Source: Phycisphaerales bacterium
GTDB lineage: Bacteria; Planctomycetota; Phycisphaerae; Phycisphaerales; SM1A02
Length of the DNA stretch: 64,000 nt
Direction: 5' to 3'
Assembly: GCA_029268515.1 (NCBI GenBank)
Contig: JAQWNP010000001.1
Location: 1 to 64,000, forward strand
Shown here piece by piece: positions 1-64,000 of the stretch. A program made the translations under genes and the position numbers. The notes below the pieces were generated by a model. It searched no databases. It was given only the letters and a program-made list of their open reading frames with translations, and was not told the origin of the DNA. Every line of letters begins with the position of its first letter. The first letter of the stretch is position 1.

Positions 1-292
1 TTGAACCGTTATATGGGTTCTTTGGCGCTGCAGGAAGGTAGTCATTGTTGACAAGCTGATCCCAATTTGTACTTGGATCAAACGTGCCACCAGTTTCACC
101 CTGAGCGCGATAAAGCTCGATCTGACTTCTTACAGTCTGAAGCTGGCTACGCATTGATGCCTCATTCGCATCATCTGCAGCATCCGTAAACTGTGGAATA
201 ACAATCGCGGCAAGAATACCGAGAATTACCACAACAATCAGAATTTCGATCAACGTGAATGCCCGTGGCATTCGTTTGGCCTGAATGTGCAT
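1..292 (-). CDS. Type IV pilin / type II secretion pseudopilin, N-terminal part
   Basis: The gene runs leftwards out of the window, so only about 97 N-terminal residues are visible. They begin MHIQAKRMPRAFTLIEILIV, a class III (prepilin) signal: a short basic leader, cleavage before the Phe of AFTLIE (Ala instead of the usual Gly at -1), Glu at mature position 5, and a 20-residue hydrophobic helix ending AAIVIPQF. A charged alpha region and a beta-region start (NPYNGS) follow. This is the layout of GspG-like major pseudopilins and type IVa pilins; which of the two cannot be decided from the fragment. The ATG ends at 292. It is preceded by an AGGAG ribosome site nine bases upstream and overlaps the stop of a small upstream ORF (TAATG). 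Processing would need a PilD-type prepilin peptidase encoded elsewhere. Confidence 0.85.
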   Translation of the reverse strand, partial: MHIQAKRMPRAFTLIEILIVVVILGILAAIVIPQFTDAADDANEASMRSQLQTVRSQIELYRAQGETGGTFDPSTNWDQLVNNDYLPAAPKNPYNGS

Positions 293-675
293 TACACCTG
301 ACTCCTAAAACTAGTTGCATTGGCCTTGGGAACATCCCACTGTCCAACGCATCCCTTTGAATGTTCTAAGCCAGGTAACCAACTACCCAGCACTCCAAAT
401 AGTTGAACTCGCCGAGAGACAAGATCAACCCCGTTGCGCAGCGCTGCTGCGTGCCAGACGCCTTCCCCTCCAAAGGCGCCGACCCGCATGAGCGAATCCC
501 CACAGGGAGCCACCTGCGCACCTGATGTATCGACCGCCCACATGGGTAGATCGAGTCTGTATGTGATAGAGATGGCAACAATAAAACTCATAAACCACCC
601 AAACCCACCAATTGGTACTCCACCAGCTCTAATGACCCCAAAATCGCCCTCCTGAGCGATCAAGTGGGCACACAA
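292..675 (-). CDS. Possible small hypothetical protein, translationally coupled to the pilin
   Basis: This is an open frame of up to 127 codons (TTG start) between the divergent DUF1015 and pilin genes. A more natural start is the internal ATG of MSFIVAISITYRLDLP, giving about 99 residues with one short hydrophobic N-terminal segment. The frame's TAA overlaps the pilin ATG as TAATG, a typical coupling arrangement, and the pilin's AGGAG lies inside its last codons. The pattern after the hydrophobic segment (small soluble beta-type strands, WAVDTSG, RVGAFGGEGVW) loosely resembles the front part of planctomycete zinc-ribbon membrane proteins, but no zinc ribbon is present. I do not recognise it. 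It could equally be the leader of the pilin transcript with a chance open frame. Confidence 0.3.
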   Translation of the reverse strand: MCAHLIAQEGDFGVIRAGGVPIGGFGWFMSFIVAISITYRLDLPMWAVDTSGAQVAPCGDSLMRVGAFGGEGVWHAAALRNGVDLVSRRVQLFGVLGSWLPGLEHSKGCVGQWDVPKANATSFRSQV

Positions 676-764
676 AAAACCGTGTGGCGGACCAGCAACC
701 CCGCAGTCTTTGCAGGGGCCGATACACTGTTTTTCCTTACTTATGATCGTTAGGAGTCGATTCT

Positions 765-2003
765 ATGGTTCGAGTCAAGCCATTCCAGGCCATCCACCCG
801 AAACCCAATCTTGCTTCACTTGTCGCCTCTGTCCCCTATGACGTGGTCACCAGAAGCGAGGCCCAAGCCCTGGCACAAGGAAACCCTCACAGTTTTTTAC
901 ATGTCATCCGGCCTGAAATTGATCTACCTGATGATGTAGACCTACATGATGATTCTGTCTACGCAAAAGCCCGCTCAAATCTAGAACAGCTACTCAATGA
1001 CGGAGTGCTTATCCAAGATGCAGAGCCTGGCCTCTTTATCTACCGTCAGGTCCAGGGAGATCACATACAAACGGGTGTTGTCTGCTGTTGTCATGTAGAT
1101 GATTACCGGAACAACATCATCAAAAAGCATGAGCGCACGCGACCTGATAAAGAAGATGATCGTACGCGACACACCATTACGCTACGAGCCAATGCGGGAC
1201 CGGTATTTCTTACCTACCGAGATACGCCGTCGATCGATCAACTCGTTGATCACGATGTCAACCAACGTCCGTTGTTTCATTTCAATGCCCCCGATGGAGT
1301 CACACACACTGTTTGGAGAGTCTCAGATACAAACGCCTATGTCACGGCTTTTGAACAGATTCCCTCCACCTATGTCGCTGATGGCCACCACCGTGCCGCC
1401 TCGGCAGCGCGTGCGGGTACTGAATTGGGGCAAAATAGACCAAGCAGCGACCAAGAGTGTGATTGGTTTCTGACCGTCTTATTTCCGGCCAGCCAACTGC
1501 AGATCTTGGCATACAACCGAGTTGTTGTGGACCTCAACCACCAACAGCCAGAAGTCCTACTGGAAGCCATTTCTCAGCTCGGCGAAGTACACCCAACGGA
1601 GAAGCCTCACCCGGCCGAGCATGGCTTGATCTGCTTTTACTTGGAAAGCCAATGGTATGAACTGAGATTTAATCCCGAGAGCATTGATACCAAGAACCCG
1701 ATTAAAAGCCTTGATGTCGCTCTTTTGCAGGACCGAATATTAGAGCCATTACTCGATATAGAGGATCCACGTACCGACCAGAGAATTAAGTTCGTCGGTG
1801 GCCATCAGGCAACTGAAACAATGGCCAAAATGGTAGACCAAAGCCAAGGGAGTATCGCTTTCAGCCTCTACCCAACCAGTATCGAGCAGTTACTTGCCGT
1901 ATCCGATGCGGATCTAATGATGCCTCCCAAATCTACTTGGTTTGAACCAAAGCTGAGAAGCGGTCTTTTTGTACACGCTTTAGATGATGAACTGAGTACT
2001 TGA
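765..2003 (+). CDS. DUF1015 family protein, serine-pathway associated
   Basis: This 412-residue protein is of the DUF1015 family, recognised from the N-terminus (IHPKP, VASVPYDVV, NPHSFLHVIRPEIDLPDD) and the central YVADGHHRAASAAR at about residues 203-216. No enzymatic activity is firmly assigned to the family as far as I know. The DGHHR...A motif is reminiscent of the ParB/sulfiredoxin fold motif seen in free-serine kinases (SerK, SbnI); that resemblance is my inference. The ATG has a good ribosome site (TTAGGAG, eight bases upstream). The gene is first in an apparent operon with serA, about 70 bp downstream, and serC. No phosphoserine phosphatase gene is present, so a role in serine or phosphoserine metabolism is the obvious hypothesis. 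It is soluble, with no signal peptide or membrane segment. Confidence 0.85.
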   Translation: MVRVKPFQAIHPKPNLASLVASVPYDVVTRSEAQALAQGNPHSFLHVIRPEIDLPDDVDLHDDSVYAKARSNLEQLLNDGVLIQDAEPGLFIYRQVQGDHIQTGVVCCCHVDDYRNNIIKKHERTRPDKEDDRTRHTITLRANAGPVFLTYRDTPSIDQLVDHDVNQRPLFHFNAPDGVTHTVWRVSDTNAYVTAFEQIPSTYVADGHHRAASAARAGTELGQNRPSSDQECDWFLTVLFPASQLQILAYNRVVVDLNHQQPEVLLEAISQLGEVHPTEKPHPAEHGLICFYLESQWYELRFNPESIDTKNPIKSLDVALLQDRILEPLLDIEDPRTDQRIKFVGGHQATETMAKMVDQSQGSIAFSLYPTSIEQLLAVSDADLMMPPKSTWFEPKLRSGLFVHALDDELST

Positions 2004-2073
2004 ACTCAAACAAGCAAGAAGCAACTAGTTACCATATACATCAACAAATCAGGTGTATTTAGGAATTGCACTC

Positions 2074-3345
2074 ATGCCAACTACGAAGGATTCTTCCGCC
2101 ACAACGTCCACTGTGAACACTTCACGGGCCTGCGTGCTGATCGCTGATAAATTTGAGACCACTGGCATCAACGCACTTGAACAGGCTGGCTGCCATGTGA
2201 TCACTTCGCCAGATCTAGACCCCTCCACATTACCCAGTGCACTTGATGAAGCTGATCCTGACATTCTGATTGTTCGCTCAACAAAGGTCACTGAAGACGC
2301 AATAACAAATGCAAAACGACTCAGCCTCATTGTTCGGGCCGGCGCAGGCTATGACAATATTGACCTGAGTGCTGCATCAAATCGTGGGGTATTTGTCGCA
2401 AACTGCCCCGGTAAAAACGCCGTAGCTGTGGCCGAATTAGCTTGGGCGTTGATACTGAGTTGTGATCGCCGAGTACCCGATCAAACTGCTGATCTGCGTG
2501 CCGGGATATGGAAAAAATCTGATTATTCCAAAGCTGCTGGCCTGTATGGCAGAACCCTCGGCATTGTTGGACTCGGACGCATTGGCCTGGAAATTGCCGA
2601 ACGGGGACGAGCCTTTGGCATGCGTACCCTCGCTTGGTCACGCAGCCTCACCCAAGAACAAGCAGATGCTGCCGGGGTCGTCTACTGCAGTACCTTAAAC
2701 GATTTGGCCAAGATGTCAGATGTCATCAGTATCAATGTTGCCGGCAACGCAGAAACTTCGAACCTCATCGGCGAGGATTTCTTTCAAGCGATGCGATCCG
2801 GCGCTACCATTATTAATACGAGTCGCGGTAATGTCATCGATTCTGATGCAATGCAACGCGCTGTCAAAGAGAAAGGCATACGTGCCGGACTTGACGTTTT
2901 TGCCAACGAACCTGGTGCTGGAGGCAAAGACTTCAAGGATTCAATTGTCTCACTGCCCGGCGTCTATGGGACACATCATGTAGGCGCCTCAACAGATCAA
3001 GCTCAAATTGCAATCGCCAATGAAGCCGTTCGGGTGGTTTGCACCTACCTTGATCAAGGGGTCGTACCAAACAGCGTCAATCGTGCAGAATCCACTCCTG
3101 CGACAACACTGCTCACCGTCCGCCATCTCAATCGTCCGGGCGTATTGGCACACGTGTTCTACACGTTAGGACAAGCAGGTATTAACGTCGAAGAGATGGA
3201 GAATGTCATTTATGAGGGCGGCGAAGCCGCATGCGCTCGAATCCAGCTCGATGACTGCCCTGGCGATCAAGAACTGGACTCTTTACGTGGCAATGAACAT
3301 ATTCTCCAGGTCACTATTGGAAACCTCGGCCAACTCAATACCTGA
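2074..3345 (+). CDS. serA: D-3-phosphoglycerate dehydrogenase
   Basis: This 423-residue enzyme oxidises 3-phosphoglycerate to 3-phosphohydroxypyruvate with NAD, the first step of serine synthesis. It has the D-isomer 2-hydroxyacid dehydrogenase fold. The substrate region RAGAGYDNID comes first, then a Rossmann motif GLGRIG near residue 168. The catalytic Arg lies in NTSRGNVID (near 250), the Glu in FANEP (near 280) and the His in GTHHVGAS (near 300). A C-terminal ACT domain starts near 347 (VRHLNRPGVLAHVFYTLG), suggesting serine feedback control. I chose the ATG at 2074, which has AGGA nine bases upstream, over the in-frame GTG at 2053. It is longer than minimal SerA because of the ACT domain and shorter than the forms with an extra intervening domain. 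It lies between the DUF1015 gene and serC. Confidence 0.95.
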   Translation: MPTTKDSSATTSTVNTSRACVLIADKFETTGINALEQAGCHVITSPDLDPSTLPSALDEADPDILIVRSTKVTEDAITNAKRLSLIVRAGAGYDNIDLSAASNRGVFVANCPGKNAVAVAELAWALILSCDRRVPDQTADLRAGIWKKSDYSKAAGLYGRTLGIVGLGRIGLEIAERGRAFGMRTLAWSRSLTQEQADAAGVVYCSTLNDLAKMSDVISINVAGNAETSNLIGEDFFQAMRSGATIINTSRGNVIDSDAMQRAVKEKGIRAGLDVFANEPGAGGKDFKDSIVSLPGVYGTHHVGASTDQAQIAIANEAVRVVCTYLDQGVVPNSVNRAESTPATTLLTVRHLNRPGVLAHVFYTLGQAGINVEEMENVIYEGGEAACARIQLDDCPGDQELDSLRGNEHILQVTIGNLGQLNT

Positions 3346-3407
3346 CAAATACTAAGCCAGCTCTAACACTTCGCAACTTTACTACTGCACAGGGAGTTCA
3401 ATACATC

Positions 3408-4505
3408 ATGCCAGTGGCTTCGAAAAAGCGGATCTTCAATTTTTCAGCTGGACCGGCCATCATTCCTGAACCGGTCATTGAGCAAGCTCAACATGATCTC
3501 TGGAATATCCAGGAATCTGGCATTGGCATTGTTGAACATAGCCATCGTGGCGATCACTTTCAACGCGTACTCACTGAAGCAGATATTGACTGTCGAAAAC
3601 TAGCGAACATCAGTGATGACTACGCGATCGTGTTCCTACAGGGCGGAGCGACAACACAGTTTTCCATGATACCCATGAACTTTCTGCCCAAAGATGGCAC
3701 CGCCGACTACCTTGATACAGGCGTGTGGGCTTCCAAAGCAATCAAAGATGCTCAACTATTCGGCAACGTCAACGTCGCCTTTGATGGCAGCAAATCTAAG
3801 TACCGTAAACTTCCGGAGTCAGGAACACTGAATCTCACTGAAGGCGCTGCTTATACACACTACTGTTCCAATAACACCATTTATGGAACAGAGTTTCATG
3901 CCACTCCAACTTCCAACACACCACTTATTGCAGACATGAGTAGTGATATCTTTAGCCGACAACTCGATATCAATAGTCATGCCATGATTTATGCAGGAGC
4001 ACAAAAAAATCTTGGCCCAGCAGGAACGGTGCTTGTCATCATGCGCAAAGATCTTGCTGAACGCTGCGAACGAGAGATCCCCTCCATCTTTAGGTATGCA
4101 ACACATGTAGACAAGGAGTCTTGCTTTAACACACCTCCCACCTTCGGCATCTATCTTATTGGACAGATTCTGAAATGGATTCTTAGGGAAGGTGGCTTAC
4201 TGGCAATTGAACATCGAAATATCGCTAAAGCCAAAGTGATCTACGATGTCATTGATAACTCAGGTGGTTTTTATTCTGGCGTTTCAGATGAATCCTGCCG
4301 CTCAAATATGAACATCACCTTTCGAACACCCAACGACAAGACAGACGCCATGTTTCTTGACGATGCAAACAAACTACAGATGAGTGGACTCAAGGGACAC
4401 CGTAGCGCCGGAGGTCTCCGCGCCTCGATCTATAATGCCTTTCCAAAGGAAGGGTGCGATGCCCTCGCTGAGTTCATGCAGATTTTTGCGAAGGCAAATG
4501 GCTAG
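3408..4505 (+). CDS. serC: Phosphoserine aminotransferase
   Basis: This 365-residue PLP enzyme transfers the amino group of glutamate to 3-phosphohydroxypyruvate, giving O-phosphoserine; the family can also act in pyridoxal phosphate synthesis. Family marks are FNFSAGPA at residues 10-17, SHRGDHF, the phosphate/cofactor loop QGGATTQFSMIP (near 80), IADMSSDI and the Schiff-base lysine in GAQKNLGPAG near residue 199, then RSNMNITFR and the C-terminal GLKGHRSAGGLRASIYNA. It is full length. The ATG lies downstream of GGGAG. Gene order DUF1015-serA-serC implies a serine operon, with serB missing here. The gene converges on the fructosamine-kinase gene with 14 bp between stops and no visible intrinsic terminator. 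Confidence 0.96.
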   Translation: MPVASKKRIFNFSAGPAIIPEPVIEQAQHDLWNIQESGIGIVEHSHRGDHFQRVLTEADIDCRKLANISDDYAIVFLQGGATTQFSMIPMNFLPKDGTADYLDTGVWASKAIKDAQLFGNVNVAFDGSKSKYRKLPESGTLNLTEGAAYTHYCSNNTIYGTEFHATPTSNTPLIADMSSDIFSRQLDINSHAMIYAGAQKNLGPAGTVLVIMRKDLAERCEREIPSIFRYATHVDKESCFNTPPTFGIYLIGQILKWILREGGLLAIEHRNIAKAKVIYDVIDNSGGFYSGVSDESCRSNMNITFRTPNDKTDAMFLDDANKLQMSGLKGHRSAGGLRASIYNAFPKEGCDALAEFMQIFAKANG

Positions 4506-4519
4506 GTCAACTCAATTGC

Positions 4520-5401
4520 CTATGTAGCTAAGATCTCTTGGCATAACTGCCCAGTCTGGCTGACATAAGACTGACCAAACAAATTGACATGATTGAGCAC
4601 ATGATAGAGCTGGTAAACCGCAAGTCGTGAATGCAATCGCGGCGACACCTCCTGCTCAGCGATATAGGCATCAATTACCGCTGCTGGGAAACCACCAAAA
4701 AGCTGCATCATGGCGATGTCGGCCCAGCCATCACCATACGAACAAGCTGGATCGATTACGACAACACCGCCATTGTTATTGATCACGACATTGCCAGACC
4801 AGAGATCTCCATGCAGCAAGGACACCTTTGGATGCGATGGTATGAATTGACTGAGTCGCTCAATGATCTCACTCACCATTTGATCTACGTCATTCGGAAG
4901 GTGCCTCCGGCGTCGAATACAATCTTGCTGATACCCAATTCGGTACTTCGCGTTGAACTCAACCCAGTCATCACACCAAGTGTTTTGTTGAGGTGTATAT
5001 CCGAGATAATTCGATGAGCTATAGCCATACTGATTATGATTTACTCCCATCGCATGCAATCTTGCTAGATCCACGCCAAATTTTTCCCATCGAGTCTCAG
5101 CGCCGCCTTGTTCAATAAATTCCATTGCGAGAACCGTGAACTCTTCCACTTGTGTAATGCCATGTATGTGGGGCACCAGGACGGTATCAGTCAGCGCCAG
5201 ATCTTGCAGACCAGCAACCTCAGCAGTCAGCATTGCGGCATACTGATTTGTCGATATTTTTACGACACATTTCGCCCCATCAACACCTGTAACGACACTT
5301 GCACCATGAATGCAGCCCCCGGCTAATTCAGCAATGTGAGCAACAGCAGGCATGACATCTAATTGACGCAGCGCTATTTCAACAAGATGCTTATCAGCCA
5401 T
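4520..5401 (-). CDS. Fructosamine/ketosamine-3-kinase family protein
   Basis: This 293-residue member of the fructosamine kinase family has an aminoglycoside-phosphotransferase-like fold. The catalytic loop is HGDLWSGNVV near residue 195, followed by the metal-binding IDPACSYGDGWADIAM and the family-typical LFGGFPAAVIDAY. Known bacterial members mostly phosphorylate ribulosamines or erythrulosamines on glycated proteins, making them labile so that the amine is regenerated. The start codon overlaps the end of the upstream phosphatase gene by 8 bp, so the two are co-translated. That pairing with a low-molecular-weight phosphatase is a known arrangement for this family and supports a deglycation role. 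It is cytosolic, with no signal peptide. Confidence 0.9.
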   Translation of the reverse strand: MADKHLVEIALRQLDVMPAVAHIAELAGGCIHGASVVTGVDGAKCVVKISTNQYAAMLTAEVAGLQDLALTDTVLVPHIHGITQVEEFTVLAMEFIEQGGAETRWEKFGVDLARLHAMGVNHNQYGYSSSNYLGYTPQQNTWCDDWVEFNAKYRIGYQQDCIRRRRHLPNDVDQMVSEIIERLSQFIPSHPKVSLLHGDLWSGNVVINNNGGVVVIDPACSYGDGWADIAMMQLFGGFPAAVIDAYIAEQEVSPRLHSRLAVYQLYHVLNHVNLFGQSYVSQTGQLCQEILAT

Positions 5402-5888
5402 CTCGATGCTTTTCAGCAGATTCTTGCAAATGATCTAGTAGTTGGCCACAAGCTGATGAAACAAGCTCAATCACGCGATGAAATCCATCTTCCCCACCAT
5501 AATAAGGATCTGGCACTTCTTGTTCGACTAGTGAGCCATCATATTCCAGAAGTAGTGAAATCTTTTCCCGAGGCGCGCCCATTGCCAGCAAAGCCTCTCG
5601 GTTTTCCTGATCCATACAAACAATGTGTTTGAATTTAAAAAAGTCTTCGCGGCAAACCTGGCGAGCAGAGCCACGCAAATCAATGCCTTGTGATTGCGCC
5701 GCTTTTCGCATTCGCTTGTCAGGATCTTGCCCCTCATGCCACCCACCAGTGCCAGCGGAGTCAACTTCAAACTGATCCGCCAGTCCACGCAACTGAGTTT
5801 CTGCAACAAACACGCATTCGGCTAATGGGCTACGACAAATGTTTCCCATACATACAAATAATATCTGTGTCTTATGCTCAGATGTCAT
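5394..5888 (-). CDS. Low-molecular-weight protein tyrosine phosphatase family protein
   Basis: This 164-residue protein has the complete LMW-PTP active site: the P-loop C13-MGNICR-S20 (CX5RS) and the general-acid Asp in VPDPYYGG near residue 127. The family acts on phosphotyrosine, but members encoded immediately before a fructosamine kinase homologue have been shown to remove phosphate from ribulosamine phosphates. The direct 8-bp overlap with such a kinase makes this the favoured role. The exopolysaccharide genes lie just upstream on the same strand, so a Wzb-like job on the chain-length protein is the alternative. That protein's nucleotide site is degenerate, which weakens the Wzb idea. 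The start is the ATG at 5888 with only a weak GAG upstream. Confidence 0.9.
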   Translation of the reverse strand: MTSEHKTQILFVCMGNICRSPLAECVFVAETQLRGLADQFEVDSAGTGGWHEGQDPDKRMRKAAQSQGIDLRGSARQVCREDFFKFKHIVCMDQENREALLAMGAPREKISLLLEYDGSLVEQEVPDPYYGGEDGFHRVIELVSSACGQLLDHLQESAEKHRDG

Positions 5889-5928
5889 TTTAACTCACAC
5901 TCTTCTACTTACTGATGCGCGAACCCAT

Positions 5929-7242
5929 CTACTTAGCAGACGATGACGACGTACTTCCAAGCGAGACCTCGTCCACTTGTATTTCGGCGGGCTGTCTGCG
6001 TGCAATCTTGACGGCTACTGCACCAATAAAGCTAAACAGTACAAACACAATTGCATAGACCACCAACAGTCGAATTTCTGTAAACAACACCATCCAAGCC
6101 ACCAGTATTCCTAAACAAGCAAAAGTAATACCGATTCCATACAAAGCAAACACTGCACGACGCGTACCGCCCAATCCACGATTTAGCTGGTGATGTATAT
6201 GCTGGTTATCCGCCGAAGACATTGGCCGTCCAGCCATCTTCCTACGAATAATAGCCAACGCTGTGTCAATTATTGGAACGGCAAACACAATCAAGCCAGC
6301 AACGACGAGATGTGTTTCTCCATATTCACCAAACATCAAGATAATCACAACAGAGAGATACCCCAAGAGCAGGCTCCCAGCATCACCCAGGAAAATAACC
6401 GCCGGATGAAAATTAAAGGGCAAGAACCCGAGCACTGCACCAAGAGTTGCAAGACAAAGTACAACTCGTGCTCCGGCAAGGCTATCTTCCTGCGCTAGAA
6501 TATCGCCGCCACTAGCGATTTCATGGCTTACCGCCATCAGCACGGATATAACAAGCAAGCCTAACATGACAATACCAGTCAGACCCGAAAGTAAGCCATC
6601 AAGACCGTCAACTAAGTTACTCGCATTACATCCACCAAGCACAAAGATTGCAATCAGCGCAGTTCCTATCCAGTAAGAAACATCTATCGACATGCCGGTT
6701 ATTGGCATTTCGATCATGAGACCACTAGAACCAAATATTGCGACCAGCAGCCCTCGAGCGACATCGGTACCAACCGCTTCAATCGCCAGCGCAGCCGCAG
6801 CCACGAGTTGACCCGCCACCTTTAATCTTGGATCCCATCCCCAAATATCATCAGCAAGACCAGTAAATGCGATCGCGATGATTCCAATCACAATTGCAAT
6901 TGGAACTGGCCGGTAATCTACGACCATTGCATCGAACATGGTGTAGCTCAACCCAATACCAACCAACACTGCGAATACGACAGCTCCACCCCCAAGATAC
7001 GCCACCGCTTCGCGATGAATTTTCCGGTCTGAATCCGGACGATCGATGATATTGTTCTTCAGCGCTATCTGCCTTGCAATAGGCGTAGCAATGAGCGCTA
7101 CAAAATAGGCTATAAGGAAGACAGGAATATAAGAGTTGAGAAGCTCTACTGCAGTGGAAGTAGCTCCCTCATCCCATGTCGCGGACAAAATAGCAGACGA
7201 ATCTGGCTCTAAATCAATACTAAAAGGTAGCTGTGGATCCAT
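5929..7242 (-). CDS. WecA/MraY-family undecaprenyl-phosphate sugar-1-phosphate transferase
   Basis: This 437-residue polytopic membrane enzyme is of the polyprenyl-phosphate N-acetylhexosamine-1-phosphate transferase family. It has the Mg-binding pair in GLADDIWGWDPRLK (near residue 132), the catalytic NLVDGLDGLLSG (near 207), FLGDAGSLLLGY (near 283) and the cytoplasmic HIHHQLNRGLGG near 348 that marks the WecA/TagO branch rather than MraY. About eleven membrane helices can be read. It would start glycan assembly by loading a sugar phosphate on undecaprenyl phosphate. The N-terminus has an extra stretch of about 35 residues before the first helix, and there is a soluble Ser-rich tail. It is downstream of the Wzz-like gene with 88 bp between, in the exopolysaccharide operon. 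AAGG lies upstream of the ATG. Confidence 0.92.
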   Translation of the reverse strand: MDPQLPFSIDLEPDSSAILSATWDEGATSTAVELLNSYIPVFLIAYFVALIATPIARQIALKNNIIDRPDSDRKIHREAVAYLGGGAVVFAVLVGIGLSYTMFDAMVVDYRPVPIAIVIGIIAIAFTGLADDIWGWDPRLKVAGQLVAAAALAIEAVGTDVARGLLVAIFGSSGLMIEMPITGMSIDVSYWIGTALIAIFVLGGCNASNLVDGLDGLLSGLTGIVMLGLLVISVLMAVSHEIASGGDILAQEDSLAGARVVLCLATLGAVLGFLPFNFHPAVIFLGDAGSLLLGYLSVVIILMFGEYGETHLVVAGLIVFAVPIIDTALAIIRRKMAGRPMSSADNQHIHHQLNRGLGGTRRAVFALYGIGITFACLGILVAWMVLFTEIRLLVVYAIVFVLFSFIGAVAVKIARRQPAEIQVDEVSLGSTSSSSAK

Positions 7243-7330
7243 ACTCTAACCTTCTACCAACTTTGATACTGATGCCTCATGCAACCTATTTTACCGTCAC
7301 TACTTGCCACCACTTTTTACAAGCCGACGC

Positions 7331-9535
7331 TTACTCTTTCTTTTGGGTTCGACCCGAATAACCTGCAATGGCTGCGTAGTTCTTCTTGAGATATCCACCT
7401 GCTGCGGTACGTGGACGATTTAGCAGAATGCCAATAATCTCGCTATTTGTTTCACCGAGTTCACGAAGCATCCTCGAAACCAATCCTCGCTCCTCTTGGT
7501 AAGCACGCACCACAGTGATGACACCATCAGACTGATTGGCGACCACCCTCGCATCACCAGAAACGATTATTGGCGAAACATCTATCAATACTAGATCAAA
7601 CCGATCTCGCAACACTGCGATTGAACGATCAAATAGTTCGCCATGAAAAGCGTTACTCACCCGATTGTCCGGCGTACCCGCCGAGATGATGCTGATCTGA
7701 CTTTCATTCTGCACAATCACTTCATCAAGTGACACGTCCCCTGCGAGCACGTCGCCCAATCCAAGTCGCGGCTCTGCGACACCCATAGCCTTTGCTAAAC
7801 CAGGTCGCCGGAAATTTGCATCAACAACCACAACAGTTTGGCCTGACTCTTTAGCAATCGTTGCAATGTTACTGATGGCTGTCGTTGCCCCTGATTCAGG
7901 CATACCACTTACAAACGAAATGACGCCATAACCACCTTGCCCCAGCCGACGAGCAATTGGCTCGTAACTCTGACGGTATGCTTCTGCAATAACACTATTA
8001 GGCATTGTCTGGACGATGCGCTCGACCACTGTGGGCCTCGTTGGATCATCTGTTATTTCAGGGATTGATCCAATCACTCGCACCGACGAAAGAAGTTCAA
8101 GATCACTTACTCGTTTAATGCGGCGATCTGTTAGTTCCCTAATAAAAACAATGCACAAGGCCAGACCAAAGCACAATACAATACCTAGTGGGATCATAAC
8201 TTCCCATCTTGGAAACGATAACGTTCGAGGCATCTCAGCATCACCAAGTGAGCGAACGCGCTGTGCATCTTCTCGCAAACGCATTAATCTCAAGCTATTG
8301 ATCAGATGCACATCTGCATCACGCTGAAGCTCTAAGTGCGTACGCTGCGTTACCATTGCCTCGTAAGACGACTGATCAGCAGCGAGATCCTGCAACTCGC
8401 TTTCTTTGCCATCAACATCTTCTTCTATCTGCTGAATCAATCCTAAGAGCTGATCACGCTGATCTGCATATTGAAGACGCTCTGAATTGAGATTACGCTC
8501 GATAATCTCTCGTCTTCTTGCATTAATTTGATCTTCCGTTGCTCGTACCCTGACTTCCATCTGATACACATGTGGATGATCATCTCTAAATCGCTCACGA
8601 CTACCTCTGAGCTCTGCTTTGAGTTGTTCTTCTAACTGGAGCTGCTCACGCAACGTGATGTCTGCTTCAGCCATTTGAATGTCCTCGAAGGTGTAATCCA
8701 AAGTGCCAGCAAGCTTCTCAGCTGTTTGTAGCAAGGCGCTGTTGACCATCGCAAGACTTGATCGTGATTCAATCATTTCCTGCGTCAATTGCTCTGTCTC
8801 AATTGCCGCCTGACTAAATCGTGCGTCATCTAGGGTTGTAATACCTCGGGCGCGAATAAATGATCGAATCTCGTCTCCAAGGTCCTGCAACATAAGTCTG
8901 GTACGTCGAAGCTGATCATCAAAAACTCGCTCATTTTCTACGTAAACGCGATCATTCATCCGCGTCACATACGCCATGTACGCCGTACGAATTGAATTCA
9001 ACACAATAGGTACATCTGTTGCAGTATGAGCTGACCAACTTGCACCATAAATATTGGTCCCTCGAAGCACTGGTGTTGAAATGTCCTGTTCTAATTCATC
9101 TACAGCATCGGCAATCAGTGGCTCGCCAGCTTGACCAACAAAACTGTTTTGAAACCACTCAGTATTTTCACGAACGGATCGATCACTCACTGCATCTTCT
9201 AAGATTTCACGCCGCTTAAGGAGGAAGACTTGCGTATTCGATATCCGCGTCACCATTCGATCATCGACAAAGTCCTGCGAACCAACGTCTGTGGCAGTAT
9301 TAAGGCCGGGGCGCACCTCAAACCACACGTCAGACGAGTACAACGGATAAACAATTCGCAGCACAATCATTGATAACACACCAATGGCTGCCCCAATAAA
9401 GACTGAAGCAATTAACCAAACCATGTAATGGCGCAACACTCGAATTGGATCAAGCGTCTGAGTCACCTCGCGGGATGGAGCCATCGAACTGGCAGCTGTT
9501 TGTCCTGGTTTTTGATCTTGTGGTTTTAGCATCAT
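7331..9535 (-). CDS. Wzz-type chain-length protein with degenerate BY-kinase domain
   Basis: This 734-residue protein has a polysaccharide co-polymerase architecture: a membrane helix near residues 35-60, a long periplasmic coiled-coil Wzz domain to about 445, a second helix near 448-470, then a P-loop domain of the bacterial tyrosine kinase type. The P-loop domain looks inactive. The Walker A position (near 546) reads GMPESGATT, with Ala where the invariant Lys should be; the A' motif is VDANFRRP with Asn for the second Asp; Walker B is LVLIDVSPI. I confirmed these residues by translating the DNA. The C-terminus has only two tyrosines instead of a tyrosine cluster. It probably controls chain length as a structural co-polymerase. 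It lies between the giant TPR gene and the WecA-like gene. Confidence 0.88.
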   Translation of the reverse strand: MMLKPQDQKPGQTAASSMAPSREVTQTLDPIRVLRHYMVWLIASVFIGAAIGVLSMIVLRIVYPLYSSDVWFEVRPGLNTATDVGSQDFVDDRMVTRISNTQVFLLKRREILEDAVSDRSVRENTEWFQNSFVGQAGEPLIADAVDELEQDISTPVLRGTNIYGASWSAHTATDVPIVLNSIRTAYMAYVTRMNDRVYVENERVFDDQLRRTRLMLQDLGDEIRSFIRARGITTLDDARFSQAAIETEQLTQEMIESRSSLAMVNSALLQTAEKLAGTLDYTFEDIQMAEADITLREQLQLEEQLKAELRGSRERFRDDHPHVYQMEVRVRATEDQINARRREIIERNLNSERLQYADQRDQLLGLIQQIEEDVDGKESELQDLAADQSSYEAMVTQRTHLELQRDADVHLINSLRLMRLREDAQRVRSLGDAEMPRTLSFPRWEVMIPLGIVLCFGLALCIVFIRELTDRRIKRVSDLELLSSVRVIGSIPEITDDPTRPTVVERIVQTMPNSVIAEAYRQSYEPIARRLGQGGYGVISFVSGMPESGATTAISNIATIAKESGQTVVVVDANFRRPGLAKAMGVAEPRLGLGDVLAGDVSLDEVIVQNESQISIISAGTPDNRVSNAFHGELFDRSIAVLRDRFDLVLIDVSPIIVSGDARVVANQSDGVITVVRAYQEERGLVSRMLRELGETNSEIIGILLNRPRTAAGGYLKKNYAAIAGYSGRTQKKE

Positions 9536-9564
9536 GAGGTCTCAAAAGAGTTAGTTCATTCAAT

Positions 9565-12500
9565 TCAAGGAATTGAGATAGCAGCCTTCTCATCTATATC
9601 GGCCCGGAGACTTGCAATCTCGGCTTTCAATTCAGGATTCTTCGTAAGTTCATCGGCTCTATTGAGTCTAGAGATCGCTCCCTGAAATCGGCCGTCAAGT
9701 GCCAGCACATGAGCCAAATGTAGATATGTAACTGCCCGCTCTTGAATTTCAACCGACTTTCGCAACAATTCTTCCGCCTCCATATCATTTCCCAACTGGA
9801 AATGGATCCACCCGAGCTCATCCAGCAGTTCAGCGTTCTCAGGCGAGAGCCTTTTTGCCTGCTCTGCAAAGGACAAAGCCTGGCCAGGCTCTTCCAGATC
9901 CACACTGTATATAGCAGACATTATCATGAGAGCGTTCAAATCCTGGGGGTCTTTAGCAAGCGCCTTATTGAGTAACTCAATCGCTTTAGTAGTTTGACCA
10001 AGACTTCGATAAATTCTTGCAAGAGTATCCTGATAAGTGACATTGTCTGGATACATTTCTACTACACGCTCACTGAGCGCCAGTGCTTCAACAAGATCAC
10101 TATCAGTAGTCATCAAGACATATGCCTTATTGTTAAGCGCAACACCATCACTACTATTGAGAGCTAAAATTCTTGAGTACACTTCACCTGCTTCCGAGAA
10201 ATTATCAGTGACCAAATATATTTGCCCAAGTACGTGTAATGCACTGATAATTTGATCGTCTTCATAATCCGAATCAACCACCATATTGAGTAGCTCTATC
10301 GCTCTATCTTGATTGCCTGAATATGATCTAATCCAAAACAGTGCCAGCCCTTGTAACATCTGCGCGTTTTCCTCATACCCCGGAAGGCTTCTTACAAAAG
10401 CCTCACCAGCAGACGATTCAGATTCGCTAAATAGACTCTCAAGGTCAGAAAACCAGACTGCATAGCGACGTTTTATCGAATCAGGATCTTCGCCATCAAC
10501 AATAATGTTTTGGTAAGCACGCGCCATCACTTCAAGAGCCTTATCTCTTTGATTAAGGCTTAAGATCGCTCTTGCAAATAGTCCCGCAAGTACCGAATCC
10601 CCAATGATTTCAGGGGTTTCCCTGAACACCTCTACCACCAAAGATCCTTCCCACTCCGGAACATCTCGTGTGATGTCTGCGATCGCCAACAATAAACGTG
10701 CATCGCGGCTTACGTTATAAGCCCGCAATAAAGCAGTCACAGCTTCCTTCGTACTTCCATTGAACTGATGGACGGCACCGAGTCTTTGATACCAGAAGGG
10801 ACTATTGGGAGACAACATTATTCCCTCTTCAATGAGCAATATTGCATCATCCACTTGTCCCTTCGATGTCAGCGACTCAACAAGCATATTCCTAGCCATT
10901 ACATTGTTAGGAAACTGCAAAACGAGCTGTCGCAGTGTACTATCAGCCGCGTTTTGATTGCCAAGGAGATTCAGCACTTTGACTCGAGCCAGTGAAGTCT
11001 GAGTGGTAATAGAGCTTGCTAGCTGATCAGCCTTGTCCAGCGATTGGATTGCCCTATCTAAACTCAGGCGATCCTCATCCCACTGATATTTATCAATGAA
11101 GCCAGTAGCTTCTATCATGTACGGCATGGAATCTGTTGGAAGCAGTTTCTTGCTGCTCTCAAGTGATCGCATAGCGTTTGCATGCTCAATATTGGCCAAC
11201 TCTTTATCACCACCATTTCCATATTGTTTTGACTTCGCCTGGTGGAGTTTGGCTTGTAGAATCTGAGAATAAAAATCACTTTCGTAGAGCTCATTCCGAA
11301 TAGCGATTTCTTCTGTAGCTTCCTCGAGCATCCCTTCCCAAATGAGGCACTCGATAAGACGAGCATGTACTTTCGAAGTCGGGTTGTCTTTCATCTCTTC
11401 ACTAAGAAGGGCAAGAGCATCCACATATTGACTTTGTGAAATATATAGGTTGGATAACTGCTGAGCTGCAAACCTTTTATATATGTCATCAAGCTCGATT
11501 GCACTAATAAAGGCCTGCTTCGCGTCAGAAAAACGATTCGCTTCAATAAAGTAGCTAGCAAGAGCAATGTAATCTTCACCTACAATGCCCTCACCTAAAC
11601 TCGATATGCGATCTTTCAACAGTTGTGCGCCTGCTTCTACGTTTCCTTGAGACATCTCTAAATTGGCACAAAGCGAAGCAAACGCTCGATTTTCGCTAAG
11701 AGAGACACTCAGCTCCACAATAATTTCTTTTGCTACGTCGTTCCATCTCTCACGAATACTCGCCAACCTAGCACTTTGCTCGTTATCTGAAAGCCGCTCC
11801 CAACTTTGGCTGTTGTACATTAGCTGATCATCAGCATTTCGAATATATTCCCATGTCGGATCTGTGAGCGTGATAAGCCTCACCAAATTCGCTGCATTGG
11901 TGATATCAGCAGGGTTCGCCTGGTACTGATCTACTCGAGTCTTCATGACAAATGGCAGATTGCCCTGCTCTGCCTCTAACTGCAGCCAAAGCTCCCGGAG
12001 TTCAACTTGATTTGGGGCAAGAAGAATCGCTTGCCTAATGATTCGAATTGCACGGCTCGCACCATCAGGGGTCTTGATAAGTGATTTGGCATAAGCTTTG
12101 ACAAGACTAATATCGTTAGGATTGCGCCGATAAGCTTCGTCAAACGCCTGGTTTGCCTGAGCATCATCTCCGAGATCTCGATAGGACAATCCCAAAGTTC
12201 GCCATAGCTTTGCTTGATAAGGCAACTTCTTAATTAACAGCTTTAGGACTTCGACACTCTCAAGAAGTTTTTCTTTACCGGCAACGAGTTTACCTTCACT
12301 CTTGAGATTCTGGCCGAGTCTCTGGAAAAACTCCGCCTGCATAAAAAGAAGTTCTGTATTCTCTGGGTTTTCTTGCCTTGCCCGCTCTATTTTCTTTTCA
12401 GCTAGATCCCATTCACCCCTATCACAGTCAAGTAACACACTAAATTTCACCACTCTAAGATCATCTGGAGCTTTTTCAGAAAGCGACTCAATGATGGTGT

Positions 12501-14643
12501 TCAACTTTGAAACAGCATTTACTAAATAGTCTTGTGCCTCTCGACCTACCTCAGCGTAGCCGGTCGATATAAGTGCTTGGATACGAACTTCCTCAATTGC
12601 CATATAAGAAATAATCGCCGCGGCTGTTTCAATATCTCGCTCAATAGGATTTTCATTCACTTCTGATAAATAGCTAATAATTGCTTCAATTGGATCTTCT
12701 ATCTCCAGACTTATCTCAATAGCACGAATGTACGCATTCTCAGGATCTAAGCCTTTTAGTATTTGCAAACATTTTTGAGCCAACGCCTGATCATTCAACA
12801 TGACGGCAACTTTGATACTGGCTAACAATACACGCGTACTCTCAGGGTTCGATTCCCGCAGTTGCGCAAGATCATTTTTTGCCCCCGAAAGATCATTGGT
12901 GCCAATCTTCATAAAAACATCTTGCAGACCCTTTGAAACCACTCCAATTGACGACGAGCCGGTCGCTAGGGCCTCTTCTAGCTGATCTGATAGAGAGCTC
13001 AGTTCTTCATATTCATCTATCAATGACTCTGGAACTCTCGAAAGTGTTTCTGAAGCCTGACTATAGCGGCCTAGAATTGCCTCTAACCTTGCTTTGCGAA
13101 TCACCAGTTGAACATTACTCGGCGTTACCTTCAGTGCCTCAATAGTTCTTTCATAAGCAAGGCCTGTTTGCCCCAACCTATCAAGTGCATCTATCAATAT
13201 GCGCGCAGTAGACAAATCAACACGCTCCGTTCTCACCCACAATTCTTCTAACTTCTGAGCAGCAAGGCGATAATCACCGTCAACGAATGCTCGCTTCCCA
13301 TCTGCTCTAAGAACCAACAAATCACTTTCATCATCACCACAGATATTTAATAAGGTAAGTCTTGCCTCATCACACTTTAGTTCCTCATCTGTCAGATCCG
13401 CATCAGGATTCTCTTGCTTCTTTCTTTCAAGCTGACTAAGTGCTATATCAAATAACAGAGAAGCACTTCTTTTCTGAAGTGGAAACTGAATCACTGCATT
13501 AAAGCTAGAATTAAGACCTGGTCCATTGACAATACCATTCGCTAGCTCATTCGCCTTTAACAATGCAACTTCATCCTGAAAGCTATTTTCATAATGAAGC
13601 ATTGCCAGCTCATGACGGAAAGCAACTCTGTCTGAATCCCTATCAATATAATTACTTATTATCTTGACTGATCGCTCGTAAGCATTGTCTACCTGACTCA
13701 GCCGCAATAGACCTACCGCATTTCTAACAACCATTGCATCATCGGTTTGCTGAATCACCGCTTCCATCTGCTCAATCATTGCATTCTTTTTGGCTAGCAA
13801 CTCATCGGTGTTTTCTGCCTCATTAGCCAGTTCGCGTTGATATTGAATGGTGTAAAACTTGGCTAACGCAGTAGCGCTGCGAGGCTTGTCTGGAACAACG
13901 CGTTCAAGATCTTCGAATGTCTGCATCGCAAATTCGTACTGTTTTTCGGCCTGACGCGAACGCCCATCAAGCTCCAGCCTCGCCACAACTTCAAGACGGC
14001 CTTGCGCTAATGAAGACCATGCCAAATCATTTTCAGGATCTAAGGTCAATGCAGCGCGTAGTTCTTCTTCTCCTGGAAAACGAACATTTCCTTCCACATC
14101 CACAGTATCGGTAAACTCAGTTGGACTCAGGTATTGCTTTGCGCGCCCGATTTCCGCAAGCAGTTGAGCCTCTTCAAGCGAGTCTTCATTAATCGAATCC
14201 TGCATTGTCAGCAAAGCATCTTCTACATTTTGCCATGATTCAATACTGTTTTGCGACCATTGAGCCGCTTTTATTGCATCTTCAATAACTGCCCAATGGA
14301 ACTCCAGATTGTCAGGCTGATGTATCGCTCTCGAACGCCGAATCAAAACAAGCTCGCCATACCTTGATTTTGCTTCGGTCTGCGTTGGTGGCACGATTGC
14401 GAGAATTGATGCTTCCCATTTATCTAGATACTCAAGATTAGACTTCTCTTTACTGACGCCTCGAGCGTACTGCTTAGCCGCATCTTCGTATTGACCCGCG
14501 GCCATAAGCGCATCGCCACGGCGTATATTACGACTGGCATCCCCTCGGGCATAAAGAAACCAAAGGCCGCCCAGAATGAAGATCGCTGCCCCAAAAAAAA
14601 CAGTGATATAGAAGATAAGTTTCTTATTTACTTGGGTGGCCAT
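9565..14643 (-). CDS. Giant membrane-anchored TPR protein of the exosortase locus
   Basis: This protein has 1692 residues. One N-terminal membrane helix (residues about 9-30, IFYITVFFGAAIFILGGLWF) is followed by an almost uninterrupted array of tetratricopeptide repeats recognisable by A..Y...G.Y..A / NP.N spacing. Typical units are found near residues 45-70, 490-570 and 1450-1680. It corresponds by context and architecture to the PrsT-like TPR proteins found beside exosortases, which are usually nearer 900 residues, so this one is unusually long. It probably acts as a periplasmic scaffold for export or sorting. The gene starts 33 bp after the exosortase stop, has GTGAGG upstream of its ATG, and ends 29 bp before the Wzz-like ATG, so it is clearly in the operon. 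Confidence 0.88.
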   Translation of the reverse strand: MATQVNKKLIFYITVFFGAAIFILGGLWFLYARGDASRNIRRGDALMAAGQYEDAAKQYARGVSKEKSNLEYLDKWEASILAIVPPTQTEAKSRYGELVLIRRSRAIHQPDNLEFHWAVIEDAIKAAQWSQNSIESWQNVEDALLTMQDSINEDSLEEAQLLAEIGRAKQYLSPTEFTDTVDVEGNVRFPGEEELRAALTLDPENDLAWSSLAQGRLEVVARLELDGRSRQAEKQYEFAMQTFEDLERVVPDKPRSATALAKFYTIQYQRELANEAENTDELLAKKNAMIEQMEAVIQQTDDAMVVRNAVGLLRLSQVDNAYERSVKIISNYIDRDSDRVAFRHELAMLHYENSFQDEVALLKANELANGIVNGPGLNSSFNAVIQFPLQKRSASLLFDIALSQLERKKQENPDADLTDEELKCDEARLTLLNICGDDESDLLVLRADGKRAFVDGDYRLAAQKLEELWVRTERVDLSTARILIDALDRLGQTGLAYERTIEALKVTPSNVQLVIRKARLEAILGRYSQASETLSRVPESLIDEYEELSSLSDQLEEALATGSSSIGVVSKGLQDVFMKIGTNDLSGAKNDLAQLRESNPESTRVLLASIKVAVMLNDQALAQKCLQILKGLDPENAYIRAIEISLEIEDPIEAIISYLSEVNENPIERDIETAAAIISYMAIEEVRIQALISTGYAEVGREAQDYLVNAVSKLNTIIESLSEKAPDDLRVVKFSVLLDCDRGEWDLAEKKIERARQENPENTELLFMQAEFFQRLGQNLKSEGKLVAGKEKLLESVEVLKLLIKKLPYQAKLWRTLGLSYRDLGDDAQANQAFDEAYRRNPNDISLVKAYAKSLIKTPDGASRAIRIIRQAILLAPNQVELRELWLQLEAEQGNLPFVMKTRVDQYQANPADITNAANLVRLITLTDPTWEYIRNADDQLMYNSQSWERLSDNEQSARLASIRERWNDVAKEIIVELSVSLSENRAFASLCANLEMSQGNVEAGAQLLKDRISSLGEGIVGEDYIALASYFIEANRFSDAKQAFISAIELDDIYKRFAAQQLSNLYISQSQYVDALALLSEEMKDNPTSKVHARLIECLIWEGMLEEATEEIAIRNELYESDFYSQILQAKLHQAKSKQYGNGGDKELANIEHANAMRSLESSKKLLPTDSMPYMIEATGFIDKYQWDEDRLSLDRAIQSLDKADQLASSITTQTSLARVKVLNLLGNQNAADSTLRQLVLQFPNNVMARNMLVESLTSKGQVDDAILLIEEGIMLSPNSPFWYQRLGAVHQFNGSTKEAVTALLRAYNVSRDARLLLAIADITRDVPEWEGSLVVEVFRETPEIIGDSVLAGLFARAILSLNQRDKALEVMARAYQNIIVDGEDPDSIKRRYAVWFSDLESLFSESESSAGEAFVRSLPGYEENAQMLQGLALFWIRSYSGNQDRAIELLNMVVDSDYEDDQIISALHVLGQIYLVTDNFSEAGEVYSRILALNSSDGVALNNKAYVLMTTDSDLVEALALSERVVEMYPDNVTYQDTLARIYRSLGQTTKAIELLNKALAKDPQDLNALMIMSAIYSVDLEEPGQALSFAEQAKRLSPENAELLDELGWIHFQLGNDMEAEELLRKSVEIQERAVTYLHLAHVLALDGRFQGAISRLNRADELTKNPELKAEIASLRADIDEKAAISIP

Positions 14644-14676
14644 GATCGCCTCACATAAATAGAGTTTGACTCTTTG

Positions 14677-16497
14677 TTAAGTAGTTTCTGGATACTTTCC
14701 TGTTTCCACTTCAAACCAATCTGGCAAACATCGCATGAGGTGTGGAAGCAAATCTTCTAAAAACTCAGTTGCTCTTGACACAAAAATTTCTTTGTTTTCG
14801 CCCTGCTTAAGAACTGCAGTAATTTGGACTTTGCAGTAATAGGAGTACTTGCTTGATAGGTCAAATGCAAATCGATGAACATCACCAGGTGTAACAGCAA
14901 CTTGGCCATTGGCCAGAAAGAAATATCCAGCAAAAATCGGGGTTTCACCCATGTCAGGATGCCTAAACTCGCTTGTTCTTAGTTGGAAGTCACCTAAAGG
15001 CAAACGTATTGTTTCTTGATCACTAGTAACAGGATGCGGCCTTTGAATCTGTGGGTAGACATGCCCAAGTTCTTTCGGACTCTCATCTTTAAGCACCCAT
15101 TCGGACTGATCAATATTTAAGTCAATATTCTCGGGAACAGCCATCTGCGGTTCGTATCCACCTGCAACAAAACAACGATCTGGCACATGTGGAACAGCAT
15201 CAATTTGCCCAGTGTAATAGACAACATGTAATGTCAATCTACTGCTAGCAGCGTTTCCATCCAGTGCATATGTACGTGTTAAAAACTGTCCGGATCCGAG
15301 TGATTCAATCATCTCTTCACTCAGTACAACGTCTTCTCCTACCTTGTGCCAAGAACCTAACTGTGGCGGTAAAGAGGCAATCGCTAAACGGGGCTGTATC
15401 GACTCTTTGCGAAGATGCACATTCAACTGCTCAGCGATCACTTTTATCGAAATTGCAGAAATTGCCAGCGTCAGACAGGCGATTACAAATGCCGCTATTC
15501 CACTTCGACGAACATGGGAGCGAAGTACCAGAGGCTTTGATGCAGCAACTGTTTTAGCTTCTGATTCATTTTCAATGATCAGATTCTTGATGATCCAAAG
15601 CTCTCCCAAGAAAATCAAATAGGCCGGGATCAACCAAAACAAGCCAACGATAGAGTGAAAATCTCCGGCTGCAAATCCGGTATCGAACATGGACAAGAGA
15701 GAAAGTGTCACTACACGAAGTATGTTTACAAAAATGGCGGTTGGGAAAGCAGATAATACTAATAATGCCTGTTGCCAAAAACGTTTCAGACCCAAGTAAG
15801 CCATCGCAACACCGAGTGCCAAAAAAGCCATCAGCATGCGCATTCCGGAGCAAGCTTCAGCAACATTAAGTTGGCGAGATTCTCCATCAGCAAAGAGCTC
15901 TAACGTATTACCTGAAAGCGTGACATCATTACCCATTGCTTTAAGAGCAAAGAATGCACCGCCAGCCGCGATGTCCTGCATGCGAAATGTAATAATACTC
16001 AGGAATCGATCAGAGATCGTCTGCCCAAACACAAAGAGAAATAGCAGTGGAAACCAAATCCAAATGAACGCTCGATAACCACAGAATAGAAGTATGAGCC
16101 CCAAAGTTGAGATGCCAACTCCTAGTCCCATCAAATTATGGTGGCGCAACCACGCAAGGCTCTCACCAGTAAACGTACACAACCCATACCAAAGCACGCC
16201 CACGACTACAAGAAGAAGCCCTACCCATGCTCTCTGCAGAGGCTGCGCAAGAATCTTATTGCGCGCTAAGTAGACGAAGTAGCAGGCAATTAATGGTATG
16301 ACGAGAGTATGCCCCCAATCAGCTTGCTGCTTAATGGCAAACTCAACTTGGCGGAAAAAGAAGTCCCAGAAGACCCAGAAATACAGAACCAGTAAAAGCG
16401 CAACTCCAGCGAGCAGAAAGAATTGATCTGCTTGGTCTGAATCGCGTGCCCGATCATCGGATTGGCTACGCCTGGTCTGAATAGTCTCACCTGTCAT
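14677..16497 (-). CDS. Exosortase fused to EpsI-like domain
   Basis: This 606-residue membrane protein starts with an exosortase transpeptidase domain of about ten helices. Its catalytic residues are visible: Cys in EACSGMRML (near 216), Arg in NILRVVTL (near 258) and His in GDFHSIVG (near 279). Exosortases process C-terminal sorting tails on exported proteins. From about residue 330 it continues, after one more helix, into an EpsI domain (LPPQLGSWHKVGE, then VPHVPDRCFVAGGYEP near 435). EpsI is commonly encoded as a separate protein next to the exosortase or fused to it. I cannot assign a numbered exosortase subtype. The next gene downstream is the TPR giant and the export lipoprotein is upstream. 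No obvious sorted substrate lies in the window. Confidence 0.93.
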   Translation of the reverse strand: MTGETIQTRRSQSDDRARDSDQADQFFLLAGVALLLVLYFWVFWDFFFRQVEFAIKQQADWGHTLVIPLIACYFVYLARNKILAQPLQRAWVGLLLVVVGVLWYGLCTFTGESLAWLRHHNLMGLGVGISTLGLILLFCGYRAFIWIWFPLLFLFVFGQTISDRFLSIITFRMQDIAAGGAFFALKAMGNDVTLSGNTLELFADGESRQLNVAEACSGMRMLMAFLALGVAMAYLGLKRFWQQALLVLSAFPTAIFVNILRVVTLSLLSMFDTGFAAGDFHSIVGLFWLIPAYLIFLGELWIIKNLIIENESEAKTVAASKPLVLRSHVRRSGIAAFVIACLTLAISAISIKVIAEQLNVHLRKESIQPRLAIASLPPQLGSWHKVGEDVVLSEEMIESLGSGQFLTRTYALDGNAASSRLTLHVVYYTGQIDAVPHVPDRCFVAGGYEPQMAVPENIDLNIDQSEWVLKDESPKELGHVYPQIQRPHPVTSDQETIRLPLGDFQLRTSEFRHPDMGETPIFAGYFFLANGQVAVTPGDVHRFAFDLSSKYSYYCKVQITAVLKQGENKEIFVSRATEFLEDLLPHLMRCLPDWFEVETGKYPETT

Positions 16498-16774
16498 ACT
16501 GTGGTCAGATCGACTATGCAGAGCTCAATGTTAACTGAGATTTCGATCCCAAAAACAGAAAGCCAGTTCAGAAATTCTAAACCGTTTGCTGGTGATCCTC
16601 GCCTACCTCCCTTGATAAGTCCTACGTTTATAAGGGGTAATGGAGTTCGACAAAACTGGCCATGAAATCTGGTCATTTAAGGGCCTGTATCTTTGAAATT
16701 GGGAATCTGAGCCCAAACAGCCTAATACGGCCCAATATACCCGAAAGGAAGCAGAACCCAGCGATTGAATTCGG
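16498..16774 (-). other. Intergenic stretch between export lipoprotein and exosortase genes
   Basis: These 277 bases contain no convincing gene. Short frames on both strands lack ribosome sites and family features. I see no clear intrinsic terminator after the lipoprotein gene. The gap is large compared with the other spacings in the operon, so it may hold a secondary promoter for the exosortase gene, but I cannot point to one. Confidence 0.4.
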
Positions 16775-18289
16775 CTAGTTGAAGCCAATACCGCCAGCAT
16801 CACCACCACCACCAGCACCCCAAACGTCAAAGCCAAAATTGCGCTCTAGAAAGAAGCCGAATCCATAGTCGAATCGAAATCCATTACGGATGACTGCCAA
16901 GGGGGTTGCCCAGAAACTCGTGCCAATAATGACATGATCATCAGGACGAAGGTAGATATCAGGCTCTGTTCTTTGGCGAATGGCTGCTAAATTCAGCCTC
17001 ACAGTTGCCTCCCAATTGTCACCAATCACGCGTGTCAAATCAACACGCCGGGGAATCGCGAGCGGACCTGGTCCACCAGCAGCTGCAACCAAGCGACTGA
17101 GTGTAAGTTTGCCTACTTGGGGCAAGTTGTAAACGCCCGGGCGAGAAATCTGGCCGTCTATATAAACGACACCTTGCTCAGGTCCATCAACATAGATCTG
17201 ATCATTGGGCCGAATCACAATGTTGTAACTACTCTCTCCTCGGGCAAGCTCTTGATATGGAATTGCCAAAATCCGCTCAGCAAACATGCCGAGATCTTTA
17301 TCTTCAAGGTCAGACGAACCCATTGGTGTGTTGGCTTGCTGTTGAGATCCTGGAACCTCAACCCACTGCCCCTTCTCTTTTACATAGATGTAAGACGGAG
17401 CAGTGCCTGTTTCAGATGAGTCAGTGACATCTACAATATCAATTGGCTGCTTGTTATTAACCTCTATAGGCTGAAGTTCATCAACATCAACAATTGGACC
17501 ATCCTGCGCAAGTATGCCTGGCGAAGGACTCGCCCCTCCTTTTTCGAGTTGATCAATTAATGAATCAACGTCAACAGGATTTTCTTCCGTCGCAGGGCGT
17601 GCCGAAGAACCATTCTCCTGTGCAGGCATTTGGCCACGATCGAACTGTGTTTGCATCTCAGGTGAAAGAGGAAGCTGCCTGATGACATAAACATATTGAG
17701 TTGTCGCTGGCACACCACCTGACTGCGCAAGGGCTTCAATAAGCCGAAAGTCCGGCTTTAAGAGCGTGTATATACCAGGTTGGGTCACGTACCCATAAAT
17801 GGTCCAGGTAAACCCACCAGCATCCTCTACAACAACATCAACCTCAGGATTCGACATCACCGAATCGCTGAGTGTTTGCTCAATTCGATCTTGGAGTTCC
17901 TGTGGCGTGAGGCCAGCAGCCAACTCTTCCCCAATCTCTGGAATGCGGATAAATCCGCCAGCATCAATACGTCGCGTTGTCCGAGTCCACTGCCCTTGGG
18001 TGTAAAGCTCAAAGATTTCAATGGTGACGACATCACCAGGTTCGATCCTGTAGTCCAAAACATTAGGCGTGAGATCCTCGGGCGTGATGTTGGAGATCTG
18101 GCCCCACTCCTCGTGCTGACGCTCGACAACATCCAGTCGGGTCAATATCGGAATCGTAGTCGCGGTGGTTTCCCATCGACCAGTCACTGATGGATCAAAG
18201 AAAGAATCAACCTCACAACCAGATTGGGCGACTGCCAAAAACATTAACCCTAAAAATGAGAGATGTTGTGCCAACTTTCTGGGCATCAT
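16775..18289 (-). CDS. Wza/GumB-like polysaccharide export lipoprotein
   Basis: This is a 504-residue outer-membrane polysaccharide export protein. A type II signal ends in the lipobox AQSGC (Cys near residue 25), followed by the poly-export domain (DYRIEPGDVVTIEIFELYTQ) and SLBB-type beta-grasp repeats (YGYVTQPGIYTL, later YIDGQISRPGVYNLP and RPDDHVII). A low-complexity central insert rich in Gln, Pro and Asp (about residues 205-325) separates the first SLBB unit from the last. The C-terminus is glycine/phenylalanine rich (GFGFFLERNFGFDVWGAGG). I moved the start from the upstream GTG at 18310 to the ATG at 18289 (an ATG at 18286 is also possible) because AGGAG lies nine bases before it and the signal peptide then has normal length. 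It is the first gene of the leftward exopolysaccharide operon. Confidence 0.9.
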   Translation of the reverse strand: MMPRKLAQHLSFLGLMFLAVAQSGCEVDSFFDPSVTGRWETTATTIPILTRLDVVERQHEEWGQISNITPEDLTPNVLDYRIEPGDVVTIEIFELYTQGQWTRTTRRIDAGGFIRIPEIGEELAAGLTPQELQDRIEQTLSDSVMSNPEVDVVVEDAGGFTWTIYGYVTQPGIYTLLKPDFRLIEALAQSGGVPATTQYVYVIRQLPLSPEMQTQFDRGQMPAQENGSSARPATEENPVDVDSLIDQLEKGGASPSPGILAQDGPIVDVDELQPIEVNNKQPIDIVDVTDSSETGTAPSYIYVKEKGQWVEVPGSQQQANTPMGSSDLEDKDLGMFAERILAIPYQELARGESSYNIVIRPNDQIYVDGPEQGVVYIDGQISRPGVYNLPQVGKLTLSRLVAAAGGPGPLAIPRRVDLTRVIGDNWEATVRLNLAAIRQRTEPDIYLRPDDHVIIGTSFWATPLAVIRNGFRFDYGFGFFLERNFGFDVWGAGGGGDAGGIGFN

Positions 18290-18508
18290 GCTCTGTGTCT
18301 CCTGGACCACTAACTGGACTAATCCATCACAATTCGGGGCTGATGGGGGGGAAATCGCGACAACTATGGCTCGCTCATGGCTCGCTTGGTACTTATCGAC
18401 CGTGCCCCCACTTAGAGTTGAACCTTACCTGGACTGAAGGGGCATGAGAGGGGGCATTTTGGGACCAACACGCAGTTTCTAGGAACCAGGGCTGGTGATT
18501 CGAGACCG

Positions 18509-19657
18509 ATGCCCGCTACACTAGAGGGTTGCTGGAACCTCTACACCATGAGCTCAAGACTACCAACCACAGATACCGCCAACCCTGCTGCACAGCGGCG
18601 AACGCAGGAGCGCCACCCCCGTCCCCTCGGCGGCGATACTGCCAGGCATGTCGGTCCAGCTCAAATCAGCCTTTCCGGGCAAATTCTCAACAACCGAGAG
18701 ACGGCACCAGCCCAACTCACCATCAAACGAAAGCCCAAGTGGCTTCGGGCCAAAATGCCTGGTGGCGAGGGTTTCGAAAAACTCCGATCAATCATTAAGA
18801 CCAATCGACTACATACCGTCTGTGAAGAAGCAAGCTGCCCGAATATCGGAGAATGCTGGGCGAGAGGTACTGCAACAATCATGATCATGGGCGATGTATG
18901 CACACGCTCATGTGGTTTCTGCAATGTCAAAACAGGTCGTCCCATGGAGGCCGATGAAGACGAGCCAAGACGTGTTGCAGCATCAATCAGCCTCATGGGG
19001 CTCAAGCATGTTGTGATCACCTCTGTTGATCGTGATGATTTGCCAGATAGCGGCGCTGGAATATGGGCAAGCACAATTCGCCAGGTTCAAGAAGCGTGTC
19101 CTACGACGTCAGTTGAGGCACTGATTGGAGACCTCCGCGGCAATGCGGAGGATCTTAAGACAGTGATTCGTTCTCAGCCCGATATTCTGGCTCATAATTT
19201 AGAGACCGTGCGGCGAATGCATCCAGCGGTGAGGCCTCAAGCTAAATTTGAACGATCTGTAGAGGTCATTGCACGCATCAAGGAAGCTGGCCTCGTTTCG
19301 AAGACGAGCATCATGGTCGGTATTGGAGAGCGAGATGAAGAGGTCTTTGAGTTAATCGAAGAGCTTCAGGAAAAAGCATGCACAGACATCCTTACGATTG
19401 GGCAATACCTACAACCCACACGAAATCACCTGCCGCTGGATCGTTGGGTTCATCCTGATATGTTCGCTGCATACCGTGAAGCAGGATTACGCGCAGGCTT
19501 CCAAGTCGTCGAATCGGGCCCTCTTGTGCGAAGCTCATATCATGCCGAGGAACAGGCTGCTCAACTGAGTCCACAACGAAAAGCCACGGATGAAAAAATG
19601 TCTGAATTGCTAGGAACAGCAACTCAACGACGAGCTACTCATCCAACGAGCTCTTAG
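18509..19657 (+). CDS. lipA: Lipoyl synthase
   Basis: This radical-SAM enzyme inserts two sulfurs into protein-bound octanoyl groups. Both cluster motifs are intact: the auxiliary CX4CX5C (CEEASCPNIGEC, near residues 107-118) and the radical-SAM CX3CX2C (CTRSCGFC, near 131-138). KPKWLRAKMPGGE upstream and VESGPLVRSSYHAEEQ with its conserved C-terminal RSSY are typical. The frame gives 382 residues with an unconserved Ser/Arg-rich leader of about 70 residues. The true start may be the ATG at 18548, though only the first ATG has a GAG at suitable distance. The last 23 bp overlap the end of the convergent flavoenzyme gene. The lipB partner is not in the window. Confidence 0.95.
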   Translation: MPATLEGCWNLYTMSSRLPTTDTANPAAQRRTQERHPRPLGGDTARHVGPAQISLSGQILNNRETAPAQLTIKRKPKWLRAKMPGGEGFEKLRSIIKTNRLHTVCEEASCPNIGECWARGTATIMIMGDVCTRSCGFCNVKTGRPMEADEDEPRRVAASISLMGLKHVVITSVDRDDLPDSGAGIWASTIRQVQEACPTTSVEALIGDLRGNAEDLKTVIRSQPDILAHNLETVRRMHPAVRPQAKFERSVEVIARIKEAGLVSKTSIMVGIGERDEEVFELIEELQEKACTDILTIGQYLQPTRNHLPLDRWVHPDMFAAYREAGLRAGFQVVESGPLVRSSYHAEEQAAQLSPQRKATDEKMSELLGTATQRRATHPTSS

Positions 19658-20786
19658 CCAGCCTGTCACCTAAAAGAAAATCAATAGGCTGCTTTGTCTG
19701 ACCATGTTGGGCGAGATCTGCCAGCACTTCACCAATCAATGGCGTGAACTTAAAACCATGGCCACTGAATCCACAAGCAAAGCAAAGACCTGGAATCTCT
19801 TTGTCCCAGTCAATTATAAAATGCTCATCTGGGGAGTTGGTGTAGAGACAGGTCTTGTAGGAAAGAAACGGACCAAATCCATCAGGAAGTCGGGCAGCAA
19901 GAATTTCTTTTGCTTGCTCAAGCTCTGCTTCACCCAGTAATCTGTCGACCTTCTCCGGGTCTGTTCTAATGCCTTGCACATGAGGCGCTAGCTTCATGCC
20001 AGATTGCCCCGGAAGGAGAGGCATTCCATACCAATATTCGCCAGAGGGTTCCTCGCATATCCAGGCTGGAAAAATCTTTTCATTGAAGAGCTCCGGCTTT
20101 TTTGGCTGGAACCAAAACACACACTGGCGCGTGACCTCAAGATGTGAAGCCATGCTCGGCAACAATGACTTGGTCCACGGCCCGGCAGTAACAACAACCC
20201 GCTCAGCCAAATACTCCGCTTGCTCAGTTCGCACAGAAATTTGAGAGCCAGACTCGGAAAGATCTATGACCTGCTGATTACCAATGATTTCAGCGCCATG
20301 CTTGTGCGCCTGTTGCACCATCACCTCAACAGCGCGCGCCGCCATGACAGCACCTGCCTTTACTTCAAAAACACCGGCATAATCAGCCGGCAATTTGAAT
20401 TGTGGATATCTACGTTTTAGGTCAGCATGGTCGAGTATTTGATGTTCAAGATCATGCTGACTAAGTGCATTCGCCGTCGCTGCCACAACATGTTCAGAAG
20501 CCGGACCCAAGAAGAGGCATCCACACCGATGCCAAAGACGATCTGCTGTTGACGCAGCAAGTTCTTCCCAATACTCAAAGGCACGCGCTGCCAGTGGAAC
20601 GTAGTTTGTATCCTCATAGTAGCCGCATCGAACAATACGTGACACACCACCGCTGGAACCAAGATCATGCCCTATGGCATGTTGTTCTAAACCAAGCACA
20701 CGAACGCCTCGACGAGCCAACTGCCAACAGGTGGCCGCTCCCATGCCGCCAACACCAATCACAATCACATCAAAATGCTTAGGCAT
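19635..20786 (-). CDS. Sarcosine oxidase / N-methyltryptophan oxidase family flavoenzyme
   Basis: This 383-residue FAD enzyme is of the monomeric sarcosine oxidase, SolA and pipecolate oxidase group. It has the N-terminal dinucleotide fold DVIVIGVGGMGAATCWQLARRG, then GSSGGVSRIVR. Most relatives have His in place of the second Gly of that motif (GSSHG), a point worth noting. The covalent flavin Cys is present in KTCLYTNSPDEHFIID near residue 312, and the C-terminal GFSGHGFKFTPLIGE is the family signature. It probably oxidises a secondary amine such as sarcosine; the substrate cannot be read from the sequence. The ATG has GAGG upstream. It converges with lipA and overlaps it by 23 bp. Confidence 0.88.
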   Translation of the reverse strand: MPKHFDVIVIGVGGMGAATCWQLARRGVRVLGLEQHAIGHDLGSSGGVSRIVRCGYYEDTNYVPLAARAFEYWEELAASTADRLWHRCGCLFLGPASEHVVAATANALSQHDLEHQILDHADLKRRYPQFKLPADYAGVFEVKAGAVMAARAVEVMVQQAHKHGAEIIGNQQVIDLSESGSQISVRTEQAEYLAERVVVTAGPWTKSLLPSMASHLEVTRQCVFWFQPKKPELFNEKIFPAWICEEPSGEYWYGMPLLPGQSGMKLAPHVQGIRTDPEKVDRLLGEAELEQAKEILAARLPDGFGPFLSYKTCLYTNSPDEHFIIDWDKEIPGLCFACGFSGHGFKFTPLIGEVLADLAQHGQTKQPIDFLLGDRLAKSSLDE

Positions 20787-20928
20787 TAATCAGACCTCAT
20801 GGCTTTTAGGACACCTTACAGATCACTCTACCGTTACAAACCGAATTCTATAGCTCTCAGTTTCACAACCCCTGAATCAGTGACAACCAAAGGCCGTCAA
20901 TGGGTCGATATGCCTCGGGGCCAGGCTC

Positions 20929-21258
20929 ATGCTATATGACAGACACCTCAAATCCTCGGATACTCAAACAAACGATGGACGCCGCTCCAATCGCCATTCT
21001 TGCCATGGACTCGAGGTGGTCATCGCCTGGATCTGCCCACAGCTTTCAACGGTCAGATATGAGATGCTGGATATGAGTGCAAACGGCCTGAAAATTCGTT
21101 CCTCCTCTCCTCTCATTGCAGGAATGCTGGGTCGAGCAACCCGCATCCTTCCCCATGGCCAATGTTTAAATGAGACGGTGAGCATTGTCTGGACCAAATC
21201 CAGCTCTGATGGCACTTATATCGAGGCTGGCCTGCGTTTTCAGACCCCAGATCAATGA
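20929..21258 (+). CDS. PilZ-domain protein
   Basis: This short protein of 109 residues consists of a single PilZ domain. The two c-di-GMP binding elements are present in order: an RxxxR site in GRRSNRHS (near residues 18-22) and DMSANGLKIRS (DxSxxG, near 48-53), followed by beta strands ending EAGLRFQTPDQ. Such stand-alone PilZ proteins act as c-di-GMP receptors that bind partner proteins. No partner is obvious in the neighbourhood. The pilin gene at the window start and the exopolysaccharide locus are the kinds of systems c-di-GMP controls. It stands alone, about 140 bp after the divergent flavoenzyme start. Confidence 0.8.
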   Translation: MLYDRHLKSSDTQTNDGRRSNRHSCHGLEVVIAWICPQLSTVRYEMLDMSANGLKIRSSSPLIAGMLGRATRILPHGQCLNETVSIVWTKSSSDGTYIEAGLRFQTPDQ

Positions 21259-21385
21259 TGCCATAAATTCTGGCCCTCTAATGAACCTAGACATTTCAGA
21301 TCCGTATCAATGGCAGATGATCTACCGGAATGCACGTCATTCCGATCATGTCTCAGATCATCGTGTTCGCGAGTGATCGCGAGTT

Positions 21386-21406
21386 AAAAAGAGGCTCACA
21401 AGAGCC
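21386..21406 (-). terminator. Intrinsic terminator of the putative RNA gene
   Basis: On the minus strand a 5-bp GC-rich stem GGCTC/GAGCC with a four-base loop is followed directly by TCTTTTT. There is no T tract in the other direction. It ends a transcript arriving from the right, which is not the sigma-factor mRNA, since that runs rightwards. Confidence 0.75.
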
Positions 21407-21700
21407 AATTTCGTTGCCGTTCTGATTTTCAATGGGCCTCCGACCCTTCCGCTCATTGTGCGTATATCTGCCTTGCCCTTCCGCTGCCAGACAAGCCGAC
21501 GTGTATGACTTTATCCACGTTGCCTGCTGTCTCTGCATCCGGTCGGGGAAGACAGGGGCGTGGTATCTGAAAAGGTGCCACGCTCTTTCCCTCTCCTTTC
21601 CGGTGTGTGGCCGGAAGCGCTCTCGGGATTCGGTGCGTGCACCCGCTGCACAAACAGTGTGGCGCACGCACCATCCCACCCGAGTTATCCAAGAATGTCA
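21386..21700 (-). ncRNA. Probable structured RNA gene, family not identified
   Basis: The 460 bases between the PilZ and sigma-factor genes carry a row of hairpins that make sense as one leftward RNA ending in an intrinsic terminator. Stems read on the plus strand are: ctcggg 21622-21627 with cccgag 21679-21684, enclosing a perfect 9-bp stem (21632-21640 with 21664-21672); ttccgg 21598-21603 with 21611-21616; gcgtgg 21558-21563 with 21578-21583; ctgtct 21527-21532 with 21550-21555; acgtg 21499-21503 with 21516-21520; caatg 21430-21434 with 21454-21458. The RNA strand is purine rich and shows about nine GGA triplets, several in loops, and AGCGGAAGGG occurs twice. I looked for tmRNA, RNase P, SRP, 6S and cobalamin-riboswitch signatures and found none. 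The 5' end is a guess. Confidence 0.5.
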
Positions 21701-21730
21701 GACCCCTTCCATCCGTGAGTGAATTACAAA

Positions 21731-22642
21731 ATGCAGAAGACTAAGGGCGATATCGATCTTCATCTCTACCTAAGCCAGATTAGCAAAGTCGATTTGCTCA
21801 CTGCTCAACAAGAAAGAGATCTAGGTTGGAAGATTATCAACGACGAATGCTGTGACTCCAAGCAACAGATGATTGGAGCCAACCTTCGACTTGTTGTTTC
21901 AGTTGCTAAGAACTTCACCAACCGAGGGCTACCTCTCTCTGATTTGATCGAAGAAGGCAATCTCGGTTTGATCCGAGCCGTTGATGGCTACGATCCTGCA
22001 CACGGGGCGAGATTCTCAACATATGCAACTTGGTGGATAAAGAAGTCCATCAGAAGAGTGCTTCATACTGCAGGCCCACCAATACGCCTTCCAAGCCATC
22101 TCATTGAGCGCATCACTCGATGGCGATCAATTTATGATCGTCTGGAACACCACTTACATAGGCCACCCACACCAAGTGAATTCGCCGTGGCTGCAGAGAT
22201 TGATCCAAATAAGATGGAAATGGTAAATCGCATCTTGTGCATTAATCAGCGTGCTGCAACGAGGCCGAATGATCAAAGTAACTGCAACTTAAGCCTACTA
22301 GACCTCTTTGAAGATCATCGCAGCTTGCGCCCTGAAGAGACTGCGCAGCACTTTGAACAAAAATCCCGTCTACGAGACTGCCTCTTTCTACTGGATAACC
22401 GATCAGCTCGAATTGTACGGCTTCGCTATGGACTAGAAGGCACGTCACCAATGTCATTGAGACAGGTCGGAGAAATAGTGGGACTCACGCGAGAACGCGT
22501 CAGGCAAATTGAGATGGCGTCACTACGTAAACTACGTCAACTCATCGACTATGGAACAAACTCCGAAGCTGGAAAAAATCACACAAGGGCCAAGACAAAT
22601 GCCCCTTCAAGACTTGTACCAGAATCACTAAGATCTGCTTAA
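21731..22642 (+). CDS. RpoD/SigA-type RNA polymerase sigma factor
   Basis: This sigma-70 protein of about 303 residues has regions 1.2 to 4: LHLYLSQISKVDLLTAQQE (1.2), NLRLVVSVAKNFTNRGLPLSDLIEEGNLGLIRAVDGYDP (2.1-2.2), RFSTYATWWIKKSIRRVL (2.3-2.4), IRLPSHLIERI (3) and the helix-turn-helix VGEIVGLTRERVRQIEMASLRKLR (4.2). It lacks the long 1.1 region, so it is a short primary-like or group 2 sigma factor rather than the main RpoD. A GTG at 21719 is a possible alternative start; I prefer the ATG at 21731. The upstream intergenic region holds the divergent putative RNA gene, whose promoter must lie within a few tens of bases of this start. Confidence 0.92.
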   Translation: MQKTKGDIDLHLYLSQISKVDLLTAQQERDLGWKIINDECCDSKQQMIGANLRLVVSVAKNFTNRGLPLSDLIEEGNLGLIRAVDGYDPAHGARFSTYATWWIKKSIRRVLHTAGPPIRLPSHLIERITRWRSIYDRLEHHLHRPPTPSEFAVAAEIDPNKMEMVNRILCINQRAATRPNDQSNCNLSLLDLFEDHRSLRPEETAQHFEQKSRLRDCLFLLDNRSARIVRLRYGLEGTSPMSLRQVGEIVGLTRERVRQIEMASLRKLRQLIDYGTNSEAGKNHTRAKTNAPSRLVPESLRSA

Positions 22643-22683
22643 TTCGCGTCTATCGACCAGTCGATCAACCGTGTTGCTATGAA

Positions 22684-23619
22684 CTAATGACCAATCCGCA
22701 ACCAGAGTAGATGACTACCAGATAGCCAAATGACGCCTGTGATAAACCACGACGCTTCTGACAACCAGCCAATTTGCTGTCTTGCAACTCGATGACCGAC
22801 TCCATTTTCTTGGATAGACTTACCGTCAACTGCTGCATGAATCCAAGGCGTGCGAGCTGAGTTTGGATCTAACCTAACTGCTTTCATAGAGCTAATGTAG
22901 CTGCAAATAAAACCAGCTTGCTGAAGGATGACCTCCTCTCGATCATCAATCCATACGCGCCGATTACGCGCCATGGCCACTCGTATACAATCTGCAACTT
23001 CAGTGACTTCAAGCGCACAAGAGGGGCCCTGAATATTCCAACTAAGATCAGCAGGCCAGCACAACCCCTTGCGTGCATCGATCAAAAGAGACTGGGCTAC
23101 TACGCCTTCTCTTTTCATGGTTACGAGTACTCGGGAAGGCAGCACTGAGTCACCAATTTTTCCATACTCAGCACAAATCAAATTGGCATAGATCGGATCA
23201 TGCCATTGAGGCTGCAGTGAGCTAGCCCCAGGGTTAAGTAAGAAGCTTGCTTCCCACCAACCGGCCGCCATTTGAGACGCAGGACTAGACAGAACCTGTT
23301 TCACAGGCCACACCAAGCAGAACGCAATCAGTGTCCAAACACACCACCGCAGGGGAAAACCAATTGTTCTTGGCGGCGTCGCTTTTCGCAGCGATGCTTG
23401 ATCTAGCGTCGAGCCACACTCGGAACAACGGCTAAATGGAGACGCAGCATCAACAATTGAATAGCCACAACTTCTGCATTGAAGACGACTTACAAATGTG
23501 GGGATCGGCTTGCGTTGCTTTCGAAGCGAAAAAGCCACCAAGGCAAACAGATAGAGGACGAGAACCCCTCCCAGTACCGCGTATACAACGAACTCGATTT
23601 TTGACCCCGGAATAGACAT
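22684..23619 (-). CDS. Planctomycete zinc-ribbon membrane protein
   Basis: This membrane protein of about 311 residues has unknown function. Order of parts: an N-terminal helix (about residues 10-32), a four-cysteine zinc ribbon CRSCGYSIVDAASPFSRCSECG (residues about 48-69), a second helix near 88-108, a soluble domain, and a last hydrophobic segment near the C-terminus (SWFITGVIWLSGSHLLWL). The ribbon pattern CxxCGY...RCSECG is one that recurs in planctomycete membrane proteins. Two other proteins in the window carry it (27980-29038 and 31803-33248). The ATG at 23619 is preferred over a TTG at 23634. It converges with the sigma-factor gene. Confidence 0.7.
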   Translation of the reverse strand: MSIPGSKIEFVVYAVLGGVLVLYLFALVAFSLRKQRKPIPTFVSRLQCRSCGYSIVDAASPFSRCSECGSTLDQASLRKATPPRTIGFPLRWCVWTLIAFCLVWPVKQVLSSPASQMAAGWWEASFLLNPGASSLQPQWHDPIYANLICAEYGKIGDSVLPSRVLVTMKREGVVAQSLLIDARKGLCWPADLSWNIQGPSCALEVTEVADCIRVAMARNRRVWIDDREEVILQQAGFICSYISSMKAVRLDPNSARTPWIHAAVDGKSIQENGVGHRVARQQIGWLSEASWFITGVIWLSGSHLLWLRIGH

Positions 23620-24161
23620 GTACTCGCCACACAATACGAGAAATAAGGCGAATAAGGCGCAACTTTATACCACTATGCAAAACTATCCTCATCCCAAAAC
23701 ACCAGCCGATTGAGCCGCGACTTGCAAATGCCTAATTTGCATCCACTTATCAACATTTTTAAAATGGATCCAGACCTACAGAATCAGTGTCGATGTCGTG
23801 CGTATCAGCACCGATCGCGTACGTTAGAGACTTTTATCGTATTTATAATCGATATTAGAGTAGGAACGAATAAGATTGGCCAGTTCCATCGAGCATCGCC
23901 CCGCTCGTTCGCATGAAAGCGTCTTTTGGACCGTTAAAGATGCGATATGGCCCAAGAGATCCCTCGCTGCCAAGATACAGCTAACCCGGCAACGAGGCCG
24001 TCGACGGCGCATCCTGAGGCAACAATCTCATGAGGCAAAAAGGCCAGCAATAGCAGCCCTCAGAGATCTCTGGCTCAAAATGGCAACACGTTTGGTTTGC
24101 AATGACTGGCAATAAGAAACCACAATCGTCTCAAATGACACAGCTATAATTTCAACAGCAT
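23620..24161. other. Intergenic region with a doubtful small ORF
   Basis: About 540 bases lie between divergent genes. The only notable frame is 23876-24115 (+), 79 codons from a TTG. It would encode a very basic peptide with an Arg-rich middle (LTRQRGRRRRILRQQ) and no recognised family or ribosome site, so I do not call it a gene. The right end holds a clean TATAAT box for the hydrolase gene. I see no terminator or RNA-like fold. Confidence 0.4.
24145..24150 (+). promoter_or_regulatory. Consensus -10 box giving a nearly leaderless mRNA
   Basis: TATAAT sits 11 bases before the ATG of the hydrolase gene. A normal start site six or seven bases downstream would leave an untranslated leader of about five bases, too short for a ribosome site, and none is seen. 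No good -35 element is visible at 17 bases. Confidence 0.5.
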
Positions 24162-25001
24162 ATGAAGCACCGCCTCATGCTCATCATTATCATAATCATC
24201 GCGCTTTATGTCATATGGTGTGTCATTGCCTATCTCTTTCAAGGTGAAATGGTCTTCCCTAGGCGGTATGCCAACCAGTGGCAACGTGTAAGTGTGCCAG
24301 ACCATATCGAAGCACTTTGGCTTGACCACCCAGATTCTATACGCACCGAAGCATGGTTCCGGCCTGGCGAAGGAATAAGCTCCGATCGACCTGGCCCTTT
24401 AGTTATTTATGCGCATGGAAATGGCGAGCTTATAGATAACAACATTGAACTATCAGATTTTTTATATTCACAGTCAATCTCAATATTGCTTATTGAGTAC
24501 CGAGGCTATGGTCGATCCCAAGGCACACCATCAGAGCAAGCAATCGTGCGAGATGCTCATAGATGGATCGAGCAGATGAAACTTCGCCAGGATGTTGATG
24601 CCCGACAGCTCATCTACTGGGGCCGCTCAATTGGCGCCGGTGTCATGTGCCAGTTGGCTCTCGAAGAACCGCCGGCTGGACTCATCTTGCAGACCGCCCT
24701 TCTCAGATGCGACACATTCGCTTGGCGTTTTGGCTTTCCCCCATTTCTCATGCGCCATCCATTCCGCACCGATCTAGCCCTACCACGTATTTTCTGCCCA
24801 TTGCTTATTCTGCAACATACGACAGACCAAATCGCACCAATCACAGATGGACGAATGATGAAGCAACTTGCAGCTGGGCCAGTCACCCTTATTGAATTGA
24901 ACGGCACACACAATGCACTCGCTAGCCAAACAGAACAGGAGCGACAAGAGCTTGCCATCAGACAGTTTCTAAAGCTCATCCAATCGAACATTTCATATTG
25001 A
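24162..25001 (+). CDS. Membrane-anchored alpha/beta hydrolase
   Basis: This 279-residue serine hydrolase resembles the ABHD12/13/17 group. An N-terminal signal anchor (LMLIIIIIIALYVIWCVIAYLF) precedes the hydrolase core: YAHGNGELI oxyanion region (near residue 85), the nucleophile elbow WGRSIGAGVM (GxSxG, Ser near 151), the acid Asp in LQHTTDQIAPITDG and His in LNGTHNALA near 250. Such proteins are thioesterases, lipases or peptidases of unknown substrate. The catalytic domain would face the periplasm if the anchor is N-in. The gene appears to be transcribed from a TATAAT box so close to the ATG that the mRNA would be leaderless. A small membrane protein gene follows 33 bp downstream. Confidence 0.82.
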   Translation: MKHRLMLIIIIIIALYVIWCVIAYLFQGEMVFPRRYANQWQRVSVPDHIEALWLDHPDSIRTEAWFRPGEGISSDRPGPLVIYAHGNGELIDNNIELSDFLYSQSISILLIEYRGYGRSQGTPSEQAIVRDAHRWIEQMKLRQDVDARQLIYWGRSIGAGVMCQLALEEPPAGLILQTALLRCDTFAWRFGFPPFLMRHPFRTDLALPRIFCPLLILQHTTDQIAPITDGRMMKQLAAGPVTLIELNGTHNALASQTEQERQELAIRQFLKLIQSNISY

Positions 25002-25034
25002 ACGGCTTAGATTGATCACGCTTGATCGACGTGT

Positions 25035-25544
25035 ATGTCAATTGCGAGTATCCTCATGTCGTTAGCAAACGCGAACAAACCCATACCCACGATACACAAG
25101 AGTACTGGCCTATTTATGTCAGAGAAAAGTGCCTATCAGTCCATTCGCGTAGCTATTGCATTGCTGATTAGCATTGTTGCAACGCTTGTGATCTGGATTT
25201 TCCTGGCCACCATCTTTGTATCCATGCTGCCAGAAAAACCCCCCGTAGAAGAAGCCGTAGCGACGACCAGCACCGTCATACTTGCTATTGCTGCTGCTGC
25301 CATCAGCAGCATTATTGGCGGCTACATCACCACACTTATAGCGCCAGACTTTGGACTCGCTGGAAGTTTCTTACTGGGCATCGCCCTGATTGTGCTTTTT
25401 GAGCCATTGGCTCGAGAAGCTGCACACTTCCCTACATGGGCATGCATTACGCTAATGGTCGTCTTTATACCAGCAGCTGTTTTTGGTGGGCTTGTCAGAA
25501 CACGAATTCAAGCCGCTCCTGATGAATCGCGCACAACTACATAA
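25035..25544 (+). CDS. Small four-helix membrane protein
   Basis: This membrane protein has up to 169 residues and four hydrophobic helices: ALLISIVATLVIWIFLATIFV, STVILAIAAAAISSIIGGYITTL, AGSFLLGIALIVLFEPLA and ACITLMVVFIPAAVFGGLV. The start is uncertain. The first ATG lacks a ribosome site, and an ATG at 25116 (MSEKSAYQS) leaves a compact 142-residue protein whose first helix begins at about residue 13. I do not recognise a family. It follows the hydrolase gene closely on the same strand and is probably co-transcribed with it. Confidence 0.6.
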   Translation: MSIASILMSLANANKPIPTIHKSTGLFMSEKSAYQSIRVAIALLISIVATLVIWIFLATIFVSMLPEKPPVEEAVATTSTVILAIAAAAISSIIGGYITTLIAPDFGLAGSFLLGIALIVLFEPLAREAAHFPTWACITLMVVFIPAAVFGGLVRTRIQAAPDESRTTT

Positions 25545-25585
25545 ATGACATTTTACTGCCAATGCGCACGGCGTCGCACTGCTTG

Positions 25586-26863
25586 TCAATGAGGCGACGA
25601 ATCTGGATCGGCTCTTTCCGGTTGTTCCGTAACATCGAGTGCCTGGCCAGCGAAAATCATGCTACTGATACCCAATGCGGCAGAGAGAATCGAACCGCCA
25701 ATCACACCAATTCGCATGGCATCTTCGTGTGCCGATGAATCAGTAAAGGCAAGACTTCCCAGAAAAAGACTCATGGTAAAACCAATACCTGTCAGTGCGC
25801 CAATTGCAAACAAGTGCCCCCAAGTAGAACCCCGCGGCAACGTTGCCCATCCTAATTTGATCGCCAGCCATGCTGAAGCAAACACACCGAGTGATTTACC
25901 CAGACATAAGCCTGCAGCAATCCCAACTGGAACCTGCCAAATTTCAAACGCGCTACGAATTGACTCTGAATTGAATGTAATACCGCCATTACAGAACACG
26001 AACACTGGCAAGATGACAAATGCCACCCACGGGTGAAGAAGGTGCTCAAGGTGCCGCAACGCTGAAAAACCTTTAGCGTCAGGCTTTAAAGGAATAGTCA
26101 ATCCAACCGCCACACCAGCTAACGTCGCATGTACGTGAGCCTCTAAAATACAAATCCAAATGAATATGCCTATGAGAATGTACGGCGCAATTCTCTTGAC
26201 ACCGACCATGTTTAGTAACACCAATAAAAGAATGCCTACTATTCCTGCGACAAGAAATCCCAAAGAGATGTCATTGGTATAAAACACCGCAATAATAGAA
26301 ACAGCTAAAATGTCATCAACAATTGATAAAGCCACCACAAATGCTTTGCATGCGACAGGAACACGTGTCCCTAACATTGCAATCACACCTAATGTGAATG
26401 CAATATCAGTTGTCGTTGAAATAGGCCAACCCCAAAAGCGAGTCTCATCCATTCCACCGATGTAGTTGATGGCAAGATAAATCACGGCTGGCCCAACAAT
26501 TCCACCGATGGCTGCCACACCAGGCAACACCACCTTCGAAACAGATGCGAGTTCACCATCTAAGATCTCTCGCTTGATCTCGAGCGCCAAAATCAAGAAA
26601 AAGACCGCCATCAGGCCTTCATTAACCCAAATCAGCAGTTCCTCACGAAGACTGGCCTGCCCAATACTAATTTCAATTGGTATATCAAGGAACCACTGGT
26701 ACACCGATGATACACCGGGCACATTGGCAATAATCATTGCAAGAACGAGAACAAACAACAGCAAGATGCCGCCAGCAGCCTCAAGTCTAAAAAACTGCTC
26801 AAAGTAGGAAACGCCATCGTTCTTTTTTACGGGTGGCAGAGAGGGCACTGAATTGTTTGTCAT
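25586..26863 (-). CDS. nhaA: Na+/H+ antiporter NhaA
   Basis: This 425-residue NhaA-type antiporter exports sodium in exchange for protons. It shows the family's FFRLEAAGGILLL start, the ALEIKREILDGEL loop, STTTDIAFTLGVIAMLG and the essential aspartate pair in ALSIVDDILAVSIIAVFYT (near residue 182). Eleven to twelve helices and the C-terminal GSLAF/GSILSAALG helices are present. It is slightly longer than E. coli NhaA (388). The start is the ATG at 26863, which overlaps the hydrolase stop as ATGA and has AAGG eight bases upstream; the annotated GTG further upstream is unnecessary. It suits a salt-water or alkaline habitat. Confidence 0.95.
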   Translation of the reverse strand: MTNNSVPSLPPVKKNDGVSYFEQFFRLEAAGGILLLFVLVLAMIIANVPGVSSVYQWFLDIPIEISIGQASLREELLIWVNEGLMAVFFLILALEIKREILDGELASVSKVVLPGVAAIGGIVGPAVIYLAINYIGGMDETRFWGWPISTTTDIAFTLGVIAMLGTRVPVACKAFVVALSIVDDILAVSIIAVFYTNDISLGFLVAGIVGILLLVLLNMVGVKRIAPYILIGIFIWICILEAHVHATLAGVAVGLTIPLKPDAKGFSALRHLEHLLHPWVAFVILPVFVFCNGGITFNSESIRSAFEIWQVPVGIAAGLCLGKSLGVFASAWLAIKLGWATLPRGSTWGHLFAIGALTGIGFTMSLFLGSLAFTDSSAHEDAMRIGVIGGSILSAALGISSMIFAGQALDVTEQPERADPDSSPH

Positions 26864-27996
26864 GACTCGCACCTTTTATTAACGGAAGCTACTTCGCCCT
26901 GTCCATTTCTTTTTGTACTCACATTAGCCAAACACTTCCTAAACCAACGAAATAGTTGATTTTCAAGCCACTGTTTTTGATCCCGACTCACAAATCCAAC
27001 ATGTCCTCCACGCTTTGTCATCGACAAGCATATCGTTGGCATTGCGCCAAGCTCCTGCATTGGCAACTTGTCGGACAAAATAACTGGATCATCACTCGCA
27101 TGCAGCATAAGTGTTGGCACCGAAATGGAATTGATCCATGGCGCCGGGCTCACACCACGATAATAGGATTCTAAGTCTGAAAAGCCATGCGCAGGAGCGG
27201 TGTAGCACTTCTCAAAGTCTTCCATCGTACGGGCCTTGCTGATCGCTTCAATATCAAGGCCATCTTGGCCAACCACCTTATTTTGATCAATCAGTAGCTT
27301 TGCTTTTCGCTTCATGGTTCGTAAAAAGAACCGACCGTAAAAACGAAGTCCAATATCAAGACAATGTGAGTCTCGGCTCGCTATCAGTGGCGCTGAAACA
27401 GTCGCTGCGCCACAGACATTTGATGGCATCGTTGAAGAACATCGACCTAACCAATTCGCCACAATACTCCCACCAAGACTATATCCCACCACCACGATTG
27501 GTCGCGTTGGCTCTCGCGCTGCTGCCACACGAACAACTTGGTCAAGATCATCTATAAACCCGTAGTGATATGTTCGAATCGTCTGCCCTAAAGGCCTTCC
27601 GCAAGTACGGTGGTTTACTGCAATGCCGTTAAAACCTTCTCGCAATCCTCGGCTCATTAAGCGAAGCATATATTTTGAGCGAGACGATCCTTCGAGACCG
27701 TGGCAAGCAATAATAAGTGGCGCACCAGGCTGCTGCGTCGTCAAATCAATATCTATGAAATCGCCATCTGCACTTTCCAGTACTTGGCGCGTATAAGAAA
27801 TAGGCTCCGAACGACGGCAGAGAAAGGCATAAGATGTCTGCAAATGACGACCGCAAAGCCAACGAGGGGTGCGCAAGGCGTCAACTTCAAACGAGTTAAT
27901 CCAGCTGGGACCTAAACGGCTCTTCTCTAACACATTTGAGTCTTTCGCGGAGGACATACTCGTGCGCTCACTCAACTTCCTACTCTTTCTCACCAT
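26860..27996 (-). CDS. YheT-family alpha/beta hydrolase
   Basis: This alpha/beta hydrolase of up to 378 residues belongs to the YheT/ABHD1-3 group. It has the family's entry WLCGRHLQTSYAF (compare the P..W...H.QT of YheT), the oxyanion region CHGLEGSSRSKY, the NHRTCGRPLG segment, the nucleophile GYSLGGSIVANWLG, the Asp in HASDDPVI and the His in KRGGHVGFV. The bacterial substrate is unknown; mammalian relatives act on lipids. The N-terminus is unsettled: the frame opens at 27996, overlapping the upstream gene by 17 bp, while an ATG at 27957 leaves a 22-bp gap. Its TGA overlaps the nhaA ATG, so the two are translationally coupled. Confidence 0.88.
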   Translation of the reverse strand: MVRKSRKLSERTSMSSAKDSNVLEKSRLGPSWINSFEVDALRTPRWLCGRHLQTSYAFLCRRSEPISYTRQVLESADGDFIDIDLTTQQPGAPLIIACHGLEGSSRSKYMLRLMSRGLREGFNGIAVNHRTCGRPLGQTIRTYHYGFIDDLDQVVRVAAAREPTRPIVVVGYSLGGSIVANWLGRCSSTMPSNVCGAATVSAPLIASRDSHCLDIGLRFYGRFFLRTMKRKAKLLIDQNKVVGQDGLDIEAISKARTMEDFEKCYTAPAHGFSDLESYYRGVSPAPWINSISVPTLMLHASDDPVILSDKLPMQELGAMPTICLSMTKRGGHVGFVSRDQKQWLENQLFRWFRKCLANVSTKRNGQGEVASVNKRCES

Positions 27997-29038
27997 TGAT
28001 TAAATACGTTTCTTGCCAAACCTTCATTTCACCCGAGTCCCATGGAGATTCTCCAAGACCAAGATAACCGAGCCCTAGCATACAACCCTCCATCGGGTTC
28101 ATCTGAGTAGAATTCTTCAGCAGGCTGCTGTGCCATCCTACGTGAACCCCAAGCAGGCATTCACTATTGTCAGCATTGATCCCTTCAGGCAAGATTGCGG
28201 TGAGATGCGGACCAATGCTGGCCGACTCGCTCAAAGAAACAAATGTTACTCCGTCGTAATCGTTTTCATTTCGCTGCTGCTCATCTTGGAGTTCATCTGA
28301 ATAAGTCTTTTCACCATCGACTATCAAATAATCAATCTTATATGCTAAACCAAAGCGTAGTCGCCCATGCGACCCTGCCCGATGAACGCGAAACCACAGC
28401 GTCACTTGACCCGAGTCATTCGTGCGGCACGTCAATTCGATCGTACCTCGTGCATACTGACTCAGCTCTGCTTCCGAAAGAAACCCATCAATAATGCCCT
28501 GCTCAATGACATCACCCCAACACTGATTCCATGGCCTGGTCTCATCAAGCTGCATCTCAAGCCCCTGATTGATCAGATACTGTCGATGTGGATCACTAAG
28601 CTTTTTATTTGCAATACGACTATCCAGCTCTTTCAGAACAGCGGTACGCCAACCTTCATCAGAACTACCAAGCTCAACCTCCACAAGCCACCAGTTGGGC
28701 ATGTGAGGCATCCATTTATCGCTACGCAACGTGACCCAACCAATAGACACAAACCAGGCCAGTGATGTACCTAGCAAGAGAACGCCAAGCCACGCACATA
28801 GCGGTCGTTGCTTTCGAGCTCCCAAACGAACAGATCGATTGCCTGTCAGATCTCGGCCGCATTCCGAGCAACGCAACGGAACAAGACCTTCCTCTTCTGC
28901 TAATTGCGATTGACACTTTCGGCAATGAGGCGCATCACCACTCCGAATGCCGCGCCATCCAAAACCCAGCAGCAATACCCCCAAGCCCATCAATATAAAG
29001 CATAGAAATATGGCCATTTTGTAATAGCCATTGTACAA
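27980..29038 (-). CDS. Zinc-ribbon membrane protein, planctomycete type
   Basis: This 352-residue protein of unknown function has an N-terminal helix (MAIFLCFILMGLGVLLLGFGW), then a zinc ribbon CRKCQSQLAEEEGLVPLRCSECG (residues about 39-61), and a second helix near 82-103. A soluble domain of about 240 residues, probably extracytoplasmic, completes it. The order helix-ribbon-helix-soluble domain is the same as in the 22684-23619 protein, although the soluble domains do not look alike. The start could be the second Met (MAIFLCF). It lies upstream of the YheT-like gene, overlapping its first possible codons, and 27 bp downstream of the secreted duplicated protein on the same strand. Confidence 0.7.
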   Translation of the reverse strand: MYNGYYKMAIFLCFILMGLGVLLLGFGWRGIRSGDAPHCRKCQSQLAEEEGLVPLRCSECGRDLTGNRSVRLGARKQRPLCAWLGVLLLGTSLAWFVSIGWVTLRSDKWMPHMPNWWLVEVELGSSDEGWRTAVLKELDSRIANKKLSDPHRQYLINQGLEMQLDETRPWNQCWGDVIEQGIIDGFLSEAELSQYARGTIELTCRTNDSGQVTLWFRVHRAGSHGRLRFGLAYKIDYLIVDGEKTYSDELQDEQQRNENDYDGVTFVSLSESASIGPHLTAILPEGINADNSECLLGVHVGWHSSLLKNSTQMNPMEGCMLGLGYLGLGESPWDSGEMKVWQETYLINGEKE

Positions 29039-29065
29039 GAGCTTCTAAGCAGTGTCCCTTATGGT

Positions 29066-30466
29066 CTATTGATCCTGAAAATCAACACCAACCGCGATAC
29101 TCAAACCTAATTCAGATCGTTCCAAAGTCATCTGACCTTGCTGATCGGCGACGAAGTTAAGTCGAAGTGGCGATTTTTTGTCTACCGCACAACCAGCGAA
29201 AACCCCATCACCCAATGGCGATAGAACAACACTGAATTCAGCAAGAGAATCTACTGGCTCCATACAACCGACCGTCAGGTCAGGGGTCAGCGTGAGTTGA
29301 TAGACAACCGGCATTCGACTAAATGTCACAGCGAAGTAGCAAATAGGATCGTTCAACGTAGGTATGGCTCCTAGGATGTGTAGCGATCGTGGCGCGCCAT
29401 GGAGATCGATACAGTCTTGCCAGTCCTGCAATATTGGCCCACTACCATGGCCTCGGCCAATAGAATTGACTGACCGCTTGAACTCTTGTGGCTCACCGCG
29501 AAGAAGTGGATCCATGAGATCTTTGACTCGATTACTGAGATACTTCATTCTTGCAGCTGTCGCCGCATCTAAATTGCGACCTAAATACAGACGAGCAAAC
29601 GCTTCTTGCCCAACCCCTGTCGCGCGTAGTTGTTTCTGGTCACGATCTATGCGTAACAAGCTGCCATCAGTAAACGTATAAATTCCAACATACCTTTGCA
29701 GCTCTTCCTCTGAATGTGGCATCACACGTTCTGCTACGACGGAGTGATCTTCACCAACAAACTTAAGATTACCTGGCGAACCATCTGACTTATATTCGTA
29801 TTCAACTGTGATATCAGAGCGATTATCTACAGCTGTTCCAACAAATTTTGAATGCGAAACTGGAACCAGTTCTACCTTAACTGGATGTGTCTCTTTGACT
29901 GGTACAAATGACTCAATCATTCGATTTAATGAGTAAGATATTTTCCATGTTAAATTGGTTTTTTGAAACTCAATTGACACATAAACTGAGACGCCCTCAC
30001 TATCTGGCACCGAACCAAGAACGGTTGCACTTCTAGGCTTCCCCACCATTTCAACATAAGTCATCCACACTTCAGCAATTTCATTGCTGCCCTCTACACT
30101 AAGTACTGGATCAAGATCCGCACGAAATGCAGGCATACCTTCCGTAATCAGATTGCTCATTGATTTATGAGCACGTTTGTTAAATTGCTGAAAGACCCAA
30201 AGCCAACCATTCTGAAACGTATCTCCATAGAGCAAAATCCCTACAGCCTTCTCGCCTTGACCGGCAATTGTAAGACTGGATTCATGCTCGCTCACAATAA
30301 AACGATCACCATTTGGCAGCAGAAAATCTCCCGCAAATGGAGCCATTTCAAGTGGTATAGGATTTTCATATTCTGTTTGAGCAAAGGAAACAGCGCAAAC
30401 GCTGCTGAGCACAAGTAGAGCAAATACGCCGGAGCAGAATCTTACAATAGATTTAGATATCAACAT
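29066..30466 (-). CDS. Secreted protein with internal duplication, unknown function
   Basis: This exported protein has about 466 residues from the ATG at 30466, which has GGGGAG close upstream. A Sec signal ends near SFAQ (residue about 30). The mature part appears to contain two copies of one module. The first begins PFAGDFLLPNGDRFIV...SLTIAGQGEKAVGILLYGD; the second begins YVGIYTFTDGSLLRIDRD...LRATGVGQEAFARLYLGR. Both go on to a region containing a ..LGSVP/..LGAIP motif and a beta-rich end. The repeats look like the small C-terminal beta domain of some beta-lactamase-like proteins, but that is a guess; no catalytic serine domain is present. No helices beyond the signal are seen. Confidence 0.65.
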   Translation of the reverse strand: MLISKSIVRFCSGVFALLVLSSVCAVSFAQTEYENPIPLEMAPFAGDFLLPNGDRFIVSEHESSLTIAGQGEKAVGILLYGDTFQNGWLWVFQQFNKRAHKSMSNLITEGMPAFRADLDPVLSVEGSNEIAEVWMTYVEMVGKPRSATVLGSVPDSEGVSVYVSIEFQKTNLTWKISYSLNRMIESFVPVKETHPVKVELVPVSHSKFVGTAVDNRSDITVEYEYKSDGSPGNLKFVGEDHSVVAERVMPHSEEELQRYVGIYTFTDGSLLRIDRDQKQLRATGVGQEAFARLYLGRNLDAATAARMKYLSNRVKDLMDPLLRGEPQEFKRSVNSIGRGHGSGPILQDWQDCIDLHGAPRSLHILGAIPTLNDPICYFAVTFSRMPVVYQLTLTPDLTVGCMEPVDSLAEFSVVLSPLGDGVFAGCAVDKKSPLRLNFVADQQGQMTLERSELGLSIAVGVDFQDQ

Positions 30467-30747
30467 TTGCTCCCCTCGAATTATAGTTTTGGGCAACAAC
30501 AAGCATCGACGTGTCTACAAGACAAATTCAATCCCCCATGGCGATTCCATGAGATTGCCTGTCGACCAAGTCACTCCGTTTCGTGTTCCCACCATCACCT
30601 CTATCACAAATGGTATAAATAGAACTTGCGCACAACTCGTAGGGTCCGAGAATAGGCCGATCAGCCAGATAGATCGTTGCGGCCAGTAGAACATCTCATG
30701 TTCAAGTACAATCTTTTTCGAACGCCGTACCTAGAGGATGCAGAACA

Positions 30748-31806
30748 ATGCCACCCCCTGTCGTTGATCTTCGAAGTGATACTATTACACAGCCCACGAA
30801 GGCGATGCTAGATGCAATGATTTCGGCACCCCTTGGCGATGATGTCCTTGGCGACGATCCAACGGTCATTGCACTCCAAGATCGCGTTGCAGCCATGCTC
30901 AACAAGGAAGCCAGCTGCTTTGTACCTTCCGGGACAATGGCCAACCAGGTGGCAATTCGTGCTTTGACTGAGCCAGGCGATCAGATCATTGCACACTCAG
31001 AAAGCCACGTTTACAAATATGAATCAGGAGCCCCTGCAGCACTCTCTGGATGTAGCTTTTACTTTGCTCATGGTGAAAAAGGACAGTTCAATTCAGAAGA
31101 TGTAACGGCAGCAATCCAACCACAAGATGCACACTTTCCGAAGTCTGCACTGGTTATTCTTGAAAACACCCACAATCGTGCGGGTGGCACCATCTGGCCC
31201 CTTGATCGCTTGGAATCAGTAGCAACTCGTGCACGCGAACATGGACTGGGACTACATTTGGATGGCGCTCGCTTGTTTAATGCCTCTGTGGCATCGGGCG
31301 TCGCCCTTTCAGAGTACGCCAAGCACTTTGACACAATTTCAATGTGCTTTTCAAAAGGTCTGGGTGCGCCCGTCGGTTCTATCGTCGTAGGAAGCAAATC
31401 GTTGATAGCCCGTGTTCACCGATTTCGCAAACTCTTTGGTGGCACCATGCGACAATCTGGTCTCCTTGCAGCCGCTGCAATCTATGCGCTTGATAACCAC
31501 ATCGAACGCTTAGCTGAAGATCATGAAAATGCCAAGGCCTTGGCACATGGCATCAGCAAGATTACAGGCCTAGATGTCAATGTTGATGATGTACAGACTA
31601 ATATTGTATGTTTCCAAGTGGACCCAACTATCGGCTCCGCTTTTGAAATCTGCCAGAAGCTGGATGCGAGGGGCATTCGTATTTTCGACATTGGACCACA
31701 ACTACTTCGTGCAGTCACACATCTGGGAATTTCATCTTCGGATATTCCTATCGCCATTAAAGAGATAGAACACGTAGTGACAGATGCCGCCCATTCAACT
31801 TCTTAA
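30748..31806 (+). CDS. ltaE: Low-specificity L-threonine aldolase
   Basis: This 352-residue PLP enzyme cleaves L-threonine and allo-threonine to glycine and acetaldehyde. Marks: VDLRSDTITQPT at the N-terminus, GDDVLGDDPTV, FVPSGTMANQVAI, HSESHVYKYE, LHLDGARLFNASVASG and the cofactor lysine in MCFSKGLGAPVGSIVVG near residue 202, then RFRKLFGGTMRQSGLLAAAA. It is complete and of normal length. GAGG lies about ten bases upstream of the ATG. It converges on the transporter gene with a 4-bp overlap of stop codons. It could feed glycine/serine metabolism together with the serine operon at the left of the window. Confidence 0.94.
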   Translation: MPPPVVDLRSDTITQPTKAMLDAMISAPLGDDVLGDDPTVIALQDRVAAMLNKEASCFVPSGTMANQVAIRALTEPGDQIIAHSESHVYKYESGAPAALSGCSFYFAHGEKGQFNSEDVTAAIQPQDAHFPKSALVILENTHNRAGGTIWPLDRLESVATRAREHGLGLHLDGARLFNASVASGVALSEYAKHFDTISMCFSKGLGAPVGSIVVGSKSLIARVHRFRKLFGGTMRQSGLLAAAAIYALDNHIERLAEDHENAKALAHGISKITGLDVNVDDVQTNIVCFQVDPTIGSAFEICQKLDARGIRIFDIGPQLLRAVTHLGISSSDIPIAIKEIEHVVTDAAHSTS

Positions 31807-33248
31807 CTGTCTCGTTGATTTTGGCGGGCCTTAGCAATAAATGGTGCTGCTCGAACGCGCAGCCAAGCCGTTTGACCTACCGCTCCAATCGTAAATGCGA
31901 TGATGGCAACAGAAATACCCGTAACAGAGTTCATCCACACGCCTATTACTAATGTGGCTGTTGTCAGAATGAGCATTACCAGTACTGCTTCAGTGACCCC
32001 GCGGGTACGGTGATGATGAACGAGAATGCCCTGATAAAGAGCCGTCCACACTGATACCCAAACGAGAACAGGTGTCAGGCGAAGTGCTTGTTCCGCCACA
32101 GACGCAAGCTGATCATCTAGATGGTTTAGATAACGAAACCATCCTGCTGTGAGTGGCGTGTACCCAACGATCACTATCAGCGCTGTCGTCAAAATAGCAA
32201 TCATCAGCGTAAAGCGCCCGAGCACTCGATTTGCATTGGGCCGCCCCCATTGATTAACAACAACTTCAGTCATTGCCACACCAAGGCTTCGAATCATAAA
32301 TACCAATCCATTGAGTGCTGGCCATGCCGCCAGGGAGGCGAGTGCTAATGGCATCCGACTCATACCTGCTGAACCAAGTGGCTGAGCCACCATAACAACC
32401 AGCGGAGTCAGCGCTAGGGGCACATAGAAAGCCAGTAATCGCGAAAGGTTCATCGGCGGTGCCGCTTTTCCATGAATGAGCCCGACTTCAGCCAAGGAAT
32501 GCCCACACTCTGGGCAATCTAATCGCTCAGGATCCACAATAAGAAAGTTGCATCCACCACAAGCATCTTGTGATGCTTTTAACGGTGCGCTACGTAATGT
32601 CTGACGGGAAGCAATCCTCGCAAATACTGCTTCAGCAATAACGCCAAGACTCAAAGCCGCACCACCAAGCACTGCTCCCTCAATCTTCTCGATTGAAAAT
32701 CCAATAAGCAACACCGACGCTGTAAACAGAAGTCGCATCGCCGTGCCAAGACCAACCAAATTCGATTGGTTCGCTCGAATGAGAAGGCCTTGATGAAATC
32801 GCCGATCAGCGATTGCCCACGTCCACGGCAGCATGACGAGGAAAGCCAAACGCGCTGGGCCTCTTGCTACGACAGGAATGTCGAGCAAATCACCAACAAT
32901 AAAACCCCATAGTGGCGTGCTTACAATCAGCAAATGCAGGAGTGTGAGGCCTGCAGCCAACCACATCATGAACTTCTTGAGAACAATGATGCGCTCACGA
33001 TCGGAACAAAGGGCGGTCGATGCGGTAAGCATCATGATCACTGGAGCCTCAATAAGAAGTGCCAGTGGAAATACAACCCCACCAAAAGCAGCTAATTGTC
33101 CTTCTGCATTGCCCATGCGCGCGACAATGGCACTGATCATAGGAATCTCGATTCCCATCAAAAGCCAACTCGCCGCTAACGGCCACCATGAAGTTGCCGT
33201 TTGTTTCCAGACAAGTGGACTAGCTTGATTCGCTGGCGAGGTGGTCAT
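31803..33248 (-). CDS. MOP/ANKH-like transporter with embedded zinc ribbon
   Basis: This 481-residue membrane protein has about twelve hydrophobic helices arranged as two halves, and resembles the MATE/flippase superfamily and particularly ANKH-like members (WWPLAASWLLMGIEIPMISAIVARMG, FAPVIMM-like helix 2, RRFHQGLLIRANQSNLVGLGTAMRL). Between the halves (residues about 226-250) sits a four-cysteine zinc ribbon CGGCNFLIVDPERLDCPECG, the same type seen in the two other ribbon proteins nearby. The transported substrate is unknown; ANKH moves phosphate-type anions. A ribbon inserted in the central cytoplasmic loop of a MOP transporter is unusual. It converges with ltaE. The ribosome site is weak (GAG). 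Confidence 0.7.
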   Translation of the reverse strand: MTTSPANQASPLVWKQTATSWWPLAASWLLMGIEIPMISAIVARMGNAEGQLAAFGGVVFPLALLIEAPVIMMLTASTALCSDRERIIVLKKFMMWLAAGLTLLHLLIVSTPLWGFIVGDLLDIPVVARGPARLAFLVMLPWTWAIADRRFHQGLLIRANQSNLVGLGTAMRLLFTASVLLIGFSIEKIEGAVLGGAALSLGVIAEAVFARIASRQTLRSAPLKASQDACGGCNFLIVDPERLDCPECGHSLAEVGLIHGKAAPPMNLSRLLAFYVPLALTPLVVMVAQPLGSAGMSRMPLALASLAAWPALNGLVFMIRSLGVAMTEVVVNQWGRPNANRVLGRFTLMIAILTTALIVIVGYTPLTAGWFRYLNHLDDQLASVAEQALRLTPVLVWVSVWTALYQGILVHHHRTRGVTEAVLVMLILTTATLVIGVWMNSVTGISVAIIAFTIGAVGQTAWLRVRAAPFIAKARQNQRDS

Positions 33249-33340
33249 AATGCTCTTTGTTAGAACTTGGTTTGAAATACAAAAATAACTACCGAACAGT
33301 GATGACCCAGGACGCTAACTGGCCGAGGTCCAGATCAAGA

Positions 33341-33361
33341 CCATGGCAGGCAGTGCCATGG
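33341..33361. promoter_or_regulatory. Perfect inverted repeat, operator-like
   Basis: CCATGGCA at 33341-33348 and TGCCATGG at 33354-33361 form an uninterrupted 8-bp inverted repeat around five bases. As DNA it is a plausible operator between two divergent genes. As RNA it would be a stable hairpin in the leader of the rightward transcript. Confidence 0.45.
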
Positions 33362-33465
33362 CGCGATAATCAGTGAGAATGGTCAATATGTGACTATGAA
33401 GAACGATCTTATACATTGCCTGACGGCATTATTGAGGTATTCTGAAGGATCAGACGAGGGCGAGG

Positions 33466-33494
33466 GCTTGGTTTCAGGAGACTGAGCTTTTTTT
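33466..33494 (+). terminator. Terminator-like hairpin upstream of the deiminase gene
   Basis: GCTTGGTTTC pairs with GAGACTGAGC (nine pairs including three G-T) around a tight loop and is followed directly by seven T. It reads rightwards and lies before, not after, a gene, so it would end a short leader transcript or separate RNA started in the gap. Confidence 0.5.
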
Positions 33495-33579
33495 ATTGGG
33501 CACGAAGCCCGCTTGACCGTGACTTTCTGACGATGACTTTCGAGGAATCCTTTTAGACGAATGACAGGAGAGTGTCCAG

Positions 33580-35292
33580 GTGTGCGGCAAGCGATTTAGT
33601 AAATATGCGTTGATGCTAACAGTGTGTGTCCTGAGCTCTATGAACAACCCTGCGCTGAGTAGCGGTAATGGAAAAACAAGCCGTGGTGATCGATCTGATT
33701 CAAAGAGCATCGATCAAACCCAACCACTTGAAGTTAATGGCCGCCTCGTCTATCCGGAAGGATGGCCAATTGGCGCCGCAATGACTCCAGCTGAGAGGTC
33801 ATGGAAGGCAACCCAACTGCCACTTCGCTCTGGAATCAATGTGCTGCCACCAGAAGGCCCCATTCGCTGTGTTGCAGAGTACGAGCCAATGGAAGGCATT
33901 CTCGTTGCATGGGAGGGCAATAACAGCTGGAAAAGTATTCTCGCTGAGATGGCTTCTCACATCACAACTACTGGGAATGCCAACATATTTGTCGTTGTCG
34001 ATAATAACTCTGAAGGCACATCCGCTCGAAATTCTATTGTTGCTCAAGGCGCTGACAGTTCCAGAGTTATCATTATTGTTCGCACGACTAACACCATCTG
34101 GATACGGGATTATGGACCACGCTTCATCACCGAGGGTGGATGCCGTGCGATCGTGGATCACGAGTACAACCGCCCCCGCCCCTCTGATAATGCGCTGAGT
34201 AGTTATCTCAGTTCACTCTGGGATTTTCCCTACTACGAAATTCCGCTTACCCACGGTGGGGGCAATTACCATCTCAATGGTATTGGCGAGAGTTTTGCAA
34301 CCCAGCTCATTGCGAACGAAAATCCGTCCCTCACTGAAGTGCAAATTGTGGACTATTGGCAGGATTTTCAGGGACTCGATACGACTCTTACCCCTGCATT
34401 TCCGACATCTGTTGACTCTACACAACATATTGATATGTGGATGCAAATTGCTGATGACAGGCTTGCATTAGTAAGTGATTGGCCAAATAACGTCGGCTCT
34501 ACTCAAGATAATATCTGTGACGACACAACAGCTGATCTGTCTAGTTCAGGCTGGACTGTTTTACGACCACCAGCTCGAAGTATTGGAGGAACACATTACA
34601 CATACACCAATGTTGTGATGTGCAACGACCTGGTACTTATTCCTAGCTATGACTCATTAGCTTCAGAAAACGCACAGGCACTTGCCGTTTGGCAAAGTGC
34701 TGTACCGGATAAAACAATCGTTCAAATAGACTGCGATGCAATTGTGACGGCCGCTGGAGTAATGCACTGTATTGTGATGCATGTTCCTTCTCCTCAAGGT
34801 GGCGAGCAACCAACTGCCTATCTTCGTTCACCACGCGGCGGCGAGGTATTGGAGCCAGGCACAACCATTAATATTGAGTGGATCGCTGATGACAACGATG
34901 ATGTAGTCATTGACTTAGAACTGTCCACCGATGGTGGCGCGACATTCGCAAACATCATTGCTGCCAATCTGAGCGACAGCGGTAGCTATGCGTGGCTTGT
35001 GCCCGATTTATTCAGCAATCAGGCTCGGGTCCGTGTACTTGCACGTGATAGCCAAGGAAACACTGGCTCTGATCAGAGCGATAGCGATATCACGATCAAC
35101 GGAACACCAACGCTTGTGGGTGATATCAATATGGATGGCATCGTAGACGTGGCTGACTTTTCACTCTTCTTGATTGCCTTCGGCACCTCCTGTGACCCGA
35201 ATTCAGACTGCCCTTCAGATCTTGATGGAAATGGGAGTGTCAATGTTTCAGATTTCTCACTATTCCTCATCAACTTTGGGCAATCTCAGTAG
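33580..35292 (+). CDS. Secreted agmatine-deiminase-like protein with C-terminal dockerin
   Basis: This 570-residue protein starts at a GTG that has AGGAG nine bases upstream. The signal peptide ends near residue 27. The catalytic part (about 85-405) is of the bacterial peptidylarginine/agmatine deiminase family: WIRDYGPRFI (near 177), THGGGNYHLNG, HIDMWMQI (His near 282) and the nucleophile Cys in AGVMHCIVMHVP near 396. Relatives hydrolyse guanidino groups to urea derivatives. An Ig-like beta domain follows (YLRSPRGGEVLEPGTTINIEW, about 413-500). The end is a dockerin-like pair of Ca-binding loops (GDINMDGIVDVADFSLFL and SDLDGNGSVNVSDFSLFL, 512-570). Whether it acts on agmatine or on protein arginine outside the cell is unknown. 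Confidence 0.85.
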   Translation: MCGKRFSKYALMLTVCVLSSMNNPALSSGNGKTSRGDRSDSKSIDQTQPLEVNGRLVYPEGWPIGAAMTPAERSWKATQLPLRSGINVLPPEGPIRCVAEYEPMEGILVAWEGNNSWKSILAEMASHITTTGNANIFVVVDNNSEGTSARNSIVAQGADSSRVIIIVRTTNTIWIRDYGPRFITEGGCRAIVDHEYNRPRPSDNALSSYLSSLWDFPYYEIPLTHGGGNYHLNGIGESFATQLIANENPSLTEVQIVDYWQDFQGLDTTLTPAFPTSVDSTQHIDMWMQIADDRLALVSDWPNNVGSTQDNICDDTTADLSSSGWTVLRPPARSIGGTHYTYTNVVMCNDLVLIPSYDSLASENAQALAVWQSAVPDKTIVQIDCDAIVTAAGVMHCIVMHVPSPQGGEQPTAYLRSPRGGEVLEPGTTINIEWIADDNDDVVIDLELSTDGGATFANIIAANLSDSGSYAWLVPDLFSNQARVRVLARDSQGNTGSDQSDSDITINGTPTLVGDINMDGIVDVADFSLFLIAFGTSCDPNSDCPSDLDGNGSVNVSDFSLFLINFGQSQ

Positions 35293-35595
35293 CGGACCGG
35301 CCCACCCAGGATCAGAGTGACGAACCGACTCTCCTTTTGGCGGCGAAGCCTTGAATTGAGACTCAGTTTCAATTAGAGTGCGAGACTCATCCATGATTCA
35401 GCTTTTTTAAGCAATGAATAGGACTTTCGACCGGCTGAACTCTCTTCTTCGATGCCTCGGAAAACTGGACACTCATACATGGATGACGCTCTACTCGGGA
35501 TCCACGCTTGGCAGACAAATTCTTCTAAATAACGTCACCACCATGTATAAAATGACAGATCATCGTGAGACCCCTCCAAGAGTCGCAACCTCGCT
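35293..35595 (+). other. Intergenic stretch between deiminase and MFS genes
   Basis: About 300 bases. An 8-bp imperfect stem ATTGAGAC/GTTTCAAT and a small GAGT/ACTC stem lie downstream of the deiminase gene, followed by TTTTTT near 35404, a weak terminator candidate. A 61-codon frame (35414-35599) ends exactly over the possible TTG start of the MFS gene but has no family features, so I do not call it. Confidence 0.35.
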
Positions 35596-37080
35596 TTGAC
35601 TGCTGTGCCTTCTTACAAAACAGATACATTGCCAGACTTAAAAACGCAGACATCCTCGCCACCAATTGATCCGTGGATTGACTACACAGTAATTCCACAA
35701 TCAGCATCAGACCGCCAAGGACTAAGTTGGTCGATACTTGTACCCGTCGCCCTGCTTTTCTTTGCTGCTATGCCTGATGCAATGTTTGCTCCAATACTCA
35801 AACAGATCTTTATTGACCGCTTTCAAATCAGCGACTCGGCAGCTCACTTGTTTATGGCTGTCAACATCATCGGCGTGATCGGTGGGGTGGCTGCTCTCAA
35901 GTGGCTTCGTGGATTTATGAAGCCTATGGCTATATTGCTACTTGCGGCACTTATAGAAGCTGTCCTTTTCTTAGTCATGGGCTTATTGACAGCGATACCG
36001 ATTAGCTTTAGCGCTCTGCTTTTGGTGAGAGTTGTTGAAGGAAGTACTGACCTCATTTTACTTGCAGTGCCCCTCACAATAATCGCTAACCAAATGGGCG
36101 GAAATCGTAAAACACAGGGGTTTGGACTAGGAGCTACAACAATCATCCTTGCGCTTAGCGTTGGTGCTTTTGTAGGTGGTTACATTGCATCATCAGCAGT
36201 CTTTGTATGGGCCGCTGCTTTGACAATGGTCATCGCGATTATTGCTCTTATGCATATAAGAAGCAGCTCTATCGCAACCAATCCACTCACAACGGATAGC
36301 AAAAAACAATCTTCTCGAAACCGCATTTCGAAACGCGCTTATTGTGGCGCCTGGTTGCTGGCCAGTGATCGAGCCCTGGCCGCTCTACTTGCAACAACAG
36401 TACCGATTGCTCTTGCGACTGCAGGCATACAGCCTGCAACCTCAGGAATCGCTATAGGGCTGTGCCTGCTGATCATGGCAATAGGAAGCTGGCCCGCCGG
36501 CTGGCTTGCTGATCAAACTTCTCCTCGGCAAATACGAATTGTCTTTTCTATCACTTATGCCTGCGGTTTTCTTCTTCTTGCCATTGGCCCGCTTCAAGAG
36601 CCAGGCTGGCTCTTCTTTTCCTTTGTGATCATTGGCATTGGCGCTGCGGGATTAATGCCAACTGCTTTATCGCTTGGTTCTGATCGACATGCCTCCACCT
36701 CTGAAGTAGCAGCCATGCAAGGCGCTAGTCAAATTGGCTATACGATCGCCGTGCTTGCGGCAGCAGCACTGCTTCTTGCCACCACTGGCTTGATGGCTTA
36801 CAAGATGATTCTTTTCATTGCAATTGGCGTCTTTTTAGTCATCAATTTAGCCGCCATGAATGCACTCAAACGAATCAATGCCAAGCAAGCCACAAACGAT
36901 AAGTCAACAACCGCTACCTCGCAGGAATCAAGCTACACATCATTTAGCTTTGAGCCTTTAGATGAGGCCATCTTTTTTGAAGCCCATGATCATGACAAAG
37001 ATTCTAGACATGTAGAGATAGAAACGCGTCAGGTGAATCGCTTTAAACCAGAAACACCGGTACCCGCCTCAAACCCTTAG
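35596..37080 (+). CDS. MFS transporter
   Basis: This major facilitator superfamily protein has about 494 residues and twelve predicted helices from residue 45 onward. It has a cytoplasmic loop of about 30 polar residues between helices 6 and 7 (SSSIATNPLTTDSKKQSSRN) and a hydrophilic tail of about 70 residues rich in Ser, Thr and Glu. The GWLADQTSPRQIR segment after helix 8 matches the MFS A-like motif. The substrate is unknown. The start is uncertain: no ATG is available near the N-terminus, and the frame opens with TTG at 35596 or GTG at 35605, neither with a good ribosome site. It converges with the Ppx/GppA gene 48 bp away. Confidence 0.8.
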   Translation: MTAVPSYKTDTLPDLKTQTSSPPIDPWIDYTVIPQSASDRQGLSWSILVPVALLFFAAMPDAMFAPILKQIFIDRFQISDSAAHLFMAVNIIGVIGGVAALKWLRGFMKPMAILLLAALIEAVLFLVMGLLTAIPISFSALLLVRVVEGSTDLILLAVPLTIIANQMGGNRKTQGFGLGATTIILALSVGAFVGGYIASSAVFVWAAALTMVIAIIALMHIRSSSIATNPLTTDSKKQSSRNRISKRAYCGAWLLASDRALAALLATTVPIALATAGIQPATSGIAIGLCLLIMAIGSWPAGWLADQTSPRQIRIVFSITYACGFLLLAIGPLQEPGWLFFSFVIIGIGAAGLMPTALSLGSDRHASTSEVAAMQGASQIGYTIAVLAAAALLLATTGLMAYKMILFIAIGVFLVINLAAMNALKRINAKQATNDKSTTATSQESSYTSFSFEPLDEAIFFEAHDHDKDSRHVEIETRQVNRFKPETPVPASNP

Positions 37081-37128
37081 ATGAGCCGATAAATAAAACG
37101 CTTGTCTTCTCGACATACTTACACCTTG

Positions 37129-38073
37129 TCAGTTAATACGGCCTTGTAACTCCGCAAGAATACCGCCACGAATTCCGTACGCGCTCAGTACGTAGCTATC
37201 AATTCCAAGACACTCCATTAAACCGACAAGTGCCCAAATGCCCGCAACAATGACAGCAGCACGATCATGAGATAATCCGGTCATAATAGATCTTTGCTCA
37301 CAATCAAAGTTTTTAAGATTATCTACAATTGATACGGCCACACTGAGCTGGACAGAAGTACCATTCCAACGATGTGATTCACTGTTGAGCTGATTCTCAT
37401 CGACACTATGACCGCCCATAAGGGCAGCGACTGCCAGCGCGGCGCCACCACACATCACCAACGAGCGATCACCTTGATGGTGCGGAATACCTGCCTCTTC
37501 AAGAGTGTCTTTTATGTACTTTTTTACAGATAACTCTGTCTCACTAGACACCGCTCTTTCCAATCTATACATCTCAGTGGTTCGAATCGCACCAAGCTGG
37601 GTTGGAATCACCGATTCAATTTGTGTACTCGACGCGAACATTATCTCAAGGCTTCCACCACCCAGATCTGCAACAACTATATCTGCAGCTTCAACAACTC
37701 CAAAAAATCGAATGCCTCTGTAACTCAAACTCACTTCTTGTGTAGGTGAGATAACTTCTATTTTTATACCCATCTCTGCTTCAACGCGATCAACAAGTAC
37801 TGCTCCATTACGAGCCTCTCGGACAGCACATGTCGCAACAGCTCTCACCTGAGTTACTTGATAGGCATTGGCTGTCTTACAAAGACAACTGATAGCACCA
37901 ACAGCTCTCTCAAGTGCCTGCTGACTCAGCTGGCCAGTCTGTGAGAGCCCTTCACCAAGCCGTGTGGTCAGTCGGGATTCACTGAGAATCTTTGGCGGCC
38001 GCCCCTTAGTGATTTCGGCAACTAAGCCGCGAACACTATGAGTTCCAATATCAATAATACTAACAATAGCCAT
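37129..38073 (-). CDS. Ppx/GppA phosphatase family protein
   Basis: This 314-residue protein belongs to the exopolyphosphatase/pppGpp phosphohydrolase family of the actin-like ATPase fold. It has phosphate loop 1 (IDIGTHSVRGLVAEI, usually DIGSNSxRL), AVATCAVREARNG, the conserved Glu in SPTQEVSLSYRG (near residue 115), and phosphate loop 2 DLGGGSLEIMF (near 142). Only the short two-domain core is present, without the C-terminal HD extension of E. coli Ppx. Residues of the first loop differ from the consensus (Thr-His for Ser-Asn), so activity on polyphosphate or pppGpp should not be assumed. It follows the trehalase-family gene by 53 bp on the same strand. Confidence 0.88.
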   Translation of the reverse strand: MAIVSIIDIGTHSVRGLVAEITKGRPPKILSESRLTTRLGEGLSQTGQLSQQALERAVGAISCLCKTANAYQVTQVRAVATCAVREARNGAVLVDRVEAEMGIKIEVISPTQEVSLSYRGIRFFGVVEAADIVVADLGGGSLEIMFASSTQIESVIPTQLGAIRTTEMYRLERAVSSETELSVKKYIKDTLEEAGIPHHQGDRSLVMCGGAALAVAALMGGHSVDENQLNSESHRWNGTSVQLSVAVSIVDNLKNFDCEQRSIMTGLSHDRAAVIVAGIWALVGLMECLGIDSYVLSAYGIRGGILAELQGRIN

Positions 38074-38126
38074 TACTTTTCAAGCACCCCGCCGAGGCCA
38101 CGCTATGTGATTACCAGGCTGCAAGT

Positions 38127-40370
38127 TTATGACTCTTCGCCGAAGAGATCGCCAAGCCTTTCTTCTGCTTGGAGTAAAAATCTCAAGTACACCGCGTTGG
38201 TCCAGCCAAAGCCAACCTCGGCTTCTGCATAGCCACGAGCAACACTCTCATAGTCAGCCGGATCATAACTTGTATATTTCTCTACTAAATTACCAGACTG
38301 AGCAAACACAATATCAACTGCATCTACCCAGCCTTCAATGATATTGCGTACGGCCTGAAGTGCTTCACCACCATCTTTAATAGCAGTTTCCCACAAACCT
38401 TCTACGGCAAAGTGCTGTATTGGTGCCCAGCTGTATGGGAAGTCCCACTGATTACCAGAGTGTATTGAACTGGTTGGAATTCCATAGCTCCAAGGCTGCT
38501 CGCTCTTCGTCAGCGATATAAGACTCGTGCTGCCTGCTTCAATTTTACAAAATTCACTGGCACCATCGACCTGCCTGAAAATCTCTCCGGGATTATCCTT
38601 AATCCAGACAACAGTATCATCTGTCTTATGGAAAATCTGATCCTGTGTGACTACCTCAGTCTGAGCGGCGCCGCGAAGCACTCTTTTGCGTTTCTCAGGG
38701 TCGTTGATAAGACCCTTTGCCCACAGTGGTACAAATGTCGTGCTATACGCATAGGTTTTTTTCGGCGCCGTACCTATTTTGTGAATCCGAAGGTCTCTAA
38801 AAGACCCACCTTCGCCTTCATCTTGCCAAAGAAGATTGTTGATTACAAACCGGGCATTTTCAACTCGTTCACGGATTTGCTCCCGAATCACTTTCGACTC
38901 TTCTTGAGAGTGATAATCGGAACCAAAACGGTGGTACATCAACAGCAGATCGGATCCCATTTGAAACAGTAGTGTATTGAGATCGACTGGAGCGTAATTT
39001 GTTGCGTATTGCCCCTGCGCACCATATCGACCTGACAAATCGAACCCAGACGCACGAACTGCCCGATCTGCGCAGAAAAACTCCTGGGTAAGATTGGCAA
39101 AGTTTGAACACTTTGGATCCCAAAACATGGGGCGGCCAGTACGAGGATCCATAGGATTTTCTTCAGGGAACTCCCGAAAGAAACGAGCTGCATCCAAGTA
39201 GAGCTGCTTGTTTTGATCCTGCATCCCATTAACGACTTCAGGTGACGCTCCATCTCCATCAGGGTAATAACGGTAAGCAACCCATGATTCTTTTTCAGCG
39301 CCCTCTACATAATCACCATCAGGCGTAATTCGAACCACCCGAGGATTCTGGCCCTTAATGTGTACACCTCGAGGATCCCAGTCCGCAAACACGAGCTCAG
39401 GATCAGTCCAGTAGTAGTAATAAGAAGTTGCCGCTGGCACGACCTGCTTGCGCATCCAGTCATCGTAAGAAGTTGGGACAATCCTCTCTTTATCGTCTGG
39501 ATATAAACAGTGAGCTAACGTTTCTATATATGGCAGGTCAACTTCTTCTCCATACTTCATCGCAAATTCGTATACAGCAAGAGCCTGCCGTGTAAATAGT
39601 GGCGGCTGTGAGCGTGTAAGGTAATAGGCTCGATTCCCATTGAGCACATAACCACCGTAGCAACGAATTTCATAGATATGATTATCAACCATTCCCTTAG
39701 CAAGCTGAAACAACCTTTGAACATCTTCGTGGGTCGATGGTCGATATTGAGATTCATCAAGGATATAACATCCTTCGTGTTTTAGAATGTATTCTGCGCT
39801 TGCAAGAATGCCTAAAATAATGAAACACGAATCCCATCCATACATTTCGCTGAATGCACCACCGGGAACAACATAGGCATTTGGAAGAAACAAGAATCCT
39901 GGCTGGTTATAGAGATTATTGCCTTCTTCAGTTGCTGGGTGTGGGCGAGGCGTCGGCAGTGGCCGAAGATCCAAATCAATTTTGTGTTGATTATTGGCCC
40001 GAATAAACTCGGCAACGTGGGGCTGATCTGCGGGGTAATAGACTGGCCAGCCAAGCGATTCATCTGGCATGCGCAACAACTTGTCAATCGCTTCCCTGCC
40101 TATCATCTGAGGCGTACGAAGAAGGTGATCTGAATCTAACCACCGACCATGAATATAAGGAAGAACACACTTACTCTGGAATTCTCTTCTGGGAAGCGTG
40201 TCACCTTTCTCTCCGAGCCACCATGAGCCAAGCGCATCTTGGAGCAGCTTAGAAAATTCAGAGTCAGACTCGTCTTCACTAATACCGATAGACACTGGTC
40301 GAGATCCAACAACTTTGTTGGACTTAGCAACTGGAGTCGTAAGTCCCTGAATGGTTAGTTTCTTCGACAT
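38127..40370 (-). CDS. Trehalase family glycosidase (GH37-like), cytosolic
   Basis: This 747-residue protein has no signal peptide. Both GH37 signatures are recognisable: PGGAFSEMYGWDSCF (near residue 170; the classical form is PGGRFxExYxWD) and QWDFPYSWAP (near 640). The proposed catalytic Asp lies in RASGFDLSGRY (near 445) and the catalytic base Glu in NLVEKYTSYDP (near 708). It is about 200 residues longer than E. coli TreF because of an N-terminal extension and inserts near 300-390. The Arg of signature 1, a substrate-contacting residue in known trehalases, is Ala here, so trehalose may not be the substrate. The gene precedes the Ppx/GppA gene. Confidence 0.85.
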   Translation of the reverse strand: MSKKLTIQGLTTPVAKSNKVVGSRPVSIGISEDESDSEFSKLLQDALGSWWLGEKGDTLPRREFQSKCVLPYIHGRWLDSDHLLRTPQMIGREAIDKLLRMPDESLGWPVYYPADQPHVAEFIRANNQHKIDLDLRPLPTPRPHPATEEGNNLYNQPGFLFLPNAYVVPGGAFSEMYGWDSCFIILGILASAEYILKHEGCYILDESQYRPSTHEDVQRLFQLAKGMVDNHIYEIRCYGGYVLNGNRAYYLTRSQPPLFTRQALAVYEFAMKYGEEVDLPYIETLAHCLYPDDKERIVPTSYDDWMRKQVVPAATSYYYYWTDPELVFADWDPRGVHIKGQNPRVVRITPDGDYVEGAEKESWVAYRYYPDGDGASPEVVNGMQDQNKQLYLDAARFFREFPEENPMDPRTGRPMFWDPKCSNFANLTQEFFCADRAVRASGFDLSGRYGAQGQYATNYAPVDLNTLLFQMGSDLLLMYHRFGSDYHSQEESKVIREQIRERVENARFVINNLLWQDEGEGGSFRDLRIHKIGTAPKKTYAYSTTFVPLWAKGLINDPEKRKRVLRGAAQTEVVTQDQIFHKTDDTVVWIKDNPGEIFRQVDGASEFCKIEAGSTSLISLTKSEQPWSYGIPTSSIHSGNQWDFPYSWAPIQHFAVEGLWETAIKDGGEALQAVRNIIEGWVDAVDIVFAQSGNLVEKYTSYDPADYESVARGYAEAEVGFGWTNAVYLRFLLQAEERLGDLFGEES

Positions 40371-40461
40371 GAATGACTATTCTTTTTTTTAAACAAGTGA
40401 CACAGTCCTACTCTTTGAATCTTGTATCTGAAATCTTCTCATCTAGAGGCGAAAGGGTCAA

Positions 40462-41292
40462 TTACATATCTGGGAGTAGAAGCACGGCTTCTTCAACAAT
40501 ATAGAGCCCTATAAGCCATCCTTTTTTGATGTATGGATCGACTTGCAAACGCCCTCGAGCCGTGGCATACCTTGCTGAAGTCTGAGAGAGGTTAATTGGA
40601 GCCTTCAAAACAACCTCAAGACTGTCATAGGCCGTTGGAGGAACCCCGATACAACAGCCGTCCCATTGGTTGAACATGAGAAGCACATCGCTTGTCTCCA
40701 ACTGGATAATTGGCAAAAAAATAAAACCACTAATCTCAACCATAGAACCGTCTAAAAATAGAAGCCAAGGAGGTATGACATCGCTTTCGTCCTTAGGTTT
40801 GTATGAAGCGACCGCAGACACAAGCAATGGCCAGTGAATTTGATAGGGGTCGTCGACAGATCCAGCACCTGGAATTGAGTACCGCTCATTAAGAACGACG
40901 CGCCCCTGGTCATCAAGTGGCATCACGACATCATCAGCCACAGGCGCCGAATTCTCAACACTATCGGAGTTCGGTAGATCTTCCACCAGAGATGGGTCAC
41001 TTCCAACTCCCATATTGTCTACAACTTGCTTGGGCTCTGCTTCATCAGGCTCGCTGACCTGACTCGCTAAGCTCTGTGTTTTATGATCTAGCAGCTCTGT
41101 CTCACCATCACTCGATGACGGAGTTGTCTCAACAGGCACATCGAGCACTTCTTTATTCAACGGAGGCATTACATTATTAGATAGACCATCTGACTTCCCC
41201 GCCAGGCCAACTGTTCCTACAGGCGAATAAAAAACTAGTGCCAGCACGCTAGCAATAACTAAAAAGAGAATAACAATCCAGAACACTCTCAT
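40462..41292 (-). CDS. DUF3299 protein of ABC metal system
   Basis: This 276-residue protein has an N-terminal membrane anchor or signal (VFWIVILFLVIASVLALVFY) and a long acidic Ser/Pro/Glu linker to about residue 135. The C-terminal domain is of the DUF3299 type, recognised from PWLLFLDGSMVEISGFIFLP and WDGCCIGVPPTAYDSLEVVL. In Vibrio a DUF3299 protein belongs to a zinc-regulated five-gene ABC system (Zrg). Here it follows the permease gene with 39 bp between, in the order ATPase-permease-DUF3299. Its molecular role is unknown. The vicinal cysteines of GCCIG could bind metal. The domain would sit in the periplasm. Confidence 0.75.
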   Translation of the reverse strand: MRVFWIVILFLVIASVLALVFYSPVGTVGLAGKSDGLSNNVMPPLNKEVLDVPVETTPSSSDGETELLDHKTQSLASQVSEPDEAEPKQVVDNMGVGSDPSLVEDLPNSDSVENSAPVADDVVMPLDDQGRVVLNERYSIPGAGSVDDPYQIHWPLLVSAVASYKPKDESDVIPPWLLFLDGSMVEISGFIFLPIIQLETSDVLLMFNQWDGCCIGVPPTAYDSLEVVLKAPINLSQTSARYATARGRLQVDPYIKKGWLIGLYIVEEAVLLLPDM

Positions 41293-41331
41293 CAGTAATA
41301 CTTTTTCATGACTCCATAAAATCGGATGGTT

Positions 41332-42633
41332 TTATCCTAAGGGGCGCAAGTGCTTAACCACTGATGTCCGATACGCTGTCATTGCAGGGAAAAACCCAGC
41401 AGCTGCAGCCAGACAAACGGTCCCTGTGCCCACGATAAGCGTCCAAACCGACCAAGTCTGTATTGCTATGTTTATTCCCAACTGTTCTCTCACAACCCCG
41501 GCGACAACTGACGTACCAATAACGGCAATTGCGATCCCTATTATTGAACCGATCAGACCAATAATTGCCGACTCCGTAATGACTAAGCTAAAAATTCTGG
41601 ATCGACTACAACCAAGAACACGGAGTACGGCGATTTGCCTTCTTCGCTGCTCAATTGAATTGTAAAGCGCAAGCATAATCGCAATTGCACTAGCAATAAC
41701 CACTACAAAGGCCATCCATATCAAGATTTGATCAACACTCCCAACAATCGCAAAGAGTCTCGTAATCTGGCTTGCTGGTGATGCAACTGTGATTGTCGGA
41801 TCAGATCTCAAACCGCTGAATACTTGCTGAATAGCTGAAGATGCTGAACGATTTGGTCGTGTTAGCACTCGAGCATATACACCGGTAATCTTACGATCGT
41901 CTTCAATAAGATCATCAGCTTTTGTAAGTTCAATATGACCATGATTGGACTGCTGACGTCGATCATGTGCGTGTACGATCCACGAGCTTGTTAAGTCAGA
42001 GTAAATGGCACGGTCATGTGCACTTGCCGTAGGCGACAAAATACCAACAACCTCATATTCATATTCATCATGATGATGATGATGATGCCCATGATCGTCA
42101 TCACTTTCTTTTTGCGATCCAATTCCATGCGTAAGTTCAATTCGATCACCTAAGTTTAGATTGAATTGCTCACTTGCTTCCGCACCAACAACAACTTCAA
42201 ATGGCCGTTTAAAGAATCGACCAGTCTCAACTTTCCAAGGCTGATCTACAACGGGCTCGAATTCGGAGAAGTACTCAGATGTGGTCGCAACGATTGGAGC
42301 GCCACGATAAGAGTCTCCAAGCTGCAATGGAACCGAGTACTCGAGCGGATATTTCTCTCGAAGCTCTTCATAATCACTCCACATGAGATAGTTTCGTGGC
42401 GCATTGGCATAAAACACACCATTCAAAACCGCCACCAACGGACTTGCATCGCGGCTAATTAACAAATGCATGTTGCCACTGCCTCGCGCGAATGAAGCAC
42501 GGCCAGAGTCTCTTATGCTAAGAATTGTCAGTAACAAACCAACCGCAATCGCTACCGTCAGAATAGTGACCGACGTAGAAAAACGACGGGCGTTCATGCT
42601 ACGAACTACCAGCTTCATATCAGTAAGCGCCAA
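41332..42633 (-). CDS. FtsX/MacB-type ABC permease with His-rich loop
   Basis: This 433-residue permease has one N-terminal helix (residues about 20-42), a large periplasmic domain and three C-terminal helices (from LIWMAFVVVIASAIAIMLALYN onward), with the typical SIEQRRRQIAVLRVLGCSRSRIF coupling segment. In the periplasmic domain, near residues 178-194, is a metal-binding-like run DDDHGHHHHHHDEYEYE. Further His residues occur downstream (VHAHDRR, NHGHIEL). With the upstream ATPase (one base apart) and the downstream DUF3299 gene this looks like a Zrg-type zinc system. The His run is written largely as a repeat of one codon, which could be prone to length change by slippage. Confidence 0.85.
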   Translation of the reverse strand: MALTDMKLVVRSMNARRFSTSVTILTVAIAVGLLLTILSIRDSGRASFARGSGNMHLLISRDASPLVAVLNGVFYANAPRNYLMWSDYEELREKYPLEYSVPLQLGDSYRGAPIVATTSEYFSEFEPVVDQPWKVETGRFFKRPFEVVVGAEASEQFNLNLGDRIELTHGIGSQKESDDDHGHHHHHHDEYEYEVVGILSPTASAHDRAIYSDLTSSWIVHAHDRRQQSNHGHIELTKADDLIEDDRKITGVYARVLTRPNRSASSAIQQVFSGLRSDPTITVASPASQITRLFAIVGSVDQILIWMAFVVVIASAIAIMLALYNSIEQRRRQIAVLRVLGCSRSRIFSLVITESAIIGLIGSIIGIAIAVIGTSVVAGVVREQLGINIAIQTWSVWTLIVGTGTVCLAAAAGFFPAMTAYRTSVVKHLRPLG

Positions 42634-42634
42634 G

Positions 42635-43321
42635 TTAGACCTCTACCTTCTGACTAAGCCCAGATGAGAGTGCTTGCAGTGTGGTGGTGTTTTCAAACTG
42701 TGAAACTACTTGTGGATCATGGCTCACACAAAGCAGAGCAGCGTTCCTGGCAGCACAGGTTTCTTGTATAAGCTTAATTGCGATGGCGGCCGCATCTGGG
42801 TCTAGGCTGGCGGTCGGCTCATCCGCCAAAACCAACTTGGGGCTAGCCACCAGAGCTCGCGCCACAGCAACACGTTGCTGCTGACCAATGCTCAACTGAT
42901 CTGGAACGGCATCAATTCGTTCGATACCAAGATGATTGAGTAACCCTTGAGCTAGACTTTGGTGATCCTGCCGAGGCACTGGCGAAAAAAGTAACGCTGC
43001 CATTACATTCTCTAATGCTGAAAATCCATGCAAAAGATTGAATGACTGGAAGATCATGCCCACGTTACCCCCTCGCAGGCGATCTCGCTTCGCACCCCGA
43101 AGAGCATGGATGTCTTTGCCACTGATCAATATGTTTCCAGCCGAGGGCTCCATCAGACCAGCAATCAAGTGCAATAAAGTACTCTTACCGCAACCCGATG
43201 GCCCCGTAATCAGCAGCTGCTGACCAGCTTCTAGACTCAAAGATGCAATACTCAGCAGCGGAGGCCCACTGGCTTCGTACCGAAAGCAAAGATCACTAAT
43301 TTGAAGTGACGGAAAACTCAT
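42635..43321 (-). CDS. ABC transporter ATPase, MacB/LolD type
   Basis: This complete 228-residue nucleotide-binding subunit has Walker A GPSGCGKST (near residue 39), the Q-loop in GMIFQSFNLL, the signature LSIGQQQRVAVARAL, Walker B LVLADEPTASLD and the switch His in CVSHDP. It is most like the LolD/MacB class that works with FtsX-type permeases, which fits the permease gene beginning one base after its stop. In this class the ATPase drives conformational change in the periplasmic domain rather than classical import. It is the first gene of the three-gene set; no obvious Zur box was identified upstream by eye. Confidence 0.93.
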   Translation of the reverse strand: MSFPSLQISDLCFRYEASGPPLLSIASLSLEAGQQLLITGPSGCGKSTLLHLIAGLMEPSAGNILISGKDIHALRGAKRDRLRGGNVGMIFQSFNLLHGFSALENVMAALLFSPVPRQDHQSLAQGLLNHLGIERIDAVPDQLSIGQQQRVAVARALVASPKLVLADEPTASLDPDAAAIAIKLIQETCAARNAALLCVSHDPQVVSQFENTTTLQALSSGLSQKVEV

Positions 43322-43447
43322 GATGAGATACGAATTCTACCCATAGAATTGAATCAATGTTACCCCTCAGTATCAGCAGGTATTCTAATAGCTTAACGCA
43401 CACATCTTTTTAGTGTCTAGACACGGCCCTTTCGGATCATCGACAAA

Positions 43448-43939
43448 ATGAGAGAACTAGACATGCTTGGGTCTACTGAGATCATTCGCCCTGCCCGCTT
43501 CAGCGATGTGCCGAAAATACGTCAAATTGTGGACAATGTACTGGTCGAATTCTCTTTTGAGGCAGACCCCAATGGCATCGACCAAGATCTGCAAGATCCG
43601 ATAGCGTCATATAACCAAGCAAATGGACTCCTAGATGTGCTTGTGAGAAACGACCACGTCATTGGATTTGTCGGTCTCATCCCTCTGAATACAGACACTA
43701 TAGAACTGCGAAAACTCTACCTGGCTCAAAATGTAAGGCGATGTGGATTCGGTGGCCTACTATTAGATCACGCAATCAACTGGGCACGCCAGCAACACTT
43801 TCAATGGATGACGCTCCAGACTTCTTCGAAGTTAACAAACGCTGCTGCTCTCTACAAACGACGTGGCTTTCGTTATACCACTGGGCAAAGCCGAGGGAAA
43901 GATTGTGATCAAATCATGCGACTTGCCTTAGATCGTTAG
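43448..43939 (+). CDS. GNAT family N-acetyltransferase
   Basis: This 163-residue single-domain GNAT protein has IRPARFSDVPKIRQIV at the N-terminus, the beta4 strand TIELRKLYLAQNVRRCGFGGLLLDHAINWAR carrying the acetyl-CoA loop (RRCGFG, the R/QxxGxG site) and the C-terminal NAAALYKRRGFRYT. The substrate is unknown. The start is ambiguous between the ATG at 43448 and one at 43463. It is a single gene, divergent from the ABC operon and convergent with xylB. Confidence 0.85.
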   Translation: MRELDMLGSTEIIRPARFSDVPKIRQIVDNVLVEFSFEADPNGIDQDLQDPIASYNQANGLLDVLVRNDHVIGFVGLIPLNTDTIELRKLYLAQNVRRCGFGGLLLDHAINWARQQHFQWMTLQTSSKLTNAAALYKRRGFRYTTGQSRGKDCDQIMRLALDR

Positions 43940-43968
43940 CACAGTTTGTAAAAGGTGGCACTTTTCTA

Positions 43969-45480
43969 CTAAGCGAGATCAGCATAACCACGAAAATACG
44001 ACTTCAGTGAAGGATAGGCTTCTTTGTATCGAACATACGCTTTTTCGTAGGCTCCAACATTAGAACCCGGTTGAATTCGCGAGGTCTCTTTAATAATTGC
44101 TTTCGATGCAGCCGCAACGTCGTCAAAGCAATCAGTGCCCACCATTGCCAACAGCGCCGCTCCATAGGCCGCGCCTTCCGTCACATTAACCGTCGCAACA
44201 GGCATATTAAACACATCCGCCATAATCTGCAGCCACAACTCGCTACGAACGCCGCCGCCCGAAATCCGAATGGTCTTGGCTGATACGCCCAGATCTCGGA
44301 TCAAATCTAAACTCTCGCATAAACCAAACGCAACGCCCTCTAAGACCGCCCGCGTCATCGCCGCTCGGCCATGGCGCAACGTGAGACCAATAAAGGCCGC
44401 ACGAGCCAGCGGGTCAGCATGTGGCGTTCGCTCTCCGGTGAGATACGGTAGAAATATCAAGCCTTCACATCCAGGAACAACAGATGCTGCTTCCTCCAGC
44501 AGCTTCTCATACTCCTGAGATTTTACATCACCCATAACCTGCTCAACATACCAACGAAGAGACCCGCCGGCAGACATCATCACACCCATCATGTGACATC
44601 CACCATTTATGGCATGAGCGTAACAATGCATATGACCATTATTGTCTATGACAGGTGATTCAGTTGAAGCAAAAACAACACCTGATGTACCAATAACTGC
44701 TGACATGCATGATGAGTCAACGATTCCACAGCCAACAGCTTCAGCAGCTTGATCGCCAGCACCAGCAACAACTGGCGTGCCTGCAATAAGTCCTGTTCGC
44801 TGAGCTGCTTCTTGACTAATAGAACTGCACACTTGCGATGATTCGCACACTGGAGGCAGCGTCTGGGAATCTATATCTAGAGCAGAAAGAATTTCTTCAG
44901 AGTACGCACGCGTATGTAAATCCAGAAGTGACGTTCCGGATGCGTCAGACACATCTGTTACATATTCATTTGTAAGATAAAATCGCACATAGTCTTTAGG
45001 AAGCAGCATCATTTTCATTGCATCCCAATGCGCTGGCTCCTCTTCTCTTACCCAGAGCATCTTTGGCGCAGTAAAGCCCGTGAGCGCGGGCTTTCCAGTA
45101 ATTTCAATCTGCCGCTCACGCCCAACAAGCGAGTGAATCTCTTCACACTGCTTTTCTGTTCGTTGATCATTCCAGAGCAACGCTGGGCGAATCACCTGAC
45201 CAACAGAATCCAGTAGCACAAGTCCATGCATTTGGCCTGTTATGCCAACCCCACAAACCTGCTCTCCCGAAACTTTTGCTTTCTGAAGAACACCTCTAAT
45301 CACCTTATCTGTGGCATCGGTCCACCAAACAGGATCCTGCTCGGACCATAATGCCCGTGGTGTCGATAGCCCATATGTTGAAATTTCTTTTGCAAGCACA
45401 CTGCCATTTTCATCAACAAGAAGCGCCTTCGTACTTCCAGTAGCAACGTCTAGTCCAAGAAAGCATTTCTTCTTTTCCAT
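43969..45480 (-). CDS. xylB: Xylulokinase
   Basis: This 503-residue FGGY-family kinase phosphorylates D-xylulose. It has the N-terminal ATPase loop GLDVATGSTKALLVD, the xylulokinase-specific ITGQMHGLVLLD (near residue 82), LWNDQRTEKQ, and the second ATPase region GAGDQAAEAVGCGIV, followed by TGERTPHADPLARAAFIGL and RISGGGVRSELWLQIMADVF. It is complete and of usual length. Xylose isomerase and a xylose transporter are not in the window. The cupin gene directly upstream (54 bp) probably shares its transcript. Confidence 0.93.
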   Translation of the reverse strand: MEKKKCFLGLDVATGSTKALLVDENGSVLAKEISTYGLSTPRALWSEQDPVWWTDATDKVIRGVLQKAKVSGEQVCGVGITGQMHGLVLLDSVGQVIRPALLWNDQRTEKQCEEIHSLVGRERQIEITGKPALTGFTAPKMLWVREEEPAHWDAMKMMLLPKDYVRFYLTNEYVTDVSDASGTSLLDLHTRAYSEEILSALDIDSQTLPPVCESSQVCSSISQEAAQRTGLIAGTPVVAGAGDQAAEAVGCGIVDSSCMSAVIGTSGVVFASTESPVIDNNGHMHCYAHAINGGCHMMGVMMSAGGSLRWYVEQVMGDVKSQEYEKLLEEAASVVPGCEGLIFLPYLTGERTPHADPLARAAFIGLTLRHGRAAMTRAVLEGVAFGLCESLDLIRDLGVSAKTIRISGGGVRSELWLQIMADVFNMPVATVNVTEGAAYGAALLAMVGTDCFDDVAAASKAIIKETSRIQPGSNVGAYEKAYVRYKEAYPSLKSYFRGYADLA

Positions 45481-45534
45481 AACAGTGTCTTTCTCACATC
45501 CTCAGCTTCAGCAAACGCCCCAAAGACTCAGCTA

Positions 45535-45900
45535 CTACGAAGGCAATATTTCTTCATCTTCAACTTTCCAGGCAGGATCGACTAGACACAAAAAGACCAG
45601 ATCAGAAGTACCCACATTTTCAATCCACTGAACAGTATGAGCTGGTATGTAAACAACCTCTTCAGGAAATACATCTTGCACATCATCTTCAATATGCATC
45701 TTGCCATGCCCCGCCAAAATGTAATACACCTCAACCGTTTTCAGTCGGTGCAACAGAGTCTTTTCGCCTTTCGCCAATGTTGCGTGAGCAAGGCTATAGC
45801 GAACATCTATTGAATCATGATCTGGGTGAAATAGCTCACGTAACACAGTTCCATCGCCACCATCAAAAACCGGCTGCTCAGCTAAACGATAAATTTGCAT
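45535..45900 (-). CDS. Single-domain cupin protein
   Basis: This 121-residue double-stranded beta-helix protein has a cupin motif 1 region GEKTLLHRLKTVEVYYILAGHGKMHI, in which the first His and the Glu are recognisable, and motif 2 FPEEVVYIPAHTVQWIENVG. It is similar in size to small sugar-isomerase or dioxygenase-like cupins of unknown function. It lies upstream of the xylulokinase gene on the same strand, so a link to sugar metabolism is possible but not shown. It is cytosolic. No clear ribosome site was seen. Confidence 0.8.
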   Translation of the reverse strand: MQIYRLAEQPVFDGGDGTVLRELFHPDHDSIDVRYSLAHATLAKGEKTLLHRLKTVEVYYILAGHGKMHIEDDVQDVFPEEVVYIPAHTVQWIENVGTSDLVFLCLVDPAWKVEDEEILPS

Positions 45901-46186
45901 ACTGGCCTCATTTTCACCGACCTCGATTCAACAAAAAACGCCGCCCCCGAACACGCACATTTTGTGGCCTATAACACCTCCAACAGCTATTAGTGGCGTA
46001 TTATTCAAACCACATCACAGATAATGATATCTCTTTCAAAAAACTAGGTGCAATGACCCGATGGACTCCGTACTGTAAAGGATTCTGGGAAGGGGATACC
46101 CAATTTTTCAATTGCCCATTTACGAGGCAGCCACCCTTGTATTGGCGTCTTTATTTTACTAACACCAATATTGCTTGAGAACACTA

Positions 46187-48214
46187 ATGATTACCAATAG
46201 ATACAAGACGCGTTTATCTAATTACTGGATCTTCTCTGCACTTACCATAGCCACATTTTTATCAATAAACACGAGCGTTCAGGCAGACTATGAAGGCCTT
46301 AACTATCGCGTGACAAAGAACATTGAGATCGAGGGACAAATCTACTATTCCATCGACTTGTTTGTCGAAGTTGAGTCTTCAAACGATCGGTTACTGATGG
46401 TGTTCGGCGATAGCAACTTTCCTCTAAAGCTCTCTGCACTTGATGGCGGTTTTTATAACAACGCTCTTGCAAATCATCTACCCCACGCCCTTTCTCTAAA
46501 CACAGTTTTTGGAGTCGCTATGGAACGTGACACGTTTGTGACTATTGGCACAGACGATGCTGTTCTGAATGGCCCAGCCACACTGCAGTTCGACACGGAC
46601 TCTTTTGAGAATGATGACCTGTTTTCAGTTAACGATGGCAGTTGGTACATCCTTCCTATATCAGAAACACTTGGATTTCCACATGATGAGCTGGGCATTC
46701 TTATCGCACGGCTTACCGTGCGTGAAGATCAGACTATTGCAGGCACCATTAATCTGACCGGCCGACTGGAAGCAAACGGCGAAGTAATAGCCTGGCCCCC
46801 AATTCTGGGCGAGACATTTATTTTTACTTCGGAATCAGTGAGCTCCAACCAATCGACGCCAGTGTTGCCCAACATTTGGACCACCGGCAACAGCAATGGC
46901 GATCGATACGGATTCACTCTTGCAAATATTGGCGATGTCAATGGCGATGAATTTGACGATTTAGCAATTGGCATTCCTCGATCAGATATCGCCGGCACAA
47001 AAAATGGAACAATTGAAGTTCGATCTGGCTATGACGATGTACTGCTTTACACTATTCACGGCCAAAACCTGGGAGAGCAGCTGGGCTTCTCCATTTCGGG
47101 TGCTGGAGACGTAACAGGCGACAATATTCCAGACTTCATTGCCGGAGCACCTTATAACAGCGAAGAAGAGGACAAGGGCGGCAAGGCCTATGTGTTCTCT
47201 GGTGCAGATGGCTCTGAAGTCAATAGTTTTTTCGGCAGGAATCCCGGCGATGAATTCGGACTAAGCGTTGCTGGAAACGTCACACTTGATGGAAACAATG
47301 TGCCCGATGCTGCAATCGGCGCTCCTAAATTCAAGGAAAACATGGGTGCCGTTTATTGCTACAACCTTCAAGATGGCTCACTCATTGAGAGGCTAAAGGG
47401 CCACAATAAAGGCGATCAGTTCGGAACTTCAGTAACCATGACTTCGGACTCAAGTCGGTTTGGCCGCCTTATCGTTGGATCCCCAAAAAATGACGATACC
47501 GACAAGAATGCTGGCCTGGTTGACGTGTTTCAATTTGATGGCAGTAATTTCCAAACCCTTTACTCAATCCCAGGGAAGAACAAAAATGATCGGCTTGGCA
47601 CTGTCGTTGGGCGCAGCGGTGACGTAGACAATGATGGGATTGATGACTTTGGGGTTGGGTCACCCTATTTTGATTCTGGCAGCAAAAATAATCGTGGCCG
47701 ATGCACTATTTACGCATCAGCGAGTGGCGTTGCATTGTGGAATAAGAATGGTTCTCACTCAAACGAGAAATTTCCATCAAGCATCAGCGATGCTGGAGAT
47801 CTCAATTGTGACGGCGTGAATGATGTAGTGTTTGGTAGCGCTAATTACAATGCTTCAGAAGATAAAACCAAGGCAGGCCGCTTTCTTGCTGTCTCCGGGA
47901 ATAGTGGCAGCAATATCCAGAACATAGCCTCCGATCAAGGAAACGCTAGATTTGGACAGGCGGCTATCGGCCTAGGCAATCCTTACGGATTTAGTAAACT
48001 TGCTATAGGCGCATGGAAGTATTCAGCAGATGCGCAAAGCGGCAGAACTGGCGGCTTGGCTTATACCACTTATTTCGGCTGCAATGCGACTGCTGATTTC
48101 ACGGAGCCTCTTGCAGACCAAGGACGTGTCCCAGGAAGCGGACCAAAGCCTTATCAAGAACACATCCCTACGGGCGAGGTAGGCGAGTGGATTGACCTGT
48201 TGCTTCACTACTAG
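46187..48214 (+). CDS. Secreted FG-GAP beta-propeller protein
   Basis: This exported protein has about 675 residues (ATG at 46187; the frame opens with a TTG at 46175). The signal peptide ends SVQA-DYEG. The first 200 mature residues form a domain shared with the next gene (start DYEGLNYRV, then SIDLFVEV, PLKLSA, DTFVTIG and a gap to LTVREDQTIAGTINLTGRL). Seven FG-GAP repeats follow, each with the Ca-binding GDxNGDxxxDxxIG pattern (IGDVNGDEFDDLAIG, SGDVDNDGIDDFGVG and others), expected to fold as an integrin-alpha-like seven-bladed propeller. There is no PEP-CTERM or other sorting tail. It may be involved in surface or matrix binding. Confidence 0.85.
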   Translation: MITNRYKTRLSNYWIFSALTIATFLSINTSVQADYEGLNYRVTKNIEIEGQIYYSIDLFVEVESSNDRLLMVFGDSNFPLKLSALDGGFYNNALANHLPHALSLNTVFGVAMERDTFVTIGTDDAVLNGPATLQFDTDSFENDDLFSVNDGSWYILPISETLGFPHDELGILIARLTVREDQTIAGTINLTGRLEANGEVIAWPPILGETFIFTSESVSSNQSTPVLPNIWTTGNSNGDRYGFTLANIGDVNGDEFDDLAIGIPRSDIAGTKNGTIEVRSGYDDVLLYTIHGQNLGEQLGFSISGAGDVTGDNIPDFIAGAPYNSEEEDKGGKAYVFSGADGSEVNSFFGRNPGDEFGLSVAGNVTLDGNNVPDAAIGAPKFKENMGAVYCYNLQDGSLIERLKGHNKGDQFGTSVTMTSDSSRFGRLIVGSPKNDDTDKNAGLVDVFQFDGSNFQTLYSIPGKNKNDRLGTVVGRSGDVDNDGIDDFGVGSPYFDSGSKNNRGRCTIYASASGVALWNKNGSHSNEKFPSSISDAGDLNCDGVNDVVFGSANYNASEDKTKAGRFLAVSGNSGSNIQNIASDQGNARFGQAAIGLGNPYGFSKLAIGAWKYSADAQSGRTGGLAYTTYFGCNATADFTEPLADQGRVPGSGPKPYQEHIPTGEVGEWIDLLLHY

Positions 48215-48422
48215 TAAACACGCAATTCTAATAGCGAAATACTGCTTAGCAGAGCCTTGCTCATAAGGCCGATAATCCATCATGACCCATCTACGTGCGT
48301 TACAAGCCGCACAAATCGACTCGCTGAGCATTATTTTAGAAGCGCTTACCAAGTACAGACTAAGTACGAATGCCTAAATGCTGAAACTTCCTTGAGGAGA
48401 CCGACTTCCAAGGAGGGGCTTG

Positions 48423-50462
48423 ATGAGCTTGTTTGAAGACAATTACATAGTCTTGACAACCAAGAATGCAATTGCTGTTATTTGTCTCATATCGCAACTA
48501 GCAATAGTATCGATAATCTGCGCGCCAGCGACAGCAGATTACACCGGCTTGAATTCCGTTGTTACATCAGACATTGATATCGATGGCATTATGTATCAGT
48601 CTGTTGATTTATACGTTGGACTAACAGATCCCAATGATTCTATTTGGGCCGTCATAAGCGAAGATGATTCTCCGCTTATTCTTAGCGCTCCCAATGGTGG
48701 GCTTTACCAAAGTCCACTGGGAGGGTCGACGCCCCATGACGTAGCACTCGATGATCTCTTTGGTGATATGCTTCGCTACGACTCTTTTGTCACAATCGGA
48801 TCAAATAGCACTGAGCCATGCTGCACGATTCTTCTTGGCTTTGACGTAGATGCCTTCGACAACAATGATGAAATTGTGATGGACGAAGGCGTTTGGGCTG
48901 TGCTTCCCGATAATCCTATGGCGAGCTTAGGCGCAGGTAGTGAGCACGGAGTACTCATTGGTCGATTTACATTTCGCACTGATCAATCAATAAGCGGCCA
49001 CCTCAACTTTATGGGCCGGCTTGCGAACGGCGACAATTGGTCTGTTACGAATGCATCTTTTGCATTTGGTCCTCAATCGACTGACATACCTGACCTTGAT
49101 GGCCACCAGGATGGTGAGTGGTTTGGTCGAAACATTGCCATTCTTGGTGATATCGATGGAGATGATATTCATGATTTTGCTGTTGGAGCGCCCAAACGAG
49201 ATAATTTGAATAAGAACGCTGGCGCGGTCTATGTTTATTCAGGAAAGACTAGATCACTGATCCGTGTTTTACAGAGCCAAAGAACCAACGACAACTATGG
49301 TTCATCGATCGCTAATGCGGGAGATATAGATGGCGACGAGATTCCTGATCTCATGGTGAGCGCACCAGCTATCAAGAACACAGATTTTGCGGGTGGCCGT
49401 GTCGACCTTGTCTCAGGTGCTGATGGCCATACGATTCAGTCCCTCTATAGCGGAGAAACTGGAGATTACTTTGGCACATCTATCGCCGGCCCCCCTCCAG
49501 GAACCTCCTTTTCAAATCACACTCTCCTCGTCAGTGCCCCGTATCACAAAACTGGCAATAAACGCAAAGGTCGTATTTATATTTTTGATAGAAGTGGCAC
49601 CCTGCTTTCGACGATCGACGGCGCCAATTCTGGGGATCGCTTTGGACACTCTGTTGCTTTCACAGGTGACATCAACGGCGATTCTGTGAGCGACTTTATT
49701 GTTGGTTCACCAAAAAATGACGACGCCAATTCCAATGCTGGCCGTGTTGATATCTATGATGGATCCTCATACGACACCATTACAACCCTACTTGGCCACA
49801 AAGAAAAAAGTCGCTTTGGCCAAACGGTGGCAGGTGCAGGCTACCTTGATGATGATGGATACTCAGATTTTGTAGTCGGTGCTACTCATTTTGGAAATAG
49901 CAATGGCACAAAAATCGGTCGCGTCTATGCCTACTCTGGAAAACATAAAACAGAGCTATGGCACAAAACAGGAAAACAAGCAAAAGATAAACTCGGTTCT
50001 TTCTTGTCGATTACCGAAGACGTTAATTGCAATGGCTACAACGATGTACTAATAGGCTCGCCAAAGCACAGCAGCCCAGAACTCAATGAAAGTGGACAAC
50101 TCCTCGTCTGCTCCGGCAATAACAAATCCCTGATTACAATATCGACTGGAACACAAGCCGAATCCCGCTATGGCATCTCTGCATGCGTTCTTTATGGTGG
50201 AGACAATACTCCCACGATCTACGCTGGTGCCAGTCATGCTGTCACAACAAACCAAAGTGCAACTGGTTGTGTTTTTGATATTGATCTTACTGAATGTTCA
50301 GCAACTACTCAGCGATTACAACAGCACGGCGATTCGCACTTTTTCACAACTGGCCGCGACCAGCCTGCTAAGACGAACCTTAGCGACAATATGAAGTACT
50401 ACCTTGGAAACATCTTAAACCTACCAATTGACCGCCCCGTACTCTCTATCCACTCGCGATAA
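48423..50462 (+). CDS. Secreted FG-GAP beta-propeller protein, tandem paralogue
   Basis: This 679-residue paralogue of the preceding gene has the same order of parts: a signal peptide ending ATA-DYTG, the shared 200-residue N-terminal domain (YTGLNSVV, SVDLYVGL, PLILSA, DSFVTIG, FRTDQSISGHLNFMGRL) and seven FG-GAP repeats (LGDIDGDDIHDFAVG, TGDINGDSVSDFIVG, TEDVNCNGYNDVLIG). The C-terminal tail is short and unlike that of its neighbour. The ATG at 48423 is preceded by AAGGAGG at six bases, a much stronger site than for the first copy. An extra cysteine pair is present in EPCCTIL. The spacing of about 200 bp to the first copy contains no visible terminator. Confidence 0.85.
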   Translation: MSLFEDNYIVLTTKNAIAVICLISQLAIVSIICAPATADYTGLNSVVTSDIDIDGIMYQSVDLYVGLTDPNDSIWAVISEDDSPLILSAPNGGLYQSPLGGSTPHDVALDDLFGDMLRYDSFVTIGSNSTEPCCTILLGFDVDAFDNNDEIVMDEGVWAVLPDNPMASLGAGSEHGVLIGRFTFRTDQSISGHLNFMGRLANGDNWSVTNASFAFGPQSTDIPDLDGHQDGEWFGRNIAILGDIDGDDIHDFAVGAPKRDNLNKNAGAVYVYSGKTRSLIRVLQSQRTNDNYGSSIANAGDIDGDEIPDLMVSAPAIKNTDFAGGRVDLVSGADGHTIQSLYSGETGDYFGTSIAGPPPGTSFSNHTLLVSAPYHKTGNKRKGRIYIFDRSGTLLSTIDGANSGDRFGHSVAFTGDINGDSVSDFIVGSPKNDDANSNAGRVDIYDGSSYDTITTLLGHKEKSRFGQTVAGAGYLDDDGYSDFVVGATHFGNSNGTKIGRVYAYSGKHKTELWHKTGKQAKDKLGSFLSITEDVNCNGYNDVLIGSPKHSSPELNESGQLLVCSGNNKSLITISTGTQAESRYGISACVLYGGDNTPTIYAGASHAVTTNQSATGCVFDIDLTECSATTQRLQQHGDSHFFTTGRDQPAKTNLSDNMKYYLGNILNLPIDRPVLSIHSR

Positions 50463-50535
50463 TGATTACATCGCAGTAAGTATTAACGAGTACTAGCAGC
50501 GATTTTATTGAGTCCAAACACAACGGGCTTCATCG

Positions 50536-53500
50536 CTATGCGTCACTCTCCCGACCAACGGGTAGCGAAACAAAGAATGTTGATCCCTCTCCATAACGGC
50601 TTTCTACCCAAATGCGACCTCGGTGCGCTAGCACAATTTCATGGGCCAACGCTAGGCCCAAGCCAGTGCCCTTGACATTATGGTGTTCCGGAGAGTCAAC
50701 ACGGGCAAATTTCTTGAAGAGCTTTGGAATAGCATGCTCAGGAATACCGACTCCATAATCTGTAACTGAGATGACAACACGTGAGCCGTCTACATCAGCA
50801 TTTACAATAATTGGACTTTCGCTTCCACTTACTTTCACCGCATTTGACAACAGATTGACAAATACCTGGCGAAGCCTATCTGAGTCACCAATTGTCTTAA
50901 GGCTCTTGTCGCCTTCCAGTTTAATTCGAGCCGTAGACTCCGCATCTGAAAACAAACGAATTACTTCATTGAGAATCTCTAATAAATCCATTGATTCAAA
51001 GTGGTAGTCATGCCCTTCCGTCTCAAGCTTTTGGATATCCAACAGGTCGTTAATCAAACGGTTCAATCGCAATGTTTCTTGATGAATAATCTGCACGTAT
51101 TCTTTAACTTGCTGACTAGACATTTCTCTATCGAGCAATAATTCTGAATATCCACGCAAGCTAGTAAGAGGCGTTCGAAGCTCATGACTTACTGTAGAAA
51201 TCAGATCATCTTTGATTCGCTCCACTTCACGCTGCTGCGTTACGTCACGGAATATGCCGCGATAGGAAGTGCGTTTTTCACTGTCAATAGCACAAACAAC
51301 AGCACCTTGAACTACGATTGCGTAATCGTCCTGAGTTTTTAGTGTGACCTCTAAGGGCTGCGACTCACTAACCATCGCTGAAGAACCAATCAGCAAGCGA
51401 ACTGCTCCCAAGCAATCAGCCACAATGAAATCCTCAATTGTGTATTGCGATATTCTGCTTTGCTCTAGCCCAAGCCGCTTCATCCACTCGGGATTCATGA
51501 ACAGCAAGCCGCCATTTGAATCAACGCCAAATATCAAATCACTCGCTTCTTCGAAGAGTGTTCGGTATTGCTGCTCGCTTTCTCTAAGAACTGCTTCAGA
51601 GCGATGGCGATCTGTAAGATCGCGAGCAATGCCCAGAATGTAGCCCGTTACGTCGCGGGATGTACGAACACAACGAAATTCCACTGGCACCTGAACACCA
51701 TCACGACGTTCATGAAAGAGATTTACAGTTACAGGAACGTTTGGTTCCATCGAGGCAATAAGCTTTAAGAAGTCTGAGCTATGCGAATCCAGACTTTTCC
51801 CCATTTGTTTACCAAGGGTCTTTGCTTGCGGATGAGAGAACATTCCAATAGTCATACCTATTAACTCATGGCGACTTTTTAGTAGTGACTCACATGCTTG
51901 TCGATTTACATCAACGATGGTCCCACTATGGTCCATCACAAAGATTCCATCACCTGCAGTTTCAAAGAGACTCCGAAAACGATGCTCACTTTCATGAAGC
52001 GCCTGCTCAGCCATTTTTTGCTCAGTAATATCTACTGTTGTAGATGAGATACCGACCAGTCTTCCTGTAAGGTCCTTAATTGGCGCTACAGACATTTGCA
52101 CATGAACACTACGACCATCTTTTCGAATACGCATTGTCTTGAGATCACGCAAACCCTCATCAGCCAAAGCAGCTTGATTTATTGTCTCGAGTTCATTCCA
52201 CCTATCTTTAGGAACGATTTTCTTATAGAGCTGCCCTATCGCTTCAGCTTGCGAGTAACCGTATAACTCTTGAGCTGCGTGGTTCCAGCTCACAATTCTA
52301 TTATCAAGATCTTGACCAATAATTGCGTTATTGGAGGACTCTACAATCATACCTAACTGACGCGTAGCCTCTTCCGCACGGAGCTGATCTGTAATATCAG
52401 TAGAAGAACCAACCATTCCAATACTCTCGCCGTCACGATTAATTCGTGGCACCAACCACGTCGCAACCCAACGTACTTCTCCATCTTTGCGCCTAAGTCG
52501 CCATGTACTTTCATAGTGGCTACTCGAACCTAAGACGCGCTCAAGATCAATGCAAATTCGATCATGATCATCAGGATGCAATAGACTACGCCAATTCGAA
52601 TCCATATCCGAGAGCGTTGTATAACCAGTAAACTCACGACACATCTGGTTTAAGTAGGTAATATTCCCCGCCTTATCGCTCATCCAGATCATAACTGGAG
52701 CCCATTCAGCAATATTATGGAATCTAGCTTCACTTTCACGAAGTTCGTGCGAGCGATCCTCAACCAGCGTCTCTAAATGATTTTGATAAGAAATGATTTT
52801 GAGTCTGACCTGATCATGGCGTACCGACAACTCAGCCAGCCTCGTTGCCGCTTTCAGTAGCCTTTGCGTAAACTCCTGCGGCTCGCCCTCCTCATCACCA
52901 ACAATGAGAATTGCCCCTCGCGTATTTCCACTATCGTCTGGTAGCGGGCACAACCAGACTCCTTTAGACTTCTTTTCAAATTGATTAACGATTGTCGCTA
53001 AGTCACCTGTGACATGCTCCGCATCATGCTCAATGAATCGGAACTCACTTCCGCCAATACGCTCTTCTAGATCTGTTTTGAGCTTCCCTAAACTCGAAAA
53101 GCAAATGACCTGAAAGTTACTGAGCTCATCTCGAACGACGCGGTCAGTAAACGATGTGTCCTTAATCTGGCCTTCATCATAAATAATTCCGCATCTTCGA
53201 TCAGGCAATAAGTCCATCAAGCCATGACTAATTTTACCCAGGGTCTCCTCGAGAGAAGAGTTCTGTATCAGTTCGCCAAGAATACGATTTTGAAATCGAT
53301 TAAGTTCGTTTTCTCGACGACGACTGGTAATGTCAATATTGATAAAGACAGCTTCATCACCCTTACCATACTTTCTTCCGTATATCGCAAAGTTCTGTAA
53401 GTCTGTTCTTGCAGAAACTAACCGCCCCACCCATTCGCGAGAAGCGACTTGCTGCTCACTCTCAAAAAACCAACGCACAAAATCAGCAATGTCATCTGAT

Positions 53501-54075
53501 ACACCGATTGTGTCTTCACGTTTTGCAAGAAAACCGACTTTTTGGCCAACAATATCCCCAGAGGCCATGTCGATAGTTTCACTAAGATGCCGGTTGACCC
53601 CTCGATAACAAAGATCAGATCCAATCCAAGCCACATCAGCAGGAATTGCATCAATGATGGACTGAAGATGTTCTTTAGAGTTAACGCGATAAGACGAAGC
53701 ATCTGCAACATCGCCGCCAACATGTTCCGTTTTTATCTGGATGATTACGACTTGATAATCATCTTCTCGCGGCAGTAACTCTAACTCCGCTTTTCTGCCC
53801 CCACGCTGAGTCAGGGAGACGTCGACACAGAAGTTGTCGCTCATTGAATATTGCTTATCTTTGGGCACCTCATAATTAACAAAGTCACTGAGCATGGCCG
53901 GCCTTCCTGCCATTGGTCGATCTCCAACCATCTGCCACCATGCACTATTTGCATAGACCAGCAAACCATCATCATCAATCAGCCCTGCTGGAAGATTAAT
54001 TGCGTCGATTAACCGAACCACAGTTCGCATTGGGCCGGATCCAGGGATCAGTAGTTTTTCTGATTTTAAGCTCAT
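50536..54075 (-). CDS. Cytosolic multi-PAS/GAF sensor histidine kinase
   Basis: This 1179-residue hybrid-free kinase has no membrane segment. The N-terminal PAS-like domains cover about residues 20-60 and 130-250, a GAF-like domain about 265-425, then further PAS domains with PAC segments near 455-575 (WRLRRKDGEVRWVATW), 575-700, 700-825 and 825-945. The HisKA domain carries the phospho-acceptor His in STVSHELRTPLTSLRGYSELLL (near 963). The HATPase domain has N box NLLSNAVKVSG, G1 DYGVGIPEHAIP and G2 GTGLGLALAHEI. The lone response regulator two genes upstream is a likely partner. It should sense an internal signal; ligands cannot be inferred. Confidence 0.92.
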   Translation of the reverse strand: MSLKSEKLLIPGSGPMRTVVRLIDAINLPAGLIDDDGLLVYANSAWWQMVGDRPMAGRPAMLSDFVNYEVPKDKQYSMSDNFCVDVSLTQRGGRKAELELLPREDDYQVVIIQIKTEHVGGDVADASSYRVNSKEHLQSIIDAIPADVAWIGSDLCYRGVNRHLSETIDMASGDIVGQKVGFLAKREDTIGVSDDIADFVRWFFESEQQVASREWVGRLVSARTDLQNFAIYGRKYGKGDEAVFINIDITSRRRENELNRFQNRILGELIQNSSLEETLGKISHGLMDLLPDRRCGIIYDEGQIKDTSFTDRVVRDELSNFQVICFSSLGKLKTDLEERIGGSEFRFIEHDAEHVTGDLATIVNQFEKKSKGVWLCPLPDDSGNTRGAILIVGDEEGEPQEFTQRLLKAATRLAELSVRHDQVRLKIISYQNHLETLVEDRSHELRESEARFHNIAEWAPVMIWMSDKAGNITYLNQMCREFTGYTTLSDMDSNWRSLLHPDDHDRICIDLERVLGSSSHYESTWRLRRKDGEVRWVATWLVPRINRDGESIGMVGSSTDITDQLRAEEATRQLGMIVESSNNAIIGQDLDNRIVSWNHAAQELYGYSQAEAIGQLYKKIVPKDRWNELETINQAALADEGLRDLKTMRIRKDGRSVHVQMSVAPIKDLTGRLVGISSTTVDITEQKMAEQALHESEHRFRSLFETAGDGIFVMDHSGTIVDVNRQACESLLKSRHELIGMTIGMFSHPQAKTLGKQMGKSLDSHSSDFLKLIASMEPNVPVTVNLFHERRDGVQVPVEFRCVRTSRDVTGYILGIARDLTDRHRSEAVLRESEQQYRTLFEEASDLIFGVDSNGGLLFMNPEWMKRLGLEQSRISQYTIEDFIVADCLGAVRLLIGSSAMVSESQPLEVTLKTQDDYAIVVQGAVVCAIDSEKRTSYRGIFRDVTQQREVERIKDDLISTVSHELRTPLTSLRGYSELLLDREMSSQQVKEYVQIIHQETLRLNRLINDLLDIQKLETEGHDYHFESMDLLEILNEVIRLFSDAESTARIKLEGDKSLKTIGDSDRLRQVFVNLLSNAVKVSGSESPIIVNADVDGSRVVISVTDYGVGIPEHAIPKLFKKFARVDSPEHHNVKGTGLGLALAHEIVLAHRGRIWVESRYGEGSTFFVSLPVGRESDA

Positions 54076-54265
54076 TGATGAGATGATCTGCTCTCCAGAT
54101 ATTGGCGATAAAAGAAACGCGTAATCACACTGTTATGTATGCCAATAACTACCGCATAAACCTCCATAAACTCGGTTTCAAGCGAAATAATGCCTTGAAC
54201 TTCTCTTCTTACCAGGGCGGGGACCTCCGCAATCCAATTTCCATGTCTTCCAATTCACTTTGATA

Positions 54266-55585
54266 TCAATCACTGGCAGAACTCAACCCAAATTTCTGCA
54301 TCCGATACCGTAAAGTCTCGCGTTTTATTCCTAAGATCCGGGCTGCTGCTGACTGATTCCAACCTGTTTCTTTAAGCGTATTCAGTATCATTTCACGTTC
54401 TTGTTGAGCAAGCATCGACTCACCACCATCAGACGCTGCTGTATAGGAGGGTCGTGAATTACTGTCTCCACCAATCTCTGGCGGCAACGATCTTATTTCT
54501 ATAACACCTGCATCTGCCAAAAGCATGCAGCGCTCAATCACATTTCTTAACTCACGAATATTGCCTGGCCATCGATACGCTGTCAGGGCCTCCATGACTC
54601 CTTTACCCAGGACTGGAGGGTGTAAACCCTGTCTTGCGGCGACCGACAAAAGAAAATGGTCAACAAGAGGTGCAATATCTTCGCGTCTTTCACGAAGAGG
54701 CGGAACCACGATAGGAAACACATTGAGACGATAGTAAAGATCACTTCGAAATCGACCTTTATCTACCTCTTCACGAAGATCTCGGTTGGTTGCCGCAACG
54801 ATTCGTACCGCTACATCAATGCTTTGATTTCCACCAACACGGGTTATCTGCCGTTGCTCGATAACTCGCAAGAGCTTTACCTGTAAGCCTAAATCCATTT
54901 CGCCAACTTCATCAAGAAATAGCGTCCCTTCATTCGCCGATTCAAGCAGACCAATCTTCATTTCGTCAGCACCGGTGAATGCGCCTTTTTCGTGACCAAA
55001 CAACTCATTTTCTAAGAGCGTTTCTGGCAAAGCCGCACAGTTGATAGCGACAAGAGAATTATCTCTCCGAGGAGACTGCTGATGTATATAGGTTGCACAT
55101 ACTTCTTTACCGGTTCCAGTTTCGCCCTGCAAAAGAACGGTTGCTTCTGAGGAGGCGACCTTTTGGCACATAACTAGAATGTTTGACATCTTGGCCGATT
55201 CAGCAATTGGGGCAATATCCTTACCGACAACTGACTTCCCAGTTTTACCGATGATATCTTTAGCGTCTGTCTGGCCTGCAACCGTCGCAAAATCTTGCAA
55301 CTGACGACTCGCTACTGACAACTCTCGCTGCGCGGACTGAAGTGTCTGTTGCTGATTTTTATGTGTCTTAGAGAGAGACTGTAAGTCTTTGGCGTACCGA
55401 AGAAGCTGCGTATGAGCAACGTCAAGTTCCTCGCGAAGTTCAGAGCTGTCCTGGGTATCCTGATTCCCTTCTCTGGCGTGACGAATATCTCTTGCGTAGC
55501 GAATGAGCTGCGACTGAGCTAAACGCAATTGTTCACGCAAGAGTGCGATCGATTCTTCATGTTTGGAATTATCTTTAGAACTCAT
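54266..55585 (-). CDS. Sigma-54-dependent activator with coiled-coil N-terminus
   Basis: This 439-residue bacterial enhancer-binding protein lacks a receiver domain. The first 110 residues are three imperfect copies of a coiled-coil unit ([49 protein letters not shown]). The AAA+ domain follows, with Walker A GETGTGKE (near 153), the sigma-54 loop [12 protein letters not shown] (near 202), Walker [10 protein letters not shown] and the sensor region [11 protein letters not shown]. The Fis-type helix-turn-helix is at the C-terminus ([25 protein letters not shown]). It may be controlled by oligomerisation through the coil or by the adjacent response regulator. It lies 30 bp after the response regulator gene. 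No -24/-12 promoter was identified by eye nearby. Confidence 0.9.
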
Positions 55586-55615
55586 AATCTTCTATGAACT
55601 TTTACTAAGTAACGT

Positions 55616-55987
55616 TTAGAAGGCCGATCCAAGTAACTGCTCGACCGTATCTATCAACTCTAGAGGACTAAATGGCTTAACCAAATAGACCGTGACACCG
55701 GCTTCGGCACCTCGCTCCATATCAACTTTCTGACCGCGCGCCGTTAGCATGATTATTGGAATGTCTTTTCCATCGACTGTTTTTCTAAGTTCCACAACAA
55801 CTTCAATACCAGTACGGCCTGGCATCATCCAATCAACAACGATTAGATCTGGCTTTTCGACAATGGCAATTTCCAACGCCTCATTGCCATCACTGGCTTC
55901 GAGGATCCGATAGCTATCACTCTCAAGGGTTGTACGAACCAGATTTCGCAGGCTCGCCTCATCGTCCACCACTAATACTGTCTTCAT
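55616..55987 (-). CDS. Single-domain response regulator
   Basis: This 123-residue receiver domain stands alone. It has the acidic pair in LVVDDEASL, the phospho-acceptor Asp in DLIVVDWMMPGRTG (near residue 52), the Thr of IIMLTARGQ and the Lys of YLVKPFSPLEL (near 103). The frame opens 31 codons earlier, but the ATG at 55987 with GGGAG nine bases upstream is the natural start. With no output domain it should act by protein contact, and the candidates are the sigma-54 activator next door or the histidine kinase downstream of it. Confidence 0.93.
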   Translation of the reverse strand: MKTVLVVDDEASLRNLVRTTLESDSYRILEASDGNEALEIAIVEKPDLIVVDWMMPGRTGIEVVVELRKTVDGKDIPIIMLTARGQKVDMERGAEAGVTVYLVKPFSPLELIDTVEQLLGSAF

Positions 55988-56138
55988 CTTTAAGATCTCC
56001 CACACATTTGGATTGCTGCACCATGATAGTAGCCATCGCTGGTGGGCTTCCAACTGGGGTGATCGCCAAATTTCCATCAATTCCCGATGTCGCTTTTACG
56101 CGACTCCAGGCAGAAATGCCTGAATTTGGCGGTGCAGA

Positions 56139-56186
56139 GCACCAAGTCACCCACAGAAGAGAGGGGGGACTGTGGGTGCTTGGTGC
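56139..56186. repeat. Long inverted repeat between sigma-factor and response-regulator genes
   Basis: GCACCAAG (56139-56146), one unpaired T, and CACCCACAG (56148-56156) pair with CTGTGGGTG (56170-56178) and CTTGGTGC (56179-56186), giving a 17-bp stem with one bulge and a 13-base loop that is C/T-rich on the minus strand. No T tract follows on either side, so it is not a standard terminator. In the leftward transcript it would form a stable hairpin between two reading frames. Confidence 0.65.
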
Positions 56187-56263
56187 CTGCTGATGGCCTA
56201 TGCCACCGCTCAAATAGGGGGGAGGAGAAAGAATATCTTCAATGTTTTCCGGATTTATGTGTG

Positions 56264-57058
56264 TCATGACCCTTGCGATTCCAATCCTCTTCGCAGTTTC
56301 ATCAGAACCGAAGTATGAATCTGAGATACGCGACTTTCGGTCAATCCGAGCGTGATTCCAATTCGTTTAAGTGTCATATGCTCAAGATAGTAAAGACTCA
56401 CAATCAACCTCTCGGTACGACTAAGCGCATCAAGTATCTCCCCACGAAGCTCTCCTCGAAGGAAATTTGAGTCGCCATTCTCCCCTGAGTCGCCACTGAC
56501 TGCATCGATTCGAAAGAGCAACCGATCGCCTTTAGATGAAACAATATCATCGAGACTTTGGATGTGTCCTGCTTGCGAAGCACGAATACACTTGGTCACT
56601 TCTTCTTCACCTTGTCCAATGGTTTCTGCAATCTCGTCGTCACCAGGACGATAGCCATTTTCTGCCTGAAACTGATCTGCCATACGTCGTGTCTGACGAC
56701 GACGAAGTCGAGCAATACGAGGCATCCAATCACTTGCTCGCATCTCGTCTAGCATCGCACCTCTTACACGCCAAGTGCAAAATGACTCAAAGCGTTTCCC
56801 TCTTTCGGGATCAAAGTTGTCAATTGCCTCCATAAGACCAAAAGTTCCCGCAATCATGAGATCATCTGAATCTAGAATCGCTTGGGCTGGCATTTTTGAA
56901 GCCATGACTCGAGACTGTGATCGCACCAGCGGCATGTAGTGCTCTACCAGTGCATTGCGATCTTTGTCATTTCGCTGCGCAAGGTATTTCGTCCATAGCT
57001 GCTCAGATTTGGCGTCTGATGCCTTTGATTTAGACAGAGTTTTATTTGCACTTACCAT
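56264..57058 (-). CDS. FliA/WhiG-type (sigma-28 family) sigma factor
   Basis: This 264-residue sigma factor is of the FliA/WhiG/SigB branch. It has LVEHYMPLVRSQSRVMASKMP with DSDDLMIAGTFGLMEAIDNFDPERGKRFESFCTWRVRGAMLDEMRASDWMPR (region 2; RGAMLDE is the FliA-type hallmark), the NGYRPGDDEIAETIG region 3, and the helix-turn-helix TLKRIGITLGLTESRVSQIHTSVLMKLR (region 4.2). No flagellar genes are in the window, so it may direct a stress or developmental regulon rather than flagella. An anti-sigma partner is not visible. The B12-domain gene lies 60 bp upstream on the same strand and the response regulator downstream. Confidence 0.92.
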   Translation of the reverse strand: MVSANKTLSKSKASDAKSEQLWTKYLAQRNDKDRNALVEHYMPLVRSQSRVMASKMPAQAILDSDDLMIAGTFGLMEAIDNFDPERGKRFESFCTWRVRGAMLDEMRASDWMPRIARLRRRQTRRMADQFQAENGYRPGDDEIAETIGQGEEEVTKCIRASQAGHIQSLDDIVSSKGDRLLFRIDAVSGDSGENGDSNFLRGELRGEILDALSRTERLIVSLYYLEHMTLKRIGITLGLTESRVSQIHTSVLMKLRRGLESQGS

Positions 57059-57118
57059 TATTTTCTCAGTAGTTGATTTTTCGCTATTGCTGCCTCAGAT
57101 ACCAATCCAAGACCCTAC

Positions 57119-57871
57119 TCATGCCGCTTTGGGTGCGTGTAAATCTGCTGATTCCAACACCGACTGATCGAGCCGACCAGCCACATCTTGGCTGTATGAA
57201 GTCTCAGAAAGTTCTGTTTGAAGCACCTTGGCAACTGCGACTGGATCATCTGCAACTGTGGCGGCACCAATTTCTTGAGCCAAACCAGGAACGCGTGCAA
57301 AGATACCACCACCAATAACGACCGATGGCCGACTTGTGCTAGGCCAATCAGTGAGGCGACTTGTCAATGACCGGATCCAAGGCAAATCTTCAGCTGACGC
57401 ACTAAAGACGACAACAGCATCGGGGGATAAGCGAGCCATTTCTGCGACAACTTCATCAGAAGATGCAATACCACGTGTAAAGAAAACGTGATATCCGTCA
57501 GCTTCAAGAAGCGTTGCAAGCAGCTCACCAGCACATTCATTTCCGTCATCAGGACCAGAAACGATCATGACTGTCTTACCACGAGCCAAGCGACGACTAA
57601 AGCCATTGCCAGCTTGATCAATCATTCCCCGAAGGGTCGACAATGCATAGTGATGTTGGAATACTGAAATTCCTTCACTCGCAGCCATCGATTCTATTCC
57701 TAACAATGCTGGCCACAAGACATCACTAATTGCCTGTCCCAAAGTTCCATATTCCGCCGTCATTCGTCTAACAGCCATTCGACCACCGTGGCGGTCCCCA
57801 CTTAGTAGTTGCCCTATGAGTTGCTCGCGAGCTGGGCAAAATCGCTCTATATTTTCACACCACGTAACCAT
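57119..57871 (-). CDS. Cobalamin-binding-domain regulatory protein without axial histidine
   Basis: This 250-residue protein starts at the ATG at 57871, which has AAGGAG at six bases. It has an N-terminal four-helix cap similar to B12-binding modules (about residues 10-100, LGQAISDVLWPALLGIE, FQHHYALSTLRGMI) and a Rossmann-type B12-binding domain (VMIVSGPDDGNECAGELLATLLEADGYHVFFTRG, SPDAVVVFSAS, VVIGGGIFA). The usual DxHxxG loop reads DGNECAG, so the lower-ligand His position is Glu. It may bind the cofactor base-on or a different ligand, or have lost binding. No DNA-binding domain is present. It heads the regulatory cluster with the FliA-type sigma factor. Confidence 0.75.
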   Translation of the reverse strand: MVTWCENIERFCPAREQLIGQLLSGDRHGGRMAVRRMTAEYGTLGQAISDVLWPALLGIESMAASEGISVFQHHYALSTLRGMIDQAGNGFSRRLARGKTVMIVSGPDDGNECAGELLATLLEADGYHVFFTRGIASSDEVVAEMARLSPDAVVVFSASAEDLPWIRSLTSRLTDWPSTSRPSVVIGGGIFARVPGLAQEIGAATVADDPVAVAKVLQTELSETSYSQDVAGRLDQSVLESADLHAPKAA

Positions 57872-57941
57872 GATCGCTCCTTCCACAGACCGTTTATATT
57901 TCTTACTACACAAGATGTATATGCAATCACTGTGCCAAAAC

Positions 57942-57976
57942 AAAAACCTCTCTGAATGAGTCTCAATTAGGTTTTT
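57942..57976. repeat. Inverted repeat with flanking A/T tracts in divergent region
   Basis: AAAAACCT (57942-57949) and AGGTTTTT (57969-57976) form an 8-bp inverted repeat around 19 bases. In either direction the second arm ends in five T, like a weak bidirectional terminator, but it lies upstream of both flanking genes. Confidence 0.35.
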
Positions 57977-57987
57977 CTTAAAGCTCG

Positions 57988-58005
57988 CTGGTCATTGACC
58001 ACCAG
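57988..58005. promoter_or_regulatory. Operator-like palindrome, copy 1
   Basis: CTGGTCATTGACCACCAG shares its ends CTGGT and CACCAG with copy 2 and contains its own core palindrome TGGTCA-T-TGACCA (57989-58001). It is 31 bp centre to centre from copy 2, about three helical turns, so both would face the same side of the DNA. It lies between divergent genes. Confidence 0.5.
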
Positions 58006-58018
58006 GCTCTTGTCCCAT

Positions 58019-58036
58019 CTGGTGAATATTCACCAG
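58019..58036. promoter_or_regulatory. Operator-like palindrome, copy 2 (perfect)
   Basis: CTGGTGAATATTCACCAG is a perfect 18-bp palindrome in the 331-bp region between the B12-domain gene (leftward) and the OlsF-like gene (rightward). It is the kind of site bound by dimeric repressors. I cannot assign it to a regulator. Confidence 0.6.
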
Positions 58037-58202
58037 TTAGCAGACCGGGCACGCATCAGATTCAGGCGACACTGCAAGAGTCCTTTGATTCCGGACCTGG
58101 CCTTCCTACTGATGCCCAAAACCCTTCTTTTGGTGCCAATATGACCCAGGTGATCCAAAGGAAACGACTGATTCACTAAGCAATTGTTGGCTGCCTGATA
58201 GG

Positions 58203-60065
58203 ATGACACCCGTGCAGAGATCTACAGAAGATAACCCCCTGCAAATCAACAGCCCTTACAAGGATCCTATCCGTAACGGACTGGTCTCTTTAGTCAAACC
58301 TGCCTTGAACCGACTGCTTCGTCTCAGAACAATCAACAAGATCTACCGAAACTCGGTTTCCAACCCATCAGACCAACCCTTCAGTGCACGGGTACTTCAA
58401 GAATGCGGCATTGAAATAGATCTCTCTGATGATGCACTTAAACAAATACCAGCAACTGGCCCACTCATTATTGTTGCCAACCATCCATATGGAGGCGTCG
58501 AAGGACTGGCACTTGATGCCTTAGTCAGAAGAGTTCGCCCAGATGTAAAGTCCATTTCTAATTATCTCTTGCATGCGCTTCCACCGATGCGAGAAGATTT
58601 CCTACCAATCGATCCCTTTGGCGGACGCAATTCAGCCACACACAATCTCGCACCGCTGCGAATCGCGATGCGATGGCCTCGTGATGGACACGCCTTGATT
58701 ATTTTCCCTGCTGGCGAAGTATCGCATTCGACCAGACAGAACTTCCATGTATCAGATCCACCCTGGGATCCTGGAATGGCACGACTGATTCGAAAATCCG
58801 GGGCTTCGGTGTTACCTATTTATGTACGTGGGCACAATCGAACCCGATTCCAAATCGCCGGTCTGCTACATCCCCGATTAAGAACGCTACTCTTGCCTCG
58901 CGAGTTTCTTAATCAGAGAGACTCAAGACTGCAACTTGAAATTGGCCATCTGATGTCGCCCGACCAGTTCGATCGTTTCCCTACTGACCATGATCTGATC
59001 TCTTACCTTCGCATCCGCACCTACTCCCTCCGCGGTCGAAAAGAGGACAAAGGCAAAAGTCGATCTGAGTTGCGACGTGCCAAAAAGAGAAGCCGCTCAC
59101 GGCAGGCCGTGGCAAAACCCGGCAATCCCGAGCTTCTTTGCCGCGAGATAGAAGGCCTACCAAACGAATATCACTACGTCTCCAGCAACAAGTTCGATGT
59201 GTACTGTGCACCCGCGCATGCCATTCCTGAGACCATCCATGAAATTGGCCGACAACGCGAACTTGTCTTTCGCACGACCAATGCAGGAACTGGCAAAGCA
59301 CTTGACCTTGATGAATTTGACGAGTCCTTCCATCATCTCTTTTTATGGAATAATGAACAAAGAGAGCTCGTTGGCGCCTACCGCCTTGGCCTCACAGATG
59401 AGATTGTGGCCAAACAGGGCCTGTCAGGCCTTTATTGCAGCACCCTTTTTCGCATCAAGCGACGACTTATTGATCAGCTGTTGCCCGCTATTGAATTAGG
59501 CCGCTCTTTCATTCGGCCTGAATATCAAAAAACACACTCTGCGCTCATGCTTCTCTGGAAGGGCATTGGTCAGTTTGTCTGCAAGCAACCAAAGTACAAC
59601 CGACTTTTCGGTACCGTTACCATCACAAATGATTATCACAGTATTTCTAAACAGATCTTGATTGCGTTTTTGGAGTCAACACAATTTGTGCCGCCCATAG
59701 ACAATATCTTTGAACCACGCCACCCAGTTCATTTACCACCCATACGTGACTGGGACTCTAAAGAAGCGAGCGTGATTATTCAGGATCTGGCAGATGTAGA
59801 TGATTTAATTCGCGAAGTCGAAGAAGATCGCATGAGCGTACCGGTGCTCATACGCCAATACTCCAAGCTCAATGCGAAGCTCCTTGGATTCAATGTTGAT
59901 CCTGACTTCGGAGATGTTGTAGATGGCCTCATGTACGTAGACCTCGCACAATCTGACCCGCGTTTTTTGACGTACTTTATGGGCCGAAAGAATGCTGCTG
60001 CATTCTTGGAATACCATAATCACAGTCAAGAAGAGAGTGCGCCTACAACGAAGTCAACTGAGTAA
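58203..60065 (+). CDS. OlsF-like bifunctional acyltransferase (ornithine-lipid type)
   Basis: This 620-residue two-domain protein has an N-terminal lysophospholipid-acyltransferase (PlsC-like) domain of about 270 residues with VANHPYGGVEG (near 93-101, the HX4-5D/E catalytic box), DFLPIDPFGGRN and the substrate motif FPAGEVS (near 168). A basic linker (about 275-300, RRAKKRSRSRQ) follows. The C-terminal half is a GNAT-type domain as in OlsB N-acyltransferases (REIEGLPNEYHYV, ELVGAYRLG, ELGRSFIRPEYQ near 430-441). In OlsF the GNAT half acylates ornithine and the PlsC half completes ornithine lipid; the amino acid used here is not known. The ribosome site is poor. Confidence 0.85.
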   Translation: MTPVQRSTEDNPLQINSPYKDPIRNGLVSLVKPALNRLLRLRTINKIYRNSVSNPSDQPFSARVLQECGIEIDLSDDALKQIPATGPLIIVANHPYGGVEGLALDALVRRVRPDVKSISNYLLHALPPMREDFLPIDPFGGRNSATHNLAPLRIAMRWPRDGHALIIFPAGEVSHSTRQNFHVSDPPWDPGMARLIRKSGASVLPIYVRGHNRTRFQIAGLLHPRLRTLLLPREFLNQRDSRLQLEIGHLMSPDQFDRFPTDHDLISYLRIRTYSLRGRKEDKGKSRSELRRAKKRSRSRQAVAKPGNPELLCREIEGLPNEYHYVSSNKFDVYCAPAHAIPETIHEIGRQRELVFRTTNAGTGKALDLDEFDESFHHLFLWNNEQRELVGAYRLGLTDEIVAKQGLSGLYCSTLFRIKRRLIDQLLPAIELGRSFIRPEYQKTHSALMLLWKGIGQFVCKQPKYNRLFGTVTITNDYHSISKQILIAFLESTQFVPPIDNIFEPRHPVHLPPIRDWDSKEASVIIQDLADVDDLIREVEEDRMSVPVLIRQYSKLNAKLLGFNVDPDFGDVVDGLMYVDLAQSDPRFLTYFMGRKNAAAFLEYHNHSQEESAPTTKSTE

Positions 60066-60074
60066 TATTGACCA

Positions 60075-60911
60075 CTACTCTACGTGAGCTTCTACACCGT
60101 AGATTGATGCGAGCAGCTCAACAACACCAATACGATCGGCATTAAACCACTCAAATTGGGACGGATCGATCTCATTGGCATCCACAGCAAATGCCAACTC
60201 TTCATCATCAATGCCTACTGGCGTATTAACGCCCACCCAGACATACCGATTTTCAACCACTAAAAAAAGAGGGCTTCCACGATCCTGGGGCTGCAATTTG
60301 AAATCTGTCTCGATGCAGGGCACCGCATCCATGTGCTCAGTTATCTCTTGAAGTCCCGTGACCTGCCCAAAGACATAGCTACCGTTAACTTCACCTCTTT
60401 GCATAAGAGAAACAACATCTGCACCAATCTCAATCGGTGCCTCCACACCTCTTTTGAGCGTCATGTAGGCCTCACCCTGAGAAAGCATCGGGTTATCAAT
60501 TGCCAGAAGTGAAATCCCCAGGTCCCGACGAATCTCCCCAATCTGTGTCACATTAATTGACTGATGGCCAGCAAACGTCGCTTTCAAATTATATTGACCG
60601 AGGTCAGGGCTACTCCGATCCGAATCTACAAGCGCTGCTAGACCGAGACAAGTACTACTTGTAACAAGTACTAAACGTGTTTCAGATGCAGATAGCACCC
60701 CAGCCGAACATCGCCATTGGTAGTGATCATCGAATAACGGATCGACTTCGTTCCAAGAACCCTCTACTGAAACAACAGATAGAGGGAGTTCACTTATATT
60801 TAGACCAGCGACAGTAGATGAGTCAGAGTTATCTTTGGGACCATCGCATCCGACAACGCGAAGGCTTAAGCTCAATAGAAGCGATATCACAACAAATCGA
60901 TATGTACTCAT
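60075..60911 (-). CDS. Lipoprotein with catalytically dead trypsin-like fold
   Basis: This 278-residue protein has a lipoprotein signal (RVVGC, Cys22). The rest can be read as a trypsin-fold domain whose active site is lost. The His region VTAAHC appears as VTSSTC (Thr in place of His; checked in the DNA). The Asp region is RRDLGISLLAID. The Ser region GDSGSPLF appears as QDRGSPLFLVVENRYVWVGVNT, so the nucleophile is Arg. Flanking features (SWNEVDPLFDDHYQWRCSAGVL) resemble the start of secreted trypsin-like proteins. It may bind peptides or act as a scaffold. It converges with the OlsF-like gene (9 bp between stops). The family assignment is by motif only. Confidence 0.65.
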   Translation of the reverse strand: MSTYRFVVISLLLSLSLRVVGCDGPKDNSDSSTVAGLNISELPLSVVSVEGSWNEVDPLFDDHYQWRCSAGVLSASETRLVLVTSSTCLGLAALVDSDRSSPDLGQYNLKATFAGHQSINVTQIGEIRRDLGISLLAIDNPMLSQGEAYMTLKRGVEAPIEIGADVVSLMQRGEVNGSYVFGQVTGLQEITEHMDAVPCIETDFKLQPQDRGSPLFLVVENRYVWVGVNTPVGIDDEELAFAVDANEIDPSQFEWFNADRIGVVELLASIYGVEAHVE

Positions 60912-60952
60912 AACATAGTCTCATTGCCAACAAGAAGATGTTTCACTCGAAG

Positions 60953-61054
60953 CTACTCGGTCAAGTATAATTGCTGCTTCTGAGCACTGGTAAGAATCTT
61001 CAACAATCGTACTTCGATGCGCAGCTCCGCAACACAATACGGTAGATCGACGTC
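60953..61054 (-). pseudogene. Gene-tail remnant related to the 61172-63820 protein
   Basis: The frame ending at TAG 60953 reads ...LRIEVRLLKILTSAQKQQLYLTE, closely matching the C-terminus of the adjacent large protein (...DSLKKILNDAQRQQLSLF). Similarity is also seen in DNA (AAGATTCT, GCTCAG, AGCAGCA in register). It is preceded in-frame by TAA after about 33 codons and has no start or ribosome site. The likely origin is a tandem copy of the large gene, mostly deleted. A chance match of a short helical tail is possible. Confidence 0.4.
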
Positions 61055-61171
61055 TTATTATCACCATGAAACTTCGTTCGACGTCGCTTTAACAGCCGGC
61101 TCAGTGGTGTAATACTCTAATAACCTGAACATACTAAAACAGAAGGCCTTGTAGAATCTTCACTAATCGTC

Positions 61172-63820
61172 TTAAAATAAAGAGAGCTGCTGCCTCTGAG
61201 CATCATTGAGAATCTTCTTAAGACTATCCGTAGTGCGCTGATCCAAATTTTTGCGCTCAAAAACCAACTGCTGCCGACTCTGCTCGTACTCCATAAATCC
61301 CTGGATACCATCATTGGCCCCAGCTGCACCCAACAATCCACCCATCGGCATTGGAGAACCTCTGCGATGAAGCTCGATCATCTCTTCACAAATAACACCA
61401 TCTTTAGCATTGTACTCAGCGATCAGATCTCCGAGTTTAGAGCGCTGCTCTGATGCCAGCGATTCAAGCGACTGCGCCCTCATCATGGTTGCATATACGC
61501 CCCGCTCAAGATGCGAATAGACATGCGGAAAAGCTGTTTTTTTGTACTGCTGTAAAAAGATCTCGCGTTGGTTCGGTGGTAGTGATTGACTAATCTCTTC
61601 TACATGCCGAACATTAACCGCAGAAAGTGACTTCAACGCTGCAGTTGCATTATCAAGTAGCTTGCTTAGTTCATCTTGATTTTCCAAGAACACGGATGCC
61701 ATCATCATGGGACTGGGCTCACCTTCCAACTCATCCATATTTTCAAATAAAACATCTCTTGCAAGAATGAGGAGCTCAACAATGGAATCCAGAAGATCAT
61801 TCCAAGCCATTGTGACGGTAAGGCCCATCTCTTCATGATAAACCAGCAAGGGCTTTTCTAATTCTGAGCGTTCTTGATCGCTGAGATCAAGTTCTGCCAA
61901 CACATCCGCCAAGTTGACTGCGAATTCAGCTGATCCGGCAAATCCCATTCCATTGAGCCGGAGACCTTCTGTCAATTTGTCTGGCAAATATAAACTGAAT
62001 CCCCGGCGCAACTGAGCCTGTCGAAGCGAAAAATGCCCTGGATCGACGCCAAGCACAGTCGAAACATTCTCAAAGAAAACCTGGTCAACCAAAATCATGC
62101 CGTCAAAAGCAATTCGCCCCTCCCGAAACAGACGGCGCAATTCGTCTTCCGAAGGAATGTTGCCGCCTCGCAATGCCATGCCGATGCCGATCAAACGCCC
62201 CGCAAAAGGCATCACTTCTTTATTGCGATAGTCATCAAACTCATCGCGATAATCCGAATAGAGCCCCTGAACCAGGTCTCTTTCAATTTCCGACAATGCC
62301 ATTGCCTTAATGAGTCGACCCACGTCTTGCCGAGAGATTGGCTGAGGAAGGATGGCACCGATATCACTCAGTGATGGTCCGCCTCCAGACCCTCGATTAC
62401 GCGGGCTTACGTCCGCGTCTTCATAAGCACCACGCTCCGGCGCTTCCATCTCAATAGAACCTTCTATCACAATAGGCCCAGCGGAATCGTGTATATGTTC
62501 ACCTTCTACCGAAATGCTTTCTGTCGCGATCATCACCTCGCCAGAACCGTCTGTTGAACCCATGACCACTACACCTGGCTCCCCAAACTGCAACGCCTCC
62601 ATTTGCTGTTTGCCGAGAGTTCTAACTTTCCCTCTTTTGAAATCATCCCAGCGATCACCCAGAACCGTCTTGAGATCTACCAGCACTTGGTCGTTGTATT
62701 CATTTTGAGCTGCTCGCATCTTCCTTAGTTGATCTTGTTCCTCCGACGGCTCTGTACTACCAAACCAATCAAACTGAGATTCCGAGCCGGTCTTTTTTTC
62801 CACTCGCACCATGCGATCAATCGCAGTATTACTGGAAGCGACAAAATCACTTGCCAAGGCCTCGACCTGTGCTCTCATATCAGGCTCAAGGTCCTTCACT
62901 GCCATCGCTCTAAGAAGCTCGTCATAAACCCTATTTTCTGTTCCAATGACACCCGAGTGAGCACGGCCTACATAAATGAACCGAATACGATTCGCTGTGG
63001 GGCCAGGAATCACTTCTTGAATTCGACGAACTGCACCTTCATTAATCTCATTAATACGAGAAAAATCACTTGTGTATTCATCATGAATAGCTTGTGAAGT
63101 TTTCTGAAGCGTCGTCATAAACTGCTCAATGCTTTCTCTTGAGACGTCACCTTCAAAATCTGGCATATCGACGGTTGAAAGCACTTCTACGATCGCCTTA
63201 CTAGACTCTTGACTTACCACCCACAACCTTCGAAACTGCTTTGTCAGAGAGGCTTCGTAATCAGCTAATACAGGTTCGAGAGCAAGGCGATCTGCATCTT
63301 TGATCGACACAATCCTGACTATTGAGATAAGGTCAACAGTCGATGCCATTGGCATCATCATATTGCCACTCTTTAAAATGGAACCTAATCGAACACGTTC
63401 ACGTCGATGACGAACGCGCTCAATCGAACCTAACTGCTCATCAGTTAAAATGGCAACTATTGAATCAAAGAACTCGCTTTCTTGACGCGCAATTTTTTCA
63501 TTGACCTTACGCTGCTTTAACTGAAATTTTTCGAACTGCTCTACATCGGGCACGGTCCCGGCAAAAGTCATCATGTCGCCCATTGCATCACTTATGTCAT
63601 TCGCACGAATGTCTCTCATTGAAGCCAGATACAAGTCGTGTGGCCCCTCTAGCGAGGCACGCTGATCCGAAGACAACTCAAGAAGATCCGCATATTCCAT
63701 GAGCTCTGAATGACTAATTGGATCCGGGAACATACCGAACGTGCCCTGAGCTATTGCTGGTCGAACTGAGACAAAACAGGCCAGTAACAAAGCGCTTATA
63801 ACAATGTTCTTAAGCTGCAT
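61172..63820 (-). CDS. Large secreted helical repeat protein, unknown function
   Basis: This exported protein has about 882 residues from the ATG at 63820, which has AGGAG seven bases upstream; the frame opens earlier without a ribosome site. The signal peptide ends near PAIAQG. The rest is almost wholly helical and seems built from several modules of about 130-150 residues. Each has a long amphipathic helix pair and a late LTDEQ/LPPNQ/LNDAQRQQL element like the LTxxQ motif of CpxP/Spy-type periplasmic proteins (ILTDEQLGSIERV, ILNDAQRQQLSLF). A Gly/Asp-rich linker near residues 430-500 separates the two halves. It may be a chaperone-like or scaffold protein of the envelope. No neighbour suggests a pathway. 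Confidence 0.65.
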   Translation of the reverse strand: MQLKNIVISALLLACFVSVRPAIAQGTFGMFPDPISHSELMEYADLLELSSDQRASLEGPHDLYLASMRDIRANDISDAMGDMMTFAGTVPDVEQFEKFQLKQRKVNEKIARQESEFFDSIVAILTDEQLGSIERVRHRRERVRLGSILKSGNMMMPMASTVDLISIVRIVSIKDADRLALEPVLADYEASLTKQFRRLWVVSQESSKAIVEVLSTVDMPDFEGDVSRESIEQFMTTLQKTSQAIHDEYTSDFSRINEINEGAVRRIQEVIPGPTANRIRFIYVGRAHSGVIGTENRVYDELLRAMAVKDLEPDMRAQVEALASDFVASSNTAIDRMVRVEKKTGSESQFDWFGSTEPSEEQDQLRKMRAAQNEYNDQVLVDLKTVLGDRWDDFKRGKVRTLGKQQMEALQFGEPGVVVMGSTDGSGEVMIATESISVEGEHIHDSAGPIVIEGSIEMEAPERGAYEDADVSPRNRGSGGGPSLSDIGAILPQPISRQDVGRLIKAMALSEIERDLVQGLYSDYRDEFDDYRNKEVMPFAGRLIGIGMALRGGNIPSEDELRRLFREGRIAFDGMILVDQVFFENVSTVLGVDPGHFSLRQAQLRRGFSLYLPDKLTEGLRLNGMGFAGSAEFAVNLADVLAELDLSDQERSELEKPLLVYHEEMGLTVTMAWNDLLDSIVELLILARDVLFENMDELEGEPSPMMMASVFLENQDELSKLLDNATAALKSLSAVNVRHVEEISQSLPPNQREIFLQQYKKTAFPHVYSHLERGVYATMMRAQSLESLASEQRSKLGDLIAEYNAKDGVICEEMIELHRRGSPMPMGGLLGAAGANDGIQGFMEYEQSRQQLVFERKNLDQRTTDSLKKILNDAQRQQLSLF

Positions 63821-63968
63821 CAGAAATCTCCTAGAAGTCAACTCTCTTCGCAAGCGAATTGTCATAATAACATAGCCAACACTAACTTGTGTACGACAAG
63901 GCGCTTGCAGCTTTCATACTGTCAATAACCATTTTTTCTGATACTGAGAACGGCATATTGTGAATAGT

Positions 63969-63994
63969 CTCGTCAGGGGCTACAGCCCCCCGAG
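63969..63994. repeat. GC-rich hairpin near the right edge
   Basis: GGGGCT/AGCCCC (63976-63989) is nested inside CTCG/CGAG (63969-63972 with 63991-63994). It lies upstream of the large helical-protein gene, and the context beyond 64000 is missing, so its role (terminator core, leader element or chance) cannot be judged. Confidence 0.35.
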
Positions 63995-64000
63995 CAATTG

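Follow-up and report, generated by a model that had tools for sequence, protein, structure and literature searches.

A conserved, structured element lies between a PilZ-like gene and the gene for an RpoS-like sigma factor in a Phycisphaerales bacterium. It is tentatively read as a structured cis-acting 5' leader of the sigma factor mRNA, or as the pilZ-sigma intercistronic region, encoded on the plus strand and restricted to the genus. The window, the whole stretch of DNA analyzed, spans 64,000 nt of an assembly of 3.2 Mb in 20 contigs, 99.5% complete. The first-pass annotation of this DNA had placed an unidentified structured RNA next to the sigma gene, on the minus strand. The structured RNA adjoining the sigma gene is supported by the present analysis, whereas its placement on the minus strand stays unproven and is somewhat weakened.

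Conservation and folding of the core

The element was compared with its copy in a sister species, the single other genome of the genus in the comparison, and all two-species figures refer to these two sequences (n = 2). The sister copy is located on a 6,080-base contig of an uncultured Phycisphaerae bacterium. Genomic neighborhood analysis reveals the same gene order on this contig, which stops inside the sigma gene: an FAD oxidoreductase gene (identified by Pfam search), pilZ, the element and the sigma gene, with a gene that we take from its sequence to be lipA-like also in conserved order. The best NCBIfam model for the sigma protein is RpoS (231.5 bits, below the cut-off of 378.7), its best PDB sequence matches are RpoS as well, and it is 91% identical to the sister protein over the 101 residues compared. 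Coordinates are collected in Table 1.

Table 1. Features of the pilZ-sigma interval, in positions of the window.
Feature	Position	Strand	Basis
PilZ-like protein gene, upstream of the element	20929-21258	+	Pfam PilZ E 0.00087, 20 bits, below the 22.5-bit cut-off; synteny in sister
Upstream nested hairpin A	21316-21362	+	Outside the range first annotated; 15/15 pairs in both species
Upstream hairpin B, TCGCGA-GTGA-TCGCGA (sister ACGCGA-TTCAT-TCGCGT)	21367-21382	+	6/6 pairs in both species, one compensatory change
Terminator-like hairpin and U tract, window only	21386-21406	-	Terminator scan; no counterpart in sister scan
Conserved structured core	21460-21684	+ favored, - possible	225 nt ungapped, 35 substitutions vs sister, sharp conservation borders
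Domain 1, long interrupted hairpin	21470-21553	+	Helices common to both species, on both strands
Domain 2, 14-pair hairpin	21554-21587	+	Helix common to both species; 3 one-sided pair-preserving changes
Pyrimidine tract UCUUUCCCUCUCCUUU, overlapping the end of domain 2 and continuing behind it	21584-21599	+	Part of the core's longest invariant run
Domain 3, short hairpin UUUCCGG/CCGGAA	21597-21617	+	Helix shared between species on both strands
Domain 4, long nested hairpin (the 15-bp stem first annotated)	21619-21685	+	Helices present in both species
Sigma-70 family factor, RpoS-like	21719-22642	+	Pfam regions 1.2, 2 and 4; start GTG 21719 or ATG 21731

The core is under purifying selection, since its identity to the sister (84%, 190/225) stands against 51% at the third positions of 100 sigma codons read in both species (80% overall), 69% for pilZ, 72% over the shared 6.1-kb block and 90% for RNase P RNA. 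In blocks of 25 columns, which do not coincide exactly with the core borders, identity is 0.72-1.00 within the core and drops to 0.44-0.56 in its sigma-side neighbors and to 0.24-0.44 at the opposite flank, so that the flanking blocks reach only 24-56%. The longest invariant run (21574-21605, 32 nt) is not significant alone, because random placement of the substitutions gives P 0.10.

The core is also non-coding. In all six reading frames the three codon positions take about equal shares of the substitutions, and of the 26-27 codons that changed, 20-23 did so nonsynonymously; the codon-position bias of a protein gene is absent, although two minus-strand frames run without stops across the core in both species. 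At the start of the sigma gene itself, the two species agree at every one of the first 38 bases from the ATG (21731-21768), even at third positions, and this stretch may belong to the control region as well.

Folding analysis supports a real, conserved structure. The 333-nt minus strand first annotated (21386-21718) folds at -134.1 kcal/mol (z -4.30, none of 100 shuffles as good), and the stems described there, the long nested one at 21619-21685 included, are present. For the core, z is -7.34 on the plus and -4.32 on the minus strand in the window species, and the sister gives -5.49 and -4.92 (each value from 400 shuffles, of which no more than 1 was as good); a second run of the sister gave -4.99 on plus and -5.36 on minus. 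Stability therefore favors the plus strand in the window species, while the strands are about equal in the sister. A scan of the whole window in 426 segments of 225 nt (12 shuffles each, common sd) places the lowest z of either strand at 21460 on plus (-7.4; -3.8 for its minus strand). The range 21386-21718 is thus structured as had been claimed, but the conserved part is confined to the core, and covarying hairpins also occur past the range's end, at 21316-21382.

Four domains make up the core. Domain 2, folding alone as a 46-nt segment, reaches -23.1 and -19.6 kcal/mol in the two species, and the pyrimidine tract behind it is impure. This hairpin is a possible attenuator.

Strand assignment and competing readings

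Hairpins recognized by eye on one strand, even if conserved, call for a strand test. The interval tested begins behind pilZ and stops short of the sigma start; it holds 460 ungapped columns with 138 substitutions, and randomized substitutions serve as the null. Both strands retain far more pairs than these randomizations allow: 69 shared pairs on plus (null 28.8, 0/300 as high) and 65 on minus (0/300 as high). The strands differ in changes that preserve a pair. One-sided changes number 8 on plus (null 2.5, 0/300) versus 2 on minus (null 2.1, 170/300), and two-sided changes 4 (3/300) versus 2 (59/300); the one-sided difference of 6 was reached in 4/300 randomizations. Of the eight plus-strand changes, the core holds five and hairpin A one. 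A seventh falls in hairpin B, at an out-of-register part of the alignment, and the eighth sits in a stretch that aligns poorly. The last two should be discounted because the alignment is poor there, leaving 6 versus 2. A gapped version of the count gives 9 on plus versus 2 on minus. As a control, RNase P RNA shows 9 versus 0 one-sided changes and 141 versus 32 shared pairs on its true and other strand, respectively.

Thermodynamic comparison points the same way. RNAstrand compares mean MFE, mean z, consensus energy and SCI (PMC1892782). These four quantities, computed directly and not taken from the RNAstrand classifier, all favor plus over minus: mean MFE -107.1 versus -101.5, mean z -6.4 versus -4.6, consensus energy -85.7 versus -79.9 and SCI 0.801 versus 0.787, although the margin of SCI over column shuffles is modest on both strands (equaled or exceeded by 16 and 20 of 300). 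Among four comparison RNAs of this genome, three known RNAs and one 6S candidate, the annotated strand has the lower z in 4/4.

Two observations favor the minus strand. The fraction of purines among unpaired bases is 0.65 and 0.61 on minus versus 0.32 and 0.39 on plus in the two species, the minus loops being purine- and A-rich; RNase P RNA shows 0.68 on its true strand versus 0.33, and the annotated strand has the higher value in 3 of the 4 comparison RNAs. Within the core alone, the minus strand retains more shared pairs (53 versus 46, with 3 versus 33 of 200 randomizations as high; 0 versus 4 of 200 with the sister as reference). One-sided changes in the core alone run 5 on plus to 2 on minus, a weak difference, reached in 48 and 26 of 200 randomizations. 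The strand evidence is thus mixed: the interval-wide and thermodynamic tests lean toward plus, and loop composition and core-only pair retention lean toward minus. On balance, the element is probably encoded on the plus strand, in the sense of the sigma gene.

The main rival reading is a small RNA on the minus strand whose transcription would begin near the sigma start, run leftward and stop, in the window species, at the 21406-21386 hairpin. Its conserved purine-rich single strands would let it act in trans; alternatively, it would control the sigma gene divergently. This reading is plausible but doubtful. It draws on the loop composition and core-only pairing just described and on what had been called a clean terminator, a 5-pair GGCTC/GAGCC hairpin (21406-21393) with the tail TCTTTTT that is present in the window but was not found in the sister. 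The window terminator scan found 3 sites versus 0.4 expected, the other two being that hairpin as read on plus and a further minus site, 21673-21660, whereas the sister scan found 1 versus 0.6 expected, about the chance level and in the sigma sense. The minus strand also has the fewer one-sided changes and, in the window species, the less stable fold, and no consensus sigma-70 promoter was found on either strand in either species, a result that counts against the leader reading as well. The placement on minus keeps part of its support, while the energies of the fold and of the consensus, together with the G-U substitutions, point to plus.

Furthermore, structure extends past the proposed end of such a minus-strand RNA, since hairpins A and B covary at 21316-21382. 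Hairpin A carries 3 compensatory changes, and a U-A/U-G wobble in it pairs only on plus; sliding its partners by 1-3 columns lowers pairing to 20-50%, and dealing the letters out between the two rows gives 52/500 as high, a weak control with only two rows. Both hairpins could instead come from a transcript separate from that of the core, such as the 3' end of pilZ. Separately, a 31-residue frame at 21281-21376 was considered as a leader peptide and rejected, as a stop interrupts it in the sister.

A second alternative shares the strand evidence of the leader reading: a plus-strand non-coding RNA, freed from the pilZ-sigma transcript by termination or processing and acting in trans. The element's appearance as a discrete island with sharp borders would suit it. 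However, no terminator-like site was found on plus between the core and the sigma start in either species, which favors the leader reading, and an end behind domain 2 would exclude the conserved domains 3 and 4. Against the leader reading, in turn, stand the impure tract and the fact that neither the window nor the sister scan reported domain 2 itself as a terminator; the sister's match is an alternative stem of 9 pairs within the 3' half of that domain, weaker than the domain 2 hairpin (-9.3 versus -19.6 kcal/mol as short segments). Such a trans-acting RNA is improbable, and a control region at the front of the sigma message fits somewhat better than a free-standing RNA.

It is very unlikely that the conservation reflects protein-binding inverted repeats in DNA or an unrecognized small protein instead of a functional RNA. 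Two-sided compensatory changes in inverted repeats are expected of DNA palindromes too, but stems that are long, interrupted and spread over several domains, with G-U changes on one side, resemble those of an RNA; the stop-free minus-strand frames that a small protein could use show the even, largely nonsynonymous substitution pattern reported above.

Known RNA families and distribution

The first-pass annotation saw a layout reminiscent of CsrA-sequestering RNAs, and CsrB/C-type RNAs present many GGA motifs in hairpin loops. The genome does encode two csrA genes above the Pfam cut-off (contigs C10:199934 and C16:164078), and 7 GGA triplets occupy the same column in both species. However, the triplets number 12 in the 333 nt rather than the nine or so first reported, which is no enrichment for the composition (8.2 expected from mononucleotides, P 0.09; 9.4 from dinucleotides, P 0.17), and in the predicted minus-strand fold 0/12 lie wholly in an apical loop, with one placing two of its three bases there. 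The repeated motif AGCGGAAGGG does occur twice on minus (plus-strand CCCTTCCGCT at 21444 and 21476), but its second copy is outside the conserved core and altered in the sister. The element thus resembles CsrB, CsrC and RsmZ RNAs as a multi-hairpin RNA with GGA triplets in a genome with CsrA, and differs in that these triplets are neither enriched nor within loops; a CsrB/RsmZ-like function is extremely improbable.

The claim that the element matches no common housekeeping RNA is borne out. RNase P RNA, tmRNA and SRP RNA score above threshold elsewhere in the genome, and a sub-threshold 6S RNA candidate is located at contig C6:279392-279555 on minus (32.9 bits versus 46.4, E 7.7e-5). Rfam release 15 yields no match at the gathering threshold in the window; a permissive search gives 8 matches to miRNA and snoRNA models (E 0.77 to 8.4), none credible, and the 2071-base sister locus gives nothing at E up to 1. 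Literature searches on Phycisphaera small RNAs and sigma factors and on Phycisphaerae riboswitches returned no such element by title and start of abstract, the wider planctomycete literature being covered among the matches listed.

Judging by the genomes compared, neither the element nor this variant of the sigma factor appears to occur outside the genus. Blastn homologs of the element occur in 2/181 genomes of the family. Covariance model R1 matches 6/181 at E up to 1. Two of these are the two genomes of the genus, in each of which the element also gives a weak match on its own opposite strand; the remaining four are partial (15.0-17.3 bits, 44-51 nt), sit where long open frames run and were judged chance. 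Across 397 genomes of the class, blastn of the core at a loose E of 1 returns something in 250/397, but all matches listed except the window itself are pieces of 17-59 query bases and are read as noise; at E 0.001 the matches listed comprise the window's genome and two genomes with 22- and 34-nt pieces, the sister genome not being among the matches listed for this search. The element was not found in plasmids or phages, an 18-mer search of viral contigs gave none, and a 20-mer search across genome contigs hit the sister contig and one Peribacteria contig, the latter taken as chance.

The sigma relatives point the same way. The best family matches outside the genus are sigma factors of 47-52% identity (E up to 1e-85; 12/181 genomes including the window's own, in a search that may miss fragments at contig ends), and these carry no such structure upstream. 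Fourteen loci were compared, of which 13, three genus paralogs included, have enough upstream DNA; none of the 13 has such a structure, which counts against the leader reading, their upstream z values ranging from -2.1 to 1.46 on plus and from -2.9 to 1.03 on minus.

Elsewhere in the window, segment 56010-56234 has the second lowest z on plus (-4.9) and the lowest on minus (-5.5) of the 426 segments. It is a palindrome around CACCAAGTCACCCACAG...CTGTGGGTGCTTGGTG, with another sigma-factor-like gene (56264-57058, minus) on one side. The open reading frame on its other side (55616-56080, minus) is presumably response-regulator-like.

Proposed leader function and known counterparts

Under the preferred leader reading, the element would lie within the sigma mRNA. 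RNA polymerase would transcribe hairpins A and B first and then the four-domain core, where domain 2, running into UCUUUCCCUCUCCUUU, could serve as an attenuator, a pause site or a Rho-entry site. A small RNA, protein, ligand or temperature signal might then refold the element, so that transcription or translation would proceed into the sigma gene. The comparison of the two species establishes the conserved structure, purifying selection, non-coding character, position and synteny; a place in the sigma mRNA, the attenuation and the signal are conjecture.

A bolder version of this proposal is that the element is a previously undescribed, lineage-specific Phycisphaerae RNA that switches between terminating and read-through folds to control the RpoS-like sigma factor, an independent counterpart of the enterobacterial rpoS leader. 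We regard this version as unlikely. Were the leader reading true, a distant phylum would have evolved the control of a stress-type sigma factor by RNA independently.

Two more kinds of known RNA enter the comparison. RNase P RNA, tmRNA, SRP RNA and 6S RNA are likewise structured and non-coding, and the RNase P RNA is conserved to a similar degree between the two species (90% versus 84% for the element); they differ in being encoded elsewhere in this genome (6S sub-threshold), whereas the element has no Rfam match here. The E. coli rpoS leader, the precedent for the proposed mechanism, spans 567 nt and undergoes Rho-dependent premature termination that is antagonized by small RNAs (PMC6582626). 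No sequence relation between this leader and the element is shown, and the sigma factor falls below the RpoS model cut-off. In both cases, a long structured region stands ahead of a sigma gene, RpoS-like in the case of the element, and in E. coli such a region is a known site of premature termination.
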